Source of the DNA: Caulobacteraceae bacterium
GTDB taxonomy: Bacteria; Pseudomonadota; Alphaproteobacteria; Caulobacterales; Caulobacteraceae
Direction: 5' to 3'
DNA: 64,000 nt
Assembly (NCBI GenBank): GCA_027487945.1
Contig: JAIYCQ010000042.1
Span: 1 to 64,000 of the forward strand
Both the position numbers and the translations under genes were made by a program. The notes beneath the pieces were generated by a model that saw nothing but the letters and a program-made list of their open reading frames with translations, was not told the origin of the DNA and ran no database searches. Positions 1-64,000 of this stretch are shown piece after piece. Numbering within the stretch: the stretch's first letter is position 1; each line of letters opens with the position of its first letter.

Positions 1-2813
1 CTGAGCTGACCGTAATACTCGCCGACCAGCGCGTCCAGGTCGCCGTCGCCGTCCAGGTCGGCGAAGGCCGCCGTGCTTCGGTAGCCGATATCAACCGTAT
101 TGATAGAGTTGGCCGCGCCCGAGAACCCGGGAGACGAAGCGGAGCCGGTGTTCTGGAAATAGTGGAGCCGACCGTAGTGTTCCCCGCTTACCGCGTCCAG
201 GTCGCCGTCGCCGTCCAGATCGGCAAAGGCCGGCGCACTGTAGGCACTCAAGCTGAAACCATTGAACGGATTGGCCGGGCCTGTCCTGCCTGTGTAGCTC
301 GGGGCGCTGTTGAGGCTGTCCCCCGTCGCATCGGTGACATTGATGGTCAGGGTGCGCGACGCCGTCGGGGTGTCGCTGACGTTGGCGTAGGTCAGATTCT
401 GGATCAGCGCATCGATGGCCGCCGAGGTCGCCGAGCCGTTGAACGTGACCGTGAAGGTCGCGCCCGAGCCGCCGCTGGCCGTACCGATGGCGATCGCGGC
501 CGCGCCGCCCGCCCCGTCGGCGTCGTAGTAGACCGTCCCGGCAGACAGGCTGATGGTATCGCCGCTGGCGATGGAGATCCTGTCCTCGGCCAGCAGGCCG
601 CTGACCTCCAGGGTCCCGCCGCCGTAATCGTTGTCGGCGTGCACGAAGGCGACGTCGATGTCGAGCAGCTGCGGCGCGGCGTTGACCGTGTTCTCACCGA
701 ACGTCGCCGAGGTAGCGACCCCGGTCAGGCTCATCGGGTCGTCGACATTGGTGATGTCGACGTTGACCGTGCCCAGCGTGACCGCGCCAAAGCCGTCGTT
801 TGCCGTGATGGTGACCGTCGCGGTGTTGTTCCCGCTGACGTTGGCTGGGCCGGTGTACAGGATAGCCGACGCCGTGTTCAGGAAGTCATCGATCGCCGAG
901 GCCGCGCCCGTCAGGGTGATGGCGCCGGTTCCGGAGTCGGTCACCGTCACGCCGCCGCCCGATGTGGCCGTCATCGTGCCCGCTGAGGCGGTGAGCACGA
1001 CAGTGATCGAACCGGTCGTGTCCGGATCGCTGATCGTCACGGCCGAGAGGTCGAGATTCGCGGCCGCGTCCTCGGTCACCGTCACATCAGTCGGCAAGCC
1101 GGTGGCCGAGGGCGCGTCGTTCGTAATGTCGACATTGACCACGCCCAAGGTGACCGCGCCCGAACCGTCATCGGCCGTGACCGTCACCGTGGCGACATTG
1201 TCGCCGGTTGCGTTCGACACGCCGGTGTACTGGATGGCCGACGCCGTGTTCACGAAGCTGTCGATCGCCGAGGCTGTGCCGGTCAGGGTGATCGCGCCGG
1301 TTCCGGAGTTGGTCACCGTCACGCCGCCGCCGCTTGCGGCGGTCATCGTGCCCGCCGAAGCGGTGAGAACGACGGTCAGATTGTCGCCGTCGCCGTCGCC
1401 GAGGGTGACCGCCGACAGGTCCAGCTCGCCGAACATGTCTCCGGCCACCGTCACGTCGGTCGGCAGACCAGACGCGGAGGGGGCGTCGTTCTGCGCTGTG
1501 ACACTGACCGTTACAGTCGCGCCACGGACTGTGGTGTTCTCGAAATAATGCAGTGTGCCGTAGCGATCTCCGACCACAGCATCCAGATCGCCGTCGCCGT
1601 CGAGATCTGCGAAGGTCGGAACGCTTTCATAGCCGACATAGACGCCGTTGAGAGGATTGGCGCCACCGGTTCTTTGGGTGAAGGCCGGGGCCGCAACTGT
1701 GCCGGTATTTTCGAAGTATCTGAGCTGACCGAAAAACTCGCCGACCACAGCGTCCAGGTCGCCGTCGCCATCCAGGTCGGCGAAGGCAGGCACGCTGCCA
1801 TCGCCTATATCGATGCCATCGAAGGGATTGGCCGAGCCGACGAGCTGGATGAAGACAGGAGCCCCGACCGTGCCCGTATTCTCAAAGTAATGCAGGACGC
1901 CGTAGGACTCCCCGATCACGGCATCCAGATCGCCGTCGCCGTCCAGGTCGGCAAAAGTCGGCATGCTGGCGTAGCCCACATTGACGCCGTTGAACGGATT
2001 GGCCGCGCCGCTTCTCTGGGTGAAGACGGGAGCTCCGACCGTGCCGGTGTTCTCGAAATAGAGCAGGGGGCCGTCTGAACTCCCGACCACCGCGTCCAGG
2101 TCGCCGTCGCCGTCGAGATCGACGAGGGCGGGAGTGCTGCGGTAGCCCACATCGACGCCATTGAACGGGTTTGCGGCGCCCGTTCGGGCTGTGAAAACGG
2201 CAGCCGAGGCCGTGCCGGTATTCTCGAAATACGCCAGCCGGCCGCCTTCTTCGCCGACCAGCGCATCGAGGTCACCGTCGCTGTCCAGATCTGCGAAAGT
2301 CGCCGCGCCATTGAAGCCGGCGCTGATGCCATCGAACGGGCTGGCCGCACCAGTGCGCTCGGAGAAGGCCACGCCTCCCTCCGCGCCCAGGCTCCCCCCC
2401 GCTCCATCCGTGATGTTCAACACCAGGCCTCGGGTCGCCGTCGGCGTGTCGCTGACGTTGGCGTAGGTCAGGCTTTCGATCAGGGCGTCGATGGCCGTGG
2501 CGGTTGCGGCGGCGTTGAAGGTCACGGCGAAGGTTGCGCCAACGCCGCCACTGGCCGTCCCGATGGCCACCGCCGTCGCGCCGCCGGCGCCGTCGGCGTC
2601 ATAGTAGACCACGCCGCCGCTCAGGGAGATCGTCGCGCCGTTGGCGATGGAGACGCGGTCCTCGGCCAGCAGCCCGCTGACCGTCAGAGTCCCGCCATTG
2701 AAGCTGGCGGAGGTCGCGGTGAAGGCGACGTTCGCGTCGATCAGCTGCGGCGTGGCGTTGACGGTATTCTCTTCGAAGGTCGCATCGCCGAGACCAGTAA
2801 GCGCAAGTGTCAC
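1..2813 (-). CDS. Large FG-GAP/VCBS and cadherin-like repeat surface protein (N-terminal part, cut by window edge)
   Basis: The minus strand stays open from a GTG at 2813 to base 1, so the C-terminus lies outside the window. The GTG has a GGGGA ribosome-binding sequence about 7 bases upstream and no ATG fits better. The visible 937 residues form, in order, an ENTVNA...LTYANVSDTP module, five FG-GAP/VCBS repeats of about 57 residues with DLDGDGDLDA calcium-binding loops, two cadherin-like modules of about 121 residues (each with GGGVTVTxSGTGAITLTG), a second copy of the first module, and at least two more FG-GAP repeats. Proteins of this build are calcium-stabilised, extracellular and often exported by type I secretion, with the signal at the C-terminus. 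That fits the lack of an N-terminal signal peptide, but the secretion signal itself cannot be seen. A role in adhesion or surface coating is inference. Confidence 0.85.
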   Translation of the reverse strand, partial: MTLALTGLGDATFEENTVNATPQLIDANVAFTATSASFNGGTLTVSGLLAEDRVSIANGATISLSGGVVYYDADGAGGATAVAIGTASGGVGATFAVTFNAAATATAIDALIESLTYANVSDTPTATRGLVLNITDGAGGSLGAEGGVAFSERTGAASPFDGISAGFNGAATFADLDSDGDLDALVGEEGGRLAYFENTGTASAAVFTARTGAANPFNGVDVGYRSTPALVDLDGDGDLDAVVGSSDGPLLYFENTGTVGAPVFTQRSGAANPFNGVNVGYASMPTFADLDGDGDLDAVIGESYGVLHYFENTGTVGAPVFIQLVGSANPFDGIDIGDGSVPAFADLDGDGDLDAVVGEFFGQLRYFENTGTVAAPAFTQRTGGANPLNGVYVGYESVPTFADLDGDGDLDAVVGDRYGTLHYFENTTVRGATVTVSVTAQNDAPSASGLPTDVTVAGDMFGELDLSAVTLGDGDGDNLTVVLTASAGTMTAASGGGVTVTNSGTGAITLTGTASAIDSFVNTASAIQYTGVSNATGDNVATVTVTADDGSGAVTLGVVNVDITNDAPSATGLPTDVTVTEDAAANLDLSAVTISDPDTTGSITVVLTASAGTMTATSGGGVTVTDSGTGAITLTGAASAIDDFLNTASAILYTGPANVSGNNTATVTITANDGFGAVTLGTVNVDITNVDDPMSLTGVATSATFGENTVNAAPQLLDIDVAFVHADNDYGGGTLEVSGLLAEDRISIASGDTISLSAGTVYYDADGAGGAAAIAIGTASGGSGATFTVTFNGSATSAAIDALIQNLTYANVSDTPTASRTLTINVTDATGDSLNSAPSYTGRTGPANPFNGFSLSAYSAPAFADLDGDGDLDAVSGEHYGRLHYFQNTGSASSPGFSGAANSINTVDIGYRSTAAFADLDGDGDLDALVGEYYGQL
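740..1480 (-). repeat. Two direct repeats of about 363 bp encoding cadherin-like modules
   Basis: Two consecutive stretches with boundaries near 745 and 1107 encode near-identical modules with LDLSAVT, VVLTASAGTMTA, GTGAITLTG and VTVTADDG-type motifs. They are internal duplications of the large surface-protein gene, not an independent element. Confidence 0.75.
1537..2351 (-). repeat. Five tandem FG-GAP repeat units of about 171 bp
   Basis: The coding sequence repeats with a period of about 171 bp (57 codons). The DLDGDGDLDA-type loop falls near 2263-2299, 2093-2128, 1921-1958, 1751-1787 and 1580-1617. Each unit also carries a YFENTGT strand and an ANPFNGV turn. Two related units lie at about 193-229 and 31-67. 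The DNA is similar enough for slippage or recombination to change copy number. Confidence 0.85.
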
Positions 2814-2992
2814 GAAAAATCCCCAATACGCAGCGACTGCACCGCCGACGCCGGGGAAAATGCAGGACCCCCGCTTGACCCGGCAGTGGACATTTTTGAC
2901 AAGACGAACGCTCGAAGGGGCCCTGGCGTGGCAGGGGTCCGGCGAGCGGCCGGCTGGGTCAGCGGTCGATTGGACGTCTGGGAGCGGAGTTT

Positions 2993-3859
2993 ATGGAAGT
3001 CGCGCCGGCACGCGCGGGGGGAGACGAAGTTCTATCTCCACAGGCCTTCGAGCGCCTGCGTTCACATCCTGAGTTCCGGGCCGCCGTCGAAGACCATTGC
3101 CGCGACAGCCTCGACCACTACAGCCGGATGGCGCCCGTCGACCGGTGGCTGATCAGCGACCTGGGCCGCCAGTCGCTGAGCCGCGGTCTCGTCATTCTGG
3201 ATGCCGTCTTCGGGGAAGTCCGCGCGCGCGACATCGTCGAGTCGGCCCGGGTCAATCGCACCTGCAGCCGCGGCCGGGTCATCGCCTATCTGCGGCGTTG
3301 CGAGCTCAACGGCATGCTCTCGGGTCCGCCCGCGCCGTCGGCAATGGACCGCGTCTACCGGCTGGAGCCGCGCTTCATCGATGCCATGGCGCCCTTCACG
3401 GAGGTCACCGTCCGGACCATCGCCAGGCTGGCGCCAGAAGCCGCGCCGGCCGCGCGGGCGATCGGCGATCCCGACTTCCGGCGGCGGTTCATGATCACGC
3501 TGGGCAGACTCTCGGTCAGCCGACGCGATCTTTTCGCGGGTCCCGACATGCCGGTCGTGCTGTTCCTCAATCGTGACGGCGGCGAGCGGATCATGGAGCA
3601 GTTGATCGTCAGCCAGTCCCGGGACCGCCGGCAAATGCTGGATCGCGCCCCGGTCTCGCGATCGTCACTGGCGCGCAAGGCCTTTACGTCCCGCCAGCAT
3701 GTCCGGCGGCTGCTGGAAGCGGGAGAAGCCCAGGGCCTTCTTGCGGTCACCCCGCGCAGCGTGACCGCCTCCGCGCACCTGTCCGAGGACCTGGAGCGAC
3801 ACTTCGCCCTGATCCTTGAAATCGCCCGGGCAGCCGCCTTGAGAACGCAGGGCGCCTGA
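2993..3859 (+). CDS. Unrecognised protein with winged-helix-like segments, possible transcription regulator
   Basis: This 288-residue soluble protein starts at an ATG with a GGAG sequence just upstream. I do not recognise a named family. Two segments read like helix-turn-helix or winged-helix units: residues about 75-110 (DIVESARVNRTCSRGRVIAYLRRCELNGML) in outline, and residues about 220-255 (SRSSLARKAFTSRQHVRRLL in outline, then a GLLAV strand). Both have the pattern helix, turn, Arg-rich recognition helix, then a strand. There is no signal peptide or membrane segment. It is transcribed away from the repeat surface-protein gene with about 180 bases between the starts, so it could regulate that gene, but this is inference from position only. 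Confidence 0.6.
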   Translation: MEVAPARAGGDEVLSPQAFERLRSHPEFRAAVEDHCRDSLDHYSRMAPVDRWLISDLGRQSLSRGLVILDAVFGEVRARDIVESARVNRTCSRGRVIAYLRRCELNGMLSGPPAPSAMDRVYRLEPRFIDAMAPFTEVTVRTIARLAPEAAPAARAIGDPDFRRRFMITLGRLSVSRRDLFAGPDMPVVLFLNRDGGERIMEQLIVSQSRDRRQMLDRAPVSRSSLARKAFTSRQHVRRLLEAGEAQGLLAVTPRSVTASAHLSEDLERHFALILEIARAAALRTQGA

Positions 3860-3996
3860 CTTTCACTCTTTGCCGACCCGGTCTCATCCGGAAGCAGACC
3901 TCCCGCGCGTCAGCAAGGAGCAGGAAGCGACGTTTGCAGGCTTCGCTTTCAACGTCCGCTATGGGTCGAAGGCGGAATTCGGCCACCGGGCGCAAG

Positions 3997-4028
3997 CCGT
4001 CATCCTAGGCCAAGGCCCGGGATGACGG
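3997..4028. terminator. Hairpin between convergent genes
   Basis: An inverted repeat with 15-base arms reads CCGTCATCCTAGGCC, AA, GGCCCGGGATGACGG, with one mismatch and one possible wobble pair. It lies between the convergent ends of the helix-turn-helix-like gene and aspC and could terminate transcription from both sides. There is no T-run on either side. The CATCC/GGATGACG core also resembles the dispersed foldback repeats found elsewhere in this window. Confidence 0.45.
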
Positions 4029-4047
4029 TCGTGATGGAAGCTGACGC

Positions 4048-5292
<1,245 letters not shown>

Positions 5293-5383
5293 TTACGCGC
5301 GACTCCGCTGCGGTGCAACGAAGCCGGCGAAGGCGCCCGCATCGCTTGACCCGCCCGCCGCTATGGGCGAGGCCTTGGCGACC

Positions 5384-6136
5384 ATGAAGCGCGTCATCGA
5401 ATTCATCACCAACATGGATGCCCGGGCCTGGCGCACGGTGGCGGTCTCGTTCCTGCTGTTCGGCGGGGTGGGGATCGTCTTCCTGTTCGCCGCCCCGCTG
5501 CTGGGGGTGAACGGCGAGGCGGCGGTCGAGGGCTGGCTGGGCGCGGCCCACGGGATCTGGGCGCTGCCGGTGGCGGTCAGCGCCTTCGCCATCCTGGCCT
5601 TCATCGGCGTGCCGCAGTTCGTGCTGATCGCCGCCGCCGTTGTGGCCTTCGGGCCGTGGACTGGGCTGGTCTACAGCTGGATCGGCACCATGGTGTCGTC
5701 CTCCATCGGCTTCTGGCTGGGACGTCTGTTCGGCGGGCGGCTCATCCGGGATGTCGCCAGTGAGGGCGTCGCGCGGTTCATGAAGCTGATCGGCCGCAAC
5801 GGCTTCATGGCCAGCCTCATCGTCCGGCTGGTGCCGGCCGCGCCCTTCATCGTGGTCAACATGGCCGCCGGCGTCGCGCCGATGAAGTTCCGCCACTTCC
5901 TCGCCGGCACCGGCATCGGCATCATTCCGAAGATCGCCCTCACGGCGTTCGCCGGGAACTCGGCGTTCCAGCTGTTCCAGACCATCGGGGAGGGCGGCGG
6001 GGACAGCACGCCGCATGTGGTGCTGCTCATCCTGGCCGCCGTTATCTGGGTCGGCGGCGCCTGGGTGGCCCGCAAGTGGCTGCGCAATCGCGAGGACGCG
6101 GCCGAGCGTGAGGACACCGAGACCCGCCCTGATTGA
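5384..6136 (+). CDS. TVP38/TMEM64 (VTT/SNARE-associated, DedA-like) membrane protein
   Basis: This 250-residue inner-membrane protein has about six hydrophobic segments. The VTT-domain core includes GVPQFVLIAAAVVAFGP, GSSIGFWLGRLFGG-type helices and the RLVPAAPFIVVNMAAG signature. The family is linked to membrane lipid transport or scrambling; its role here is unknown. I chose ATG 5384 because GAGG lies 11 bases upstream and the protein then starts just before the first hydrophobic segment. ATG 5363, seven codons earlier, is possible. The frame stays open further upstream, but that part is antisense to aspC and is not coding. Confidence 0.8.
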   Translation: MKRVIEFITNMDARAWRTVAVSFLLFGGVGIVFLFAAPLLGVNGEAAVEGWLGAAHGIWALPVAVSAFAILAFIGVPQFVLIAAAVVAFGPWTGLVYSWIGTMVSSSIGFWLGRLFGGRLIRDVASEGVARFMKLIGRNGFMASLIVRLVPAAPFIVVNMAAGVAPMKFRHFLAGTGIGIIPKIALTAFAGNSAFQLFQTIGEGGGDSTPHVVLLILAAVIWVGGAWVARKWLRNREDAAEREDTETRPD

Positions 6137-6214
6137 ATTGTACCCGGGGTGACAGTTTCCCGCCGGGGCCGCGCTACACCGGACGCCAAGACACAAGAAA
6201 CCTTGGGGGAAACC

Positions 6215-8164
6215 ATGCGCCGATCCTTCGCCGTGATGCTGGCCGCGCTGTCGCTGGCCGCACCCGCAACCGCCGCCGAAGCGCCGTCCGAGGCCACGCT
6301 CAAGGCCCAGAAGGCGCTGACACAGTCGCTGCCCTTCGCCGACCGTCAGGACTACGACTTCGCCACCCGCGGCTTCCTCGGCACCCGGGCCGATACGGTG
6401 ATCCGTCGCGCCGACGGCGGGGTCGCCTGGGACCTGACGGCCTGGGACTTCATCACCGGCGAGGCGCCCGGAACGGTCAATCCCAGTCTTTGGCGGCAGG
6501 CGGAGTTGCTCCGCAAGAACGGCCTGTTCCAGGTCTCGGACACGATCTGGCAGGTGCGCGGCTTTGATGTCGCCAACGCCACCTTCATCAGGGGCGAGAC
6601 CGGCTGGATCGTCATCGATCCGCTGACCTCCGCCGAGACCGCCGCCGCGGCCCTGGCGCTGGTCAACGAGAAGCTCGGCGCGCGGCCTGTCGTCGCGGTC
6701 ATCTATACCCACAGCCACACCGACCACTTCGGCGGGGTGAAGGGCATGGTCAGCCAGGCCGACGTCGACGCCGGCAAGGTCCAGATCATCGCGCCGCACG
6801 GCTTCCTCGAGGAGGCGGTGAGCGAGAACGTCATCGCCGGCGTGGCCATGAGCCGGCGGGCCACCTACCAGTTCGGATACAATCTGGTCCCCGGGCCGCA
6901 GGGGCAGATCACCTCGGGTATCGGCCAGGCGATCTCCAAGGGCACCATGACCCTGATCGCGCCGACACGGACCATCGAGCGTACGGGCGAGACCCTCGTC
7001 ATCGACGGGGTGCGGATCGAGTTCCAGATGACGCCGGGCACGGAAGCCCCGGCGGAGATGAACCTCTACTTCCCGGACTGGCGGGTCCTGTGCATGGCCG
7101 AGAACGCCAATCCGACCATGCACAACGTCCTGACGCCGCGCGGCGCCCTCGTGCGCGACGCCCGCGCCTGGTCCGGCTATCTCGGCGAGGCGCTGCGGCT
7201 GTATGGCGAGCGGACCGACGTCATGTTCACCAGCCACGGCTGGCCGCGCTTCGGCGGCGACGTCGTGCGGACCTACCTCGCCGACCACGCCGACGCCTAC
7301 AAATACCTGCATGACCAGACCGTGCGGCTGATGAACCACGGCTACACCGGCCCCGAGATCGCCAACCGCATCGCCCTGCCGCCGGCCCTGGCGCGCCAAT
7401 GGTTCAACCGCGGCTACTACGGCTCGATGAGCTTCAACAGCCGCGCGGTCTATCAGCGCTACATGGGCTGGTACGACGCCAACCCGGTCAACCTGGCCGT
7501 GCTCGACCCCGCCGACCAGGCCGGCCGCTATGTCGTGGCCATGGGCGGCGCCGCCAAGGTCAAGGTCCTGGCCAGGGCTGCCTATGACGCCGGCGAGTAC
7601 AGCTGGGCCGCGACGCTGCTCAACAGTGTGGTGCTCGACAATCCGAAGGACGCCGAAGCCAGCCAGGCTCTGGCGGGCGTCTACGAACAGATGGCCTGGC
7701 AGGCCGAGAGCTCGCTGTGGCGGAACATGTACCTGTCCGGCGCGGCGGAGCTTCGCGCCGGCGGCCCCACCCCTTCGCCGGTCGCCGGCTCGCCCGACAT
7801 CATCGCCAACCTGCCCAGCCCGATGATCTTCGACCTGCTGGCGGTGCGGCTGGATCCGGAAAAGGCGGGCGACGCCAGGCTGCGGGTCATCTTCGCCTTC
7901 CCCGAGCGCAAGGAGCGGTTCCTGGTGCAGGTCCGCAACGGCGTGCTCACCGCCGCGCCGGCTGTCGAGGGCGCAAAGGCTGATGCGACCCTGACGCTGC
8001 CGCGCCCCCTGCTGATGCAGTCGCTGCTGACCGGCGCACCGCTCGCGGCCAAGGTAATGAGCGGCGAGGCGAAGGTGGAGGGCAATCCGCTGGCCCTGCA
8101 GCGTCTGACCGGCTGGTTTGACCGTCCGTCACCCGACTTCCCGATCGTCACCCGTCCGAAGTAG
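6215..8164 (+). CDS. Alkylsulfatase-like metallo-beta-lactamase (SdsA1/BDS1 family), exported
   Basis: Members of this family hydrolyse primary or secondary alkyl sulfates such as SDS, usually in the periplasm. The start is ATG 6215 with GGGGGA just upstream, followed by a clear signal peptide (MRRSFAVMLAALSLAAPATA). The zinc motif THSHTDHFGG has H166, H168, D170 and H171. The middle alpha-helical dimerisation domain follows (about residues 370-510). The C-terminus is an SCP2-like lipid-binding domain (about 550-650) that ends PIVTRPK. Domain order and length (649 residues) fit the family. It appears to be transcribed alone. The natural substrate is not known. Confidence 0.87.
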   Translation: MRRSFAVMLAALSLAAPATAAEAPSEATLKAQKALTQSLPFADRQDYDFATRGFLGTRADTVIRRADGGVAWDLTAWDFITGEAPGTVNPSLWRQAELLRKNGLFQVSDTIWQVRGFDVANATFIRGETGWIVIDPLTSAETAAAALALVNEKLGARPVVAVIYTHSHTDHFGGVKGMVSQADVDAGKVQIIAPHGFLEEAVSENVIAGVAMSRRATYQFGYNLVPGPQGQITSGIGQAISKGTMTLIAPTRTIERTGETLVIDGVRIEFQMTPGTEAPAEMNLYFPDWRVLCMAENANPTMHNVLTPRGALVRDARAWSGYLGEALRLYGERTDVMFTSHGWPRFGGDVVRTYLADHADAYKYLHDQTVRLMNHGYTGPEIANRIALPPALARQWFNRGYYGSMSFNSRAVYQRYMGWYDANPVNLAVLDPADQAGRYVVAMGGAAKVKVLARAAYDAGEYSWAATLLNSVVLDNPKDAEASQALAGVYEQMAWQAESSLWRNMYLSGAAELRAGGPTPSPVAGSPDIIANLPSPMIFDLLAVRLDPEKAGDARLRVIFAFPERKERFLVQVRNGVLTAAPAVEGAKADATLTLPRPLLMQSLLTGAPLAAKVMSGEAKVEGNPLALQRLTGWFDRPSPDFPIVTRPK

Positions 8165-8182
8165 GCCGTTTGCGGACATAAA

Positions 8183-8220
8183 CTTGCGCGGAGTGGCGGC
8201 TGGGCCGTTCCGCGCGCAAG
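8183..8220. terminator. Inverted repeat downstream of the alkylsulfatase-like gene
   Basis: The arms CTTGCGCGGA (8183-8192) and TCCGCGCGCAAG (8209-8220) pair with a two-base bulge around a 16-base loop. It sits 19 bases after the stop codon. No T-run follows, so it may be a weak terminator or an operator of the downstream leuA promoter. Confidence 0.35.
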
Positions 8221-8259
8221 ACCCTTGCGCGATTCCGCCGGATTCTGTATCCACGTCTC

Positions 8260-8331
8260 ATGCAACGCGTGCAAACCAGCCTGCGTCTTCTTCTTACCCC
8301 GGGGCTTAGCAGCCCCTGGGCGACCGCTTAG
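8260..8331 (+). CDS. leuL: leuA leader peptide (23 residues, leucine-rich)
   Basis: A 24-codon frame (ATG 8260 to TAG 8329-8331) translates as MQRVQTSLRLLLTPGLSSPW followed by ATA. It has five leucines, four of them the CTT codon, which is rare in the neighbouring genes where CTG and CTC dominate. It lies 81 bases before leuA and ends inside a set of alternative hairpins. This is the layout of amino-acid attenuators, in which ribosome stalling at leucine codons under leucine shortage changes RNA folding. No good ribosome-binding sequence is visible upstream, so translation is likely but not proven. Confidence 0.7.
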   Translation: MQRVQTSLRLLLTPGLSSPWATA

Positions 8332-8388
8332 TCGCGCGCTGTCGCGACCGGGTGCTCAGGGGCCTTGTACTAACCGCCTGATCCCCTG
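8301..8388 (+). promoter_or_regulatory. leuA transcription attenuator: mutually exclusive hairpins
   Basis: Four segments can pair in competing ways. GGGGCT (8301-8306) pairs with AGCCCC (8311-8316). CCCCTGGGC (8313-8321) pairs with GCTCAGGGG (8354-8362), enclosing a nested GTCGCG/CGCGAC hairpin (8331-8348). CAGGGG (8357-8362) pairs with CCCCTG (8383-8388). Neighbouring pairs share bases, so they exclude one another as in a 1:2, 2:3, 3:4 attenuator. No U-run follows the last hairpin, so control could also act by sequestering the leuA start region, which is 25 bases downstream. Confidence 0.6.
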
Positions 8389-8412
8389 GACCCCGACGAA
8401 AGCACCCTTCCA

Positions 8413-9972
8413 ATGACCTCCGTATCCGACGCCGGCCGCGTCATCGTATTCGACACCACCATGCGTGACGGCGAGCAGTCGCCCGGCGCCTCGATGAGCC
8501 ACGACGAGAAGCTGGAGCTGGCCAAGATCCTCGAGGAGATGGGGGTCGACGTCATCGAGGCCGGCTTCCCGATCGCCTCCAACGGCGACTTCGAGGCGGT
8601 CCGCGCCATCGCCCGGCTGGTGACCGAGAGCACGGTCTGTGGCCTGGCCCGCGCCGCCGCCGCCGACATCGACCGCTGCGCAGAGGCCATCAAGCCGGCG
8701 AAGCGCGGGCGCATCCACACCTTCATCTCCACAAGCCCGGTCCACATGAAGTGGAAGCTGCAGATGGAGCCGGACGCGGTGCTGGAGGCGGTCACCGCCT
8801 CGGTCAGCCGCGCCCGCAACCACACCGACGACGTCGAATGGTCGGCCGAGGACGCCACCCGCACCGAGCGCGAGTTCCTGTACCGCTGCGTCGAGGCGGC
8901 GATCCGCGCCGGGGCGACGACGATCAACCTGCCTGACACGGTCGGCTACAGCTATCCGGAAGAGTACGCCAACCTGTTCCGCGACGTGATCGCGAAGGTG
9001 CCGGGCGCCGACAACGTCATCTTCTCGGCCCACTGCCACAACGACCTGGGTCTCGCCGTCGCCAACTCCCTGGCCGCCGTGCAGGGCGGGGCGCGCCAGG
9101 TCGAGTGCGCGGTCAACGGCATCGGCGAGCGGGCCGGCAACGCGGCGCTGGAAGAGATCGTCATGGCGCTGAAGGTGCGCGGCGAGGACCTGGGCTTCGG
9201 CACCGGCGTCGAGCCGATCCACATCACCCGCGCCAGCCGCTACGTCTCGGCCATCACCGGTTTCCCGGTGCAGTTCAACAAGGCGATCGTCGGCAAGAAC
9301 GCCTTCGCCCACGAGAGCGGCATCCACCAGGACGGCATGCTGAAGAACGCCGAGACCTACGAGATCATGCGTCCCGAGGACGTGGGGCAGGGCGCCACCA
9401 ACCTGGTGATGGGCAAGCACTCCGGTCGCCACGCCTTCCGCGAGAAGCTGAAGGCCCTGGGCTACGAGCTGGGCCAGAACGCGCTGAACGAGGCCTTCAT
9501 CCGGTTCAAGGAACTGGCCGACAAGAAGAAGCACGTCTTCGACGACGACATCATCGCCCTGGTCGACGACGCCCTGGCGCGCGGTTCCGAGCGGATCCGT
9601 GTGGTCCACCTGCGCGTCATCGCCGGCACCGAGGGGCAGTCGGCGGAACTGACGCTGGACGTTGACGGCGTGGAGAAGAAGGCCGAGGCCAGCGGCGACG
9701 GCCCGGTCGACGCGGTGTTCAACGCCATCCACGAGATCGTGCCGCACCAGGCGGCGCTGCGCCTGTTCCAGGTGCATGCGGTCACCGAGGGCACCGACGC
9801 CCAGGCCCAGGTCTCCGTGCGTCTCGAGGAGGACGGCCGCATCGCCACCGGCGCCGCCGCCGACACCGACACCCTGACCGCCAGCGCCAAGGCCTACGTC
9901 AATGCGCTGAACAACCTCTTCTCCCGCAAGGAGAAGGGCCGGCCGGAAACGGCGATCGCGAGCGGGTTCTAG
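8413..9972 (+). CDS. leuA: 2-isopropylmalate synthase
   Basis: It condenses acetyl-CoA with 2-oxoisovalerate, the first committed step of leucine synthesis, in the cytoplasm. The 519 residues contain the HMGL-like catalytic TIM barrel with [16 protein letters not shown] near the N-terminus, the metal-binding [13 protein letters not shown], and the [13 protein letters not shown] stretch. A C-terminal LeuA regulatory domain (about 390-510), which binds leucine for feedback inhibition, follows. Length and order match the long bacterial LeuA type. Expression is probably leucine-controlled through the upstream leader. The rest of the leu pathway is not in this window. Confidence 0.95.
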
Positions 9973-9979
9973 GCCGAGA

Positions 9980-10006
9980 CTCCTTCTCCCCTCGAGGGAG
10001 AAGGAG
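9980..10006. terminator. Perfect 11-bp hairpin between leuA and the EamA transporter
   Basis: CTCCTTCTCCC (9980-9990), loop CTCGA, GGGAGAAGGAG (9996-10006) is a perfect inverted repeat starting 8 bases after the leuA stop. Its 3' arm supplies the purine-rich ribosome-binding sequence for the next gene, whose ATG is 9 bases later. It could end leuA transcription or hide the ribosome-binding site. There is no T-run. Confidence 0.5.
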
Positions 10007-10014
10007 AGGTCCTG

Positions 10015-10893
10015 ATGCTCTGGATCCCCGCCACCGTTCTCGCCACCGTCTTCCAGGTCGCGCGCAACGCCGCCCAGCGCAGCCTGATGGCCGGGGCCGG
10101 ACCGTGGGGCGCCACGCTGGTGCGGTTCCTGTTCGGACTGCCGTTCAGCCTCGTCTTCGTCGCTGTCGCGTTACTGTTCCTGCCGGTGGAGCCGGTCGTC
10201 TCGCCGACCTACCTGGCCTGGTGCGCGCTGGGTGGACTGATGCAGCTGGGCGCGACGGCGGCGCTGCTGACTGCCATGCAGCGCTCCAGCTTCGCGCTGG
10301 GAACGGCCTTCCAGCAAAGCGGGCTGCCGTTCGCGGCCATCCTGGGCCTGGTCATCTTCGGCGATCCCCTGACACCGCTTGCCTGGATGGGCATCGGGCT
10401 GGCGACGGCGGGGCTCGTCGCGCTGTCCTGGCCCAAACGGGGACAGGAGGCCGGCGACTGGACCGCCGCGGCGCTCGGAACGCTGTCCGGTTTCTGCTTC
10501 GCGATCTCGGCCAACGCCTTCCGGCAGGCCTCCATTGGTCTGGATGCGGACCATCCGATTCCCGCAGCCCTGATCACCGTGGCCGTGGTGCAGGCCATGC
10601 AGTCGGCGGCGCTGACTTCCTGGCTGGCGATTCGCGATCGGGCCGCCCTGACGGCGGCGGTCCGGTCGTGGCGGATCTCCATCGGCGCGGGGTTCTTCGG
10701 CGCGGCCGCCTCAGCCGGCTGGTTTATCGCGCTGGCCCTTGCGCCGGCAGGGCTTGTGCGGGCCGTGGGCGTGGTCGAGATGCCGATGGCGGCGCTCGCC
10801 GGACGTCGACTTTTCGCCGAACGGGTGAGCCTCGCGCAGTGGATACTCGGCGGCCTCACGGCCCTCGGAGTCGCCCTCGCGGCGCTCGGATGA
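10015..10893 (+). CDS. EamA/DMT-superfamily transporter
   Basis: This 292-residue inner-membrane protein has about ten hydrophobic helices arranged as two EamA-like halves (about residues 5-135 and 150-290). Helix patterns such as FQQSGLPFAAILGLVIFGDP and VGVVEMPMAALAGRRLFAERVSLAQW are typical of the second and last pairs of the family. Family members export amino acids or metabolites; the substrate here is unknown. The ATG at 10015 follows GGAGAGG. It is the first gene after leuA and may be read from it if the hairpin allows. Confidence 0.85.
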   Translation: MLWIPATVLATVFQVARNAAQRSLMAGAGPWGATLVRFLFGLPFSLVFVAVALLFLPVEPVVSPTYLAWCALGGLMQLGATAALLTAMQRSSFALGTAFQQSGLPFAAILGLVIFGDPLTPLAWMGIGLATAGLVALSWPKRGQEAGDWTAAALGTLSGFCFAISANAFRQASIGLDADHPIPAALITVAVVQAMQSAALTSWLAIRDRAALTAAVRSWRISIGAGFFGAAASAGWFIALALAPAGLVRAVGVVEMPMAALAGRRLFAERVSLAQWILGGLTALGVALAALG

Positions 10894-10898
10894 AAGCG

Positions 10899-10912
10899 GG
10901 TCTTAATAGACC
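10899..10912. other. Short palindrome upstream of mreB
   Basis: GGTCT, TAAT, AGACC is a perfect 5-bp-arm palindrome just after the EamA transporter stop, in the 178-base gap before mreB. It may be the base of a short terminator or a protein-binding site. I could not place an mreB promoter with confidence. Confidence 0.25.
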
Positions 10913-11071
10913 TTGAATTCAACACGTTCGCGGTGCAAACGGCGTGACATCAGCATGTTCAGCCGCTTCAGCGACGCTGCGCCCCGGGGGGGTGCGCTCG
11001 CGGTGTGGCGCCGGGCTTGCGGTACATCGCCTCGCCAGTCCCAAAACGCTCCTTTGACCCCAAGGCCCTGA

Positions 11072-12115
<1,044 letters not shown>

Positions 12116-12165
12116 CATCTTCAGGCTAGGTCGGGCGCTCGGGGGCGTGGCGACGGAGGTACGGG

Positions 12166-13278
12166 GTGCCGCTTCGGCAGGATCCGTTCGGTGAACTCAA
12201 GGTCCCGCTGACCTGGACGGCGGCGGTGGCCCTGATCGTCGCTGTCATCATTGGCGGCGCGATGCTGCTCAGTGACCGTCGCGAAACCTTCCAGACCGAG
12301 GCCTACGGGGCCGCGCGACAGGCGGTCGACACCGTCGCCGCGCCGGTCGGCGGCGTCGTCGCCAAGCCGGGCGAATGGACCGGCGACATCATGGGCTGGC
12401 TGGGCAGCTACTTCTTCACGGCAGGCGAGAACCGGCGGCTGAAGCGGGAGCTGGTGCTGCTGCAGCAGCAGGCCGACGAGGCTGTCCGGCTGAAGGACGA
12501 GAACGAGCGCCTGCGCGCTGTGCTGGGCATCCGCACCGATCCGCCGATTGAAATGGTCACAGCGCGGATCGTCTCGGACTCGCGCGGACCGCTGGCCAAC
12601 TATCGGCTGGCCAACGCCGGCGTCGAGGACGGCGTCGTCGTCGGCTTCCCCGTGCTGAGCGAGCGGGGCCTGGTCGGTCGCGTGGTCGGGGTGGCGCGCG
12701 GAGCCAGCAAGGTCCTGCTCCTGACGGACGCCGCCTCGAAGACGCCGGTCATGATCGACCGGACCAACGCCCGCGCCATTCTGACCGGCGACGGCGGCCC
12801 CAATCCGAGGCTGGAGTACCTGCGCGGTCGCGAGGCGATCCGGGCCGGCGATCGCGTGCTGACCAGCGGCGACGGCGGCGTGCTGCCGCGCGGCCTGCCG
12901 GTCGGGCGGGTGGTCAAGGGCCTGGACGGCCGCTGGCGGGTGGCGCTGGACGCCGACTCCGGCGCCATCGACTGGGTCCGCATCATGAAATTCCGCGACT
13001 ACGCCCAGCTGGTCGACCGCAAGGCGCTCGAGCAGACGCAGCTGCCGCCTGTGATCACGGAAAACCCCGACGACCGGATCATCCGCGCGCCGGCGCCGGC
13101 GCCGGCGCCGACGCCGAAGCCGAAGCCCGCCTCGCCGACAACGTCCGCGCCGCCTGCCTCGCCGCCCGCCGCCCGTCCGGCCGCCACCTCGCCGGCAGCC
13201 ACTCCGCAGCGTCCGACGCCGGCGCCCGCCGCCCGCCCGGCCGCGCCCGCCGCCGCGCCCCCCGGGGGCGGGCGATGA
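12166..13278 (+). CDS. mreC: Rod shape-determining protein MreC
   Basis: MreC is a bitopic periplasmic scaffold that links MreB to PBP2. The 370 residues start at a GTG (12166) preceded by GGAGGT. One transmembrane helix lies at about residues 13-35, then a coiled coil (ENRRLKRELVLLQQQADEAV in outline, about 85-120), then the beta-barrel MreC domain (about 125-275). The last 75 residues are a very Pro/Ala-rich tail (PAPAPAPTPKPKPA type), longer than in E. coli MreC and low in complexity. Its stop overlaps the mreD start. Confidence 0.95.
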   Translation: MPLRQDPFGELKVPLTWTAAVALIVAVIIGGAMLLSDRRETFQTEAYGAARQAVDTVAAPVGGVVAKPGEWTGDIMGWLGSYFFTAGENRRLKRELVLLQQQADEAVRLKDENERLRAVLGIRTDPPIEMVTARIVSDSRGPLANYRLANAGVEDGVVVGFPVLSERGLVGRVVGVARGASKVLLLTDAASKTPVMIDRTNARAILTGDGGPNPRLEYLRGREAIRAGDRVLTSGDGGVLPRGLPVGRVVKGLDGRWRVALDADSGAIDWVRIMKFRDYAQLVDRKALEQTQLPPVITENPDDRIIRAPAPAPAPTPKPKPASPTTSAPPASPPAARPAATSPAATPQRPTPAPAARPAAPAAAPPGGGR

Positions 13279-13790
13279 GTTTCTCCGCCGCGCGGCCCCT
13301 CGACCCGTGGCGCTGGATCGGCGTGCCGGCGCTGCTCTGCACGGGCTTCACCATCCTGTTCGCCTCGCCGCTGCGGGCCTGGGGCCTGCAGTTGCCGGAG
13401 CCGGTGTTCCCGCTGATCTGCGCGTTCGGCTGGGCCGTGATCCGGCCGTCGATCATTGCGCCGCTCACCCTGCTGGCCCTGGGCTGCTTCCTCGATCTGT
13501 TCTGGGGTGGGGCGATGGGCCTCTGGGGCGTGTCGCTGCTGGTCGCCTATGCCGGCACCCTGTTCATGCGAAACATGATGACCGGCCAGAGCCGGCCGAT
13601 GATGTGGGCCTGGTACGCCGGGGTCTGCGCGGCCGCTCTGGCGACCGGTTACCTGATCACCATGCTGGACGTTAAGGCTGCGCCGAACCTGATCGCGGTC
13701 TTCTGGCAGTTCCTGGCGACCAGCCTGCTGTACCCGTTCGCCCATCGCCTGATCGACCGCTTCGACGACGCCGACGTGAGGTTCCGTTGA
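13275..13790 (+). CDS. mreD: Rod shape-determining protein MreD
   Basis: This 171-residue polytopic membrane protein of the elongasome has about five hydrophobic helices and short loops, fitting MreD in size and position. The ATG overlaps the mreC stop (ATGA), and the gene overlaps mrdA by four bases. Sequence conservation in MreD is low, so the call leans on operon context as well as topology. Confidence 0.88.
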   Translation: MSFSAARPLDPWRWIGVPALLCTGFTILFASPLRAWGLQLPEPVFPLICAFGWAVIRPSIIAPLTLLALGCFLDLFWGGAMGLWGVSLLVAYAGTLFMRNMMTGQSRPMMWAWYAGVCAAALATGYLITMLDVKAAPNLIAVFWQFLATSLLYPFAHRLIDRFDDADVRFR

Positions 13791-15793
13791 GCGAGCCGAC
13801 GATCTTCTTCACCGAGGTCAATGAACGCCAGGGCGCGTTCACGCGTCGTGCGTTCCTGCTCGGCGGGATCACCGGCGTCGGGCTGGCGGCGCTGGGCGGA
13901 CGGCTGGTCCACCTGCAGGTCGTCGAGGCCCAGCGCTACCAGAAGCTCGCTCAGTCCAACCAGTTCAACTTCCGCCTCGTCCCGCCGCCGCGCGGCCTGA
14001 TCCTCGACCGCAACGGCGTGACCCTGGCGTCGAACCGTCCCAACTTCCGGCTGCTGGTCTCGCGCGAGACCGACACCGACGTCGAAGGCATCGTCGACAA
14101 GCTGGCCCAGCTCGTCCCGGTCGTCGGAGAGCGCCGTGAGCGCCTGATCCGCGACATCAAGCGGGCGCCGAAGAAGTCGCCGGTCCAGGTCATGGAGGAC
14201 ATGAGCTGGGAGGAGTTTTCGCGCATCAACGTCCGCGCCCCGGAACTGCCCGGCGTCACGGCTGACATGGGCGAGGTGCGGGTCTATCCGTTCGGGGGCG
14301 CCTTCGCCCATGTCATCGGCTATGTGGCCCGCGTCAACGACCGCGACATCAAGGCGGTCACCGACAAGGGGCTGACGATCGACCCGCTGCTCTACAATCC
14401 CGGCTTCCGCATCGGGCGGCAGGGCGTGGAGAAGGCCTTCGACATCGAGCTGCGCGGTCAGGCCGGCGCGCAGAAGCAGGAGGTCGACGCCCAGGGCCGG
14501 GTCGTGCGCAACGACCCGGAGGGCGACATCCCGCCGACGCCCGGCAAGGAAATCCGCCTCACCCTCGACGCCGACATCCAGCAGCGGGCGTTGGAAGTCA
14601 TGGGCGAGGAGAGCGGGGCCATCGTGCTGATGGACTGCCGCACCGGGGACCTGCTCTGCATGGCCTCGGCGCCCAGCTTCGACGCCAACCGGTTCGTCAA
14701 GGGCCTGTCCGGTCCGGAGTACAAGGCGCTGGCCGAGTACGAGCGCAAACCGCTCCTCGACAAGGTGATGAGCGGCACCTATCCGCCGGGCTCGACCTTC
14801 AAGCCCATGGTGGCCATGGCGGCGCTGGAGGCGGGCGTAGATCCGGAGGTGCGGATCAACTGCTCGGGCGGCTGGTACTTCGGCAACCGCACCTGGCGGT
14901 GTTGGGGCCGGCACGGCTCCCAGAACATGCACGAGGCGATCAAGAACTCCTGCGACATCTATTTCTACCAGACGGCGCTGAAGGTCGGCCCCGACGGCAT
15001 CGCCAAGGCCGCCAAGGCGTTCGGCTTCGGCCAGACCTTCGACATCGGCATACCGGGTCAGAAGAAGGGCATCGTCGGCTCGCGGGAGTGGAAGCGGAAG
15101 GCCAACCGCAATCCGGCCAACCGGACCTGGTTCCCGGGCGACACGGTCAACTACGGCATCGGGCAGGGTCTGATCGCGGTCAATCCGCTGCAGCTGGCGG
15201 TCATGACCGCGAGGCTGGCCAACGGGCGGAAGGCGCTGAGCCCGCGCCTGATCAAGTCGGTCGGCGGCGTCGAGCGGCCGCGGGGCGACGCCGCGCCGGA
15301 CCTGCCCTACGCGCAGGAGTTCATGGAATATGTCCGCGCCGGGATGATTGCGGTTGCCAACGACACCTCCGGCACCGCCTACCGCCAGAGCCAGCTGGGC
15401 CTGGGCGATATCCGCATGGCCGGCAAGACCGGCACGGCGCAGGTTCGGGTGTTCCGCGACGGGGAGTCGCGCAAGAGCGCCGGCTTCCGCTGGGGGCTGC
15501 GCGACCATAACTGGTACATCGCCTTCGCGCCCATCGAGGCGCCGCGCTACGCCATTTCAGTGCTGATCGAGCACGGCGGTCTGGGCGGGGGCACCGCAGC
15601 GGCCCCGCGGGCGCGCGAAGTCATGCGCATGGCGCTGCTCAAGGATCCCGAGATCAGAGCCCGCGTCGAGCAGCCCCTGCCGCTGCCGGAACTGGATCCC
15701 GCCGCCCCGATCGAGGGCGCCGCGCCTGAGCCGGCCATCGAGGGTGGGCCGCCCCCGCCGTCTCCCGCTCCCGCCCCCAAGGCTGCCCAATGA
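13787..15793 (+). CDS. mrdA: Penicillin-binding protein 2 (elongasome transpeptidase)
   Basis: This class B transpeptidase crosslinks lateral-wall peptidoglycan together with RodA. The 668 residues have an N-terminal membrane anchor (about 22-40), a PBP dimer/pedestal domain (about 55-225) and the transpeptidase domain. The active-site motifs are STFK (in GTYPPGSTFKPM), SCD and KTGT (in AGKTGTAQ). The start is a TTG overlapping the mreD stop (TTGA), which suggests translational coupling. The C-terminal 45 residues are Pro/Ala-rich, as in MreC of this operon. Confidence 0.95.
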   Translation: MSEPTIFFTEVNERQGAFTRRAFLLGGITGVGLAALGGRLVHLQVVEAQRYQKLAQSNQFNFRLVPPPRGLILDRNGVTLASNRPNFRLLVSRETDTDVEGIVDKLAQLVPVVGERRERLIRDIKRAPKKSPVQVMEDMSWEEFSRINVRAPELPGVTADMGEVRVYPFGGAFAHVIGYVARVNDRDIKAVTDKGLTIDPLLYNPGFRIGRQGVEKAFDIELRGQAGAQKQEVDAQGRVVRNDPEGDIPPTPGKEIRLTLDADIQQRALEVMGEESGAIVLMDCRTGDLLCMASAPSFDANRFVKGLSGPEYKALAEYERKPLLDKVMSGTYPPGSTFKPMVAMAALEAGVDPEVRINCSGGWYFGNRTWRCWGRHGSQNMHEAIKNSCDIYFYQTALKVGPDGIAKAAKAFGFGQTFDIGIPGQKKGIVGSREWKRKANRNPANRTWFPGDTVNYGIGQGLIAVNPLQLAVMTARLANGRKALSPRLIKSVGGVERPRGDAAPDLPYAQEFMEYVRAGMIAVANDTSGTAYRQSQLGLGDIRMAGKTGTAQVRVFRDGESRKSAGFRWGLRDHNWYIAFAPIEAPRYAISVLIEHGGLGGGTAAAPRAREVMRMALLKDPEIRARVEQPLPLPELDPAAPIEGAAPEPAIEGGPPPPSPAPAPKAAQ

Positions 15794-16944
15794 CCGCCAG
15801 CGCCCTGACCCGCCCCGGCGAACGCGACCGGCTGATCATCAAGTTCGCCGAGATCGACTGGACCTTCTGTTTCGTCCTCTGCCTGATCGCCGGGGCGGGC
15901 GCGCTGATCATGTTCTCCGCCGCCGACCTGTCCTGGACGCCCTGGGCGGCGGCGCACCTGATCCGCTTCGCGCTGTTCTTCGTGCTGATGATCGTCCTGG
16001 CCATGTGTCCGCTGACCCTCTGGTTCCAGGTCGCCTACCCCGTCTACATCGTCGCCCTGGTGCTGCTGCTCGGGGTCGAGTTCTTCGGTGATGTCTCGAA
16101 GGGGGCGCAGCGCTGGTTGCAGATCGGGCCGCTGCGGTTCCAGCCGTCCGAGATCATGAAGGTCGGCGTCGTGCTGGCGTTGGCCCGCTTCTATCACGGG
16201 ATGTCGGCCGACAGCGCCCGCGCCAGCTGGTGGCTGCTGGTGCCCGCCGCCCTGATCGCCATGCCGACCCTGCTGGTCGCCCACCAGCCTGACCTCGGCA
16301 CCTCGCTGCTGATCCTGTTCACCGGCGTGGCGATCATGATCCTGGCGGGCCTGTCCTGGAAGTTCATCGCCGCCGGCATAGCCGCCGTCGCGGTGGCCGC
16401 CCCGGTGATGTATTTCTTTGTCCTGCACGAGTACCAGCGCGCGCGTGTCGACGTGCTGTTCAATCCGGCGGCCGATCCGTCAGGGGCCGGCTACCACATC
16501 CTTCAGTCCAAGATCGCGCTGGGCGCCGGGGGGCTGATGGGCAAGGGCTTCGGGCTGGGCAGCCAAAGCCAGCTGAATTTCCTGCCGGAAAAGCACACCG
16601 ACTTCATCTTCGCCGCCCTCGCCGAGGAGTTCGGCTTCGCCGGCTGCTTCTCGATCCTGTTCCTCTACGGGGCGGTAATCTTCATGGCCCTGCGTATCGC
16701 CTCGATCAGCCACAGCCACTTCGGGCGGCTGGCCACGGCGGGGGTGACGGCGACCTTCGCGCTCTATGTGCTGATCAACGGCGCGATGGTGATGGGTCTG
16801 GCCCCGGTGGTCGGGGTGCCGATGCCGCTGCTCAGCTATGGCGGCACGGTCATGCTGACGGTGATGATCGGCTTTGGCCTGGTGCAGTCGGTCCGTGTCC
16901 ACCGCTATTCCGAGGTGACCGCCGGCCGTGGCGCGCTGCTCTAG
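15790..16944 (+). CDS. rodA: Rod-shape SEDS peptidoglycan polymerase RodA
   Basis: RodA polymerises glycan strands from lipid II during elongation, paired with PBP2. The 384 residues form about ten transmembrane helices. SEDS signatures include GAQRWLQIGPLRFQPSEIMK, the LVAHQPDLGTSLLIL stretch, the EKHTDFIFAALAEEFGF loop and the final LLSYGGTVML. The ATG overlaps the mrdA stop. It is distinguished from the ftsW copy in this window by its neighbours. Confidence 0.95.
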   Translation: MTASALTRPGERDRLIIKFAEIDWTFCFVLCLIAGAGALIMFSAADLSWTPWAAAHLIRFALFFVLMIVLAMCPLTLWFQVAYPVYIVALVLLLGVEFFGDVSKGAQRWLQIGPLRFQPSEIMKVGVVLALARFYHGMSADSARASWWLLVPAALIAMPTLLVAHQPDLGTSLLILFTGVAIMILAGLSWKFIAAGIAAVAVAAPVMYFFVLHEYQRARVDVLFNPAADPSGAGYHILQSKIALGAGGLMGKGFGLGSQSQLNFLPEKHTDFIFAALAEEFGFAGCFSILFLYGAVIFMALRIASISHSHFGRLATAGVTATFALYVLINGAMVMGLAPVVGVPMPLLSYGGTVMLTVMIGFGLVQSVRVHRYSEVTAGRGALL

Positions 16945-17008
16945 CGCGACGGAACCCGGCCGCCTCGCCGTTGAACGGGACGAGGGGCGCACAGGAGTAG
17001 TTCCAACC

Positions 17009-17437
17009 ATGAAGACGATCATTTTCGCGGCCGCCGCACTGGCCCTTTCCGCCGGCGCCGCATCGGCCCAGGGCATGGCGCGTCCGGACGCCAACGGCGA
17101 CGGCAAGGTCACCCTGGCCGAGTTCAAGACCAGCCGCGTGGCGATGATGATGCGCGCCGACGCCAGCAAGGACGGCAAGCTGTCCAAGGCCGAGATGGAA
17201 GCCGTGGGCGGCAAGCGCGCCGGCAAGGGCGGCGAGGACGGCAAGGGCGGAGCCGGCCGCATGTTCGGCATGATGGACGCCAACAGGGACGGCTTCCTGA
17301 CCGCGTCCGAAATCGAGAAGATGGTCGAGCGCCGCTTCTCGCGGATGGACGTCAACGGCGACGGGGCGTTGAGCGCCGCCGAGATGCAGGCCGGTCGCAA
17401 GGGGCCGATGGGCGGTCCGGGTGGCGGCGGTCGCTGA
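17009..17437 (+). CDS. Exported EF-hand calcium-binding protein
   Basis: This 142-residue secreted or periplasmic protein has a signal peptide (MKTIIFAAAALALSAGAASA) and AGGAG-type ribosome-binding bases upstream of ATG 17009. EF-hand loops are DANGDGKVTLAE (about residues 26-37), a degenerate DASKDGKLSKAE, DANRDGFLTASE and DVNGDGALSAAE. It ends in a Gly-rich GGPGGGGR tail. It stands 59 bases before an ECF sigma-factor gene on the same strand and may belong to that regulon. What it senses or buffers is unknown, though calcium is the likely ligand. Confidence 0.82.
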   Translation: MKTIIFAAAALALSAGAASAQGMARPDANGDGKVTLAEFKTSRVAMMMRADASKDGKLSKAEMEAVGGKRAGKGGEDGKGGAGRMFGMMDANRDGFLTASEIEKMVERRFSRMDVNGDGALSAAEMQAGRKGPMGGPGGGGR

Positions 17438-17496
17438 CACTCCGGCGCGAGCCGTCCCTCCGGGGGCGGCGGCGGGCTGGGGGGCGCGCCGTCGGA

Positions 17497-18054
17497 GTGG
17501 AGCTGCGATTGACGGGCAACGATCCCGATCAGGACCTGGTGGCGCGCGTGGGGCGCGGCGATCCGGCGGCCATCCAGGCCCTGGTGGCCCGCAAGCTGCC
17601 GCGCCTGTTGCAACTCGCCCACCGCATGCTCAACGACGCCGCAGAGGCGGAGGATGTTGCGCAGGAGGTCTTCCTGCGCGCCTGGAAACAGGCGCCGACC
17701 TGGGTCCCGGGTGCGGCCCGTTTCGACACCTGGCTGCACAGGGTGGCGATGAACCTCTGCTACGACCGCCTGCGACGCCGGCGGGAGCAGCCGATGGCCG
17801 AGCCGCCCGAACAGGTCGATCCTGGTCCGGCGCCGGACCGGAGGCTGCTGGCGGGCGACACCGGGAGCCGGGTGAACGCCGCGCTCGGCGCTCTGCCGGA
17901 CCGGCAGCGGGAGGCGGTGGTGCTGTGTCACTACCAGGAGCTGGGCAACATCGAGGCGGCCGGCCTCATGGGGGTTTCGGTCGAGGCGCTCGAAAGCCTG
18001 CTGGCGCGTGGTCGGCGGGCCTTGCGCGCGGCGCTGGCGGACCTCAGGGAGTAG
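17497..18054 (+). CDS. ECF-type RNA polymerase sigma factor
   Basis: This 185-residue alternative sigma factor has only regions 2 and 4. Region 2 is about residues 30-97, with EAEDVAQEVFLRAW as the core-binding helix and YDRLRRRR at the end. Region 4 is about 125-180, where the DRQREAVVLCHYQELGNIEA stretch begins and ALESLLARGRRALR is the recognition helix. The start is a GTG at 17497. The two following genes are a candidate anti-sigma factor and a periplasmic sensor, the usual arrangement for stress- or metal-responsive ECF systems. Confidence 0.9.
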   Translation: MELRLTGNDPDQDLVARVGRGDPAAIQALVARKLPRLLQLAHRMLNDAAEAEDVAQEVFLRAWKQAPTWVPGAARFDTWLHRVAMNLCYDRLRRRREQPMAEPPEQVDPGPAPDRRLLAGDTGSRVNAALGALPDRQREAVVLCHYQELGNIEAAGLMGVSVEALESLLARGRRALRAALADLRE

Positions 18055-18055
18055 G

Positions 18056-18481
18056 ATGATGACGTTCGAGAGGTTCCAGAGTCTGGCGGAGGCCTGGGGC
18101 GGCGCGATCGCTCGCTGGCCGGCCGAGGTGCAGGACGCCGCCTACGCCTTCATGGCCGCGTCGCCGGAGCAGGCGGACGCCGTCCTCGCCGAGGCGCGCG
18201 CCACCGACGCCCTGATGGATGCGGCGCCGGCCCTGTCCGCCTCCATCGCCCTGCGCGATCGCGTGATCGCCGCCGCCCCCGCCGCGCGCGCCCGGCGGTC
18301 ACGCCTCTGGCGCTGGATGACCGGAGCCGGCGTCGGCGCCGGTCTGGCCGCGGCCACCGCCGCAGGGGTGATGGCCGGGGTCAGCCTGTCCCTGGCCCAG
18401 GCGCCGCTCGGGGAGGACGAGGCCCTGCTCACCACCCTCTACGACACCGGCCTGGGTGAAGAGCTTGGAGGCACGACATGA
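18056..18481 (+). CDS. Putative anti-sigma factor, single-pass membrane protein
   Basis: This 141-residue protein starts at ATG 18056, one base after the sigma-factor stop. The N-terminal 80 residues are cytoplasmic and helical (FQSLAEAWGGAIARWPAEVQ), followed by an Ala-rich helix. One transmembrane segment covers about residues 88-112 (GAGVGAGLAAATAAGVMAGV), and about 30 residues are periplasmic. Size, topology and position fit an anti-sigma factor. I see no ZAS zinc motif (HxxxCxxC). Its stop overlaps the start of the next gene (ATGA). Function is inferred from context. Confidence 0.6.
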   Translation: MMTFERFQSLAEAWGGAIARWPAEVQDAAYAFMAASPEQADAVLAEARATDALMDAAPALSASIALRDRVIAAAPAARARRSRLWRWMTGAGVGAGLAAATAAGVMAGVSLSLAQAPLGEDEALLTTLYDTGLGEELGGTT

Positions 18482-19005
18482 AGGGGCGCTGGCTTCTGAC
18501 CGGCCTGGTCGTCTCGCTGGCCCTCAACCTGTTCCTCGTCGGCCTCGGGGTCGGCGCCCTGGTGTTTGGCGGCGGCAAGCGGGGATCCGAGGCCGAGGCG
18601 GTCGCGCCGCGCCGGGCCCCGATGTGGATGGCGGGGCGGGGTCTGTCGGAGGCCTACCGGCCCGCCTACCGTCAGGTGCTGGCGCGGGCGACGCGGGAGA
18701 CCCGGGCTGATCTGGTCGAGTCGCGCCGGCTGAAACGCCAGGCCTTCGACGCCATGGCCGCCACGCCCTATGACGCGCAGGCGGTCGCGGCCGACCTCGA
18801 GCGGGCGCGGGCCCTGGAGTTCAAGGCGCGCAGCCGTCTCGAGCGCGACATCAGCGCCTTCGCCGCGACCCTGCCGCCTGATGAACGCTCGGCCCTGTCC
18901 GAGTCCCTGCGCGCGGTCATGACCCGTATGGCGGCCGGTCGCCTGCAACAGATGCGCCGGCCGGAAGACGAGGGCGGGGGGCCGCCGCCGGGGCCGCCGG
19001 AGTGA
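18478..19005 (+). CDS. Periplasmic heavy-metal sensor-like protein (CpxP/CnrX, Metal_resist type)
   Basis: This 175-residue protein has an N-terminal membrane anchor (about 5-30, LLTGLVVSLALNLFLVGLGVG) and a periplasmic all-helical domain. The domain includes RQVLARATRETRADLVESRR, a long Arg/Ala helix, and RDISAFAATLPPDERSALS. This helical hairpin with the LPPDERxAL pattern is typical of the Metal_resist/Spy-like family, which includes the CnrX nickel/cobalt sensor. No His-rich metal site is visible, so the signal could be envelope stress rather than metal. It overlaps the candidate anti-sigma gene by four bases and ends in Gly/Pro-rich residues. Confidence 0.7.
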   Translation: MKGRWLLTGLVVSLALNLFLVGLGVGALVFGGGKRGSEAEAVAPRRAPMWMAGRGLSEAYRPAYRQVLARATRETRADLVESRRLKRQAFDAMAATPYDAQAVAADLERARALEFKARSRLERDISAFAATLPPDERSALSESLRAVMTRMAAGRLQQMRRPEDEGGGPPPGPPE

Positions 19006-19087
19006 CCGCGGTGCGGCGATAGGCCTTTCCTTGCGTGGGGATCAGCGCATCTACTGACGGCGCGCTCCGACAACGAAGAGGTTCTCC

Positions 19088-19948
19088 ATGTGCGATGACG
19101 ACATTCACTCGGGGCTGATCGTGGACCCGACCCTGTCCCGCCGGGGCTTCGGGCTGCTGGGCCTGGCAGCCGTCGGGGCGGCCGGCGTCGCCCGGGCGGG
19201 CGTCCCGGTGGTTGGGACCGACGTCGAGATAACCACGCCGGACGGCGTCTGTGACGCGGCGCTCTACTTTCCGGAGGGCAAAGGGCCCTGGCCCGCTGTT
19301 CTGATCTGGCCCGACGTGGTCAGCCTGCGTCCGGCCTTCCGCGAGATGGGACGTCGCCTCGCCGGGGAAGGGTATGTGGTGCTGGTTCCCAACCTCTACT
19401 ACCGCGTCCGCAAGGCGCCGGTGGTTGACGGCGCCTTCGACTGGAACAGGCCCGAGGACCGGGCCAAGCTGGGCGAACTCCGCAAGACGGTGACGCCCGA
19501 AGGGACCGACCGCGACGCCGTCGCCTATCTCGCCTTCCTCGACGGCCTGAAGCAGACCGACACCGGCCGGCGCGCCGGCGTGCAGGGCTACTGCATGGGC
19601 GGCCCGCTCTCGTTCCGCACCGCCGCCGCGGTCAGCGACCGGATCGGGGCCGTGGGCAGCTTCCACGGCGGCGGCCTCTACACCGACCAGCCGACCAGCC
19701 CGCACCTGCTGCTGACGAAGACCACGGCGGAGTTCCTGGTCGCCGTCGCCGATAACGACGACAGGCAGGACCCGACCATCAAGGACAGGCTGAAGGTCGC
19801 CATGGACGCCGCCGGCCGCCGGTCGGTGATCGAGGTCTACCCCGCCGGTCACGGCTGGTGCGTTCGCGGCAGCGCCGTCTACGATGAGGTTCAGGCTGAA
19901 CGCGCCTGGGCGGCCCTGCTGGCGATGTACAGGCGCGCGCTGGTCTAG
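19088..19948 (+). CDS. Dienelactone hydrolase family protein, Tat-exported
   Basis: This 286-residue alpha/beta hydrolase carries a twin-arginine signal (SRRGFGLLGLAAVGAAGVARA). The catalytic triad reads as Cys in GYCMGG (nucleophile elbow), Asp in AVADNDDRQ and His in PAGHGWC. The Cys nucleophile is typical of dienelactone hydrolases. The true substrate is unknown because the family is broad. The stop lies only four bases before the convergent stop of the PleC-like gene, with no room for a terminator between them. Confidence 0.82.
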   Translation: MCDDDIHSGLIVDPTLSRRGFGLLGLAAVGAAGVARAGVPVVGTDVEITTPDGVCDAALYFPEGKGPWPAVLIWPDVVSLRPAFREMGRRLAGEGYVVLVPNLYYRVRKAPVVDGAFDWNRPEDRAKLGELRKTVTPEGTDRDAVAYLAFLDGLKQTDTGRRAGVQGYCMGGPLSFRTAAAVSDRIGAVGSFHGGGLYTDQPTSPHLLLTKTTAEFLVAVADNDDRQDPTIKDRLKVAMDAAGRRSVIEVYPAGHGWCVRGSAVYDEVQAERAWAALLAMYRRALV

Positions 19949-19952
19949 GCCG

Positions 19953-22448
19953 TCAGGCCGCCACGGTCGAAAAGCCGCGCCGGATCGGCAGGCTGAAGCT
20001 CACCGTGGTGCCCTCGCCGGGCGCGCTGTCCATTTCCAGCACGCCCTCGTGGAGTTCGATCAGCGCCTTGGTCAGGGCCAGGCCAAGGCCCGTGCCCTGG
20101 GTGGTCTTGCTGTGCTGGCTCTCGACCTGTTCGAAGGGCTGGGCCAGCCGCGCCAGGTCTTCGCGACTGATGCCGATGCCGGTGTCCTGCACCGAGATGC
20201 GCGCCCGCTCGCCGAAGCCGTCGTTGCGGACCTCGGCCCGGACGGTGACCCGGCCGCCCCTCGGCGTGAACTTGATGGCGTTGCTGAGCAGATTCAGCAG
20301 CACCTGCTTGACCGCCCGGTAGTCCGCCTCGATCTCGGGCAGGAAGGGGAAGTCGACGGCCAGTTCGAGCCCGGCCGCCTCGGCGCGGTTGCGCACCAGC
20401 CGAACGGCGTCCTCCGTGACGTCCTCCAGGCTCATCGGCTCGAACTTCAGGTTCATCTTGCCTGCCTCGATCTTCGACATGTCGAGGATGTCGTTGATCA
20501 GCGCGAGCAGGTGCTGGCCGCTGTTGTGGATGTCCTGGGCGTACTCCTTGTAGCGCGGGTCGCCCATCGGCCCGTACATTTCGGCGATCATGATCTCGGA
20601 GAAGCCGTTGACCGCGTTGAGCGGCGTGCGCAGCTCGTGGGACATGTTGGCCAGGAACTCGGACTTGGACTTGTTGGCCGCTTCGGCGCGGACCTTCTCG
20701 GTCTCGTACTTGCGGGCCAGCTCGGCCAGCTGTTCCTGGCTGCGTTCCAGACCTGCCACGGCGTGCTGCAGCTGCTCCTCATTCAGGCGGCGGGCTTCCT
20801 CCTGAGCCTTGATGGCGCTGATGTCGGCGGCGGTCATGACGAGGCCGCCCTCGGCGGTGCGCCGTTCGGAAATCTGGATCCAGCGCCCGTCGTTCAACTC
20901 CGCCTCGCGGATGCCGCGGTGGCCGTCGGGCCCGACGATCTCCTGCTTGATGGCCAGCTGGACGAAGCGGCTGACATAGTCGCGGGCCGCGCCAGACTTG
21001 AGCAGCTTGGGCTCGAGGTTGAAGACGCTGCGGTAGTTGCGGTTGCACAGCAGCAGCCGGCCGTTGCGATCCCAGAGTACGAAGGCCTCGGACACGCTCT
21101 CAATGGCGTCGCGCAGGCGGTTTTCGGCGGCCTGGGCGCGCGCCTGTGCGAGGCGCTCCTCGGTAACGTCGAGCGCGACGCCGATGATCCGGCCGTAGCC
21201 TTCGCTGCCTGGCGCGCCGAGGCCCTGGCCGCGGGCGTCGATCCACAGCGAGCGTCCGCCGGCCGCAGCGGGCACCCGGAACGACACGTCGAACGCGCCG
21301 TAGGTCGCCGCATGGGCCAGAGCCTGCCGGACGCGTTCGCGGTGATCGGGGGCGACACGGTCCAGCACCTCCTGGCCGCCCACTACGCCGCCGCCGCCCC
21401 AGCCGAAGATGACGCCGGTGACGTCGGACATGAACACCTGGTCCAGGTTCAGGTCCCACTCCCAGATGCCGCAGCGCGCCGCCTCTACCGCCATGCGGAA
21501 CCGCTGCTCGCTCTGCACGAAGGCGCGCTGGGCGGCCTCGGCCTTGCGGCTCTGGCTGAACAGCAGCAGCGCCAGGGCGATGCCGATGCCGAGCGGGACC
21601 AGCAGGGCGACGATGCTGTCGATCCGGTCGCGATTGGCCGCGACGATGCCGGCGGGCGGGCTGGCGGCTATGGCCCAAAGCGCGCCGCCGACCGCGGGCC
21701 TGGCCGCCACATCGATCAGCGCCCCGTCGGGCCGCCGGGCGCGGGTCAGCTGGTCGGGCTTCAGGTCGTCGGCGGACAGGGCGAAGGCCTCGCGAACGGT
21801 CGAGGCCTGGGTCACGCCCCCGGCGCCCCCCGCGGCGAGCAGGCGGCCGTCCGGAAGGGCGACCGCCGCCGACGACCGCCCCGCCGCGCGGAGCGGCAGT
21901 CGGGACAGGTCCTGGGTTGTCAGCAGCACGGTGCGGTCGCGCACCACCCGCGCGACATAGAGCCGTCCGGGGTCGCCGGCCGGTACGCCGATCCAGCTGC
22001 TTCGTCCCGAGGCGATGGCCTGACGCGCCGCGCCCTTCCAGTCGGCGGCCTCGGCCCGACCGGCCACGGCGCCGATGCCGTCGCCGGCGACCACGGCCGC
22101 CGCCAGCACGCCGTCCCCGGCGCCGCGAAGGACGGTCTCGGCCGCATCAATCGGAGAGTCCGGCGACCGGTCGATCAGGGCGACGCCGGCGGTCAGTCCG
22201 CCATTGCGGCGCGCGGCCTCGACGTCGAGGCGGGCGGCCAGCACCTGGGCCGCCGCATCGGGGCCGGCATCGCCCGGGCGGATCCAGTTCCGCTCGAGTC
22301 TCTGGACCCCGAAGAAGGTGTAGATGGCGAGCAACAGAAGTGCGGCCAGGATGACGACCCGCACCAGGCCGCCATCGGACAGGCGCGGCTCTCCCAAAGC
22401 GAAAGCGGGTTCGCCGGCCTTGCCTGCCTTGCGACTCTTCCCCGCCAA
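19953..22448 (-). CDS. pleC: PleC-type sensor histidine kinase with PAS domains
   Basis: This 831-residue membrane kinase has transmembrane helices at about residues 29-50 and 275-297 around a periplasmic domain. Two PAS segments follow (about 315-430 and 435-545), then a coiled coil. The HisKA domain has the phospho-acceptor H604 in SHELRTPLNAVNGFSEIM, and the HATPase domain has LLNLLSNAIKF, DTGIGIS and GTGLGLAL. There is no receiver domain. In Caulobacter, PleC is a polar phosphatase/kinase acting on DivK and PleD that sets swarmer fate. The size, layout and ELRTPLNAxNGFSEIM motif fit PleC, but DivJ-like or other kinases cannot be excluded. The start is a TTG at 22448 with weak ribosome binding; a GTG slightly downstream is possible. 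The upstream gap carries four GANTC sites. Confidence 0.72.
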   Translation of the reverse strand: MAGKSRKAGKAGEPAFALGEPRLSDGGLVRVVILAALLLLAIYTFFGVQRLERNWIRPGDAGPDAAAQVLAARLDVEAARRNGGLTAGVALIDRSPDSPIDAAETVLRGAGDGVLAAAVVAGDGIGAVAGRAEAADWKGAARQAIASGRSSWIGVPAGDPGRLYVARVVRDRTVLLTTQDLSRLPLRAAGRSSAAVALPDGRLLAAGGAGGVTQASTVREAFALSADDLKPDQLTRARRPDGALIDVAARPAVGGALWAIAASPPAGIVAANRDRIDSIVALLVPLGIGIALALLLFSQSRKAEAAQRAFVQSEQRFRMAVEAARCGIWEWDLNLDQVFMSDVTGVIFGWGGGGVVGGQEVLDRVAPDHRERVRQALAHAATYGAFDVSFRVPAAAGGRSLWIDARGQGLGAPGSEGYGRIIGVALDVTEERLAQARAQAAENRLRDAIESVSEAFVLWDRNGRLLLCNRNYRSVFNLEPKLLKSGAARDYVSRFVQLAIKQEIVGPDGHRGIREAELNDGRWIQISERRTAEGGLVMTAADISAIKAQEEARRLNEEQLQHAVAGLERSQEQLAELARKYETEKVRAEAANKSKSEFLANMSHELRTPLNAVNGFSEIMIAEMYGPMGDPRYKEYAQDIHNSGQHLLALINDILDMSKIEAGKMNLKFEPMSLEDVTEDAVRLVRNRAEAAGLELAVDFPFLPEIEADYRAVKQVLLNLLSNAIKFTPRGGRVTVRAEVRNDGFGERARISVQDTGIGISREDLARLAQPFEQVESQHSKTTQGTGLGLALTKALIELHEGVLEMDSAPGEGTTVSFSLPIRRGFSTVAA

Positions 22449-22455
22449 GTCCTTC

Positions 22456-22552
22456 GAATCCCCGCGCCCGAGTCACTTCCCCGACAGGGAATCTTACGGA
22501 AGCGTTCCTGTCGCGTCACGGGCCAAACCCGCCTTTGCACAGGTTGTGAGTC
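22456..22552. promoter_or_regulatory. Cluster of four GANTC (CcrM methylation) sites upstream of the PleC-like gene
   Basis: GAATC at 22456-22460, GAGTC at 22470-22474, GAATC at 22489-22493 and GAGTC at 22548-22552 all fall in the 132-base gap between pepN and the kinase gene. In Caulobacterales the CcrM methylase acts on GANTC, and GcrA activates promoters with methylated sites. Four sites in 97 bases is far above chance, so the kinase gene is probably under GcrA/CcrM cell-cycle control. Confidence 0.65.
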
Positions 22553-22580
22553 AGTTGGCCGCAGGGGAAGTGGACGCCTG

Positions 22581-25160
22581 CTAGGCCAGCGCCTTGCTGG
22601 CCAGCTCGAACACGTTCTTGGACAGGCCATCGACGGCGACAATCCGCTCCAGCTGCGCCTTCATCAGAGCCCCGAGTTCGGGACGATAGCGCCGCCAGGC
22701 CCCCAGGGGCTCGACCAGCCGCGCGGCCGTCATCGGGTTCACCGTGTCGGTGGCGATGATCTGGTCGGCCAGGAAGCGGTAGCCGTCGCCCGACGGATCG
22801 TGGAACCGCGCCGGATTGAAGTTGGCGAAGCTCGAGACCAGCGCCCGCAGGCGGTTGGGGTTTCTGCCGTCGAAGTCCGGATGGGCGGTCAGGCCGAGCA
22901 CGCTCCCCAGCGCCTGGTCGGACGGATCGCGCGCCTGGGCGGCGAACCACTTGTCGAGGACCAGGGGCTCGGCCTTCCACTTGGCATGGAAGTCGGCCAG
23001 CGCCTTGTCGCGGGCCTCGCCGCCCAGCTCGATCAGCGCGTTCAGACCGCCGATGGCGTCGGTCATGTTGGTCGCGGTCTCGAAGTGGCGGGCGGCCAAA
23101 TCGCGGTTGCCGCTGTGTGGATCGACCGCCAGCAGCTCCAGCGTCGCATTGCGCAGCGCCCGGCGGCCCGCCGAGGCGGCGTCCGGCGAGAAGGCGGCGC
23201 CGTCCGACAGGCCGGTGTGCTGGCGGCGAAGATCGTCGCCCAGATGCACCGCAAGCCGCGCCCGCAGCGCGTTGCGAGCGTCATGGATCGCCGCCGGATC
23301 GGCGGGCGCCATGGCCATCGACAGGTCCGGCTCGCTCGGCAGGGTCAGGATCAGGGCCTTGAAGGCCGGCTCGGCGGCCTGGTCGGCCAGCGCCCGGCCG
23401 ACGGCCTCCGCGTAGCGCTCCTCGGCCACCTCGTCCGGCGTCCCGGCGGCGCGAGCCAGGATCAGGTCGCGGGCCAGGCCCTGGCCGGCTTCCCAGCGGT
23501 TGAAGAGGTCCGTGTCTGCGGCCAGCAGGACGTAGCGGTCCTTGTCCGGCGTGTCGGTGGTCAGGTTCACCGGCGCCGAGAACCCACGCAGCGGCGACAG
23601 CACCGGACGTTCCGGCGCAGGCAGGCGGACGGTCGTCTCCGCCGCGTCGAGGATGACCAGCGTCTCCTCGCCCATCGGGCGGCCGTCGTCATGCAGCAGA
23701 CCGATCAGGACGGGGAGGGGCAGGGGCTTCTTGTCCGGCTGGCCGGGCGTCGGCGCGGTGTGCTGGCGCAGGGTGATGGCTACCTCGCCCTTGCCGGCGT
23801 CCCAGTCCGTGGTCAGGTCGACGGTCGGGGTGCCGGCCTGTTCGTACCAGCCAAAGAAGGCGGTCATGTCGCGGCCGGACACGTCGGCGAAGCACTGGAT
23901 AAAGGCCTCGACCGTGGTCGCCTCGCCGTCGTGGCGGTCGAAATAGAGGTCCATGCCGGTCCGGAACATCTCCGCGCCGAGCAGGATCTTGAGCATGCGG
24001 ATGACCTCGCTGCCCTTCTCATAGATCGTCGCCGTGTAGAAGTTGTCGATCTTGATGTAGGCGGACGGCCGCACCGGGTGGGCGAGCGGGCCGGCGTCCT
24101 CGGAGAACTGCCGGGCGCGCAGGGCCTTCACGTCCTTGATCCGCTGCACCGCCTCGCCGCGCATGTCGGCGCTGAACGACTGGTCGCGGAAGACGGTCAG
24201 CCCCTCCTTCACACAGAGCTGGAACCAGTCACGACAGGTGATGCGGTCGCCCGTCCAGTTGTGGAAGTACTCGTGGGCCACGACGCTTTCGATGCGTTCG
24301 TAGTCCATGTCGGTCGCGGTCTGCGGGTCTGCCAGCAGCAGGGCGGCGTTGAAGATGTTGAGGCCCTTGTTCTCCATGGCCCCGAAGTTGAAGTCGCGGA
24401 CGGCGACGATCATGAACAGGTCGAGATCATATTCCCGGCCAAAGGCTTCCTCGTCCCACTTCATGGAGCGCTTGAGGCTGTCCATGGCGTACTCGGCGCG
24501 GGCGGCCATACCGGTGTCGACATAGACGCGCAGGTCGATGGTCCTGCCGGACATGGTCACGAAGCTGTCGACCAGCTCGTCCAGCTCTCCCGCCACCAGC
24601 GCGAACAGGTAGCAGGGCTTGGGGAAGGGGTCATTCCAGACGGCGTAGTGGCGACCGCCGGGCAGGTCTCCGGTCTCGACGCGGTTGCCGTTGGCCAGCA
24701 GGCGGTCGAACGCCTTGTCGGCCTCCATCCGAACCGTGTAGCGGGCCAGGACGTCGGGCCGGTCGAGGAACCAGGTGATGCGCCGGAAGCCCTCGGCCTC
24801 GCACTGGGTGCAGAACCGGCCGCCGGAGATGTAGAGCCCCATCAGCGCGGTATTGGCCGACGGGTTGATATCGACCTCGGTCTCCAGGGTGAAGCTCGGG
24901 GGCAGGTCGGCGAGCGTCAGGGTCTCGGCGGTCTCCTCGAAGGCGTGGTCGACGCCGTCCACCGCGACCGAGAACGTCTTCAGCCCGTCGCCGTCGAGCA
25001 CCAGCGGATCGGCATGGTCGCCATTGCGCCGGACCGTCAGCTTCGCCTTCACCCGCGTCGCGGCGGGGTCGAGCGTGAAATCGAGGAAGACCTCGTCGAT
25101 CAGGTAGGCGGGCGGCCGGTAGTCGGTCAGGCGAACGGGCTGGGGCGTTTCTGTGCGCAT
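22581..25160 (-). CDS. pepN: Aminopeptidase N (M1 zinc metallopeptidase)
   Basis: It removes N-terminal residues from peptides in the cytoplasm. The 859 residues have the M1 substrate motif GAMENKG (about residue 261) and the zinc site HEYFH (H296, E297, H300), with E319 in KEGLTVF as the third ligand. Length matches the bacterial PepN type with its alpha-helical C-terminal domain (about 540-859). There is no signal peptide. It lies between the DUF2336 gene (71 bases upstream) and the PleC-like gene on the same strand. Confidence 0.95.
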   Translation of the reverse strand: MRTETPQPVRLTDYRPPAYLIDEVFLDFTLDPAATRVKAKLTVRRNGDHADPLVLDGDGLKTFSVAVDGVDHAFEETAETLTLADLPPSFTLETEVDINPSANTALMGLYISGGRFCTQCEAEGFRRITWFLDRPDVLARYTVRMEADKAFDRLLANGNRVETGDLPGGRHYAVWNDPFPKPCYLFALVAGELDELVDSFVTMSGRTIDLRVYVDTGMAARAEYAMDSLKRSMKWDEEAFGREYDLDLFMIVAVRDFNFGAMENKGLNIFNAALLLADPQTATDMDYERIESVVAHEYFHNWTGDRITCRDWFQLCVKEGLTVFRDQSFSADMRGEAVQRIKDVKALRARQFSEDAGPLAHPVRPSAYIKIDNFYTATIYEKGSEVIRMLKILLGAEMFRTGMDLYFDRHDGEATTVEAFIQCFADVSGRDMTAFFGWYEQAGTPTVDLTTDWDAGKGEVAITLRQHTAPTPGQPDKKPLPLPVLIGLLHDDGRPMGEETLVILDAAETTVRLPAPERPVLSPLRGFSAPVNLTTDTPDKDRYVLLAADTDLFNRWEAGQGLARDLILARAAGTPDEVAEERYAEAVGRALADQAAEPAFKALILTLPSEPDLSMAMAPADPAAIHDARNALRARLAVHLGDDLRRQHTGLSDGAAFSPDAASAGRRALRNATLELLAVDPHSGNRDLAARHFETATNMTDAIGGLNALIELGGEARDKALADFHAKWKAEPLVLDKWFAAQARDPSDQALGSVLGLTAHPDFDGRNPNRLRALVSSFANFNPARFHDPSGDGYRFLADQIIATDTVNPMTAARLVEPLGAWRRYRPELGALMKAQLERIVAVDGLSKNVFELASKALA

Positions 25161-25231
25161 GTCCCATATCTAGGGCAAGGCGCGGCCCGCCGCGACGGGG
25201 GATCGTCCGGAAAAGTGACCGGGGAGGCGGA

Positions 25232-26329
25232 CTAGGCCGCCGCGACATCCCCGGTCGTGCGCCGCATCCGCCAGAAGCGGATCGTGCGCAGGGCCGCCTC
25301 GCGGGGCAGGCCATTGTAAAGGTCGCCGTAGGACTTGGCCCTGGTCATCGCGTCGTCGGCGCGATCCAGGATCAGTACCGTGAAGGTCAGGAACAGGCTG
25401 CGGTCGAAGTCGGCCGCCTTGCAGACGATGGCGAGGGCGTCGAGTTCCTTGCGCTCCAGGATGCGACGGGCGGTGTGGAAGTCGATGTCGGCCATTTCGG
25501 CCAGCGCAATCAGGAACCGGGTGGTCTCGCGGTTACGCAGCATGGCGGCCAGGACCCGCGGCCCCATATCGCCCCGGGCGATCTGGGCGCGGACGGCGGC
25601 TTCCGCCTCGGCGAAGTCCGCGGGCAGGGCCCCGTCGCCCAGCGCGACGCGCTTGCGGCCGGCGGCAAGGGCCGCTTCGAGCCGGGCCGGGTCGATGGCG
25701 GCGTTGGCGCTGGTGATCCGGTCGCGCAGGCGCGCTTCGACGACGAAGTACATCTCGTTGAGCAGGTCGATCGGCAGCTGCTCTCGGCCGACAACGGCCT
25801 CATGCAGCTCGGGATTGGCCACCGCCCGGTCGACGGCCCGCTCATGGGCCCTGCGCGACAGCTCGGCGCCGCTGTTGCGCAGCAGCAGGCCCAGCGTGTC
25901 GTCGTCGCCGCGCTCGACGATGGCGTCGGACACGACCGTCGAGACGGTGGGCCGTCGGGAGATGGCCCGCAGGTGGTCCTGACCCTTTGTGCGGGCCACC
26001 TCGACCAGATCGTCGTCGCTGAGCGCCCGCGAGCGCTCCAGCACGGGGCGGGAGACCTCGATCTCGTCGGCGGCCAGCCGGCGCATCAGGCTCCGGGGCG
26101 CGGTCTCGGCGTCGGCCATGCGGTCGGCCAGCTCGGCGCGGACAGCGACCTCCATCTCGCTGGCCAGCTTGCCCAGCACGGCGTCAAACAGGCCGATTTC
26201 AGTAGCGCCATGGGCTTCGCCCGAGAAGAACATGTCCGTCACGCCGCGCAGCAGTTCGCGGCGCCGCTCGCTGGACGGCTCGTGGGCGAGCGAGATCAGG
26301 TCATGAAGTCGGCTGCCGGTCACGCTCAT
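25232..26329 (-). CDS. DUF2336 domain protein
   Basis: This 365-residue soluble, all-helical protein has no signal peptide and matches the DUF2336 family common in Caulobacterales and related orders. Typical stretches are HDLISLAHEPSSERRRELL at the N-terminus, the VSRPVLERSRALSDDDLVE segment and RFLIALAEMADIDFHTARRI. The repeated helical pairs resemble HEAT-like packing. The function is not established. Its ATG overlaps the stop of the Pro/Ala-rich protein gene, so the two are translationally coupled. Confidence 0.8.
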   Translation of the reverse strand: MSVTGSRLHDLISLAHEPSSERRRELLRGVTDMFFSGEAHGATEIGLFDAVLGKLASEMEVAVRAELADRMADAETAPRSLMRRLAADEIEVSRPVLERSRALSDDDLVEVARTKGQDHLRAISRRPTVSTVVSDAIVERGDDDTLGLLLRNSGAELSRRAHERAVDRAVANPELHEAVVGREQLPIDLLNEMYFVVEARLRDRITSANAAIDPARLEAALAAGRKRVALGDGALPADFAEAEAAVRAQIARGDMGPRVLAAMLRNRETTRFLIALAEMADIDFHTARRILERKELDALAIVCKAADFDRSLFLTFTVLILDRADDAMTRAKSYGDLYNGLPREAALRTIRFWRMRRTTGDVAAA

Positions 26330-27117
26330 CGTCTCGCCTCTGCCGCCCGGGCGCGATCCCTGTCCCGTTCGCGACGGCGGGCGGCCTCGGAGGCCTCTTC
26401 CTCGCCCGCCGCCCCTGCCACTTCATCGGAGCCGACGCCGCCGGCGGGCGCCAGGCTGGCTTCGACGGCGTCGACGGGCGCGCTGTCGGCCCGGGTCGCC
26501 CAGTAGGAGGTCGGGGGCGGGATATCGATCGGGTCCGGCACGCCGCCGAACTCGCGCAGCACGGAATAGGCCTTCGACCGGCCGGCGTCGCCGGGGGCGC
26601 GCACCGGCGTCGGCGCGGACGGCGCGGGCGGCATGGCGGCCTGCGGGCGCGCGGGCGCTGCGGGGCGAGGCGCGGGAGCGGGGGCGGGGGAGGGTGCAGC
26701 CGGGGCGGCGGCCATCGGCGCGGCGGCCGGACGGTCGTAAAGGCTGGTCGGCAGCGGCCTTTGCACCGCTGTGGCCGGCGCCTGCGGCGCGGGGGTGTAG
26801 GCGGCGGTGATCGGGGCCGGAGCGTAGATCGACGGATAGGGGGCGGCGCGTTGTCCGGGCGCGACGGCGGCCGGACCGGCCCAGGCGGCCATCGGCTGGG
26901 GCATGGCCGGGACCGGGGCAGGCGCGGGCGCGGGCGTCGCCGACATCGGCCCGGGTGTCTTGCCGGTCCAGGTCAGCAGCGGCCCGGTGTAGGGCGCGGC
27001 GACCGTCTGCCCGGACGCAGTCCCGGACCGGTCGCGGGGCGGACCGTAGCGATCCTCGGCGGCCTCTGCGCCGGCGGCGCTGACCGTCAGGATCGTAATG
27101 GCAAGAACAAGACGCAT
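26326..27117 (-). CDS. Exported Pro/Ala-rich protein of unknown function
   Basis: This 263-residue protein has a signal peptide (MRLVLAITILTVSAAGAEA). The middle (about residues 45-180) is low-complexity Pro/Ala (PAPAPVPAMPQP type). A short ordered stretch then reads YSVLREFGGVPDPIDIPPPT, and the C-terminus is Arg/Glu-rich. I recognise no domain. It is first in the order Pro/Ala-rich, DUF2336, pepN, and overlaps the DUF2336 gene by four bases. A periplasmic linker or wall-spanning role is possible but only inferred from composition. Confidence 0.7.
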   Translation of the reverse strand: MRLVLAITILTVSAAGAEAAEDRYGPPRDRSGTASGQTVAAPYTGPLLTWTGKTPGPMSATPAPAPAPVPAMPQPMAAWAGPAAVAPGQRAAPYPSIYAPAPITAAYTPAPQAPATAVQRPLPTSLYDRPAAAPMAAAPAAPSPAPAPAPRPAAPARPQAAMPPAPSAPTPVRAPGDAGRSKAYSVLREFGGVPDPIDIPPPTSYWATRADSAPVDAVEASLAPAGGVGSDEVAGAAGEEEASEAARRRERDRDRARAAEARR

Positions 27118-27164
27118 GCAGGAGTCCGCCGCAAGGGTAGGGCTCAGTGCTTAACGCGCGCCGC

Positions 27165-27179
27165 TTAATCCGCGCCTAA
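27165..27179 (-). promoter_or_regulatory. CtrA-like box upstream of the Pro/Ala-rich/DUF2336 genes
   Basis: On the plus strand TTAA (27165-27168), seven bases, then CTAA (27176-27179) gives one mismatch to the TTAA-N7-TTAA CtrA site. It lies about 50 bases before the ATG at 27117, within a typical promoter distance. It overlaps the stop codon of the upstream permease gene. Confidence 0.35.
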
Positions 27180-27943
27180 CGGCCTCGCCACCAGACCAGG
27201 GCCCGGCGCTCGGCCAGCTGGAGCAGCGCATGCAGCAGCGCCGCCATCACGGCCAGAACGAACAGCGCCGCGAACATCCGGGCCGTCTGCAGCCGGTTGC
27301 CGGCCTCGAGAATCCGCCAGGCCAGGCCCTGGGCGCCGCCGGACCCGGCGACGAACTCGCCGATCACGGCTCCGATGACCGCCAGTCCGGCCGCGACCTT
27401 GTGCCCCTCCAGCAGGAACGGCACCGCCGACGGCAGCCGCAGGCGCAGCAGCTTCTGCAGGCGGCCGGCTCCATAGAGGTCGAAGAGCCGCGTAAGATCC
27501 GGGTCGGCCGCCTTCAGGCCGGTGACCGCCCCGGAGAAGATCGGAAAGAAGGCGACGATGGTGGCCAGCACCACCACGGCCCGCTCCGGATGGTCCAGCC
27601 CGGCCCAGATGATGACCAGCGGGGCCACCGCTATGACCGGCGTGACCTGCAAGGTGACGGCGACGGGCTGGATCGCCCGCTCGAGGACAGGGCTCAGCGC
27701 CGTCAGCAGGGCGAGACCCGACGCCAGAAGGCTGGCGACGATCAGCGCCGTCAGGGCCGTGAACAGGGTGTTCCAGGCCGAGGACAGCAGAAGCGGCCAA
27801 CCCTCGACCAGGCTGGCGCCGATCGCCGAGGGCGGCGGCAACAGGTAGGCCGGCACGCCGCTGAGCCGGCAGACGGCTTCCCAGACGGCCAGCAGAATGG
27901 CGATGAAGACCAGCGGGATGGCCAGAGCGGTCAGCGACTTCAT
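27176..27943 (-). CDS. ABC transporter permease (SsuC/ThiX type)
   Basis: This 255-residue integral membrane protein has about six helices and the BPD_transp_1 EAA-type loop (about residues 165-185, DLYGAGRLQKLLRLRLPSAV). It starts at ATG 27941-27943, overlapping the ATPase stop (ATGA). It works with the ATPase and binding protein encoded just upstream to import a small nitrogen- or sulfur-containing compound. The substrate cannot be read from the permease. Confidence 0.88.
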   Translation of the reverse strand: MKSLTALAIPLVFIAILLAVWEAVCRLSGVPAYLLPPPSAIGASLVEGWPLLLSSAWNTLFTALTALIVASLLASGLALLTALSPVLERAIQPVAVTLQVTPVIAVAPLVIIWAGLDHPERAVVVLATIVAFFPIFSGAVTGLKAADPDLTRLFDLYGAGRLQKLLRLRLPSAVPFLLEGHKVAAGLAVIGAVIGEFVAGSGGAQGLAWRILEAGNRLQTARMFAALFVLAVMAALLHALLQLAERRALVWWRGR

Positions 27944-28683
27944 GCCGCCCGCTCCATGCCTTTGGCCAGCAGGGCCGACACGGTCTCGGCGTCGGCGCGG
28001 AACGTTTCCGTCACGCGGAAGCCGGCGGGCCGGGGCAGGGGGGCTTCGATGGCCACCTCGCCGGCGATGGCGCCTGGTCCGGCCGTCATGACCACCACCC
28101 TTGAAGCCATGTAGACGGCCTCTTCGACATTGTGGGTCACGAAGAGGATGGCGGGCTTCAGCTCGGCCCAAAGGGTCAGCACATCGTCGGCCAGGGTGCG
28201 GCGGGTAATCTCGTCCAGAGCCGCGAAAGGTTCGTCCAGCAGCAGCAGGCGCGGTTTCGTCACCAGCGCCCGGGCAAGCGACACCCGCATGGCCATGCCG
28301 CCGGAGAGCTGGGCAGGCCGCGAGGCGTCGACGCCGGAAAGGCCGACGCGGGCCAGGGCCTCCGACGCCCGGTCGCGGGCGGTGCGGCGGTCGAGGCCGG
28401 ACAGCTCGAGCGGCAGGGCGACATTGGCCGCGGCGCTCAGCCAGGGCGCCAGCGTGGCGGCCTGGAAGACCAGCGAGGTCTCGCCTCGCCCGGCCTGCCG
28501 CTGGACGACGCCTCGGGTGGGCTGTTCGAGGCCCGCCAGCAGCCGCATGGCCGTAGACTTGCCGCAGCCCGACGGTCCGACCAGAGCAATGATCTCGCCC
28601 TCGCCGATGGCAAGGTCGACAGGCCCCAACACCCGTCCCCGGCCCCGATAGTCGACCTCGACGTTGGTGAGCGAGGCGGTCAT
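27940..28683 (-). CDS. ABC transporter ATP-binding protein (SsuB/TauB/ThiZ type)
   Basis: This 247-residue ATPase has Walker A GPSGCGKST (about residues 36-44), the Q-loop near FQAATLAPWL, the signature LSGGMAMRVSLARAL, Walker B LLLLDEPFAALD and the H-loop FVTHNVEEAV. The signature reads LSGGM rather than LSGGQ, a common variant in this subfamily. It sits 19 bases after the binding-protein gene and overlaps the permease gene. Confidence 0.92.
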   Translation of the reverse strand: MTASLTNVEVDYRGRGRVLGPVDLAIGEGEIIALVGPSGCGKSTAMRLLAGLEQPTRGVVQRQAGRGETSLVFQAATLAPWLSAAANVALPLELSGLDRRTARDRASEALARVGLSGVDASRPAQLSGGMAMRVSLARALVTKPRLLLLDEPFAALDEITRRTLADDVLTLWAELKPAILFVTHNVEEAVYMASRVVVMTAGPGAIAGEVAIEAPLPRPAGFRVTETFRADAETVSALLAKGMERAA

Positions 28684-28702
28684 GCGGTCTCCGGTCCTGG
28701 CA

Positions 28703-29710
28703 CTAGGCCTTCGTCACGAACTGCAGCGTGTAGCCGGCGCGGTAGTCCATGTCCTTCGGATAGACGCCCTGTTCCGAGGCTACCCTGAAGAACTCGGCCC
28801 AGCGGGCGTCGGTCATTACGCCGACCCCGCCGGTCTTCGAATCCCCGGAGTCGACGATGCCGTAGTCGCGCATCTGCTTGCGGGCGTTGGCCAGCAAGGC
28901 CGGCGTCATTTCCGGATTGTCCTTCAGGATCATGGCGTCTGCCTTGGCGGGATCACCGCTCAGGTAGGTCTGCCAGCCGACGGCGCTGGCCTCGATGAAG
29001 GCTTTCACCGCCTCGGGCCTGTCCTTGATCAGGGCGTCGGGCGCCAGCACCATGGTGGCGTAGCCGGGGTAGCCCTCGTCGGCCAGCAGGAAGGTCGCCG
29101 GCTTGAAGCCCGCCTCCTGCTCGATGGTGTAGGGCTCGCTCGACAGATAGCCCTGCACGATCGCCCGCTTGTCGGCCAGGAACGGCGCCAGGCTGTAGTT
29201 GTACTTGCGCACCTGGGCGTCGGTGAAGCCGTACTTGCTCTTCAGCCAGACCCAGAAGGCGGTGACCGAGGCGTCGGCCAGCAGGATCGGCCGGCCCTTC
29301 ATGTCGGCGATCGAGTTCACGCCGGTGTCCGGGTGGGCGATCAGGACCTGCGGGTCCTTCTGGAAGAAGGCGGCCACGGCCTTCACCGGCGCCTTCTCCT
29401 TGGCCATGTTCAGCGGAATGAAGCTGTTGGAACCCATGCCCATCTCGACCCCGCCGGCGGCCAGCAGCTGGGGCACGTTCACGCCCGGGCCGCCCTGCAG
29501 GATCTCGACCTTCAGGCCGCGCTTCTCATACTCGCCGGTGGCCAGGGCTTGATAGAAGCCGCCATGCTCGCCCTGGGCGCGCCAGTCCGTCGCGAAGCGG
29601 ATTGTCGTGAGGGCGCCGGCGGCCTTGACCGTCGCGTCATCGCTCCCGGGCGCACAGGCGGCCGCCAGGCTCGAAGCGGCGCCAGCCAGCATCAGACGAC
29701 GTGAAAGCAT
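28703..29710 (-). CDS. ABC transporter substrate-binding protein, NMT1/THI5-like
   Basis: This 335-residue periplasmic protein has an N-terminal SRRLMLAGAASSLAAACAPG, which could be a Tat or a lipoprotein-type signal although the lipobox is imperfect. The mature part starts IRFATDWRAQGEHGGFYQAL and includes GVEMGMGSNSFIPLN. This resembles NMT1/THI5-like proteins, some of which (ThiY) bind thiamine-pyrimidine precursors; others bind taurine, sulfonates or nitrate. No TPP riboswitch is visible upstream, so a thiamine role is not supported beyond similarity. It is the first gene of the importer operon. Confidence 0.85.
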   Translation of the reverse strand: MLSRRLMLAGAASSLAAACAPGSDDATVKAAGALTTIRFATDWRAQGEHGGFYQALATGEYEKRGLKVEILQGGPGVNVPQLLAAGGVEMGMGSNSFIPLNMAKEKAPVKAVAAFFQKDPQVLIAHPDTGVNSIADMKGRPILLADASVTAFWVWLKSKYGFTDAQVRKYNYSLAPFLADKRAIVQGYLSSEPYTIEQEAGFKPATFLLADEGYPGYATMVLAPDALIKDRPEAVKAFIEASAVGWQTYLSGDPAKADAMILKDNPEMTPALLANARKQMRDYGIVDSGDSKTGGVGVMTDARWAEFFRVASEQGVYPKDMDYRAGYTLQFVTKA

Positions 29711-30327
29711 GGAAGTCTCCCCGGATTTGACAGGGAAGGTAGGCGCCGGACCGCTGTTCGTCGAGCCTTCTCGATCCGTCCCGGAGCGTAGCGAGGGGAG
29801 AGACGGCCTCGCCCCCCGGGTCGCGCGAGGCGCGCGTCCGGGTACAGACTCCGCCGAGGTCGCGGGGGCGGCGCGGGAGTTTCAGGCATGGGCGCGAAAA
29901 GCAGGGCGACGCCCGTCGCCGGCGCTGCCCCATCACCGCGCTCCGCGCGATTCCTCTTCCCATGATGGCCTGGGGCCTGTCTGGGGAACTGGAGCCCCCA
30001 TAGAGCAAAGGGACGGTGCTTCCGGTCGCCCGGCCGCATCGCCCCTTTACCCAAGCCTCTTGCGAGACTTGCGGTCTGGAGGTCGTGGATCCGCCGGTCT
30101 CCCGGGCTTGCGCCCTGGTCCTTGCTGATCCGCTCCCGGTCCGGTCTCCGGAGGTCTCCCTCCGATCCTTGGGTCCTGGAGCGTCCCGCCCGCCCGGCCT
30201 TCCGGTTTCCCGTCTCGCCCGCGCCGCGTTTCCTCTCGACGACTTGACTGTGCTCCCGGACCCGGTATGAAGCAACCGCCCAGAACATCCCCCATGTGAA
30301 TGCTTGTCCGGCCCACGGTTGACGGCC

Positions 30328-30390
30328 TGTGGACAGGCTGTGGATGCGTGCGAAGTCTTCCTGAACTGACAATGACTTGAGTTTTCCACA
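30328..30390. promoter_or_regulatory. Three DnaA-box-like 9-mers
   Basis: TGTGGACAG (30328-30336), TGTGGATGC (30339-30347) and TTTTCCACA (30382-30390) lie within 63 bases. The last fits the TTWTNCACA consensus exactly; the other two match seven of nine on the opposite strand. They could bind DnaA as regulator or titration sites. No AT-rich unwinding region follows, so an origin is unlikely. Confidence 0.3.
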
Positions 30391-30411
30391 GCAAAGTGGC
30401 GACCCGCGCCT

Positions 30412-30567
30412 TCTCCTCGCTCGCGGGGCGGGGAGCCGCTCGGAGAGCGGTGGAGGGGTAGAGCCGACGGGACAGAAGCGGGCGCAGTGCAAGGCAGAGC
30501 CTCCTCAAGCCGCGGCGCTGCCCCGCCACGATGCTCCGCATGGCCCCCTCCCCGTAAACGGAGAGGA
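30412..30567. repeat. GC-rich foldback (REP-like) intergenic repeat
   Basis: This run of short hairpins includes CCGCTC/GAGCGG (30436-30441 with 30445-30450), ATGC/GCAT (30531-30534 with 30538-30541) and CTCCCCGT/ACGGAGAG (30548-30555 with 30558-30565). Both ends carry complementary GGGGAG and CTCCCC blocks. The build matches the long palindromic intergenic repeats scattered through Caulobacterales genomes. It lies just upstream of the enoyl-CoA hydratase operon. Confidence 0.5.
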
Positions 30568-30629
30568 CAGCGCCACCGCGCCCCGGTAAGACGTCCGGAA
30601 TCCAAACCAACACCTCCAGGAAATCGCCC

Positions 30630-31427
30630 ATGTCCCTGATCCTCACCGAGAAGCGCGGCCATATCGCCATCCTGACCCTGAACCGGCCGGACGCGATGAA
30701 CGCCCTCGGCGCGCCGGGGGACGGCGACCAGGTGGCGGCCGCCTGCGCGGCGATCAACGCCGACCGCGACATCCGCGCCGTGGTGCTGACCGGCGCGGGT
30801 CGCGCCTTCTCCGCCGGCGGCGACGTCAAGGCGATGAAGGCCCGCGAAGGCGCCTTCGCCGGCAACGGCGTGGAGCTTCGCGACGGTTATCGCAACAACA
30901 TCCACCGCGTGGTGCGCTCGATCTACGGTCTGGAGGTTCCCTCCATCGCCGCCGTCAACGGTCCGGCCATCGGCCTGGGCTGCGACGTGGCCTGCATGAC
31001 CGACATCCGCATCGCCGCCGAGGGCGCGCGGTTCGGGGTCACCTTCCTCAAGCTCGGCCTGATCCCGGGCGACGGCGGCGCCTGGCTGCTGCCGCGCACC
31101 ATCGGCATGAGCCGGGCCAGCGAGCTGCTGTTCACCGGCGATGTGGTCGACGCGGCCACGGCCGAGAAGTGGGGCCTGGTCAGCAAGGTCGTCCCGGCAG
31201 AGACCCTGATGGACGAAGCCATCGCCCTGGCCGAACGCATCGCCCAGCAGCCGCCGCACGCCCTGCGCCTCGCCAAGAGCCTGCTCAAGCACGGCCAGAC
31301 CACCAGCTACGACACGCTGATGGAGATGAGCGCGGCGGCCCAGGCGATCAGCCACCTGACCGACGACCATATGGAAGGCGTCGAGGCGCTGCTCGAGAAG
31401 CGGCCCGCCGTGTTCAAAGGCTCCTGA
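30630..31427 (+). CDS. Enoyl-CoA hydratase/isomerase family protein
   Basis: This 265-residue crotonase-fold enzyme acts on acyl-CoA thioesters, typically in fatty-acid beta-oxidation. The oxyanion-hole motif is AFSAGGDVKAM (about residues 60-70). The second is AVNGPAIGLGCDVACMTD (about 108-125), followed by GVTFLKLGLIPGDGGAWLLPR, which places a catalytic Glu-equivalent position as Gly-Asp. The ATG at 30630 follows CCAGGAA. It heads a five-gene run with gaps of 0-10 bases. Exact substrate is unknown. Confidence 0.9.
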   Translation: MSLILTEKRGHIAILTLNRPDAMNALGAPGDGDQVAAACAAINADRDIRAVVLTGAGRAFSAGGDVKAMKAREGAFAGNGVELRDGYRNNIHRVVRSIYGLEVPSIAAVNGPAIGLGCDVACMTDIRIAAEGARFGVTFLKLGLIPGDGGAWLLPRTIGMSRASELLFTGDVVDAATAEKWGLVSKVVPAETLMDEAIALAERIAQQPPHALRLAKSLLKHGQTTSYDTLMEMSAAAQAISHLTDDHMEGVEALLEKRPAVFKGS

Positions 31428-31429
31428 CC

Positions 31430-31921
31430 ATGCGCCGACTTCTGGCGCTGGTCCTGACCGCGGCGGTCGTCGGCTGCTCGCCGCCCGCGCCGTCGGCCAG
31501 GCCGGGCGACGCGCCCGCGCCGAAGCCGGCGGCCAGCGACTGGGCGTTCGGCTCCGGCCAGAACAGCGTCGAGATCGTCCACATGGTCGACGGGGATCCC
31601 GCGAAGCCGGACCTCAGAATGGTCTGCGCTTCAGGCCAGGGCTTTCTGATCCTTCTGCCCGGCCTGAAGCCGGTCGACAGCGAGGAGCGGTTGACGCTCG
31701 GCGCCGGGCCCATCGCCCATGGCTTCGTGGCCACCGCCGCGACCGGGGGCGTGCAGGCGCGGGGGCCGATCGACGAGGCCCTGCTGTCAGTCTTCGAGAG
31801 CGACGCGCCGATCGGGATCAACCACGGCTATCAGAACGCCGGCCCCTTCACCCCGCCGGCCGCCCTGCGGCGCGCCTTCGCGGACATCTGCCGCAAGCTC
31901 CAGGCCCGCGGTTCGGTCTGA
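31430..31921 (+). CDS. Small lipoprotein of unknown function
   Basis: This 163-residue protein starts two bases after the hydratase stop. The lipobox LTAAVVGCS puts the lipidated Cys at about residue 16, followed by a Pro/Ala-rich linker (about 17-40). The rest is a small soluble domain of about 110 residues (SVEIVHMVDGDPAKPDLRMV and a GFLILLPGLKPV strand) with two Cys in the mature part. I do not recognise the domain. Its stop shares a base with the next ATG. Confidence 0.72.
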   Translation: MRRLLALVLTAAVVGCSPPAPSARPGDAPAPKPAASDWAFGSGQNSVEIVHMVDGDPAKPDLRMVCASGQGFLILLPGLKPVDSEERLTLGAGPIAHGFVATAATGGVQARGPIDEALLSVFESDAPIGINHGYQNAGPFTPPAALRRAFADICRKLQARGSV

Positions 31922-32538
31922 TGGGCAAGGATGTCTCCGACATCCGCGCAAGGCTTCCGGACGGCGAGGAGGTCGGCCGCCTGCAGTGGGAGGCGCCGAA
32001 GCTCGTCTTCCGCGGCGCCACGCGCCGGGTGTTCGAGGGCGAAGCGCTGAGGGGCATCGCTGCCGAGGCCGGTGACCTGGTGCTGGCGAGCGGCGAGCGG
32101 TTCGCGCTGGGCGAGGCGAAGGCGGCGAAGTGGGCGCAGGCCATCGCCAACCCGCCGGGCCGGCTCGACAAGCTGGGCGTCAAGGCCGGCATGCGGGCGG
32201 CGATCCTGGATCTGGACGACGCCGACTTCGCGGCGGAACTGGCGACGCGGGCGGTCGTGGTTGATGACCTTCGCGAACTGGATATCCTGCTCTACGGCGC
32301 TGACAGCGCCCAGGCCCTGGCCGGCATCGGCGAGCTGGTCCCGGCGCTGGCCGACAGGGGCGCGCTCTGGGTCGTCTCGCTCAAGGGCAAGCTGTTGAGG
32401 GTGAAAGACGTCGAGGTCATGGCCGCAGCCAAGGCCGTCGGCCTGGTGGACAACAAGGTCTGCTCCTTCTCCGCCGACCGCACGGCCCTGCGTTTCACGC
32501 GGCGCAAGGCCTCGCTTTCCGTCACGAAACGCGGCTAG
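31921..32538 (+). CDS. Protein of unknown function, no signal peptide
   Basis: This 205-residue cytoplasmic protein begins MGKDVSDIRARLPDGEEVGR. The first half reads like a small beta-rich domain (about 1-80) and the second half like an alpha/beta fold (about 85-200: AAILDLDDADF, RAVVVDDLRELDILLYGADS, GALWVVSLKGK). Similar proteins are annotated as hypothetical in Caulobacterales, with no function I can name. It overlaps the lipoprotein gene by one base, so it is translationally coupled. Confidence 0.72.
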   Translation: MGKDVSDIRARLPDGEEVGRLQWEAPKLVFRGATRRVFEGEALRGIAAEAGDLVLASGERFALGEAKAAKWAQAIANPPGRLDKLGVKAGMRAAILDLDDADFAAELATRAVVVDDLRELDILLYGADSAQALAGIGELVPALADRGALWVVSLKGKLLRVKDVEVMAAAKAVGLVDNKVCSFSADRTALRFTRRKASLSVTKRG

Positions 32539-32547
32539 ACCCCGGCC

Positions 32548-33441
32548 ATGGCCCTTCGTGACTTCGGCATCCTCCTGTTCGTCTGCGTCGTCTGGGCGTC
32601 CAACAACATCGTCAGCAAGATCGTGGTGGCGGAGTGGGGCGTGCCGCCGCTGTTCTACGCCACGGTGCGGTTCGCGCTGGTGGCGCTCTGCACCCTGCCG
32701 TGGCTGCTGCCCGCCCCGCGCCCGACCTGGCGGATCATCACGGTCGCCATGCTGATGGGCGCGGGCAATTTCGCGTTGCTGTTCATCGGCTTCAAGACCG
32801 CCAGCCCGTCGGCCGCCTCCATCGTCATCCAGCTCGGCGTGCCGATCACCACGGTGCTGTCGATGTTCATGCTGGGCGAGAAGGTGCGCTGGCGGCGGGG
32901 CCTGGGCATGGCGCTGACCCTCTCCGGCGCGGTCGTGGTCATGTGGCATCCGACGGGCATGAGCATGTCCTTCGGCCTGTGGCTGGTCGCCGCCGCCGCC
33001 TTCGCCGGCTCGCTGGGCGCGGTGATGATGAAGCAGATGGAGGGCATCAAGCCGCTCCAGTTCCAGGCCTGGGTCGGGTTCTCGTCCTTCTGGCCGCTGG
33101 CGGTGTTGAGCGCGTTCACCGAACAAAATCAGTGGTCCCTGGCGCTCGAGGCCGGCTGGGGATTCCTGGCGGCCGTCGTCTTCTCGGCCGTCATCGTGTC
33201 GGTGCTCGGCCACACCTTCTACTACAGCCTGATCCAGAAGTATGAGGCGACGCTGATCTCGCCGCTGACGCTGATGACGCCGCTGTTCACCATCATCATG
33301 GGCGTGCTCATCACCAACGACCACTTCGACGGCCGGATGGCCATCGGGGCCGGCCTTGCGCTACTGGGGGTGCTGATTATCGCCCTGAGGCCCAATCGCG
33401 TGATGCCCCTGCTCATGGCCATCCGGAACCGTTCGCAATGA
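32548..33441 (+). CDS. EamA/DMT-superfamily transporter
   Basis: This 297-residue inner-membrane protein has about ten helices and two EamA repeats (about residues 5-135 and 148-285). Motifs include ASNNIVSKIVVAEWGVPPLF at the start, FKTASPSAASIVIQLGVPIT, and FYYSLIQKYEATLISPLTLM. Substrate is unknown. It is fourth in the operon and overlaps the amidase gene by four bases. Confidence 0.87.
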   Translation: MALRDFGILLFVCVVWASNNIVSKIVVAEWGVPPLFYATVRFALVALCTLPWLLPAPRPTWRIITVAMLMGAGNFALLFIGFKTASPSAASIVIQLGVPITTVLSMFMLGEKVRWRRGLGMALTLSGAVVVMWHPTGMSMSFGLWLVAAAAFAGSLGAVMMKQMEGIKPLQFQAWVGFSSFWPLAVLSAFTEQNQWSLALEAGWGFLAAVVFSAVIVSVLGHTFYYSLIQKYEATLISPLTLMTPLFTIIMGVLITNDHFDGRMAIGAGLALLGVLIIALRPNRVMPLLMAIRNRSQ

Positions 33442-34163
33442 CGCTGGCGTTCATCGCGGCCCCATCGCCCAATTTCGACGCCCGGAGCAAGGTCCCGGAC
33501 ATGCTGGTGCTGCACTACACCGGCATGCAGTCCGGCGAGGCGGCCCTGGCTCGACTGCGCGATCCCGAGGCGAAGGTCTCGTCCCACTACCTGGTCGAGG
33601 AGGATGGCCGCATCTTCCAGCTCGTCCCCGAGGCGCGCCGCGCCTGGCACGCCGGCGTGTCGTTCTGGAAGGGCGAGGAGGGGGTCAACCACGCCTCGAT
33701 CGGCATCGAGATCGTCAATCCTGGCCACGAGTTCGGCTACCGGGCCTTCCCCGAGCCCCAGGTCGCGGCGGTGATCGCGCTCGTGGCCGACATCCGCACC
33801 CGCTGGTCGATCGACGACAGCCGCATCCTGGGCCACTCCGACGTCGCCCCGGCCCGCAAGGAGGATCCCGGCGAGCTGTTCCCGTGGAAGCGTCTGGCCG
33901 AAGCCGGTCATGGGATCTGGGCCGAGGCCGATCCCGCGCCCGGCGATCCGCTGGTCGAGGGCGCCGAGGGCGTCGGCGTCTTCGCGCTGCAGGCCGGGCT
34001 CACGCGGCTCGGCTACGACTGCGCCCCCTCGGGCCGGTTCGACCAGTCCACCCGCGAGACCGTCAGCGCCTTCCAGCGCCACTGGGTCCAGACCCGCTGG
34101 GACGGCGTGGCCGACGGGCTCACGCGGGCGACGCTGATGGCGGTGCTTCGGGCGGCGGCGTAG
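33438..34163 (+). CDS. N-acetylmuramoyl-L-alanine amidase (AmpD/AmiD type) with peptidoglycan-binding domain
   Basis: This 241-residue Amidase_2 enzyme cleaves the bond between N-acetylmuramic acid and the stem peptide. Zinc ligands appear as His in LVLHYTGM, His in ASIGIEIVNPGHE and the HSDVAPARKEDPG motif. A C-terminal PG_binding_1 domain (about 165-238) contains LGYDCAPSGRFDQSTRETVSAFQRHW. There is no N-terminal signal, so it may act on cytoplasmic recycled muropeptides or leave by another route. The ATG overlaps the transporter stop. A foldback repeat follows. Confidence 0.88.
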   Translation: MTLAFIAAPSPNFDARSKVPDMLVLHYTGMQSGEAALARLRDPEAKVSSHYLVEEDGRIFQLVPEARRAWHAGVSFWKGEEGVNHASIGIEIVNPGHEFGYRAFPEPQVAAVIALVADIRTRWSIDDSRILGHSDVAPARKEDPGELFPWKRLAEAGHGIWAEADPAPGDPLVEGAEGVGVFALQAGLTRLGYDCAPSGRFDQSTRETVSAFQRHWVQTRWDGVADGLTRATLMAVLRAAA

Positions 34164-34169
34164 GGCCTT

Positions 34170-34274
34170 GCGTCCCTAGACACGCCGCTTCGCGGCTGCT
34201 CAGGATGACGTGGTCGGGAGCGCTTCAAACAACGTCATGCTCAGCAGCGCCGACGGCGCGTGTCGAAGCACGCA
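34170..34274. repeat. Dispersed foldback repeat, copy A (between the amidase gene and rnpB)
   Basis: Two hairpin arms, GACACGCCGCTTCGCGGC...CAGGATGACGT and ACGTCATGCTCAGCAGCGC...GTGTCGAAGCACGC, face each other. The same layout recurs at 48083-48180 and 60594-60700. The outer arms share TTCGACAC and GTGTCGAA, and the inner arms share GATGACGT and ACGTCAT. Confidence 0.7.
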
Positions 34275-34303
34275 TTGACCTTCCGCCACCCAGCCCTCAC
34301 AAA
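34275..34303 (+). promoter_or_regulatory. Candidate promoter of rnpB
   Basis: TTGACC (34275-34280), a 17-base spacer and CACAAA (34298-34303) lie seven bases before the predicted RNase P RNA start at 34311. The -35 is good and the -10 poor. The foldback repeat ends directly at the -35. Confidence 0.4.
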
Positions 34304-34310
34304 CCGCCCC

Positions 34311-34693
34311 GGATCAGACGGCCGGGCGATCGCGGTCCCTTCGGGGGTCGAGGAAAGTCCGGGCTCCACGGTGACAAGGCGGCGGGTAACGCCCGCCCGG
34401 GGTGACCCGAGGGATAGCGCCACAGAAAGCAAACCTCCTCCGCTGCGGCGGCGGGAAGGGTGAAAGGGTGGGGTAAGAGCCCACCGCGGACCTGGTGACA
34501 GGGACGGCATGGCAAGCCCCGCCTGGAGCAAGACCGAATAGGGATTCCGCGCCCTCGAAAGGGGGCAGGGCCGTCTCCGGCCCGAGGCATCCGGGTTGGT
34601 CGCGAGAACCGGTCAGCAATGGCCGGTCCAGAGGAATGATCGTCGCGCGTCTTCGGGCGCGTCACAGAACCCGGCTTACAGGCCGTCTGATCC
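34311..34693 (+). ncRNA. rnpB: RNase P RNA (class A)
   Basis: This is the catalytic RNA that trims the 5' leader from tRNA precursors. The ends pair perfectly over 13 bases: GGATCAGACGGCC (34311-34323) with GGCCGTCTGATCC (34681-34693), forming helix P1. Universal conserved parts are present in order: GAGGAAAGTCC (34350-34360), ACAGAAAGCAAACC (about 34422), GAGCAAGACCGAATAGGGA (about 34526), and AGAACCCGGCTTACAG (34666-34681). The length of about 383 bases is normal. rnpB just upstream of mraZ is a common alphaproteobacterial arrangement. Confidence 0.96.
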
Positions 34694-34830
34694 CTCTCCC
34701 CCCAAAGTGAGCCAGGTTATCCCCGCTATACTTAACGCGTTCCATGTATGTTCTGTGGAGCGTTTACAGACGTTAACCTTCAGCCCCTTTGACATTGTTG
34801 TTTTCGCGAAGGAACGACACCTCAGTGTCG

Positions 34831-34860
34831 TTGCATCCCATTTCATCCCATGTTAACCCA
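34831..34860 (-). promoter_or_regulatory. Three MraZ-type TGGG boxes upstream of mraZ
   Basis: The decamers TTGCATCCCA, TTTCATCCCA and TGTTAACCCA stand in tandem, placing CCCA at 34837-34840, 34847-34850 and 34857-34860. Read on the minus strand this is TGGG with an exact 10-base period, the spacing bound by MraZ in other bacteria. The last box ends 49 bases before the mraZ GTG, so autoregulation of the division cluster is likely. A TTGACA (34789-34794) stands upstream as a possible -35. Confidence 0.7.
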
Positions 34861-34909
34861 GTTCCTGTCGCCGAAGGGGTCGGCGATCTAGGGGCAGGGG
34901 ACTGGGGCG

Positions 34910-35383
34910 GTGTTCCTCTCGACCTTCGAGAAGCAGCTCGACAGCAAGCGGCGCATTGTTGTGCCGCATGAGTTTCGCGCCGCCGTCGGTCAGCCCTTTG
35001 AGGGCGTCTTTTGCTTTCCGTCCATTGAAGCCGACTGCCTCGAGGGTGGCGGCAAGGCCCTGTTTGACCGTTACGCCGGCCTGATCGAGGAGTTGCCATT
35101 CGGCGACCCGCTTCGCTCGGCGCTCGAAACCACCGTCTACGGCGGCATGGCGAAGCTCTCCTTCGACGAGGCCGGCCGCATCACCCTGCCGCCGGCGCTG
35201 TGCGAGATGTTCGGCATCCGCGCCGGCGACTGGATCGCCGTGGTCGGCATGGGCGACCGTTTCCAGGTCTGGCCGCGCGAGGCCTTCCAGGCGCACCGCG
35301 CCGCCGCGCGCGAGGCGGCGAAGTCCGGCCTTGCCGAGCTGCGGATGGCCCAGCGCGCGCGCCTGTCCGGAGCCGCCGGATGA
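34910..35383 (+). CDS. mraZ: Transcriptional regulator MraZ
   Basis: MraZ is a ring-forming DNA-binding protein that controls its own cluster. The 157 residues contain two SpoVT-AbrB-like domains with the [13 protein letters not shown] and [18 protein letters not shown] motifs. The start is a GTG at 34910 with GGGGCAGGGG and GGGGCGG purine-rich stretches upstream. It overlaps rsmH by four bases (ATGA). Confidence 0.95.
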
Positions 35384-36318
35384 CCGAGGCGCCGCACGTT
35401 TCCGTCCTGCTCGGCGAGGTCGTTGAGGCGCTCGGCCCCAAGCCCGGCGAGACCGTCGTCGACGGCACCTTCGGCGCGGGCGGCTACAGTCGCGCCTTCC
35501 TGGACGCCGGGGCCACCGTCGTGGCTTTTGATCGCGATCCGACCGCCCGCCGCTTCGCCGCGCCGCTGGAGGCTACGGGCCGCTTTCGCCTGATCGAGGC
35601 CCGCTTCTCTGAAATGGGCGACCATTTCGCGCCGGGCAGCGTCGACGGCGTCGCGCTCGATATCGGCGTCTCATCCATGCAGATCGACGAGGCCGAGCGC
35701 GGATTTTCCTTCATGCGCGACGGTCCCCTGGACATGCGCATGGGCGGCGACGTCCCCAGCGCCGCCGACATCGTCAACACCGCCGAACAGGCCGAGCTGG
35801 CCCGCATCTTCTATGTCTACGGCGAGGAGCGGGAGAGCCGCCGGGTGGCGTCCTTCCTGGTCCGTCGCCGGGCAGAGCGGCCGTTCGAGCGCACGCTGGA
35901 CCTGGCCGAGGTGGTCGAGCGAGCCCTCGGCGGGCGCCGCGGGGCCAAGGTGCATCCGGCCACCAAGGTCTTCCAGGCCCTGCGCATCGCCGTGAACGAG
36001 GAGCTCTCCGAGCTGGAGCAGGGGCTGGTCGCCGCCGAGCGCATCCTGAAGTCCGGCGGGCGGCTGGCGGTCGTCACCTTCCATTCCCTCGAAGACCGTA
36101 TCGTGAAGGCCTTCTTCGCCGAGCGGGCCGGTCGCCTGCCGGGCGGGTCGCGCCACGCGCCGCCGGTCGCCGGCGGGCCGCCCCCGACGTTCGATATGGT
36201 GTTCAAGGGTCATCGCGACCCCTCCGAGGCCGAGGTCGCCGCCAACCCGCGGGCCCGGTCGGCCAAGCTGAGGGCCGGCGTCCGCACCGAGGCTCCCGCC
36301 TGGAGGGCCGCGGCATGA
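35380..36318 (+). CDS. rsmH: 16S rRNA (cytosine1402-N4)-methyltransferase
   Basis: This SAM-dependent enzyme methylates C1402 of 16S rRNA and was formerly named mraW. The 312 residues start at ATG 35380, overlapping the mraZ stop. Motif I is [11 protein letters not shown] (about residues 26-36), the family signature is [18 protein letters not shown], and the C-terminal part has [16 protein letters not shown]. Confidence 0.96.
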
Positions 36319-36737
36319 TCTCGGTCATCTTCACCCACCGCACGCGGGGCTTCCGCACACTCAATGTCCTGCTGACCTCCATGCTGGTGGTGCTGGCCGT
36401 CGGGGTGAACCTGGCCAAGACCTTCGCGGGCAAGGAGCGTACGGAGATCGTCCGCACCGAGCGCGAGATCCGCGAGGAGGCCCGTCAGATTCGCGTGCTG
36501 CAGGCCGAGGTCGCCCACCTCGAACAGCCCGAGCGGCTGGAAAGGCTGTCGCGCGCCTACCTCGCCATGGCGCCGGTGGGCGTGCAGCAGGAGACGACGG
36601 TCGAGGGCCTCTATGCGGCCTCCCTGCGGCGCCCTGGCGCCGCAGCGCCCGCGCCGGTCCAGGTCTCCACCGAGCCTGTTGCGCCCGCTATCGAGGCCGA
36701 AGCGCCGACCGTGGCGCCGACCCGGGAGACGCCATGA
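36315..36737 (+). CDS. ftsL: Cell division protein FtsL
   Basis: This 140-residue bitopic protein of the divisome, partner of FtsQ/FtsB and FtsW/FtsI, has one transmembrane helix (about residues 13-33) and a leucine-zipper-like coiled coil ([20 protein letters not shown]). A Pro/Ala-rich periplasmic tail (about 105-140) follows. The conserved [16 protein letters not shown] stretch is the usual FtsL C-terminal motif. Its ATG overlaps the rsmH stop and its stop overlaps the ftsI start. Confidence 0.88.
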
Positions 36738-38488
36738 GCCTCCCTGACCTGACGCCGCATCGTTATCCGCTGGTCTGGCGCTGGGTCATCGAGCGGGTCT
36801 GGCGCGTCGAGCACGCCTTCGAGCGCGCCCATGCCGACGGCCGGGCCGAAAACGACACCCGCATCCGGATCCTCGTGGTCGCCGCCATCTTCTCGGTCGG
36901 CTTCCTGGTCATGGCCGGCGGCGCGGTCTGGTCCGCGACCCTGTCGGACGCCGGCAAGGACGGCCGCGCCTATGCCGGTGCGCCGGAGCGTGCCGATCTG
37001 GTGGATCGCGAAGGCCGTCTCCTGGCCGCCAACCTGCCCCACTACACCCTGTCGGTCGACACCCGCGAAGTCTGGTCCCGGCGGGAGGTTCGCGCCGCCC
37101 TGCTCAAGGCGTTGCCGCGACTCAAGCCGTCCCAGATCGACCGGGCGCTCGCGGCCGAGCGGCGCGGCGTGGTCATGCGCGGCCTGTCTCCGGGCGAGAA
37201 GGCGCGAATCCATGACCTGGGGCTGGCGGGGGTTGTGTTCGATCCCGAGCAGCGCCGGGTCTATCCGCTGGGGGCCCTTGCCGCCCACCTCCTCGGCTAT
37301 GACGAGAAGGGTGGGGCTCCGGTCGCCGGCGCCGAGAAGGCCCTCCGCGACGAGATCCTCAAGGCGGGCGCCGAGGGGCGGCCCGTGGCCCTGTCGATCG
37401 ACGTGCGGGTCCAGGCGGCGCTGGAAGAAGAGCTGGCGCTCGCCGCCGCCCAGTACCAGCCCAAGGGCGCGGTCGGCGTCATCACCAATGTCCAGACCGG
37501 CGAAATCCTCGGCATGGCCAGCTGGCCGGATTTCGATCCCAACTACCCGGGCCGCGCCAACCCCGAGCAGCTTCGCAATCGCGCCGCGGCCTCGGTCTTC
37601 GAGATGGGCTCGACCTTCAAGGCCTTCACCGTGGCCATCGGTCTCGACGCCCAGGTGGCGACGCCGGACTCGACCTTCGACGCCCGCACCCCGCTGAAGA
37701 TGGGCTACCGCACCATCCACGACTTCCACGGCACCAACCGCATCCTCACCCTGCGCGAGGTGTTCAACCATTCCTCCAATATCGGCACGGCCAAGCTGGC
37801 GCTGGCGGTGGGCGCCGACCGCATGGCCCGCTACTTCGCGGCGCTGGGTCTGACAAGGCGGGCCCAGGTCGAGTTGCTGGAGTCCACCCGTCCCCTGACC
37901 CCGAAGAAGTGGGACGAGGACGACATGGCCAGTGTCTCCTTCGGGCACGGTATCAACGTCTCGCCGCTGGCGCTGGCCCAGGCGATGGGGGCCATCCTCA
38001 ACGGCGGCAAGCTGGTCCCGCTGACCATCCGCAAGATGGAGCCCGGCAAGCGTCCCGACGGCCCCCGGGTGGTGTCGGAGACGACGACGCTCTCGATGCT
38101 GCAGTTGATGCGCGGCAACGTCGTGGACGGTACCGGCCGGAAGGCTGACGCCCCGGGCCTGATGGTCGGCGGCAAGACCGGCACCGGCGAAAAGTATGAT
38201 CCCGAAATCCGCGGCTACAGCACCTACAAGCAGGTGGGCTCCTTCGCCGCCGTGTTTCCGACCGATGGCCCCGCCGACGCCGAACGCTACTTCGTTCTGA
38301 TTCTGATGGACGAGCCGCAGGGCGGCATCCGCACCGGCGGCTGGGTCGCGGCTCCGGCCGTCGGCAAGATCGTCGACCGGATCGCGCCGTTCCTCGGCGT
38401 CCGCCGCCGCCCGGCGACGACGGGCCTGCCGACCGCCCCGACCTATGTTGCCGCCGCCCGCGTGGCTCAGCCGACGGGAGGGCAGTGA
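36734..38488 (+). CDS. ftsI: Septal transpeptidase FtsI (PBP3)
   Basis: This class B penicillin-binding protein crosslinks septal peptidoglycan with FtsW. The 584 residues have a cytoplasmic start, a membrane helix (about 45-65), the PBP dimer domain (about 80-215) and the transpeptidase domain. Motifs are STFK in EMGSTFKAF, SSN in FNHSSNIG and KTG in GGKTGTGEKYD. It overlaps ftsL and murE by four and one bases. Confidence 0.96.
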   Translation: MSLPDLTPHRYPLVWRWVIERVWRVEHAFERAHADGRAENDTRIRILVVAAIFSVGFLVMAGGAVWSATLSDAGKDGRAYAGAPERADLVDREGRLLAANLPHYTLSVDTREVWSRREVRAALLKALPRLKPSQIDRALAAERRGVVMRGLSPGEKARIHDLGLAGVVFDPEQRRVYPLGALAAHLLGYDEKGGAPVAGAEKALRDEILKAGAEGRPVALSIDVRVQAALEEELALAAAQYQPKGAVGVITNVQTGEILGMASWPDFDPNYPGRANPEQLRNRAAASVFEMGSTFKAFTVAIGLDAQVATPDSTFDARTPLKMGYRTIHDFHGTNRILTLREVFNHSSNIGTAKLALAVGADRMARYFAALGLTRRAQVELLESTRPLTPKKWDEDDMASVSFGHGINVSPLALAQAMGAILNGGKLVPLTIRKMEPGKRPDGPRVVSETTTLSMLQLMRGNVVDGTGRKADAPGLMVGGKTGTGEKYDPEIRGYSTYKQVGSFAAVFPTDGPADAERYFVLILMDEPQGGIRTGGWVAAPAVGKIVDRIAPFLGVRRRPATTGLPTAPTYVAAARVAQPTGGQ

Positions 38489-39945
38489 TGCGTCTGTCGG
38501 GACTGGTCGCAGGCGCGTCGACGGCGGATCCGGAGATCACCGGCGTCACCGCCGACAGCCGCAAGGTGCGGCCCGGCTTCCTCTTCGCCGCCCTGCCAGG
38601 CTCGACGGCTGACGGCCGGGCCTTCATCGCGGGCGCCGTGGACGCGGGCGCCGCCGCCGTACTGGCCCCCGACGATGTGCAGGATCTCGCCGTTCCGGTG
38701 GTTCACGCCGCCGATCTGCGCCGCGCCTACGCCCTGGCCGCCGCCGCCTTCTGGGCCGCCCAGCCGGCGACCTGCGTGGCGGTGACCGGCACGAACGGCA
38801 AGACCTCGGTGGCCACCTTCTGTCGTCAGATCTTCGCACGGCTCGGCCACAAGGCGGCCAGCATGGGCACGCTCGGCGTCACCGTCTCGGCGACCGGTCT
38901 GCCGGATGTCCAGATCACACCCCCGGGGCTGACCACCCCCGACGCCGCCGACCTTGCCGAACTGATGTCACGTCTCGCCGCCGACGGCGTAACGCACCTC
39001 GCCCTCGAAGCCTCGTCGCATGGTGTCGACCAGCGTCGGCTCGACGGCGTCAGGCTGACGGCCGCGGGCTTCCTGAACCTGACCCAGGACCATCTGGACT
39101 ACCATGGCACCATGGGCGTCTACCGCGCCGCGAAGCTGCGGCTGTTCGATACCCTGCTGCCGCGCGGGGCGACCGCCGTGCTTAACGCCGACAGTGATCA
39201 GTTCGCCGCCTTTGCGACGACCGCCGCGGCCGCCGGGCAGACGGTGCTGTCGACCGGCTCGGCCGGCGAGGGCATCCGCGTGGTCGAGCGTGTCCTGGCC
39301 GCCGACGGGCAGCATCTGACCCTGGCGCACGCCGGCGCGACGACGACCGTCCACCTGCCGCTGGCCGGCGTCTTCCAGGCGGACAACGCCCTCGTGGCCG
39401 CCGGGCTGTGCATCGCGACCGGCGAGGCGCCCGCCGCGGTGTTCGCGGCCCTGGAGCATCTGAAGGGCGCGCCGGGCCGTCTGCAGCGGGTCGGCGCCCG
39501 GCGCGGCGGCGGCGAGGCCTACGTCGACTACGCCCATACGCCCGACGGGCTGGAGACCGTGCTCAAGGCACTTCGTCCGCATACGGAGGGTCAATTGATG
39601 GTGGTTTTCGGCGCCGGCGGCGACCGTGACCGTTCCAAGCGCCCCCTTATGGGCGAGGCGGCCGCGCGCCTTGCCGACGTCGCCATCATCACGGACGACA
39701 ACCCGCGCTCCGAGGAGCCATCCGCCATCCGGGCCGAGGTCCAGGCGGGCGCGCCGGGCGCCCTGAACATCGGCGGGCGGCGCGAGGCGATCCGCGCCGG
39801 TGTCGCGATGCTGACGGCCGGCGACGTTCTGGTGGTGGCCGGCAAGGGGCACGAGCAGGGCCAGACCGTCGCCGGCGTCACCCACCCCTTCGACGACGTG
39901 GTCGAGACCGCCGCCGCCCTGGGTCTGGAGCCCGCCGATGTCTGA
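38488..39945 (+). CDS. murE: UDP-MurNAc-tripeptide synthetase MurE
   Basis: It adds the third stem-peptide residue, normally meso-diaminopimelate in Gram-negative bacteria, to UDP-MurNAc-L-Ala-D-Glu. The 485 residues show the ATP-binding GTNGKTSVATF (about residue 94), the carbamylated-Lys region, and DDNPRSEEPSAI, the DNPR motif that marks the diaminopimelate-adding type. I chose ATG 38488, which shares its A with the ftsI stop and follows GGGAGGGCAG, over the GTG one codon earlier. Confidence 0.95.
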   Translation: MRLSGLVAGASTADPEITGVTADSRKVRPGFLFAALPGSTADGRAFIAGAVDAGAAAVLAPDDVQDLAVPVVHAADLRRAYALAAAAFWAAQPATCVAVTGTNGKTSVATFCRQIFARLGHKAASMGTLGVTVSATGLPDVQITPPGLTTPDAADLAELMSRLAADGVTHLALEASSHGVDQRRLDGVRLTAAGFLNLTQDHLDYHGTMGVYRAAKLRLFDTLLPRGATAVLNADSDQFAAFATTAAAAGQTVLSTGSAGEGIRVVERVLAADGQHLTLAHAGATTTVHLPLAGVFQADNALVAAGLCIATGEAPAAVFAALEHLKGAPGRLQRVGARRGGGEAYVDYAHTPDGLETVLKALRPHTEGQLMVVFGAGGDRDRSKRPLMGEAAARLADVAIITDDNPRSEEPSAIRAEVQAGAPGALNIGGRREAIRAGVAMLTAGDVLVVAGKGHEQGQTVAGVTHPFDDVVETAAALGLEPADV

Positions 39946-41329
39946 ACCGCTCTGGACCTCCGATGAACTGGCCGCCGCCACCGGCGGAACCGTCTTCGGC
40001 GGCCCCTTTACGGTGAGCGGCGTGTCCATCGACAGCCGCTCGGTCGAGCCGGGCGACCTGTTCGTCGCCCTGGCCGGGGTGCGGGACGGTCACGAGTTCG
40101 CCGCCGGCGCCATGAGCTCGGGTGCGGCGGCCATCCTGGCCAGCAGGCCGGTCGACGGTCCGCACCTGCGGGTGGATGACACCTTTGCCGCGCTGGAGAC
40201 GCTCGGCGTAGCGTCCCGTGCGCGTAACGCGGGCCGGCGGGCCGCCATCACCGGCTCGGTCGGCAAGACCAGCGTCACACAGGCCGTCGCCGCCTGCCTG
40301 GCCCTGGCCGGACGCTGGCACTCGTCGGTGAAGTCCTACAACAACCATATCGGCGTTCCGCTGACCCTGGCGCGGATGCCGCGCGACACCGAACGCGCCG
40401 TCTTCGAGATCGGCATGAACCACGCCGACGAGATTACGCCGCTGTCGCGGTTCGTGGCTCCCCATGTGGTGGCCATCACTACGGTCGGTCCGGTTCACAT
40501 CGAGAACTTCCCGGATGGCGAGGCCGGCGTGGCCAGGGCCAAGGCGGAGATCTTCGCCGGCCTCCTGCCGGGTGGCGTCGCGGTCCTGAACGCCGACAAT
40601 CCCTGGTTCGACCTGCTCAAGGCCGAGGCGCTCAAGGTTGGCGCCGTCGTGCGGTCGTTCGGGTCGGGCGAGGGCGTCGACGCCCGCCTCGTCGACTTCG
40701 TCGCCGGCGACGAGCGCGCTACGGTGCACGCCCTGATCGATGGCGAGGCGCTGAGCTTCCCGCTGCTGCAGACCGGATTGCACTGGGGGCTGAACAGCCT
40801 CTGCGTGCTGCTGACCGTCGAGGCCATGGACGTCCCGCGCGCCGTCGCTCTGGCGGGTCTGGCTGATTTCGCGCCGCTTGCCGGCCGTGGGGCGGAGAAG
40901 ACCGTCGCCATACCCGGCGGCGCCTTCACCCTGATCGACGAGAGCTACAACGCCAACCCGATCTCCATGAACGCCGCCTTCCGCACCCTCGGCGGCCGCA
41001 CGGCGACAGGGCGGCGGATCGTCGCGCTCACCGACATGCTGGAACTGGGCGGCCAGGCGGCCGACTTCCATGCCGGACTGGCCGCGCCGATCGACGCGGC
41101 CGGGATCGACCTGGTCTACTGCGCCGGGCAGATGATGAAATCGCTCTGGGACGCCCTTCCGCCGACTCGTCGGGGCGGCTACGCGGACTCGGCGGCCGAG
41201 CTTGCGCCGCAGCTCGCCCAGGCCGTCCGGCCGGGCGATCTGGTGATGGTCAAGGGATCGAACGGAAGCCGGGCCAGCGTCATCGCGGCCGCCCTGGCGT
41301 CAGTCGGCCATGGGGGGGACAAGGCCTGA
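39938..41329 (+). CDS. murF: UDP-MurNAc-pentapeptide synthetase MurF
   Basis: It adds D-Ala-D-Ala to the UDP-MurNAc-tripeptide. The 463 residues have an N-terminal Mur ligase domain, ATP-binding [12 protein letters not shown] (about residues 105-116), a central domain with [11 protein letters not shown], and a C-terminal domain with [11 protein letters not shown]. It overlaps murE by eight bases and mraY by one. Confidence 0.95.
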
Positions 41330-42429
41330 TGCTGTATCTGCTGTCGGAGATGCGCGACGCGCTCCCCGTACTCAACCTGCTGAAGTATCTGACTTTCCGG
41401 ACGTTCATGGCGACCGCGACGGGCTTCATTATCGCCGTCGCCATGGGCTCGCGGTTCATCGCCTGGATGCGGGCGCGGCAGGGCAAGGGCCAGCCGATCC
41501 GCAAGGAAGGCATCGAACGTCATGTGATCGAGAAGGCGGGCACGCCCACCATGGGCGGGCTGATGATCCTGGCGGGCATGGTCGGCGGCACCCTGCTCTG
41601 GGCCGACCTGCGCAACCTCTATGTCTGGGTCGTGCTGATGGTCACCCTGGCCTTCGGGGTGCTGGGCTTCCTGGACGACTACGACAAGGTCACCAAACAG
41701 ACGACAGCCGGGGTCTCGGGCAAGGTCAAGCTGGGCATCCAGGCCCTTGTGGCGGTCGCCGCGGTCACGGCGCTGGTGCTGTTCGGACAGGCGTCCCCCG
41801 ACACGCCCCAGCTGAGCACCTCGGTCGCCTTCCCGATCTTCAAGCGCCTGCTGCTGGATCTCGGCTGGTTCTACATCGCCTTCGGGGCCTTCGTGATCAT
41901 CGGCGCCTCCAACGCCGTGAACCTCACCGACGGCCTCGACGGGCTGGCCATCGTGCCGGTGATGATCGCGGCGGCGACGTTCGGGCTGATCGCCTACCTG
42001 GTCGGCAACTACAACTTCGCCCAGTACCTGCAGGTCCACTTCGTGCCGGGCACCGGCGAGATCGCGGTCTTCTGCGGCGCCATCATCGGGGCCGGCCTCG
42101 GCTTCCTCTGGTACAACGCGCCCCCGGCGAAGATCTTCATGGGCGACACCGGCTCGCTGGCCCTCGGCGGCGCGCTCGGCGCCGTGGCGGTGGCCACCAA
42201 GCACGAAATCGTCCTGGCCATCGTCGGCGGCCTGTTCGTCGCCGAGGCGATGTCGGTGATGATCCAGGTCGCCTACTTCAAGCGCACCGGCAAACGGATC
42301 TTCCTGATGGCGCCGATCCACCACCATTTCGAGAAGCTGGGCTGGGCGGAATCCACCGTGGTGATCCGCTTCTGGATCGTCTCGCTGATCTTGGCCGCCA
42401 TCGGCCTCGCAACCCTCAAGCTCAGGTAG
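41329..42429 (+). CDS. mraY: Phospho-MurNAc-pentapeptide translocase MraY
   Basis: It transfers phospho-MurNAc-pentapeptide to undecaprenyl phosphate, making lipid I at the inner membrane. The 366 residues form ten helices. Active-site motifs include KAGTPTMGG (about residue 70), the DDYDK aspartate pair (about 117-121), [11 protein letters not shown] and the GAPIHHHFE-type loop as [12 protein letters not shown]. Confidence 0.96.
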
Positions 42430-42444
42430 GGGGCTGGCCCGGTC

Positions 42445-43860
42445 ATGATCCCCGTTCGCGGCTTCGAGGGACGCAAGGTCGCCGTTCTCGGTCTGGGCAG
42501 GACCGGGCTGACGGCGGCCCGCGCCCTCGTGGCCGGCGGGGCGCAGGTCGCCCTGTGGGACGAGAGCCCGGCCAGCCGCGAGGCCGCCGCCGCCGAGGGC
42601 TTCGCCGTCGAGGATCTCAAGGCCGCGGACTGGTCCGGTATCGCCGCGCTGATGCTGTCGCCCGGCATCCCGCTGACCCACCCGAGGCCGCACTGGTCGG
42701 TCGAAAAGGCCGCCGCCGCAGGGGTTGAGGTGCTCGGCGACATCGAACTCTTCGCCCGCACCGTCAACGCCGCTCCGCCGCACAAGCGGCCGAAGATCGC
42801 CGCCATCACCGGCACCAACGGCAAGTCGACGACCACCGCCCTGCTGGGCCACCTCTGCGCCGCCGCCGGTCGCGATACCCGCATCGGCGGCAATATCGGC
42901 TATGGGGTGCTTGGCCTGGAGGACATGCACGGGGGCGCGGTCTATGTGCTTGAGACCTCGTCCTACCAGCTGGACCTGACCAGCAGCCTGAAGGCCGACG
43001 CGGCCATTCTGCTGAACATCTCGCCCGATCACCTTGATCGTCACGGCGGTATGGAGGGCTATGTCGCCGCCAAGCGTCGCGTGCTGCTGAACCAGGGCAA
43101 GGGCGACACCGCCATCATCGGCGTCGACGACGCCTGGTGTCAGCGAATCTGCACCGAGATCACCGCCGCAAACCGCCGGACCATCTGGCCGATCAGCGCC
43201 AGCCGGTCGATGGGGCGAGGCGTCTACGCCATCCAGGGCGTCCTCTATGACGCCACCGGCGACCGGGTGATCGAGGTTGCCGACCTCGTCCGCGCCCGCT
43301 CGCTGCCGGGCCGCCACAACTGGCAGAACGCCGCCGCCGCCTACGCCGCCGCCCGCGCCATGGGCATCCCGGCCGAGGTCGCCGCCGAGGGCCTGATGAC
43401 TTTCCCTGGCCTCGCCCACCGCATGGAGACGGTCAGCGTCCGGGGCCTGGTGCGCTTCGTCAACGACTCCAAGGCCACCAACGCCGACGCGGCGCGTCAG
43501 GCGCTGAGCAGCTATCCGCGCGTCTACTGGATCGCCGGCGGGCGGGCCAAGTCGGACGGCATCGCGCCGCTCGAGGACCTGTTTCCGCGCTTGGCGAAGG
43601 CCTATCTCGTCGGCGAGGCCCAGGATGACTTCGCCAGGGCGCTCGAGGGCAAGGCCGACTACCTCAAGGCCGGCACGATCGAGGCCGCGGTGGCCGCCGC
43701 CTGGGCCGACGCGGACGCCAGTGGCGAGGACGCGGTCGTGCTCCTGTCGCCCGCCTGCGCGTCCTTCGACCAGTTCAGTGATTTCGAGGCCCGGGGCGAG
43801 GCGTTCCGCGCCGCCGTGGAAGGCCTCGGCAGGCCTGCCCTCAAGGGAGCGCGCGCATGA
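42445..43860 (+). CDS. murD: UDP-MurNAc-L-alanine--D-glutamate ligase MurD
   Basis: It adds D-glutamate to UDP-MurNAc-L-alanine. The 471 residues have an N-terminal nucleotide-fold domain with GLGRTGLTAARAL, ATP-binding ITGTNGKSTTTAL (about residue 118), LNISPDHLDRHG, and the C-terminal FVNDSKATNADA motif. The gene follows mraY after 15 bases and overlaps ftsW by four. Confidence 0.95.
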   Translation: MIPVRGFEGRKVAVLGLGRTGLTAARALVAGGAQVALWDESPASREAAAAEGFAVEDLKAADWSGIAALMLSPGIPLTHPRPHWSVEKAAAAGVEVLGDIELFARTVNAAPPHKRPKIAAITGTNGKSTTTALLGHLCAAAGRDTRIGGNIGYGVLGLEDMHGGAVYVLETSSYQLDLTSSLKADAAILLNISPDHLDRHGGMEGYVAAKRRVLLNQGKGDTAIIGVDDAWCQRICTEITAANRRTIWPISASRSMGRGVYAIQGVLYDATGDRVIEVADLVRARSLPGRHNWQNAAAAYAAARAMGIPAEVAAEGLMTFPGLAHRMETVSVRGLVRFVNDSKATNADAARQALSSYPRVYWIAGGRAKSDGIAPLEDLFPRLAKAYLVGEAQDDFARALEGKADYLKAGTIEAAVAAAWADADASGEDAVVLLSPACASFDQFSDFEARGEAFRAAVEGLGRPALKGARA

Positions 43861-45026
43861 CCGGCAGCGTCCACCCCTTCGCCCGTTCCGACCGCACGGC
43901 GCTCGGCCGCTGGTGGTGGACGACCGACCACTGGCTGCTCGGCTCGGTGGCCATCCTCGTCACCCTCGGGGTCCTTCTTTCGTTCGGCACCAGCCCGGCG
44001 GCGGCGGCGCGCCTGCACTATGACGCCTCCTTCCACTTCGCCATTCGCCAGAGCGTGTTCGGCGTCGCGGCCCTGGCCATCCTGATCGTCAGCTCGATGC
44101 TGACCGCCCGGGGTATCCGGCGCACGGCCTTCATCGTCTACGCCCTGACCATCCTGATGATGGCGGCGCTGCCCTTCCTCGGTCACGAGGCCAAGGGCGC
44201 GACGCGGTGGGTCAATATCGCCGGCTTCACCCTGCAGCCGTCCGAGTTCATGAAGCCCGCGCTGATCGTGCTGGTCGCCTGGATGTTCGCCGAGGGACAG
44301 AAGGGAGAGGGCGTCCCCGGGGTCTTCATCGCCTTCTGCCTGTATGGCCTGGCTGTGGCGCTCCTGCTGGTTCAGCCGGACGTCGGCCAGACCGTCCTCA
44401 TCACGGTCGCCTTCGGCGCCGCCTTCTGGATGGCGGGGGTGCCGATCAGCTGGATCATGGGGCTGGGCGCAACGGCGGTCGTCGGGCTGGGCAGCACCTA
44501 CTTCCTGATCCCGCACGTCCATGCCCGCGTCGACACCTTCCTCAGCCCTGACAAGGCCGACAAGCACCAGATCAGCCAGGCGTCCGAGGCCATCGCCGCC
44601 GGCGGTCTGTTCGGCCGCGGCCCCGGCGAGGGTGTGATGAAGCGCGGCGTGCCCGACATGCACACCGACTTCGCCTATTCGGTGCTCGCCGAGGAGTATG
44701 GCCTGATCTTCTCGCTGGCGCTGATCAGCCTGTTCGCCTTCCTGGTCATCCGCGGCCTTTACCGCGCGCTGCGGCTGTCCGATCCGTTCGAACAGGTCGC
44801 CGCCGCCGGACTGTTCGTGCTCGTCGGCCAGCAGGCCCTGATCAACGTGGCGGTGAACCTCAACATGATCCCGACCAAAGGCATGACCTTGCCCTTCATC
44901 AGCTATGGCGGCTCATCGATGCTCGCCATGGGCCTGACGCTCGGCATGGCCCTGGGCCTCACCCGCAAGCGGCCGGGCGCCTACGCGGCCAATGAAGGTC
45001 TCGCCCGCGCCGGCGCCTTCGCCTAG
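43857..45026 (+). CDS. ftsW: Septal SEDS peptidoglycan polymerase FtsW
   Basis: This divisome partner of FtsI polymerises lipid II at the septum. The 389 residues form about ten helices. SEDS motifs include GATRWVNIAGFTLQPSEFMK, LLLVQPDVGQTVLI, the MHTDFAYSVLAEEYGLIF loop and LPFISYGGSSML near the end. The location between murD and murG marks it as FtsW rather than RodA. Confidence 0.96.
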   Translation: MTGSVHPFARSDRTALGRWWWTTDHWLLGSVAILVTLGVLLSFGTSPAAAARLHYDASFHFAIRQSVFGVAALAILIVSSMLTARGIRRTAFIVYALTILMMAALPFLGHEAKGATRWVNIAGFTLQPSEFMKPALIVLVAWMFAEGQKGEGVPGVFIAFCLYGLAVALLLVQPDVGQTVLITVAFGAAFWMAGVPISWIMGLGATAVVGLGSTYFLIPHVHARVDTFLSPDKADKHQISQASEAIAAGGLFGRGPGEGVMKRGVPDMHTDFAYSVLAEEYGLIFSLALISLFAFLVIRGLYRALRLSDPFEQVAAAGLFVLVGQQALINVAVNLNMIPTKGMTLPFISYGGSSMLAMGLTLGMALGLTRKRPGAYAANEGLARAGAFA

Positions 45027-45035
45027 AGAGTAGCC

Positions 45036-46136
45036 ATGCCCGCCAGACTCGCAGTGGTCGCCGCCGGGGGAACCGGCGGCCATATGTTTCCCGCCCAGGC
45101 GCTCGCCGAGGCCCTGACGGCGCGCGGCTGGCGTATCCTGCTGGCCACGGACGAGCGCGGCGCCCTCTACGCCGACAAGTTCCCGGCCGATCTGCGGATT
45201 ACGCTCTCAGCCGCCACGGCCAGGTCCGGCGATCCGGCGGGGATGCTCAAGGCCGGCGTCGCCGTGCTGCAGGGCACGATGCAGGCGCGGGGCTTCTTCA
45301 AGCGTATGGACCCGGCGGTCGTGGTCGGGTTCGGCGGCTATCCGTCGCTGCCGTCGCTGCTGGCGGCGCTCAGCCAGGGCCGGCCCACGGTCATCCACGA
45401 ACAGAACGCCGTGTTCGGCCGGGTGAACCGCTTCCTGTCCGGCAGCGTCCGTGAGGTCGCCTGCGCCTTCCCGACGCTCGAGAAGGCCAAACCCCGCGTG
45501 AAGGCCAGGGCGCACGTGGTCGGCAATCCCGTGCGTCCGGACATCCGGGCGCTGGCGGATGTCGCCTATGAGCCGCCGACGGCGGACGGCCCGATCCGGC
45601 TGCTGATCACGGGCGGCAGCCAGGGGGCCCGCCTGCTCTCCGAGATGGTGCCCGAGGCCATCCTCCGCCTGCCGGAAGACCTGCGCGCCCGGATCACGGT
45701 GCAGCAGCAGACCCGCAAGGAGTCGATGGACATCGCCCGGCGCATCTACGCCGACGCCCTGGTCAAGGCCGAGGTCGCGCCCTTCTTCCGAGACATGGCC
45801 GGCCGGCTTCGCGACGCCCATCTGGTCATCGGCCGGGCCGGCGCCTCGACGGTTTGCGAACTGGCGGTGGCCGGCAAGCCGTCGCTGCTCGTGCCGCTGA
45901 AGATCGCCGCCGACGACCATCAGACCTTCAACGCCCAGCTTCTGGCCGACGCCGACGCGGCGGCCGTGGCGGCCGAGGACGAGCTGACGGTCGACGACCT
46001 GTCCGGCGCGCTCAGGGCGCTGCTCAAGGATCCCGCCTGGCTTGAGAACATGGCCAGGGGCGCGCGGTCGGTGGCCCGGCCAGACGCCGCCGAGAAGCTG
46101 GCTGACCTGGTCGAGCGGACGGCGCTGGCGGGTTAG
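45036..46136 (+). CDS. murG: UDP-GlcNAc:lipid I glycosyltransferase MurG
   Basis: It adds GlcNAc to lipid I to make lipid II on the inner face of the membrane. The 366 residues have the N-terminal AAGGTGGHMFPAQALA loop (about 9-24), the HEQNAVFGRVNRFL motif and the C-terminal donor site GRAGASTVCELAVAGKP (about 268-284). The gene begins nine bases after ftsW. Confidence 0.96.
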   Translation: MPARLAVVAAGGTGGHMFPAQALAEALTARGWRILLATDERGALYADKFPADLRITLSAATARSGDPAGMLKAGVAVLQGTMQARGFFKRMDPAVVVGFGGYPSLPSLLAALSQGRPTVIHEQNAVFGRVNRFLSGSVREVACAFPTLEKAKPRVKARAHVVGNPVRPDIRALADVAYEPPTADGPIRLLITGGSQGARLLSEMVPEAILRLPEDLRARITVQQQTRKESMDIARRIYADALVKAEVAPFFRDMAGRLRDAHLVIGRAGASTVCELAVAGKPSLLVPLKIAADDHQTFNAQLLADADAAAVAAEDELTVDDLSGALRALLKDPAWLENMARGARSVARPDAAEKLADLVERTALAG

Positions 46137-46146
46137 GGCCGGCAGG

Positions 46147-46605
46147 CTAGGGCGTCGGCGCGAGCCAGACCCGGCCCTGGATCACCGCATCTTCCACGCT
46201 CGCTGCGTCCGGCCCGGGCGATGGGCGTTTGCCGTCACAGACCGCTGCGGCGAGCGCCGCGTCGCGGCCCTCGGCGGCAATGGGCCGGCCCGGCTGGCTG
46301 TCTTCCGTGCGGGGGCCTTCCACGCCGCCGACCCTGATGCTCTGGAACGCTGTGAGGTCCGCCGTCCGCGCCGCGCAGTCGATCGTCATATGGACCCAGC
46401 CCGCCAGGAACGGCTCGCCGGCGGCCTCGAAGGTCTCCGGCGTGACCAGCAGGTAGCGGAAGTGCGCCGCATCGCCCTCGCGCCGCACGCTGTCCATGTC
46501 GAGGAAGTGGGCGAAGCGGCTGACCTCGACCGGGCGCAGGACTGCGGCCGAGGCGGAGGTCGCGGAAAGGGCCAGGACGGCGCAGGCTGCGAGGAAGCGT
46601 GTCAT
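46147..46605 (-). CDS. Exported protein of unknown function inserted in the mur cluster
   Basis: This 152-residue protein is encoded on the strand opposite to all its neighbours, between murG and murC. The start at 46605 (ATG) gives a signal peptide ([20 protein letters not shown]); further upstream M codons lie within murC antisense and are ignored. The mature part has [19 protein letters not shown], a Trp-rich [16 protein letters not shown] stretch and two Cys that could form a disulfide. It shows the pattern of a surface-adhesin-like small periplasmic domain seen in many Caulobacterales proteins of unknown role. Its start is 55 bases from the murC start, so the two share a divergent promoter region. 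Confidence 0.75.
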
Positions 46606-46660
46606 CGGAGCACTCTCTGACGTATTTCGGCGGCCTCGCAAATCGTCTAAGCCGCTGTGC

Positions 46661-48079
46661 ATGAACCAGCGCCGCCGCCCCGTACCCTTCGAACTTGGTC
46701 CCGTGCACTTCATCGGCATCGGCGGCATCGGCATGAGCGGCATCGCCGAGATCATGATCCGTATCGGCTACACGGTGCAGGGCAGCGACCTGAAGGCCAG
46801 CGCCAACACCGAGCGGCTCGAGAAGCTGGGCGCGAAGATCTTCATCGGCCAGCAGGCGGCCAACGTCGAGAACGCCTCGGCCGTGGTCTATTCGACCGCC
46901 GTGAAGACCGACAATCCCGAGATGGTCGCCGCCCGCGAGCGCCGCCTGCCGCTGGTCCGCCGCGCCGAGATGCTGGCCGAGCTGATGCGGCTGCAGTTCT
47001 CCGTGGCCGTCGGCGGCACCCACGGCAAGACCACCACCACCTCGATGATCGCCGCCCTGCTCGACGCCGGGGGCCTCGACCCCACGGTCGTCAACGGCGG
47101 GATCATCAACGCGTACGGCACCAACGCCAAGGTGGGGGAGGGCGACTGGATCGTCGTCGAGGCCGACGAGAGCGACGGCACCTTCCTGAAACTGAAGTCG
47201 ACCGTCGCGGTGGTCACCAACATCGACGCCGAGCATCTCGACCACTGGGGCGACTTCGAGGCGGTGAAGAAGGGCTTCCGCGACTTCGTCGAGAACATTC
47301 CCTTCTATGGTTTCGCGGCGGTCTGCGTGGACCACCCCGAGGTCCAGGCCATGGCCGCCCGGATCGAGAACCGGCGGCTGGTCACCTACGGGACCAACCC
47401 GCAGGCGGAGGTCCGCGCCCAGCACATCACCATGGGCCCCGACGGCGCCCGGTTCGACGTGCTGATCACCCCGCTGGCGGGCGAGCCGATCCGCTACGAG
47501 GGCCTGACCCTGCCCATGGCCGGGCTGCACAACGTCATGAACGCCTGCGCCGCCATCGCCGTCGCCCGCGAGCTGGGCGTCGACGAGGCCGGCATCCGCG
47601 CCGGCCTGAAGGGCTTTGGCGGGGTGAAGCGCCGCTTCACCACCACTGGCGTCGTGAACGGCGTGCGGATCATCGACGACTACGCCCACCACCCGGTGGA
47701 GATCGCCGCCGTGCTGACCGCCGCCCGGGCCATGACGCCGGACGCCAAGGTCATCGCCGTGGTCCAGCCGCACCGCTTCACCCGGCTGCGCGACCTGATG
47801 GCCGAGTTCAGTTCCTGCTTCAACGACGCCGACGTGGTGATCGTGGCCGACGTCTACACGGCCGGCGAGGCGCCGATCCCGGGCATCGACCGCGACGGCC
47901 TCATCGAGGGCCTGCGCCGCTTCGGCCACCGCCGCGCCCTGCCGCTGGAAAGCCCGGCGGCGCTGGCCGGGATGATCGCGGAGGAGGCGAAGGCCGGCGA
48001 CATGGTCGTGCTGCTCGGCGCGGGCGATGTGACCAGCTGGTCGTACGCCCTGCCCGGGCAGCTTGAGGCGCTGGCGTGA
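46661..48079 (+). CDS. murC: UDP-MurNAc--L-alanine ligase MurC
   Basis: It joins L-alanine to UDP-MurNAc, the first stem-peptide step. The 472 residues start at ATG 46661. The N-terminus has [20 protein letters not shown]-binding [12 protein letters not shown] (about 110-121), the DESDGTFL stretch, and [10 protein letters not shown] near residue 345. The gene must have its own promoter because the minus-strand gene separates it from murG. Confidence 0.96.
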
Positions 48080-48082
48080 GGT

Positions 48083-48180
48083 CCTGTGTCCTTCGACACG
48101 GCCCTGCGGGCCTGCTCAGGACGACGTATTCTGAGTACGTCATGGTGAGCAGCGCGCAGCGCGCGTCGAACCACGCAGGG
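48083..48180. repeat. Dispersed foldback repeat, copy B (between murC and murB)
   Basis: The outer arms CCTGTGTCCTTCGACACG and CGCGTCGAACCACGCAGG face each other. The inside has GGCCCTGCGGGCC and the pair GACGACGTATT / AGTACGTCATG. The layout matches copies A and C, with the same TTCGACAC and ACGTCAT words. It fills nearly all of the 109-base gap. Confidence 0.7.
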
Positions 48181-48188
48181 CATTCGGA

Positions 48189-49103
48189 ATGACCTGGAAA
48201 GCCAACCTCCCCGCCGTGCGCGGCAAGCTGCTGTTCGACGAGCCGCTGGCGCCGTTCACCTGGTTCCGGGTCGGCGGGCCGGCCGAGGTGCTGTTCCTGC
48301 CGGCTGACCCGGAGGACCTGGCCGACTTCCTGCGGCAGCTGCCGCAGGGCGTGCCGGTCACGGCGTTGGGCGTCGGCTCCAACGTCATCATCCGCGACGG
48401 CGGCGTCCCCGGCGTGGTCATCCGCTGCGCCGGCAAGGCCTGGGGCGAGGTGCTGGTCGACGGCGACCTGGTCATCGCCGGCCCTGCCGCGCTCGACGCC
48501 CAGGTGGCCCGTGCGGCCGCGAAAGCGGGGCTGGCGGGCCTCGAGTTCCTCATCGGCGTGCCCGGCACGGTCGGCGGCGCCCTGACCATGAACGCCGGCT
48601 GCTACGGCCGCGAGACGAAGGACGTCCTGGTCAGCGCCGTGGGCTACGACCGATCCGGCGAGATGCGGGTCTGGGAAAACGAGGACTTCGGCTTCACCTA
48701 TCGCCACACCGTCGTGCCCGAGAACTCGACGTTCTGGGTCCAGGCCGTGTTCCGCGGCACGCCCGATGATCCCGCCGCCGTGAAGGCGCGCATGGACGAG
48801 ATCACCGCCCGGCGCGAGACGACCCAGCCGATCCGCGAGAAGACCGGCGGCTCGACCTTCAAGAACCCCGAGGGCCATTCCTCCTGGAAGCTGGTCGACG
48901 AGGCCGGCTGGCGCGGCAAGCTGTTCCGGGCGACCGGCGGCGGGGCGATGTTCAGCGACCTGCACAGCAACTTCATGATCAACCCGGGCGAGGCCACCGC
49001 CGCCGACCTCGAGGGTCTGGGCGACGCGGTCCGGGCCGACGTCAAGGCGAAGACGGGCGTCGAGCTGAACTGGGAGATCAAGCGGATCGGCAAGCCGGCC
49101 TGA
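48189..49103 (+). CDS. murB: UDP-N-acetylenolpyruvoylglucosamine reductase MurB
   Basis: This FAD- and NADPH-dependent enzyme makes UDP-MurNAc. The 304 residues have the FAD-binding [14 protein letters not shown] and [12 protein letters not shown] motifs, the [18 protein letters not shown] loop and the catalytic [21 protein letters not shown] stretch with its Ser. ATG 48189 follows CGGA just after the foldback repeat. Confidence 0.96.
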
Positions 49104-49191
49104 GCCGGTTCATCGAACACGGGAACGTCGTGGCCGCGCCCGCGAGAGTGTCGTATGTCTGGACGGCGTTTAACTCAGGCGTCCTCGATCC

Positions 49192-50301
49192 ATGTCCGGC
49201 CACGATCACGACCACCCGTCCGACCCTGATCTGGTGCGTCCGGCGCACGACGGGGCGCAGGCCATGGCGGCCACCGACCCTGACGCCGACGAGAGCGCAC
49301 GACTGTTCACCAGCGCCGACTTCCTGTCGCTCGACGCCTCGGTCGAGGCGGCCATCTCGAGGCGGATCGACCTCTACTACAACACGCCGCTCGAGATCTT
49401 TCCGTTCGGCGAGCAAAACCGCAAGCCGGACCGCTTCCACGTGCTGTTCAAGCGACAGGTCGAGGAGCGCTTCCCCGACGACGCCCAGATGCGCCGCGAG
49501 ATTTCCGCCTATGGCCGGCTGATCTTCCGCTGGCTGCTGACCTACATGTTCGGGAAGCGCCTGCTGCAGCTGCTGGCGCTGACCGGCCTCTGGGCGCTGA
49601 CCGCCTTCGGCGCGGCGGCGTTGCACGGCGTGATCGTCGGCGCTGGCCCGCAGGCCGCCGCCGTCGGTGTCGGCATGCTGCTGGTCGTGGGCCTCTTCTT
49701 CGGGGTCAACGCGCTGGTCTTCACCCAGTACCGGCTGGGACTGGAGAACCGCTCCTATTCGCTGTCGCGCGAGATCGTGCAGTACACGCGGACGCTCCAG
49801 AACGACTACACCACCATCCGGGCGCTGCCCGACCAGTCCGAGACCCATTTTCAGAGCGATGGTCCGGCCTGGGGCAAGCGGTCGGCCTTCCTGATCCGGC
49901 TGCTGATGTGGATCGCCGCGCGGATGGAGTACCTGGAAAAGTACGTCCAGGTGTCGATGTGGCGGGTGCGCCGCGAGCGCTACTGGATGGACTGGGCCGG
50001 CGGGTTCCTGACCCTGCTGGTGCTGGGGACCTGGCTGTGGTCGCTGGTCGGCCTGGCTGCGCCGGAAGAAGGGGCTGCGATGTTCCGGGGGCTCCAGGGC
50101 CTCGCCTTCCTGCTCGGCGTGGCGGTCTCGTTCGCGTCCTACTTCCGTTGGCGCACGCCGGTGACGCTGGTCCAGGACAAGCTCGATCCCGGGTCGTGGA
50201 TCCGTTACTCGACGCTCGATCTGGACAACACGATCGGGGAGCAGGTGCGCCGCGACAAGGAGCGCCTCGTCGAGTACCGCCACCTGACCCGCGGACGCTG
50301 A
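49192..50301 (+). CDS. Membrane protein of unknown function between murB and ddl
   Basis: This 369-residue protein starts with a His/Asp-rich cytoplasmic part (MSGHDHDHPSDPDL). Two transmembrane pairs follow at about residues 120-140 with 148-175, and 258-280 with 295-318. The middle is cytoplasmic (about 180-255) and has a FLIRLLMWIAARMEYLEKYVQ amphipathic helix. The C-terminus is charged. I recognise no family. It stands in the mur/fts cluster on the same strand, so a wall or division role is plausible, but nothing in the sequence shows one. Confidence 0.72.
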   Translation: MSGHDHDHPSDPDLVRPAHDGAQAMAATDPDADESARLFTSADFLSLDASVEAAISRRIDLYYNTPLEIFPFGEQNRKPDRFHVLFKRQVEERFPDDAQMRREISAYGRLIFRWLLTYMFGKRLLQLLALTGLWALTAFGAAALHGVIVGAGPQAAAVGVGMLLVVGLFFGVNALVFTQYRLGLENRSYSLSREIVQYTRTLQNDYTTIRALPDQSETHFQSDGPAWGKRSAFLIRLLMWIAARMEYLEKYVQVSMWRVRRERYWMDWAGGFLTLLVLGTWLWSLVGLAAPEEGAAMFRGLQGLAFLLGVAVSFASYFRWRTPVTLVQDKLDPGSWIRYSTLDLDNTIGEQVRRDKERLVEYRHLTRGR

Positions 50302-50351
50302 TCGGCGCCGTCGCGCTTGACTTGGCGGCCCCGCTATCGCACCCGCCAAGG

Positions 50352-51734
50352 ATGCGTTTCCTCCTGCCTGCCCTCGTGGCCAGCCTCGCCCTCTCGACGG
50401 TCGCTTTCGCCGCCGAACCTGCCGACACCGCCGCCGCCCTGCGTGACAAGGCGCGGGGCGACGGTACGGCCTGGACGATCCTCGAGGACCTGACGACCGA
50501 AATCGGGCCGCGTCCGGTCGGCTCGCCGGCGATGACCCGCGCGAAGGACTGGGCGGTCGAGACCCTGACGGCCTACGGCTTCACCAACATCAAGGTCGAA
50601 GCGTTCGCCAAGCCGACCTGGCATCGCGGCGCCGAGTCGGCCTCGATCATCGCGCCCTATCCGCTGAAGCTTTCGATCATCGGGCTGGGCGGCAGCGTCC
50701 CGACTCCGGCCAAGGGCGTCGAAGGCGAGGTGGTGATCTTCCGGACCCTGGCCGAACTGGAAGCCGTCCCGGACGGGTCGCTCTCCGGCAAGATCGCGGT
50801 TGTGACCACGCCGATGGTCCGCACCCAGTCGGGCGAGGGATACGGTGCGGTCGGCGCGGTGCGCCGCACCGGACCGTCCATCGCCGGCCGCAAGGGCGCG
50901 ATCGCCTACCTGACCCGTTCGGTTTCAACCTCTGACTCCCGCCTCGCCCACACCGGGATCATGCGCTACGCCGACGGCGCGCCGCAGATCCCGGCCGCCG
51001 CCCTTGGCATCCCGGACGCCGAGCAGCTCGAACGCCTCGCCGCGCGCGGGCCGGTCCGCGTGAAGCTCAACATGGCCTCGACGGTCGATTCCGGTTCGGT
51101 CGCCTGGAATATCTCGGGCGACATCGTCGGCAGCGAGCGTCCCGAGCAGATCATTGTCGTCGGCGGGCACCTCGACAGCTGGGACGTCGGCACCGGCGCC
51201 ATCGACGACGCCTCGGGCATCGCCATCACCACGGCGGCGGGCAAGCTGATCGGCGACCTGCCGCGCCATCCGAAGCGGACGATCCGCGTGGTGATGTGGG
51301 GCTCGGAAGAGACCGGCGGGTCGAGCGAGGCCTACGCCGCCGCCCGCAAGGATGAGATGCCGAACCTGGTGGTCGCCGGAGAGAGCGATTTCGGCGCCGG
51401 GCGGATCTACGCCCTGCAGCTTCCCGAGCGCGCCATGACCTCTCCAGCCCTCGCCCCACTGCCGGGTCTGATGGCGCCGCTCAAGGTGATCGTATCGCGC
51501 GATCCGGCCCGTGGCGGCGGCGCGGACACCGAGGGCCTCGAGAAGGCCGGCGTGCCCGCGTTCAGCCTGCGCCAGGACGGGACACGCTACTTCGACCTTC
51601 ACCACTCCGAGGACGACACCCTGGACAAGGTCGATCCCGATGACCTGCAGCAGAACGTCGCGGCCTGGGTCGCGCTCCTCTACATGATCGCCGACAGCGA
51701 CATCGATTCCCGTGCTTTGAAGGACGCCAAATGA
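50352..51734 (+). CDS. Exported M28-family zinc peptidase
   Basis: This 460-residue enzyme has a signal peptide ([20 protein letters not shown]) from ATG 50352. A PA-like insert covers about residues 130-235 and the M28 catalytic domain about 250-440. Zinc-site motifs are [19 protein letters not shown] (His, Asp), EETGGSSE (catalytic Glu and ligand) and GESDFGAG (Asp), with a late His in [10 protein letters not shown]28 peptidases remove N- or C-terminal residues of peptides outside the cytoplasm. It overlaps ddl by four bases, so the two are cotranslated. Its link to wall synthesis is unknown. Confidence 0.88.
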
Positions 51735-52678
51735 GCCTGCCGCTACAGGGCCACCACGTCGCCGTGCTGCTCGGCGGCCTGTCTTCCGAGCGGGAGGTCA
51801 GCCTCGTGTCGGGCGCCGCCTGCGCCACCGCCCTTGAGAGCCTGGGCGCGAAGGTCACGCGCGTCGACGCCGGCCGCGACCTTGCCCAGGTGCTCACGGC
51901 CCTCAAGCCCGACGTCTGCTTCAACGCCCTGCACGGCGAATGGGGCGAGGACGGCTGCGTCCAGGGCGTGCTGGAGACGCTGGGGCTCCCCTACACTCAC
52001 TGCGGCGTGCTGGCCTCGGCGCTCGCCATGGACAAGGCCAAGTCCAAGGCGGTGCTGGCGGCGGCGGGCGTCACCGTGCCCGGCGGCGGCCTCTACAACC
52101 GCCACGACGTCGCCCGCGACCATGTCATGCCGCCGCCCTATGTGGTGAAGCCCAACGCCGAGGGCTCCTCGGTCGGGGTCTTCCTGGTGTTCGAGGGGGC
52201 CAACAGCCCGCCTCAGGAGGTCATCGCCCCGTCCTGGACCTTCGGCGAGGAGGTCATGGTCGAGCCCTACATCGCCGGCATGGAACTGGCGGTCGCCGTC
52301 ATGGACGGCAAGGCCCAGACGGTCACCGAGATCGTCCCGCGCACCGGCTTCTACGACTATGACGCCAAGTACGCGGAAGGCGGGTCCGAGCACGTTGTGC
52401 CGGCCCGCATGCCCCCCGAGGACTTCGACCGCGCCCTCCGCCTTTCGGAGCTCGCCCACGCCGCGCTTGGTTGCCGCGGCGTGACCAGAAGCGACCTTCG
52501 TTATGACCCTGTTAAGCGTCTTCTGGTCCTCTTGGAGGTCAATACGCAGCCCGGCATGACTCCCACCTCTCTGGTTCCAGAACAGGCGGCGCATCTGGGT
52601 ACGTCGTTTGACCAACTGGTGCTCTGGATCGTGGAGGATGCGTATGCCCGCGGCAATGCGGGGGGCGGGGCGCGGTAG
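51731..52678 (+). CDS. ddl: D-alanine--D-alanine ligase
   Basis: It makes the D-Ala-D-Ala dipeptide that MurF adds to the stem peptide. The 315 residues have the N-terminal [30 protein letters not shown], the ATP-grasp parts [13 protein letters not shown] and [15 protein letters not shown], and the final [20 protein letters not shown]. The start codon overlaps the M28 peptidase stop. The ftsQ start lies inside its 3' end. Confidence 0.96.
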
Positions 52679-53552
52679 CGTCAAGCCCCGGGCCAAAGCG
52701 CCCGCAAGCAGGGGTGGACCCCGGCAAGCCTCCCCGGCGCCACGGCCCGCGGCGAAGCTGCGCGCCGCGCAGGGCGTGCTGCCGCCGAAGGTCGCGCTCG
52801 GCGTTGCCGGCGCGGTGCTGACGGTCGGTCTCATCATCACTCTGGCCACCGGCCATCGCGGCGAGCGTGTCGCCCACGGCGTCGGCTCGGCCGTGGCCGA
52901 CCAGACCGCCGGCTTCGGCTTCCGTCTCGACAAGGTTCACGTGCAGGGCGCCTCGCCGATGGCGCAGCAGGCCGTTCTAGACGCCACGGGCCTGTCGCTG
53001 GGCCAGGCGATTCTCGACGTCGATCTGGAGCAGGTCCGTCAGGCGGTCTCCGGGGTGGGCTGGGTCAAGGAAGCGCAGGTCGTCCGCCTGTTGCCCGATA
53101 CGGTCGTGATCGCCATCAAGGAACGCGAGACCCTGGCGGTCTGGCAGTCCCGCGGCCGGACGTTCGTCATCGATGGCGGCGGCCGTGCGATTCCCGAGGC
53201 CGATCCGGGCCTCTTCCCGCAGCTGCCCCTGATCGTGGGGGAGGGCGCCAACGAGGCCGCCGCCACCATTCTGCCCGCCGTGCAGTCGCGCCCGCGCCTT
53301 CGCGACCGTCTCGAGGCGCTGGTGCGCGTCGACGGTCGTCGCTGGGACCTGCGGCTCAAGGACGGCGGCATCGTCCAGCTGCCGGCGGTGGACGAGGAGT
53401 CGGCGCTGATCCGCCTCGACCAGCTCGACCAGCGCCAGCGGATTCTGGAACTGGGCTTTGAGCGAATTGATCTGCGGGAGCCGGGCCTGATCGCCCTGCG
53501 CCCGCGCGAAACCACGGCGGCGGGCGCTACGCCCGTGGCGGCCGGCGTATAG
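52644..53552 (+). CDS. ftsQ: Cell division protein FtsQ
   Basis: This bitopic divisome protein has 302 residues from ATG 52644, which has GTGGAGG six bases upstream; ATG 52638 or 52656 are alternatives. A basic cytoplasmic part covers about residues 1-45 and a membrane helix about 46-66. The POTRA domain (about 85-155) has [15 protein letters not shown] and [19 protein letters not shown], and the FtsQ domain follows. It overlaps ddl by 35 bases. Confidence 0.92.
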
Positions 53553-53567
53553 AAGGCGGCGGGCGGG

Positions 53568-54905
53568 GTGCTCAAGTCGATGTCACGGACGGATGATCGC
53601 AAGCAGGCGCGAGACGGCCTGAAGGCGGCGCTCGCGCGTCAGCCGGTGATCGCGGCCGTCGATCTCGGCGCGTCCAAGGTCGCCTGCTTCGTGATGAAGC
53701 CCGACGGCGTGCGCCGCGGCGACCGCACCCTGACCACCGCCGGCGTGGGCTATGTCCAGTCGCGCGGCGTCAAGGGCGCTTCCATCGCCAGCATGGACGA
53801 GGCGGCCGAGGCCATCGCCCTGGCGGTCGAGCGCGCCGAGGCCGTCGCCGGCGTCAGCGTCCAGGGCGTCACCATCGCCACAGCGGGCGGCCAGATGGCC
53901 AGCCAGCGCGTCAGCGCCCGCGTCTCCATCGGCGCGCGCCCGATCAGCGACAACGACTGCTCGCGCGCCCTGGCGGCCGCTCTGGCCCAGATCCGCCTTC
54001 CCGGCCGCCGGCCGCTTCACATCCTGCCCATTGCCTGGTCGGTCGACGGCCAACGGGGCGTGCGCGATCCGCGCTCGATGTTCGGCAAGAGCCTGGCGGT
54101 CGACCTCGTTGTGGTGTCGATCGCCGAGACCATCTTCCAGACGCTCGGCCACTGTGTCGAACGGGCCCACCTGCAGTTCGAGGGCGTGGTCGCCGCGCCC
54201 TTCGTCTCGGCGCTTGCCGCGCTCGAGGAAGACGAGATGGACCTCGGCGCCATCTGCATCGACATGGGCGGCGGCACCACCTCGGCGGCGGTGTTCAGCG
54301 GCGGAAGCCTTGTGCATGTCGAATGTCTGGCGGTCGGCGGCGAGCACGTCACCCAGGACATCGCCCGCGGTCTGTCCACCTCCCGCGCCGGCGCCGAGCG
54401 CATCAAGACGCTGCACGGCTCGGCCATCGCCTCGGCCAACGAGGACCGCGAGATGATCGAGGCGCCGCCGCGTGGCGACGACCCCGGCGCCGGCCCCGTG
54501 ATCGCCCCGCGGTCGCTGCTCAAGGGCATCATCGCGCCGCGAGTCGAGGAAACCCTCGAGTTGCTCCGTGAGCGGCTCAAGGAGGCGGGCGCTCTGATCG
54601 AGCCCGGGGCCGGCATCGTGCTGACCGGCGGCGCCAGCCAGCTGGCCGGCGTGCGCGAGGTCGCGGTCCGCGTCTTCGACCGTCCCGTCCGGCTGGGCCG
54701 TCCTCGCCGGGTGCCGCACCTGGCCGACGCCGTCACCGGCCCGGCCTTCTGCGCCGCCGCCGGGGTTCTGCACCGCGCCGCCTTCGGTCCGCGCGAAGCG
54801 GTGTCCGCCAAGGTGTTGGCGGGCGCCGGCAAGCGACGCGAACCGGTCGATCCCGGGGCGGGGGCGGTGACGAAAGTGGCGGCTTGGCTGCGCGACAATC
54901 TGTAG
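53568..54905 (+). CDS. ftsA: Cell division protein FtsA
   Basis: This actin-like protein ties FtsZ filaments to the membrane. The 445 residues have AAVDLGASKVACFVM (phosphate 1), ICIDMGGGTTSAAVFSGG (phosphate 2) and VLTGGASQLAGV (adenosine site). A C-terminal amphipathic helix, VTKVAAWLRDNL, would bind the membrane. The start could be GTG 53568 or ATG 53580; ribosome-binding evidence does not decide. The gene ends 201 bases before ftsZ, where a separate control region lies. Confidence 0.95.
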   Translation: MLKSMSRTDDRKQARDGLKAALARQPVIAAVDLGASKVACFVMKPDGVRRGDRTLTTAGVGYVQSRGVKGASIASMDEAAEAIALAVERAEAVAGVSVQGVTIATAGGQMASQRVSARVSIGARPISDNDCSRALAAALAQIRLPGRRPLHILPIAWSVDGQRGVRDPRSMFGKSLAVDLVVVSIAETIFQTLGHCVERAHLQFEGVVAAPFVSALAALEEDEMDLGAICIDMGGGTTSAAVFSGGSLVHVECLAVGGEHVTQDIARGLSTSRAGAERIKTLHGSAIASANEDREMIEAPPRGDDPGAGPVIAPRSLLKGIIAPRVEETLELLRERLKEAGALIEPGAGIVLTGGASQLAGVREVAVRVFDRPVRLGRPRRVPHLADAVTGPAFCAAAGVLHRAAFGPREAVSAKVLAGAGKRREPVDPGAGAVTKVAAWLRDNL

Positions 54906-54922
54906 CCGCGGTTTCCCGATCT

Positions 54923-55044
54923 GATTCGCGCAAGCCCTTACTGGGTAACAAAAATGCTCCGGAGGCGGCTCGACGCCGCGACGACTCACGCTATGCGGTT
55001 AACTGCCGATTAAGGATGTGGGTCCGACATTAACCCCGCCGTAA
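54923..55044 (+). promoter_or_regulatory. ftsZ control region: CtrA boxes and GANTC sites
   Basis: A perfect CtrA box TTAA-N7-TTAA lies at 54999-55013, and a one-mismatch copy TTAA-N7-GTAA at 55030-55044. Two CcrM sites, GATTC (54923-54927) and GACTC (54983-54987), precede them. In Caulobacter, CtrA represses and DnaA/CcrM/GcrA-dependent steps activate ftsZ, so this arrangement suggests the same cell-cycle logic. The ATG is 63 bases after the second box. Confidence 0.75.
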
Positions 55045-55106
55045 GGCATACCCGGCGCGCGGGTCGCCGGACTGTTCGCAAGAACGCCAGGACACGGGGT
55101 CCCATT

Positions 55107-56648
55107 ATGAAGTTGTACGCGCCTCAAACCACTGAACTTAAGCCCAGGATCGTTGTCTTCGGCATTGGCGGCGCAGGCGGCAATGCGGTCAACAACATGA
55201 TCGAGGCCGGCCTGGAGGGTGTCGAGTTCGTCGTCGCCAACACCGACGCCCAGCAGCTGCAGTTCGCCAAGACCGAACGGCGCATCCAGCTCGGCGTGCA
55301 GGTCACCCAGGGCCTCGGCGCCGGCGCCCATCCGGAAGTCGGCATGAGCGCCGCCGAAGAGAGCACGCCGGAGATCGGCGAGCACCTCGACGGCGCCCAC
55401 ATGGTCTTCATCACCGCCGGCATGGGCGGCGGCACCGGCACCGGCGCTGCGCCGATCATCGCCAAGTGCGCGCGCGAGCGCGGCATCCTGACGGTGGGCG
55501 TGGTCACCAAGCCGTTCCACTTCGAAGGCCGCCACCGCATGCGGCTGGCCGACGCGGGCATCGCCGAGCTGCAACGCTATGTCGACACCCTGATCGTCAT
55601 TCCGAACCAGAACCTGTTCCGCGTCGCCAACGAGCGCACCACCTTCGCCGAAGCCTTCGGCATGGCCGACCAGGTCCTGCACTCGGGCGTCCGCTCGATC
55701 ACCGACCTGATGGTGCTGCCGGGCCTGATCAACCTCGACTTCGCCGACGTCCGCACGGTGATGACCGAGATGGGCAAGGCGATGATGGGCACCGGCGAGG
55801 CGTCCGGCGACGACCGCGCCCTGATGGCCGCCCAGAACGCCATCCAGAATCCGCTGCTCGACGAAGTCTCGCTGAAGGGCGCCAAGGCCGTGCTGGTGAA
55901 CGTCACCGGCGGTCTCGACATGACCCTGCTGGAAGTCGACGAGGCGGCCAACGCCATCACCGACCAGGTCGATCCGGAAGCCAACGTCATCTTCGGCGCG
56001 GCCTTCGATCCGGCGCTGGAGGGCTCGATCCGGGTGTCGGTTGTCGCCACCGGCATGGATGGGGCCTCCATCGCGGCCATCGAACCGCAGCGTACGACCC
56101 GCGTGAACGCCACGGCCAAGCCGTTGATCGTCGATCAGGCCCCGGCTGCGCCTGCGCCGGCGCCGGTGGCGCAGACCTACGCCCAGCAACCGGCCTACGA
56201 AGCGCCCCGGGCGCCCGAGCCCGCCCCGGTCCAGGCCTGGGCCGCGCCCGAGCCCCAGCTGATCCAGCCGGCGGCGCCGCTGGAGGTTCAGCAGGCTGAT
56301 CTGGTCTTCGAGGAGCCCGAGCCCGTCGCGGTGGCCCGCCCGGCTCCGGAACCGACCATCCAGGCTCCTGCGCCGCGCACGGTGATCGTCGATCCCCTCG
56401 TCGCCGAGGAAGACGATTTCGACGCGCCGCTCTACGCCGAGACCCCGTTCAGCGACAGCCGTCAGCAGCGCAAGGGCTTCCTGAGCCTGTTCGGCGGTCG
56501 TCCGCAGCAGCAACAGCCGCGGATCGAGGGGGGTATGCCCCGGGCCATGGGGCGTCCGGCGACGGCGGCTCAGCCGGTCGAGGAGCCTCACGTCGACGAG
56601 GCCGAGGATCTCGAAATCCCGTCCTTCCTGCGCCGCCTCGCCAACTAG
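55107..56648 (+). CDS. ftsZ: Cell division protein FtsZ
   Basis: This tubulin-like GTPase forms the division ring. The 513 residues have [13 protein letters not shown] (about 14-26), the tubulin signature GGGTGTGAA (about 109-117) and the synergy loop [21 protein letters not shown] long Pro/Ala/Glu-rich linker (about 325-485), typical of Caulobacterales, precedes the C-terminal peptide [13 protein letters not shown], which binds FtsA and other partners. Two hairpins follow the stop. Confidence 0.97.
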
Positions 56649-56659
56649 CCTGCCGGGAG

Positions 56660-56740
56660 AGTTCCGCAGCGGGGCTTTCCCGCACTGCGGGAACTATGAA
56701 TAACCATCGCCGGTGGGGCTGTTTAAGCCCCGCCGGCGAT
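56660..56740 (+). terminator. Tandem hairpins after ftsZ
   Basis: The first hairpin pairs AGTTCCGCAG (56660-56669) with CTGCGGGAACT (56685-56695), with one bulge. The second is a 15-bp stem from ATCGCCGGTGGGGCT to AGCCCCGCCGGCGAT (56706-56740) with one wobble pair and the loop GTTTA; GTCCATTTT follows. The second looks like an intrinsic terminator with a poor T-run. It would set ftsZ apart from lpxC. Confidence 0.65.
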
Positions 56741-56888
56741 GTCCATTTTGGCCATAATTTTCAAGCGCTTACATTGGTAACAATCCGAAACAGCGATTGT
56801 TTTGCCGCGCCGCAGCATAGCTCGTAAACGGCAGGTGGGGCGTTGCGTGGCCGTAGAGGCTGCCGGCCCCTGACTTGAAAGGTCGCTC

Positions 56889-57785
56889 GTGTCCCTGTCG
56901 GCGCATCATCAGCACACCGTGGCCGGCCCCGTGATCTTCGCGGGCGTCGGCGTGCATACCGGCGTCCATGTGCGGGTCGCCGTGCGTCCGGCGGCGGTCG
57001 ACGCCGGCGTGACCTTCGTGCGCACCGACCTGAAGGATATCGACAACGCCATTCGGGTGTCCGCTGAAGCCGTGGGTCAGACGCGTCTGGGCACCGTGAT
57101 CTCCAACGCCGCCGGCGCCAGTGTCTCGACCATCGAGCACCTGATGGCCGCCCTCTGCGCCCTCGACATCGACAATGTGGTCGTCGAGCTCGACGGGCCA
57201 GAAGTGCCGATCCTCGACGGTTCGGCCGAGGTGTTCATCCAGTTCCTGGATCGCGCCGGTCGTCGCCGCCAGGAAGCGTCGCGCCGCTTCATCGAAGTGC
57301 TGGAGCCGGTCGAGGTGGTCGAGGGCGACAAGCGCGCCGTCCTGCTGCCCTGCGATCGCTTCGAGGTCGCGTTCGAAATCGCGTTCGACTCGGCCCCGAT
57401 CGGCCGCCAGCGTGTCGATCTTGCGATCACCGAGCAGTCCTTCCGTGAGGAGCTGGCCGACTGCCGCACGTTCGGCTTCCTGAAGGACGTCGAGGCCCTG
57501 CGCGCCGCGGGCCTTGCCCGGGGCGCCTCGATGGAGAATGCCGTGGTGCTCGACGGCGACCGCGTGCTGAACCCGGAAGGCCTGCGCCGCCCGGATGAAT
57601 TCGTGCGACACAAGGCGCTGGACGCGGTCGGCGACCTCTATGTCGCAGGTCTGCCACTGCTCGCCCGCTTCGAAGGCCTCTACGCCGGACACGGGCTGAA
57701 CAACCTGCTGGTCCGGGCGCTGATGGCCCGTCCGCAGGCCTGGCGTGTCCGCACGCTCGCTCCGGAACTCGCTCAAGCGGTTTGA
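56889..57785 (+). CDS. lpxC: UDP-3-O-acyl-N-acetylglucosamine deacetylase LpxC
   Basis: This zinc enzyme makes the committed step of lipid A synthesis. The 298 residues begin at a GTG (56889) with GAAAGG upstream. Zinc ligands are His in STIEHLMAALCALDIDN and His/Asp in HKALDAVGDLYV. LDGSAEVFIQFL and GLYAGHGLNNLLVRAL, which carries a catalytic His, are also present. The tail after that is short. Confidence 0.95.
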   Translation: MSLSAHHQHTVAGPVIFAGVGVHTGVHVRVAVRPAAVDAGVTFVRTDLKDIDNAIRVSAEAVGQTRLGTVISNAAGASVSTIEHLMAALCALDIDNVVVELDGPEVPILDGSAEVFIQFLDRAGRRRQEASRRFIEVLEPVEVVEGDKRAVLLPCDRFEVAFEIAFDSAPIGRQRVDLAITEQSFREELADCRTFGFLKDVEALRAAGLARGASMENAVVLDGDRVLNPEGLRRPDEFVRHKALDAVGDLYVAGLPLLARFEGLYAGHGLNNLLVRALMARPQAWRVRTLAPELAQAV

Positions 57786-57872
57786 TCGGCTTTCGCCGCA
57801 TTTGCGCCCGCCTTCCTGTGGTGTAGAAGCCAACAGGCGCCGGGGGCGCGAACTGGTTCGAGGTGAGGGTAA

Positions 57873-58859
57873 GTGCTTCATAGATCGCATGGCCGCACGG
57901 TGGCCGTCGTTGCGGCCGTGACGGCGTCTCTGGCTCTCGCCGCCTGTGCGGGAGACCGGAAGCCGGCGCCGCGCCTCGCCTATCAGGAACGCCCGGTCGA
58001 GCTGCTCTATTCGACGGGGGCCTACCGCCTCGACCAGCGTCGCTGGACCGAGGCCGTATCCTACTTCCAGGAAGTTGAACGCCAGCACCCCTATTCGGAG
58101 TGGTCGCGCCGGTCGATCCTGATGGCCGCCTATGCGCGCTACCAGGCCAACCAGTACAGCTCGGCCATCGAGGACGCGGAGCGCTTCATCCAGCTCTACC
58201 CGGGCAACCCGTCGGTCGTTTACGCCTACTACCTGAAGGCGGTCTGCTACTTCGAACAGATCGTCGACGTGAACCGCGACCAGGCCTCGACCGAGCAGGC
58301 GCTCGGCGCGCTGCGCGACATCGTCACGCGTTTCCCGACGACCGAGTATGCCGCCGACGCGCGGCTGAAGATCGACATGGTCAACGACCAGCTGGCCGGC
58401 AAGGAAATGGCCATCGGCCGTTACTACATGCGCCAGGGCCAGACGCTGGCGGCCATCAACCGCTACCGGACGGTCATCGACCGCTACCAGACCACGACCC
58501 ATACGCCCGAGGCCCTCTACCGGCTGGTTGAGAGCTACACGACTCTCGGCCTGATGGGCGAGGCCACGGCCAACGGCGCAGTGCTGGGCTACAACTTCCC
58601 GGGTGATCCCTGGTACGCCGACGCCTACAAGCTTCTGACCGACAAGGGCCTGCAGCCGGCGGTGGCCCCGCTCGATCCGGGCGCGAAGGTCAGCTACCTC
58701 GACAAGATGCTGGGCAAGAAGCCGGCGCCGCCGCCCCCGGGCGAGGCGGTGGTTACGACCGAGCCGACCCGCGTCGCGCCGCCGGAGGCCGACATCACCG
58801 CCATCCCGGCGCCGAAGCCCAAGCGCAAGAGCATGCTCGACCGCATGCTTGGCCGTTGA
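57873..58859 (+). CDS. bamD: Outer membrane assembly lipoprotein BamD
   Basis: This BAM-complex lipoprotein assembles beta-barrel proteins in the outer membrane. The 328 residues start at a GTG (57873). The signal has the lipobox LAAC, with the lipidated Cys at about residue 25. Five TPR-like repeats follow (about 45-245), including YSTGAYRLDQRRWTEAVSYF and the TRFPTTEYAADARLKID stretch. A C-terminal extension of about 70 residues, rich in Pro and Lys, is longer than in E. coli. recN follows after 31 bases. Confidence 0.93.
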   Translation: MLHRSHGRTVAVVAAVTASLALAACAGDRKPAPRLAYQERPVELLYSTGAYRLDQRRWTEAVSYFQEVERQHPYSEWSRRSILMAAYARYQANQYSSAIEDAERFIQLYPGNPSVVYAYYLKAVCYFEQIVDVNRDQASTEQALGALRDIVTRFPTTEYAADARLKIDMVNDQLAGKEMAIGRYYMRQGQTLAAINRYRTVIDRYQTTTHTPEALYRLVESYTTLGLMGEATANGAVLGYNFPGDPWYADAYKLLTDKGLQPAVAPLDPGAKVSYLDKMLGKKPAPPPPGEAVVTTEPTRVAPPEADITAIPAPKPKRKSMLDRMLGR

Positions 58860-58890
58860 CATAGAACGATAGTAGAACAAACTGCCCGCC

Positions 58891-60588
58891 ATGCTGATCG
58901 GGCTGACCATTCGTGACGTCGTGCTCATCGAGAGCCTGGACCTCGCCATAGGTTCGGGCCTCACGGCGCTGACCGGCGAGACCGGGGCGGGGAAGTCGAT
59001 CATCCTCGACGCCCTGGGCCTGGCCACCGGCATGCGCGCCGAGGCGGGCCTGGTGCGCCGGGGCGCGACCCAGGCCAGCGCCACCGCCATCTTCTCCCTG
59101 CCGCCGGATCACCCCGTCTGGGCCGTTCTCGACGAGAAGGGGCTGGCCTATGAGCGGGACGAGGATCTGGTCCTGCGTCGCCAGCTGTCGGCGGACGGCC
59201 GCAGCCGCGCCTTCGTCAACGATCAGGCCACCGGCGTCGCCGCGCTGAAGGAACTGGGCGCCCTGCTGCTTGAGGTTCATGGCCAGCACGAGACGGTCGG
59301 CCTGCTCGATCCCCGCACCCACCGCGGCCTGCTGGACGCCTTCGGCGGTGTTGCGGTCGGTCAGGTGACCGCCGCCTGGAGCGGCTGGCGCGCCGCGCGC
59401 GAGCGGACGGCCGGCCTGCGCGATCTCGCCGCCCGCACCGCCGCCGACATGGAGGAGATCGCCCTGCGTCTCGGCGAGCTGGACCGGCTCGACGCCCGCA
59501 GCGGCGAGGAAACGGCCCTGGCCGAGGAGCGGGCCATCCTGGGCGCGTCCGAGAAGGCGCTGGCCGAAGTCGCCTCCGCCCGTGAGGCCCTGGGCGGCAG
59601 CCGGCTGGGGCAGAACATCGCCTCGGCCTTTCGGGCCCTGGAGCGGGCGCGGGAGCGGGCGATCACCGCCGGCGCTGCGCTGGACGGCCCGGCCGTGAAG
59701 CGACTGGAGGCCGCCGCCGAGGCTGTGGACGCCGCCCTCAGTCAGGTGCGTGAGGCCGAGGCCGCCATCGACGCCGCCGCCGAGGCCTTCGATGTCGACC
59801 CCAAGCGGCTGGAGGAGGCCGAGGAGCGGCTGTTTGCGCTGCGGGGCATGGCCCGCAAGCTCAACGTTCCGGTCGAATCCCTGCCGCAGGTGAGGGCCGA
59901 GCTCGGCGCCCGTCTGCGCAACATCGAGACCTCGGAAGCCCAGCTGAAGGCCGCGCAGGCTGCCGAGGCGCTGGCCCGCAAGGCCTATCTCGAGGCCGCC
60001 GCCGTGCTGTCGGCCGAGCGCCGCGCCGCGGGCGACCGGCTGTCCGCCGCCGTCGAGGGCGAGCTGGCGCCGCTGAAGCTCGAGAAGGCGAAGTTCCGCG
60101 TCGTCGTCGAGCCGCTGGCCGAGGACCGCGCAGGCCCCTCGGGCCTCGATCGAGTCGCCTTCGAGATCGCCACCAACCCCGGCGCGCCGTTCGGTCCCCT
60201 GGAGGCCATCGCCTCTGGCGGCGAACTGGCCCGCTTCGCCCTGGCGCTGAAGGCGTCCCTGGCCGCGCGAACCAGGGGCGCCCAGCCGCTGATGATCTTC
60301 GACGAGGTGGATCAGGGCGTCGGCGGCGCGGTGGCCGATGCCGTCGGCCTGCGTCTGCGCCGGCTGGCCGCCGACGCCCAGGTGCTGGCCGTCACCCACA
60401 GCCCGCAGGTCGCGGCGCGCGGCGACGCCCACTGGCGCATCAGCAAGAGCGGCGACGCGGCCATGACCCGCACCGCCGTCGAGGTGCTGTCTCCCGACGC
60501 CCGCGAGGAGGAGATCGCCCGCATGCTGGCGGGCGCCGAGGTCACCGACGCGGCGCGCGCGGCGGCGCGGGCGCTGATCGGGGCCTAG
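58891..60588 (+). CDS. recN: DNA repair protein RecN
   Basis: This SMC-like ATPase works in double-strand break repair. The 565 residues have Walker A TGETGAGKSIILDALGLATG (about 29-48) near the start. Long Ala/Glu-rich coiled-coil arms cover about 150-385, the ABC signature is ASGGELARFALALK (about 443-456), and Walker B is PLMIFDEVDQGVGG (about 467-480). The ATG is preceded by a weak ribosome-binding sequence. No SOS box is visible in the 31-base gap, so it is probably read with bamD. Confidence 0.94.
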   Translation: MLIGLTIRDVVLIESLDLAIGSGLTALTGETGAGKSIILDALGLATGMRAEAGLVRRGATQASATAIFSLPPDHPVWAVLDEKGLAYERDEDLVLRRQLSADGRSRAFVNDQATGVAALKELGALLLEVHGQHETVGLLDPRTHRGLLDAFGGVAVGQVTAAWSGWRAARERTAGLRDLAARTAADMEEIALRLGELDRLDARSGEETALAEERAILGASEKALAEVASAREALGGSRLGQNIASAFRALERARERAITAGAALDGPAVKRLEAAAEAVDAALSQVREAEAAIDAAAEAFDVDPKRLEEAEERLFALRGMARKLNVPVESLPQVRAELGARLRNIETSEAQLKAAQAAEALARKAYLEAAAVLSAERRAAGDRLSAAVEGELAPLKLEKAKFRVVVEPLAEDRAGPSGLDRVAFEIATNPGAPFGPLEAIASGGELARFALALKASLAARTRGAQPLMIFDEVDQGVGGAVADAVGLRLRRLAADAQVLAVTHSPQVAARGDAHWRISKSGDAAMTRTAVEVLSPDAREEEIARMLAGAEVTDAARAAARALIGA

Positions 60589-60593
60589 GCGCG

Positions 60594-60700
60594 TTGCGTT
60601 GTTCGACACGCGCCTTCAGCGCTGCTCACCATGACGTATGGCGGGTCATAATCTCACGTCATCCTGAGCAGGCCCGAAGGGCCGTGTCGAAGGACGCAGG
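60594..60700. repeat. Dispersed foldback repeat, copy C (between recN and ligA)
   Basis: The outer arms TGCGTTGTTCGACACGCG and CCGTGTCGAAGGACGCAGG face each other. The inner arms CTGCTCACCATGACGTAT and CTCACGTCATCCTGAGCAG complete the foldback. It is the third member of the family with copies at 34170 and 48083, and fills most of the 133-base gap. Confidence 0.75.
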
Positions 60701-60715
60701 GAATCGACGCAGTGA

Positions 60716-63073
<2,358 letters not shown>

Positions 63074-63135
63074 CCACCAAGACCATCGTCGTGGCCCGGA
63101 TGGGCCGTGACGGAATGGAGCGCTGTCGCGTCCCC

Positions 63136-63786
63136 CTACGCCAGCTCCCGGTTATGCCCCCGGTCCGCCAGCCAGGCCACGAACGTCGTCAGCAGATAGA
63201 CCACCAGACCCAGCCGCGCGAAGGCGAACGCGGTTCCCGCCGGCTCGGTCAGCTCGCCGATCAGCTGCAGGGTCACCAGGAACAGCAGGAACAGCAGGGC
63301 GGGCCAGGCCGTCCGGTCATTGCGGCCACGCCGCCAGAGCCAGGCCGCCCCGCCCAGGGCGATCAGCCCCATCTCCAGCGTCTTCTCGGCGGTGGCGTGG
63401 TTCCACCAGCCAAGGCCGACCTTGTCGCCGCCGGGCCAGAGCTCAAGGTCCGGCCGATGGACGAGGAAGTCGAGGCCCCAGTGCGACAGCACCACCAGAC
63501 CGATGGCCACGGCCGCGCCCCAGGGCAGCTTCATCAACCGCGCCAGCAACAGCGCGCCCAGCGACCAGACCACCGCCGCCGGCAGACTGTGGGTCCAGGG
63601 CATGTGCTCGAGCACCAGCGGGCTGCCGGCCAGTGCGGGGTCGAAGCTCATCCGCTCCACCCCGGCCATGACAAGGGCGCTGAAGCCGATGTCGACCAGC
63701 TGCGCTCCGCCGATCAGCGTCCAGAGCGGCGCGCGCGGTTCGATGGCCTTGGCGACCAGCGCCGCCGCGTAATGCCCGACAAACAT
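63136..63786 (-). CDS. YdjM-like integral membrane protein (putative metal-dependent hydrolase fold)
   Basis: This 216-residue protein has about five transmembrane helices. Short polar motifs at helix ends, HYAAALVAK at the N-terminus, MPWTHSLPAAVVW and VLSHWGLDFLVHRPDLEL, carry His and Asp residues spaced like those of the YdjM/YfhO-type membrane-bound metal-dependent hydrolase family. Activity and substrate are unknown. It is convergent with ligA; a weak GGCCC/GGGCC hairpin lies between the stops. Confidence 0.65.
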   Translation of the reverse strand: MFVGHYAAALVAKAIEPRAPLWTLIGGAQLVDIGFSALVMAGVERMSFDPALAGSPLVLEHMPWTHSLPAAVVWSLGALLLARLMKLPWGAAVAIGLVVLSHWGLDFLVHRPDLELWPGGDKVGLGWWNHATAEKTLEMGLIALGGAAWLWRRGRNDRTAWPALLFLLFLVTLQLIGELTEPAGTAFAFARLGLVVYLLTTFVAWLADRGHNRELA

Positions 63787-63868
63787 CCGGCCCCCCGCCT
63801 TGTCTTTGTCACGGTTCGCGGTCAGTTTCGGGCGCCGTCGTTATCCAGACAAGCCCCGGGTCCTCGCC

Positions 63869-64000
63869 ATGCTCAGAATCGCCACCCTGTCGCTCGTGCT
63901 CGCCGCCGCCGCGACCCCCGCCCTCGCGTCCGACATCATTGGCAAGTGGGTGACGCCCGCCAAGGGCCAGGTCGAGATCTTCAAGTGCGGCGCGGCCCTG
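63869..64000 (+). CDS. DUF2147 domain protein, N-terminal part (cut by window edge)
   Basis: This partial gene starts at ATG 63869 and encodes a signal peptide (MLRIATLSLVLAAAATPALA). The mature start, SDIIGKWVTPAKGQVEIF, ends here as KCGAAL. The GKW-TP-KGxVEIFxCGxAL pattern is the DUF2147 opening. Family members are exported, small and of unknown function. The remaining residues lie beyond the window. Confidence 0.8.
   Translation, partial: MLRIATLSLVLAAAATPALASDIIGKWVTPAKGQVEIFKCGAAL

Follow-up and report, generated by a model that had tools for sequence, protein, structure and literature searches.

Conserved GANTC sites upstream of pleC in a Caulobacter genome very probably mark a promoter activated by GcrA on CcrM-methylated DNA

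What role might four GANTC sites serve when they are crowded into the short gap that precedes a cell-fate kinase gene? The window (the whole stretch of 64,000 nucleotides that was analyzed) comes from a Caulobacter genome of 3.33 Mb, which has its own assembly (G000) and whose nearest named relatives also belong to Caulobacter. An initial annotation had noted four GANTC sites within 97 bases upstream of a ‘PleC-like’ kinase gene, and had proposed that the cluster stands out and reflects methylation-timed transcription by CcrM and GcrA. The four sites indeed span exactly 97 bases (22456-22552) inside the 132-base gap between pepN, whose frame ends at 22581, and the TTG codon of pleC at 22448, both genes being on the minus strand. 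On the forward strand these sites read GAATC (22456-22460), GAGTC (22470-22474), GAATC (22489-22493) and GAGTC (22548-22552), and a fifth site lies just inside pleC. The features of the locus are as follows, with counts taken over 76 distinct orthologous upstream regions.

22581-25160, minus strand: pepN (aminopeptidase N), upstream neighbor of pleC; TIGR02414, 1186 bits (cut-off 718)
22548-22552, minus strand: GANTC site U, some 50 nt before the -10 box; offset -55 or -56 in 9 of 76 rows
22514-22519, minus strand: predicted -35 box GTGACG, with a 17-nt spacer, from conservation over the 76 regions
22491-22496, minus strand: predicted -10 box TAAGAT, overlapping site T, from conservation over the 76 regions
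22489-22493, minus strand: GANTC site T, reading GATTC on the gene strand and sharing bases with the -10 box; kept in 62 of 76
22470-22474, minus strand: GANTC site D, reading GACTC on the gene strand, at about +10 to +15 of the predicted transcription start; kept in 73 of 76
22456-22460, minus strand: leader GANTC site, adjoining the presumed ribosome-binding region; offset 36 or 37 in 7 of 76 rows
22433-22437, minus strand: fifth GANTC site (GACTC; GAGTC on the gene strand), in the first codons of pleC, 11 nt inside; five sites in 120 bases
19953-22448, minus strand: pleC orthologue, 831 aa, TTG start, with PAS domains, HisKA and HATPase_c

Three observations bear on the identity of the kinase. 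First, the protein has one match above threshold in its own genome, and a PleC search of genus genomes returned one match above threshold each in 59 of 61, the other two genomes being 70% and 76% complete. Second, the NCBIfam models for DivJ and PdhS match the kinase region only, scoring 252 and 219 bits where the respective cut-offs are 1000 and 2000. Third, the Caulobacter vibrioides orthologue (L046), when read from an ATG, places H610, T614 and F778 within 842 aa; we take H610 and 842 aa to be the values for C. crescentus PleC. The pleC alleles T614R and F778L are printed in PMC7010744, where a plasmid is also written T615R. The positions of T614 and F778 in the C. vibrioides orthologue agree with PleC, and the earlier ‘PleC-like’ label can be made more specific: the window kinase is the PleC orthologue, as opposed to DivJ or PdhS. 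TTG seems to be the start codon in the window clade (22446-22448) and, judged by eye, perhaps in Phenylobacterium, while the residue numbers of C. vibrioides suit a more downstream ATG.

The surroundings of the gene offer several further observations. At L003, L004, L005, L007, L032 and L035, approximately 1.2-1.8 kb separates pepN from pleC, versus 132 bases in the window, and the promoter block remains with pleC in close relatives that have this wider spacing. The gene upstream of pepN (25232-26329, minus strand) matches the SpbR model (E 5.7e-35) with 121 bits, below the cut-off of 400. An open frame of 1783 aa runs antisense over pleC and pepN (19884-25235, plus strand) and is most likely an artefact of high GC content.

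How unusual is the cluster in its own genome? GANTC is scarce in the window, with 72 sites observed versus 278 expected from dinucleotide shuffles, and a genome sample composed of the window and 40 stretches (796 kb, 24% of the genome) holds 984 sites in 796,071 bases, or one per 809. The background is therefore sparser than the one site per 300 or more bases that was first supposed. This scarcity agrees in direction with the genomic depletion of GANTC that PMC3973325 describes, together with over-representation in intergenic DNA, for Alphaproteobacteria with CcrM. Four sites within at most 97 bases occur at two distinct places in the sample, the pleC gap and L180:11997-12060, so similar clusters are not spread over many unrelated regions of the 796 kb; five sites in 120 bases occur at pleC only. 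When sites were placed uniformly over the 796 kb in 2000 runs, four in 97 bases arose somewhere in 19% of runs and five in 120 bases in 0.7%. Density by itself is only moderately surprising and would be suggestive; the case that the cluster is non-random is made by conservation among orthologues, rather than by density.

The second dense place in the sample consists of four GANTC sites in 64 bases (contig C16 of G000) upstream of an EipA-family gene (11408-11992, minus strand), where we also take a TTAAC-type repeat to resemble a CtrA site. Of 57 genomes that matched, 30 were compared in the region upstream of the eipA-like gene: at least one GANTC falls within 150 nt in 20 of these 30 and at least two in 13, and four sites are present only in the window genome and a relative 95% identical to it (L194). 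At two of the 30 loci (L204 and L208) the end of the stretch and the start codon do not coincide, the locus being cut near a contig end. The proposal that this cluster is as general as that of pleC was rejected, as it is not conserved likewise among the 30 loci. The sample's other places with three sites in 97 bases include the ccrM leader, which has three GANTC sites in 24 bases (L192:11903-11926, contig C46 of G000), just before ccrM at 11948; the neighbor of ccrM is presumably mutY.

To assess conservation, we collected 110 pleC loci (L002-L111), of which 30 came from whole genomes and 80 from genome contigs. Fourteen were left out for a match starting after residue 45, a frame running off the contig, or fewer than 200 nt upstream, and the 96 retained were collapsed to 76 distinct upstream regions from Caulobacter, Phenylobacterium and kin. 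A common frame was established by eye and by script: GTGAC(G), then 17-18 nt, then TAAGATTC, TAGATTC or TAGACTC, and then GANTC. The -35 element starts with GTGAC in 67 of the 76 rows and with TTAACG in seven, and the spacer is 17 nt long in 45 rows and 18 nt in 31. The script picked the best -35/-10 pair for each row, which leaves five rows with a score of 8 uncertain (L094, L095, L099, L102 and L104).

Site D, defined as a GANTC located 14-26 nt downstream of the first base of the -10 box and mostly GACTC, is present in 73 of the 76 rows, the exceptions being L094, L095 and L099. Site T overlaps the -10 box in all but 14 rows. A GANTC between the -35 and -10 boxes (site S) occurs in 26 of 76, and T or S is present in 71, leaving five rows with neither. 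The orthologous upstream regions thus keep their sites, and loss among close relatives was not seen: L003 and L032, which are 93-94% identical to the window, retain all five. The outermost sites have a narrower distribution. All rows with site U (L002-L005, L007-L010 and L032) belong to the window's own clade, and the leader site is found in L002, L003, L006, L009 and L032 of this clade and in L057 and L058 of another. In a Phenylobacterium-type clade, nine rows (L064, L065, L068, L071, L073, L075, L078, L085 and L098) carry a ladder of four GANTC sites, positioned upstream of the -35 box, in the spacer, at the -10 box and at D, with steps of 15, 15 and 15-19 bases.

The manner in which these sites vary is also informative. 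D is preceded by T in 69 of 73 rows and followed by G in 72 of 73. Its middle base is other than C in 12 of 73 rows, all of which retain GA-TC, and T is kept in two registers relative to the -10 box with three different middle bases. On a PleC tree of 75 of the 76 rows, built by a quick method and with some long branches, the state of D changes at least three times and that of T at least six times; at least five changes affect the middle base of D and at least four the register of T. Such changes of middle base and register are as expected if GA-TC itself is the conserved unit. Replacement of T by S, in which loss of the former is compensated by gain of the latter, was rejected: independent pairs gave no support (median p of 1), with too few pairs to reach 0.05. 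The main clade lacking T (L011-L016 and L045) has S.

The C. crescentus clade (for example L017, L019, L029 and L044) has a second conserved block, which lies upstream of the -35 box. It resembles TTGCGACCAATAGGCTCA and contains GCGAC, 66 nt before the -10 box and approximately 78 nt before the predicted start; PMC4287350 gives GCGAC as the SciP motif and locates it at -78 in ctrA P1. Judged by eye, the window clade carries site U in the block that matches this one.

Several controls indicate that the enrichment is particular to GANTC and to pleC. Relative to the remainder of these loci, GANTC is enriched 25-fold in the promoter core of the 76 regions, counted from -60 to +45 around the -10 box, whereas the next of 24 pentamers of the same composition, GTNAC, reaches 9-fold and is itself part of the -35 GTGAC. 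At least two GANTC sites fall in the 145-nt start region at 62 of 66 pleC loci (61 of 66 when the search used the window protein), compared with 5 of 23 for the best other gene family and 1 of 59 for pepN. Twenty families were chosen for this comparison and 18 are reported (n of at least 10), one of them pleC, which leaves 17 controls; a narrower earlier comparison used three control genes. Among the 39 of 76 loci that are at least 12 kb long, the pleC region is densest in 23 and densest or tied in 33; another place is denser in six of the 39, which counts against our main reading. Elsewhere in the 796 kb sample, the combination of a GTGACG/TTGACG-like -35 box with TA(A)GANTC occurs once (L190:11719), without D.

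The signal extends over other genera of the family. In 32 hand-picked genomes covering all 20 genera, with guessed start codons, 28 have at least one GANTC no more than 60 nt from the earliest candidate start (7% expected per region), and 20 have two within 120 nt. Outside the family it fades: among candidate orthologues from eight genomes, the corresponding counts are four and two. This fading, like the rows without D or T, weighs against our main reading. These 40 genomes were hand-picked from matches in 80 of 89 and 70 of 80, and at least four of the 32 overlap the 76 rows (L140, L153, L161 and L164 equal contigs L102, L107, L104 and L094).

Are the components for methylation-dependent activation available? 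The genome encodes GcrA (E 1.6e-56, with a near full-length match to GcrA of PDB 7ye1 at E 1.3e-83) and CcrM (E 7.6e-211 to CcrMI of PDB 6pbd, with a RAMA domain). Two properties looked for in a GcrA/CcrM promoter, namely both regulators in the genome and sites kept among orthologues, are thus present. T and D also lie within about 15 bp of the transcription start predicted from conservation, inside the approximately 40 bp used to recognize such promoters. A strict sigma-70 consensus scan of the pleC upstream region returned no promoter, which counts against reading it as one, and for this reason our promoter call is based on conservation; an empty scan would nevertheless suit a weak promoter in need of an activator.

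Published work on C. crescentus provides the functional counterpart. In PMC3667746 (Fioravanti et al. 2013), PpleC-lacZ activity is given as approximately 60% lower on GcrA depletion, promoters with mutated GANTC sites, PpleC among them, as crippled by 60-80%, and efficient GcrA binding as needing CcrM at 80 loci that include pleC. According to the review PMC7403470, GcrA binds domain 2 of sigma, recognizes methylated promoter DNA and speeds promoter opening. Taken together, it is very probable that the cluster represents a weak sigma-73 promoter of pleC that is activated by GcrA on CcrM-methylated GANTC sites. In the window species this reading is based on how well the observed sites are conserved and on a genome that encodes both gcrA and ccrM, while the dependence of pleC on GcrA and on GANTC, and of GcrA binding on CcrM, would carry over from the C. 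crescentus experiments of PMC3667746.

Our working model is as follows. The pleC promoter would be of a weak housekeeping-sigma type (GTGACG, 17 nt, TAAGAT, at positions predicted from conservation), and CcrM, which methylates GANTC, would also methylate these exact sites. GcrA, riding on domain 2 of sigma, would recognize the methylated sites and help RNA polymerase to open the promoter, so that pleC expression is tied to the presence of GcrA. T, at the -10 box, and D, some ten bases past the start, would form the conserved working core and may divide the labor between them, and sites U and leader would be lineage-specific additions.

We also entertain, tentatively and as somewhat doubtful, a more specific arrangement in which GcrA grips methylated GANTC at two points, in the -10 region (T or S) and at D, and thereby brackets the open complex. 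In this reading, the near-invariant element across Caulobacter, Phenylobacterium and kin is D instead of the upstream site. On hemimethylated ctrA P1, PMC3667746 describes two stretches of 12 nt covered by GcrA: one over the -35 region and a second, bound with lower affinity, that begins at +5 and comes near the expected position of D at pleC. If such a grip exists, the usual attention to the -35/-10 region misses the most constrained contact, and a strict scan for the extended motif YGAKTCK overlooks most pleC core sites.

This motif has been proposed for GcrA activation in C. crescentus, and none of the five window sites fits it, which speaks against our main reading. Among orthologues it is matched by 12 of the 62 T sites and by 2 of the 73 D sites, and some match is found within -100 to +50 in 35 of 76 regions. 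At C. vibrioides L017, the sites at offsets 2, 22 and 44 miss it and only the far-upstream one (-98) fits, so the C. vibrioides pleC core departs from YGAKTCK despite the GANTC dependence of C. crescentus PpleC given in PMC3667746. We treat YGAKTCK as a proposed preference, not as defining GcrA/CcrM promoters. According to PMC7987155, it is also not preferred in B. subvibrioides, and most C. crescentus GcrA targets are not common to that species, a further point against our main reading; the comparative scan of that study used YGAKTCK, and ‘pleC’ is absent from its main text. Because few T and D sites fit the motif, a strict scan could underrate pleC.

Three alternatives were weighed. The first is a switch timed by replication, as proposed for ctrA P1, in which passage of the fork leaves the sites hemimethylated and thereby switches pleC on or off at a fixed moment. 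Precedents exist in C. crescentus, where a GANTC between -35 and -10 accompanies activation at 40-60 min at other promoters (PMC4287350) and where GcrA footprints differ between hemimethylated and fully methylated ctrA P1 (PMC3667746). The latter source, however, classes PpleC as ori-distal and states that a change in methylation should not correlate in time with activation of such promoters, for which it puts forward licensing or quality control up to the point at which GcrA is expressed. We consider a timed switch unlikely. CcrM/GcrA control, as put forward in the initial annotation, is well supported by the encoded regulators, the kept sites and the dependence of C. crescentus PpleC, but the word ‘timed’ goes beyond this evidence.

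A second alternative is that the sites are kept through overlap with ordinary promoter elements or with the site of another factor, and that their methylation is incidental. T does overlap the -10 box, and the conserved flanks of D could belong to another protein's site. But the two registers and three middle bases of T, and the retention of GA-TC where the middle base of D varies, are at odds with this proposal, as is the requirement of C. crescentus PpleC for GANTC and GcrA, with CcrM-dependent GcrA binding (PMC3667746); we regard it as very unlikely. Finally, chance clustering in a single intergenic gap could draw on the uniform-placement runs and on the second cluster upstream of the eipA-like gene, but its probability is vanishingly small, since the counts for D and T, along with the gene-family control, already refute it.

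GcrA/CcrM control of pleC was already known from C. crescentus, and the conclusion that a real and strongly conserved promoter is present here is well founded. In the open-licence full texts searched, we did not find a family-wide GANTC geometry of pleC with a near-invariant downstream site. PleC helps to decide between the swarmer and stalked fates, and its methylation-dependent promoter appears to have kept a similar geometry over much of the family; the GcrA regulon as a whole is reported in PMC7987155 to be rewired between Caulobacter and Brevundimonas. The comparison singles out one downstream GANTC, site D, as the most constrained.

The closest known system is C. crescentus PpleC itself, an orthologous promoter of an orthologous gene. 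C. vibrioides L017, whose upstream region is identical to that of L046, has T and D in the same geometry, although its -10 box is TAGATT with an 18-nt spacer, whereas in the window TAAGAT follows a 17-nt spacer and T lies one base later. Unlike C. crescentus PpleC, the window also has clade-specific upstream and leader sites. In the C. crescentus mutants all GANTC sites of the fragment were changed jointly, and thus the acting site was not singled out. Among CcrM-activated promoters described in PMC3708114, GANTC is located between -35 and -10 (ftsZ) or near the start (mipZ) and is required for full activity, whereas pleC combines a site at the -10 box with another downstream of the start. Like pleC, ctrA P1 has a promoter-proximal GANTC, at approximately -29 (PMC4287350), and its GcrA footprint over -35, with a weaker one from +5, comes near the position of D. 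The two nevertheless differ in consequence, as mutation of GANTC leaves ctrA P1 activity unchanged and cripples PpleC (PMC3667746).
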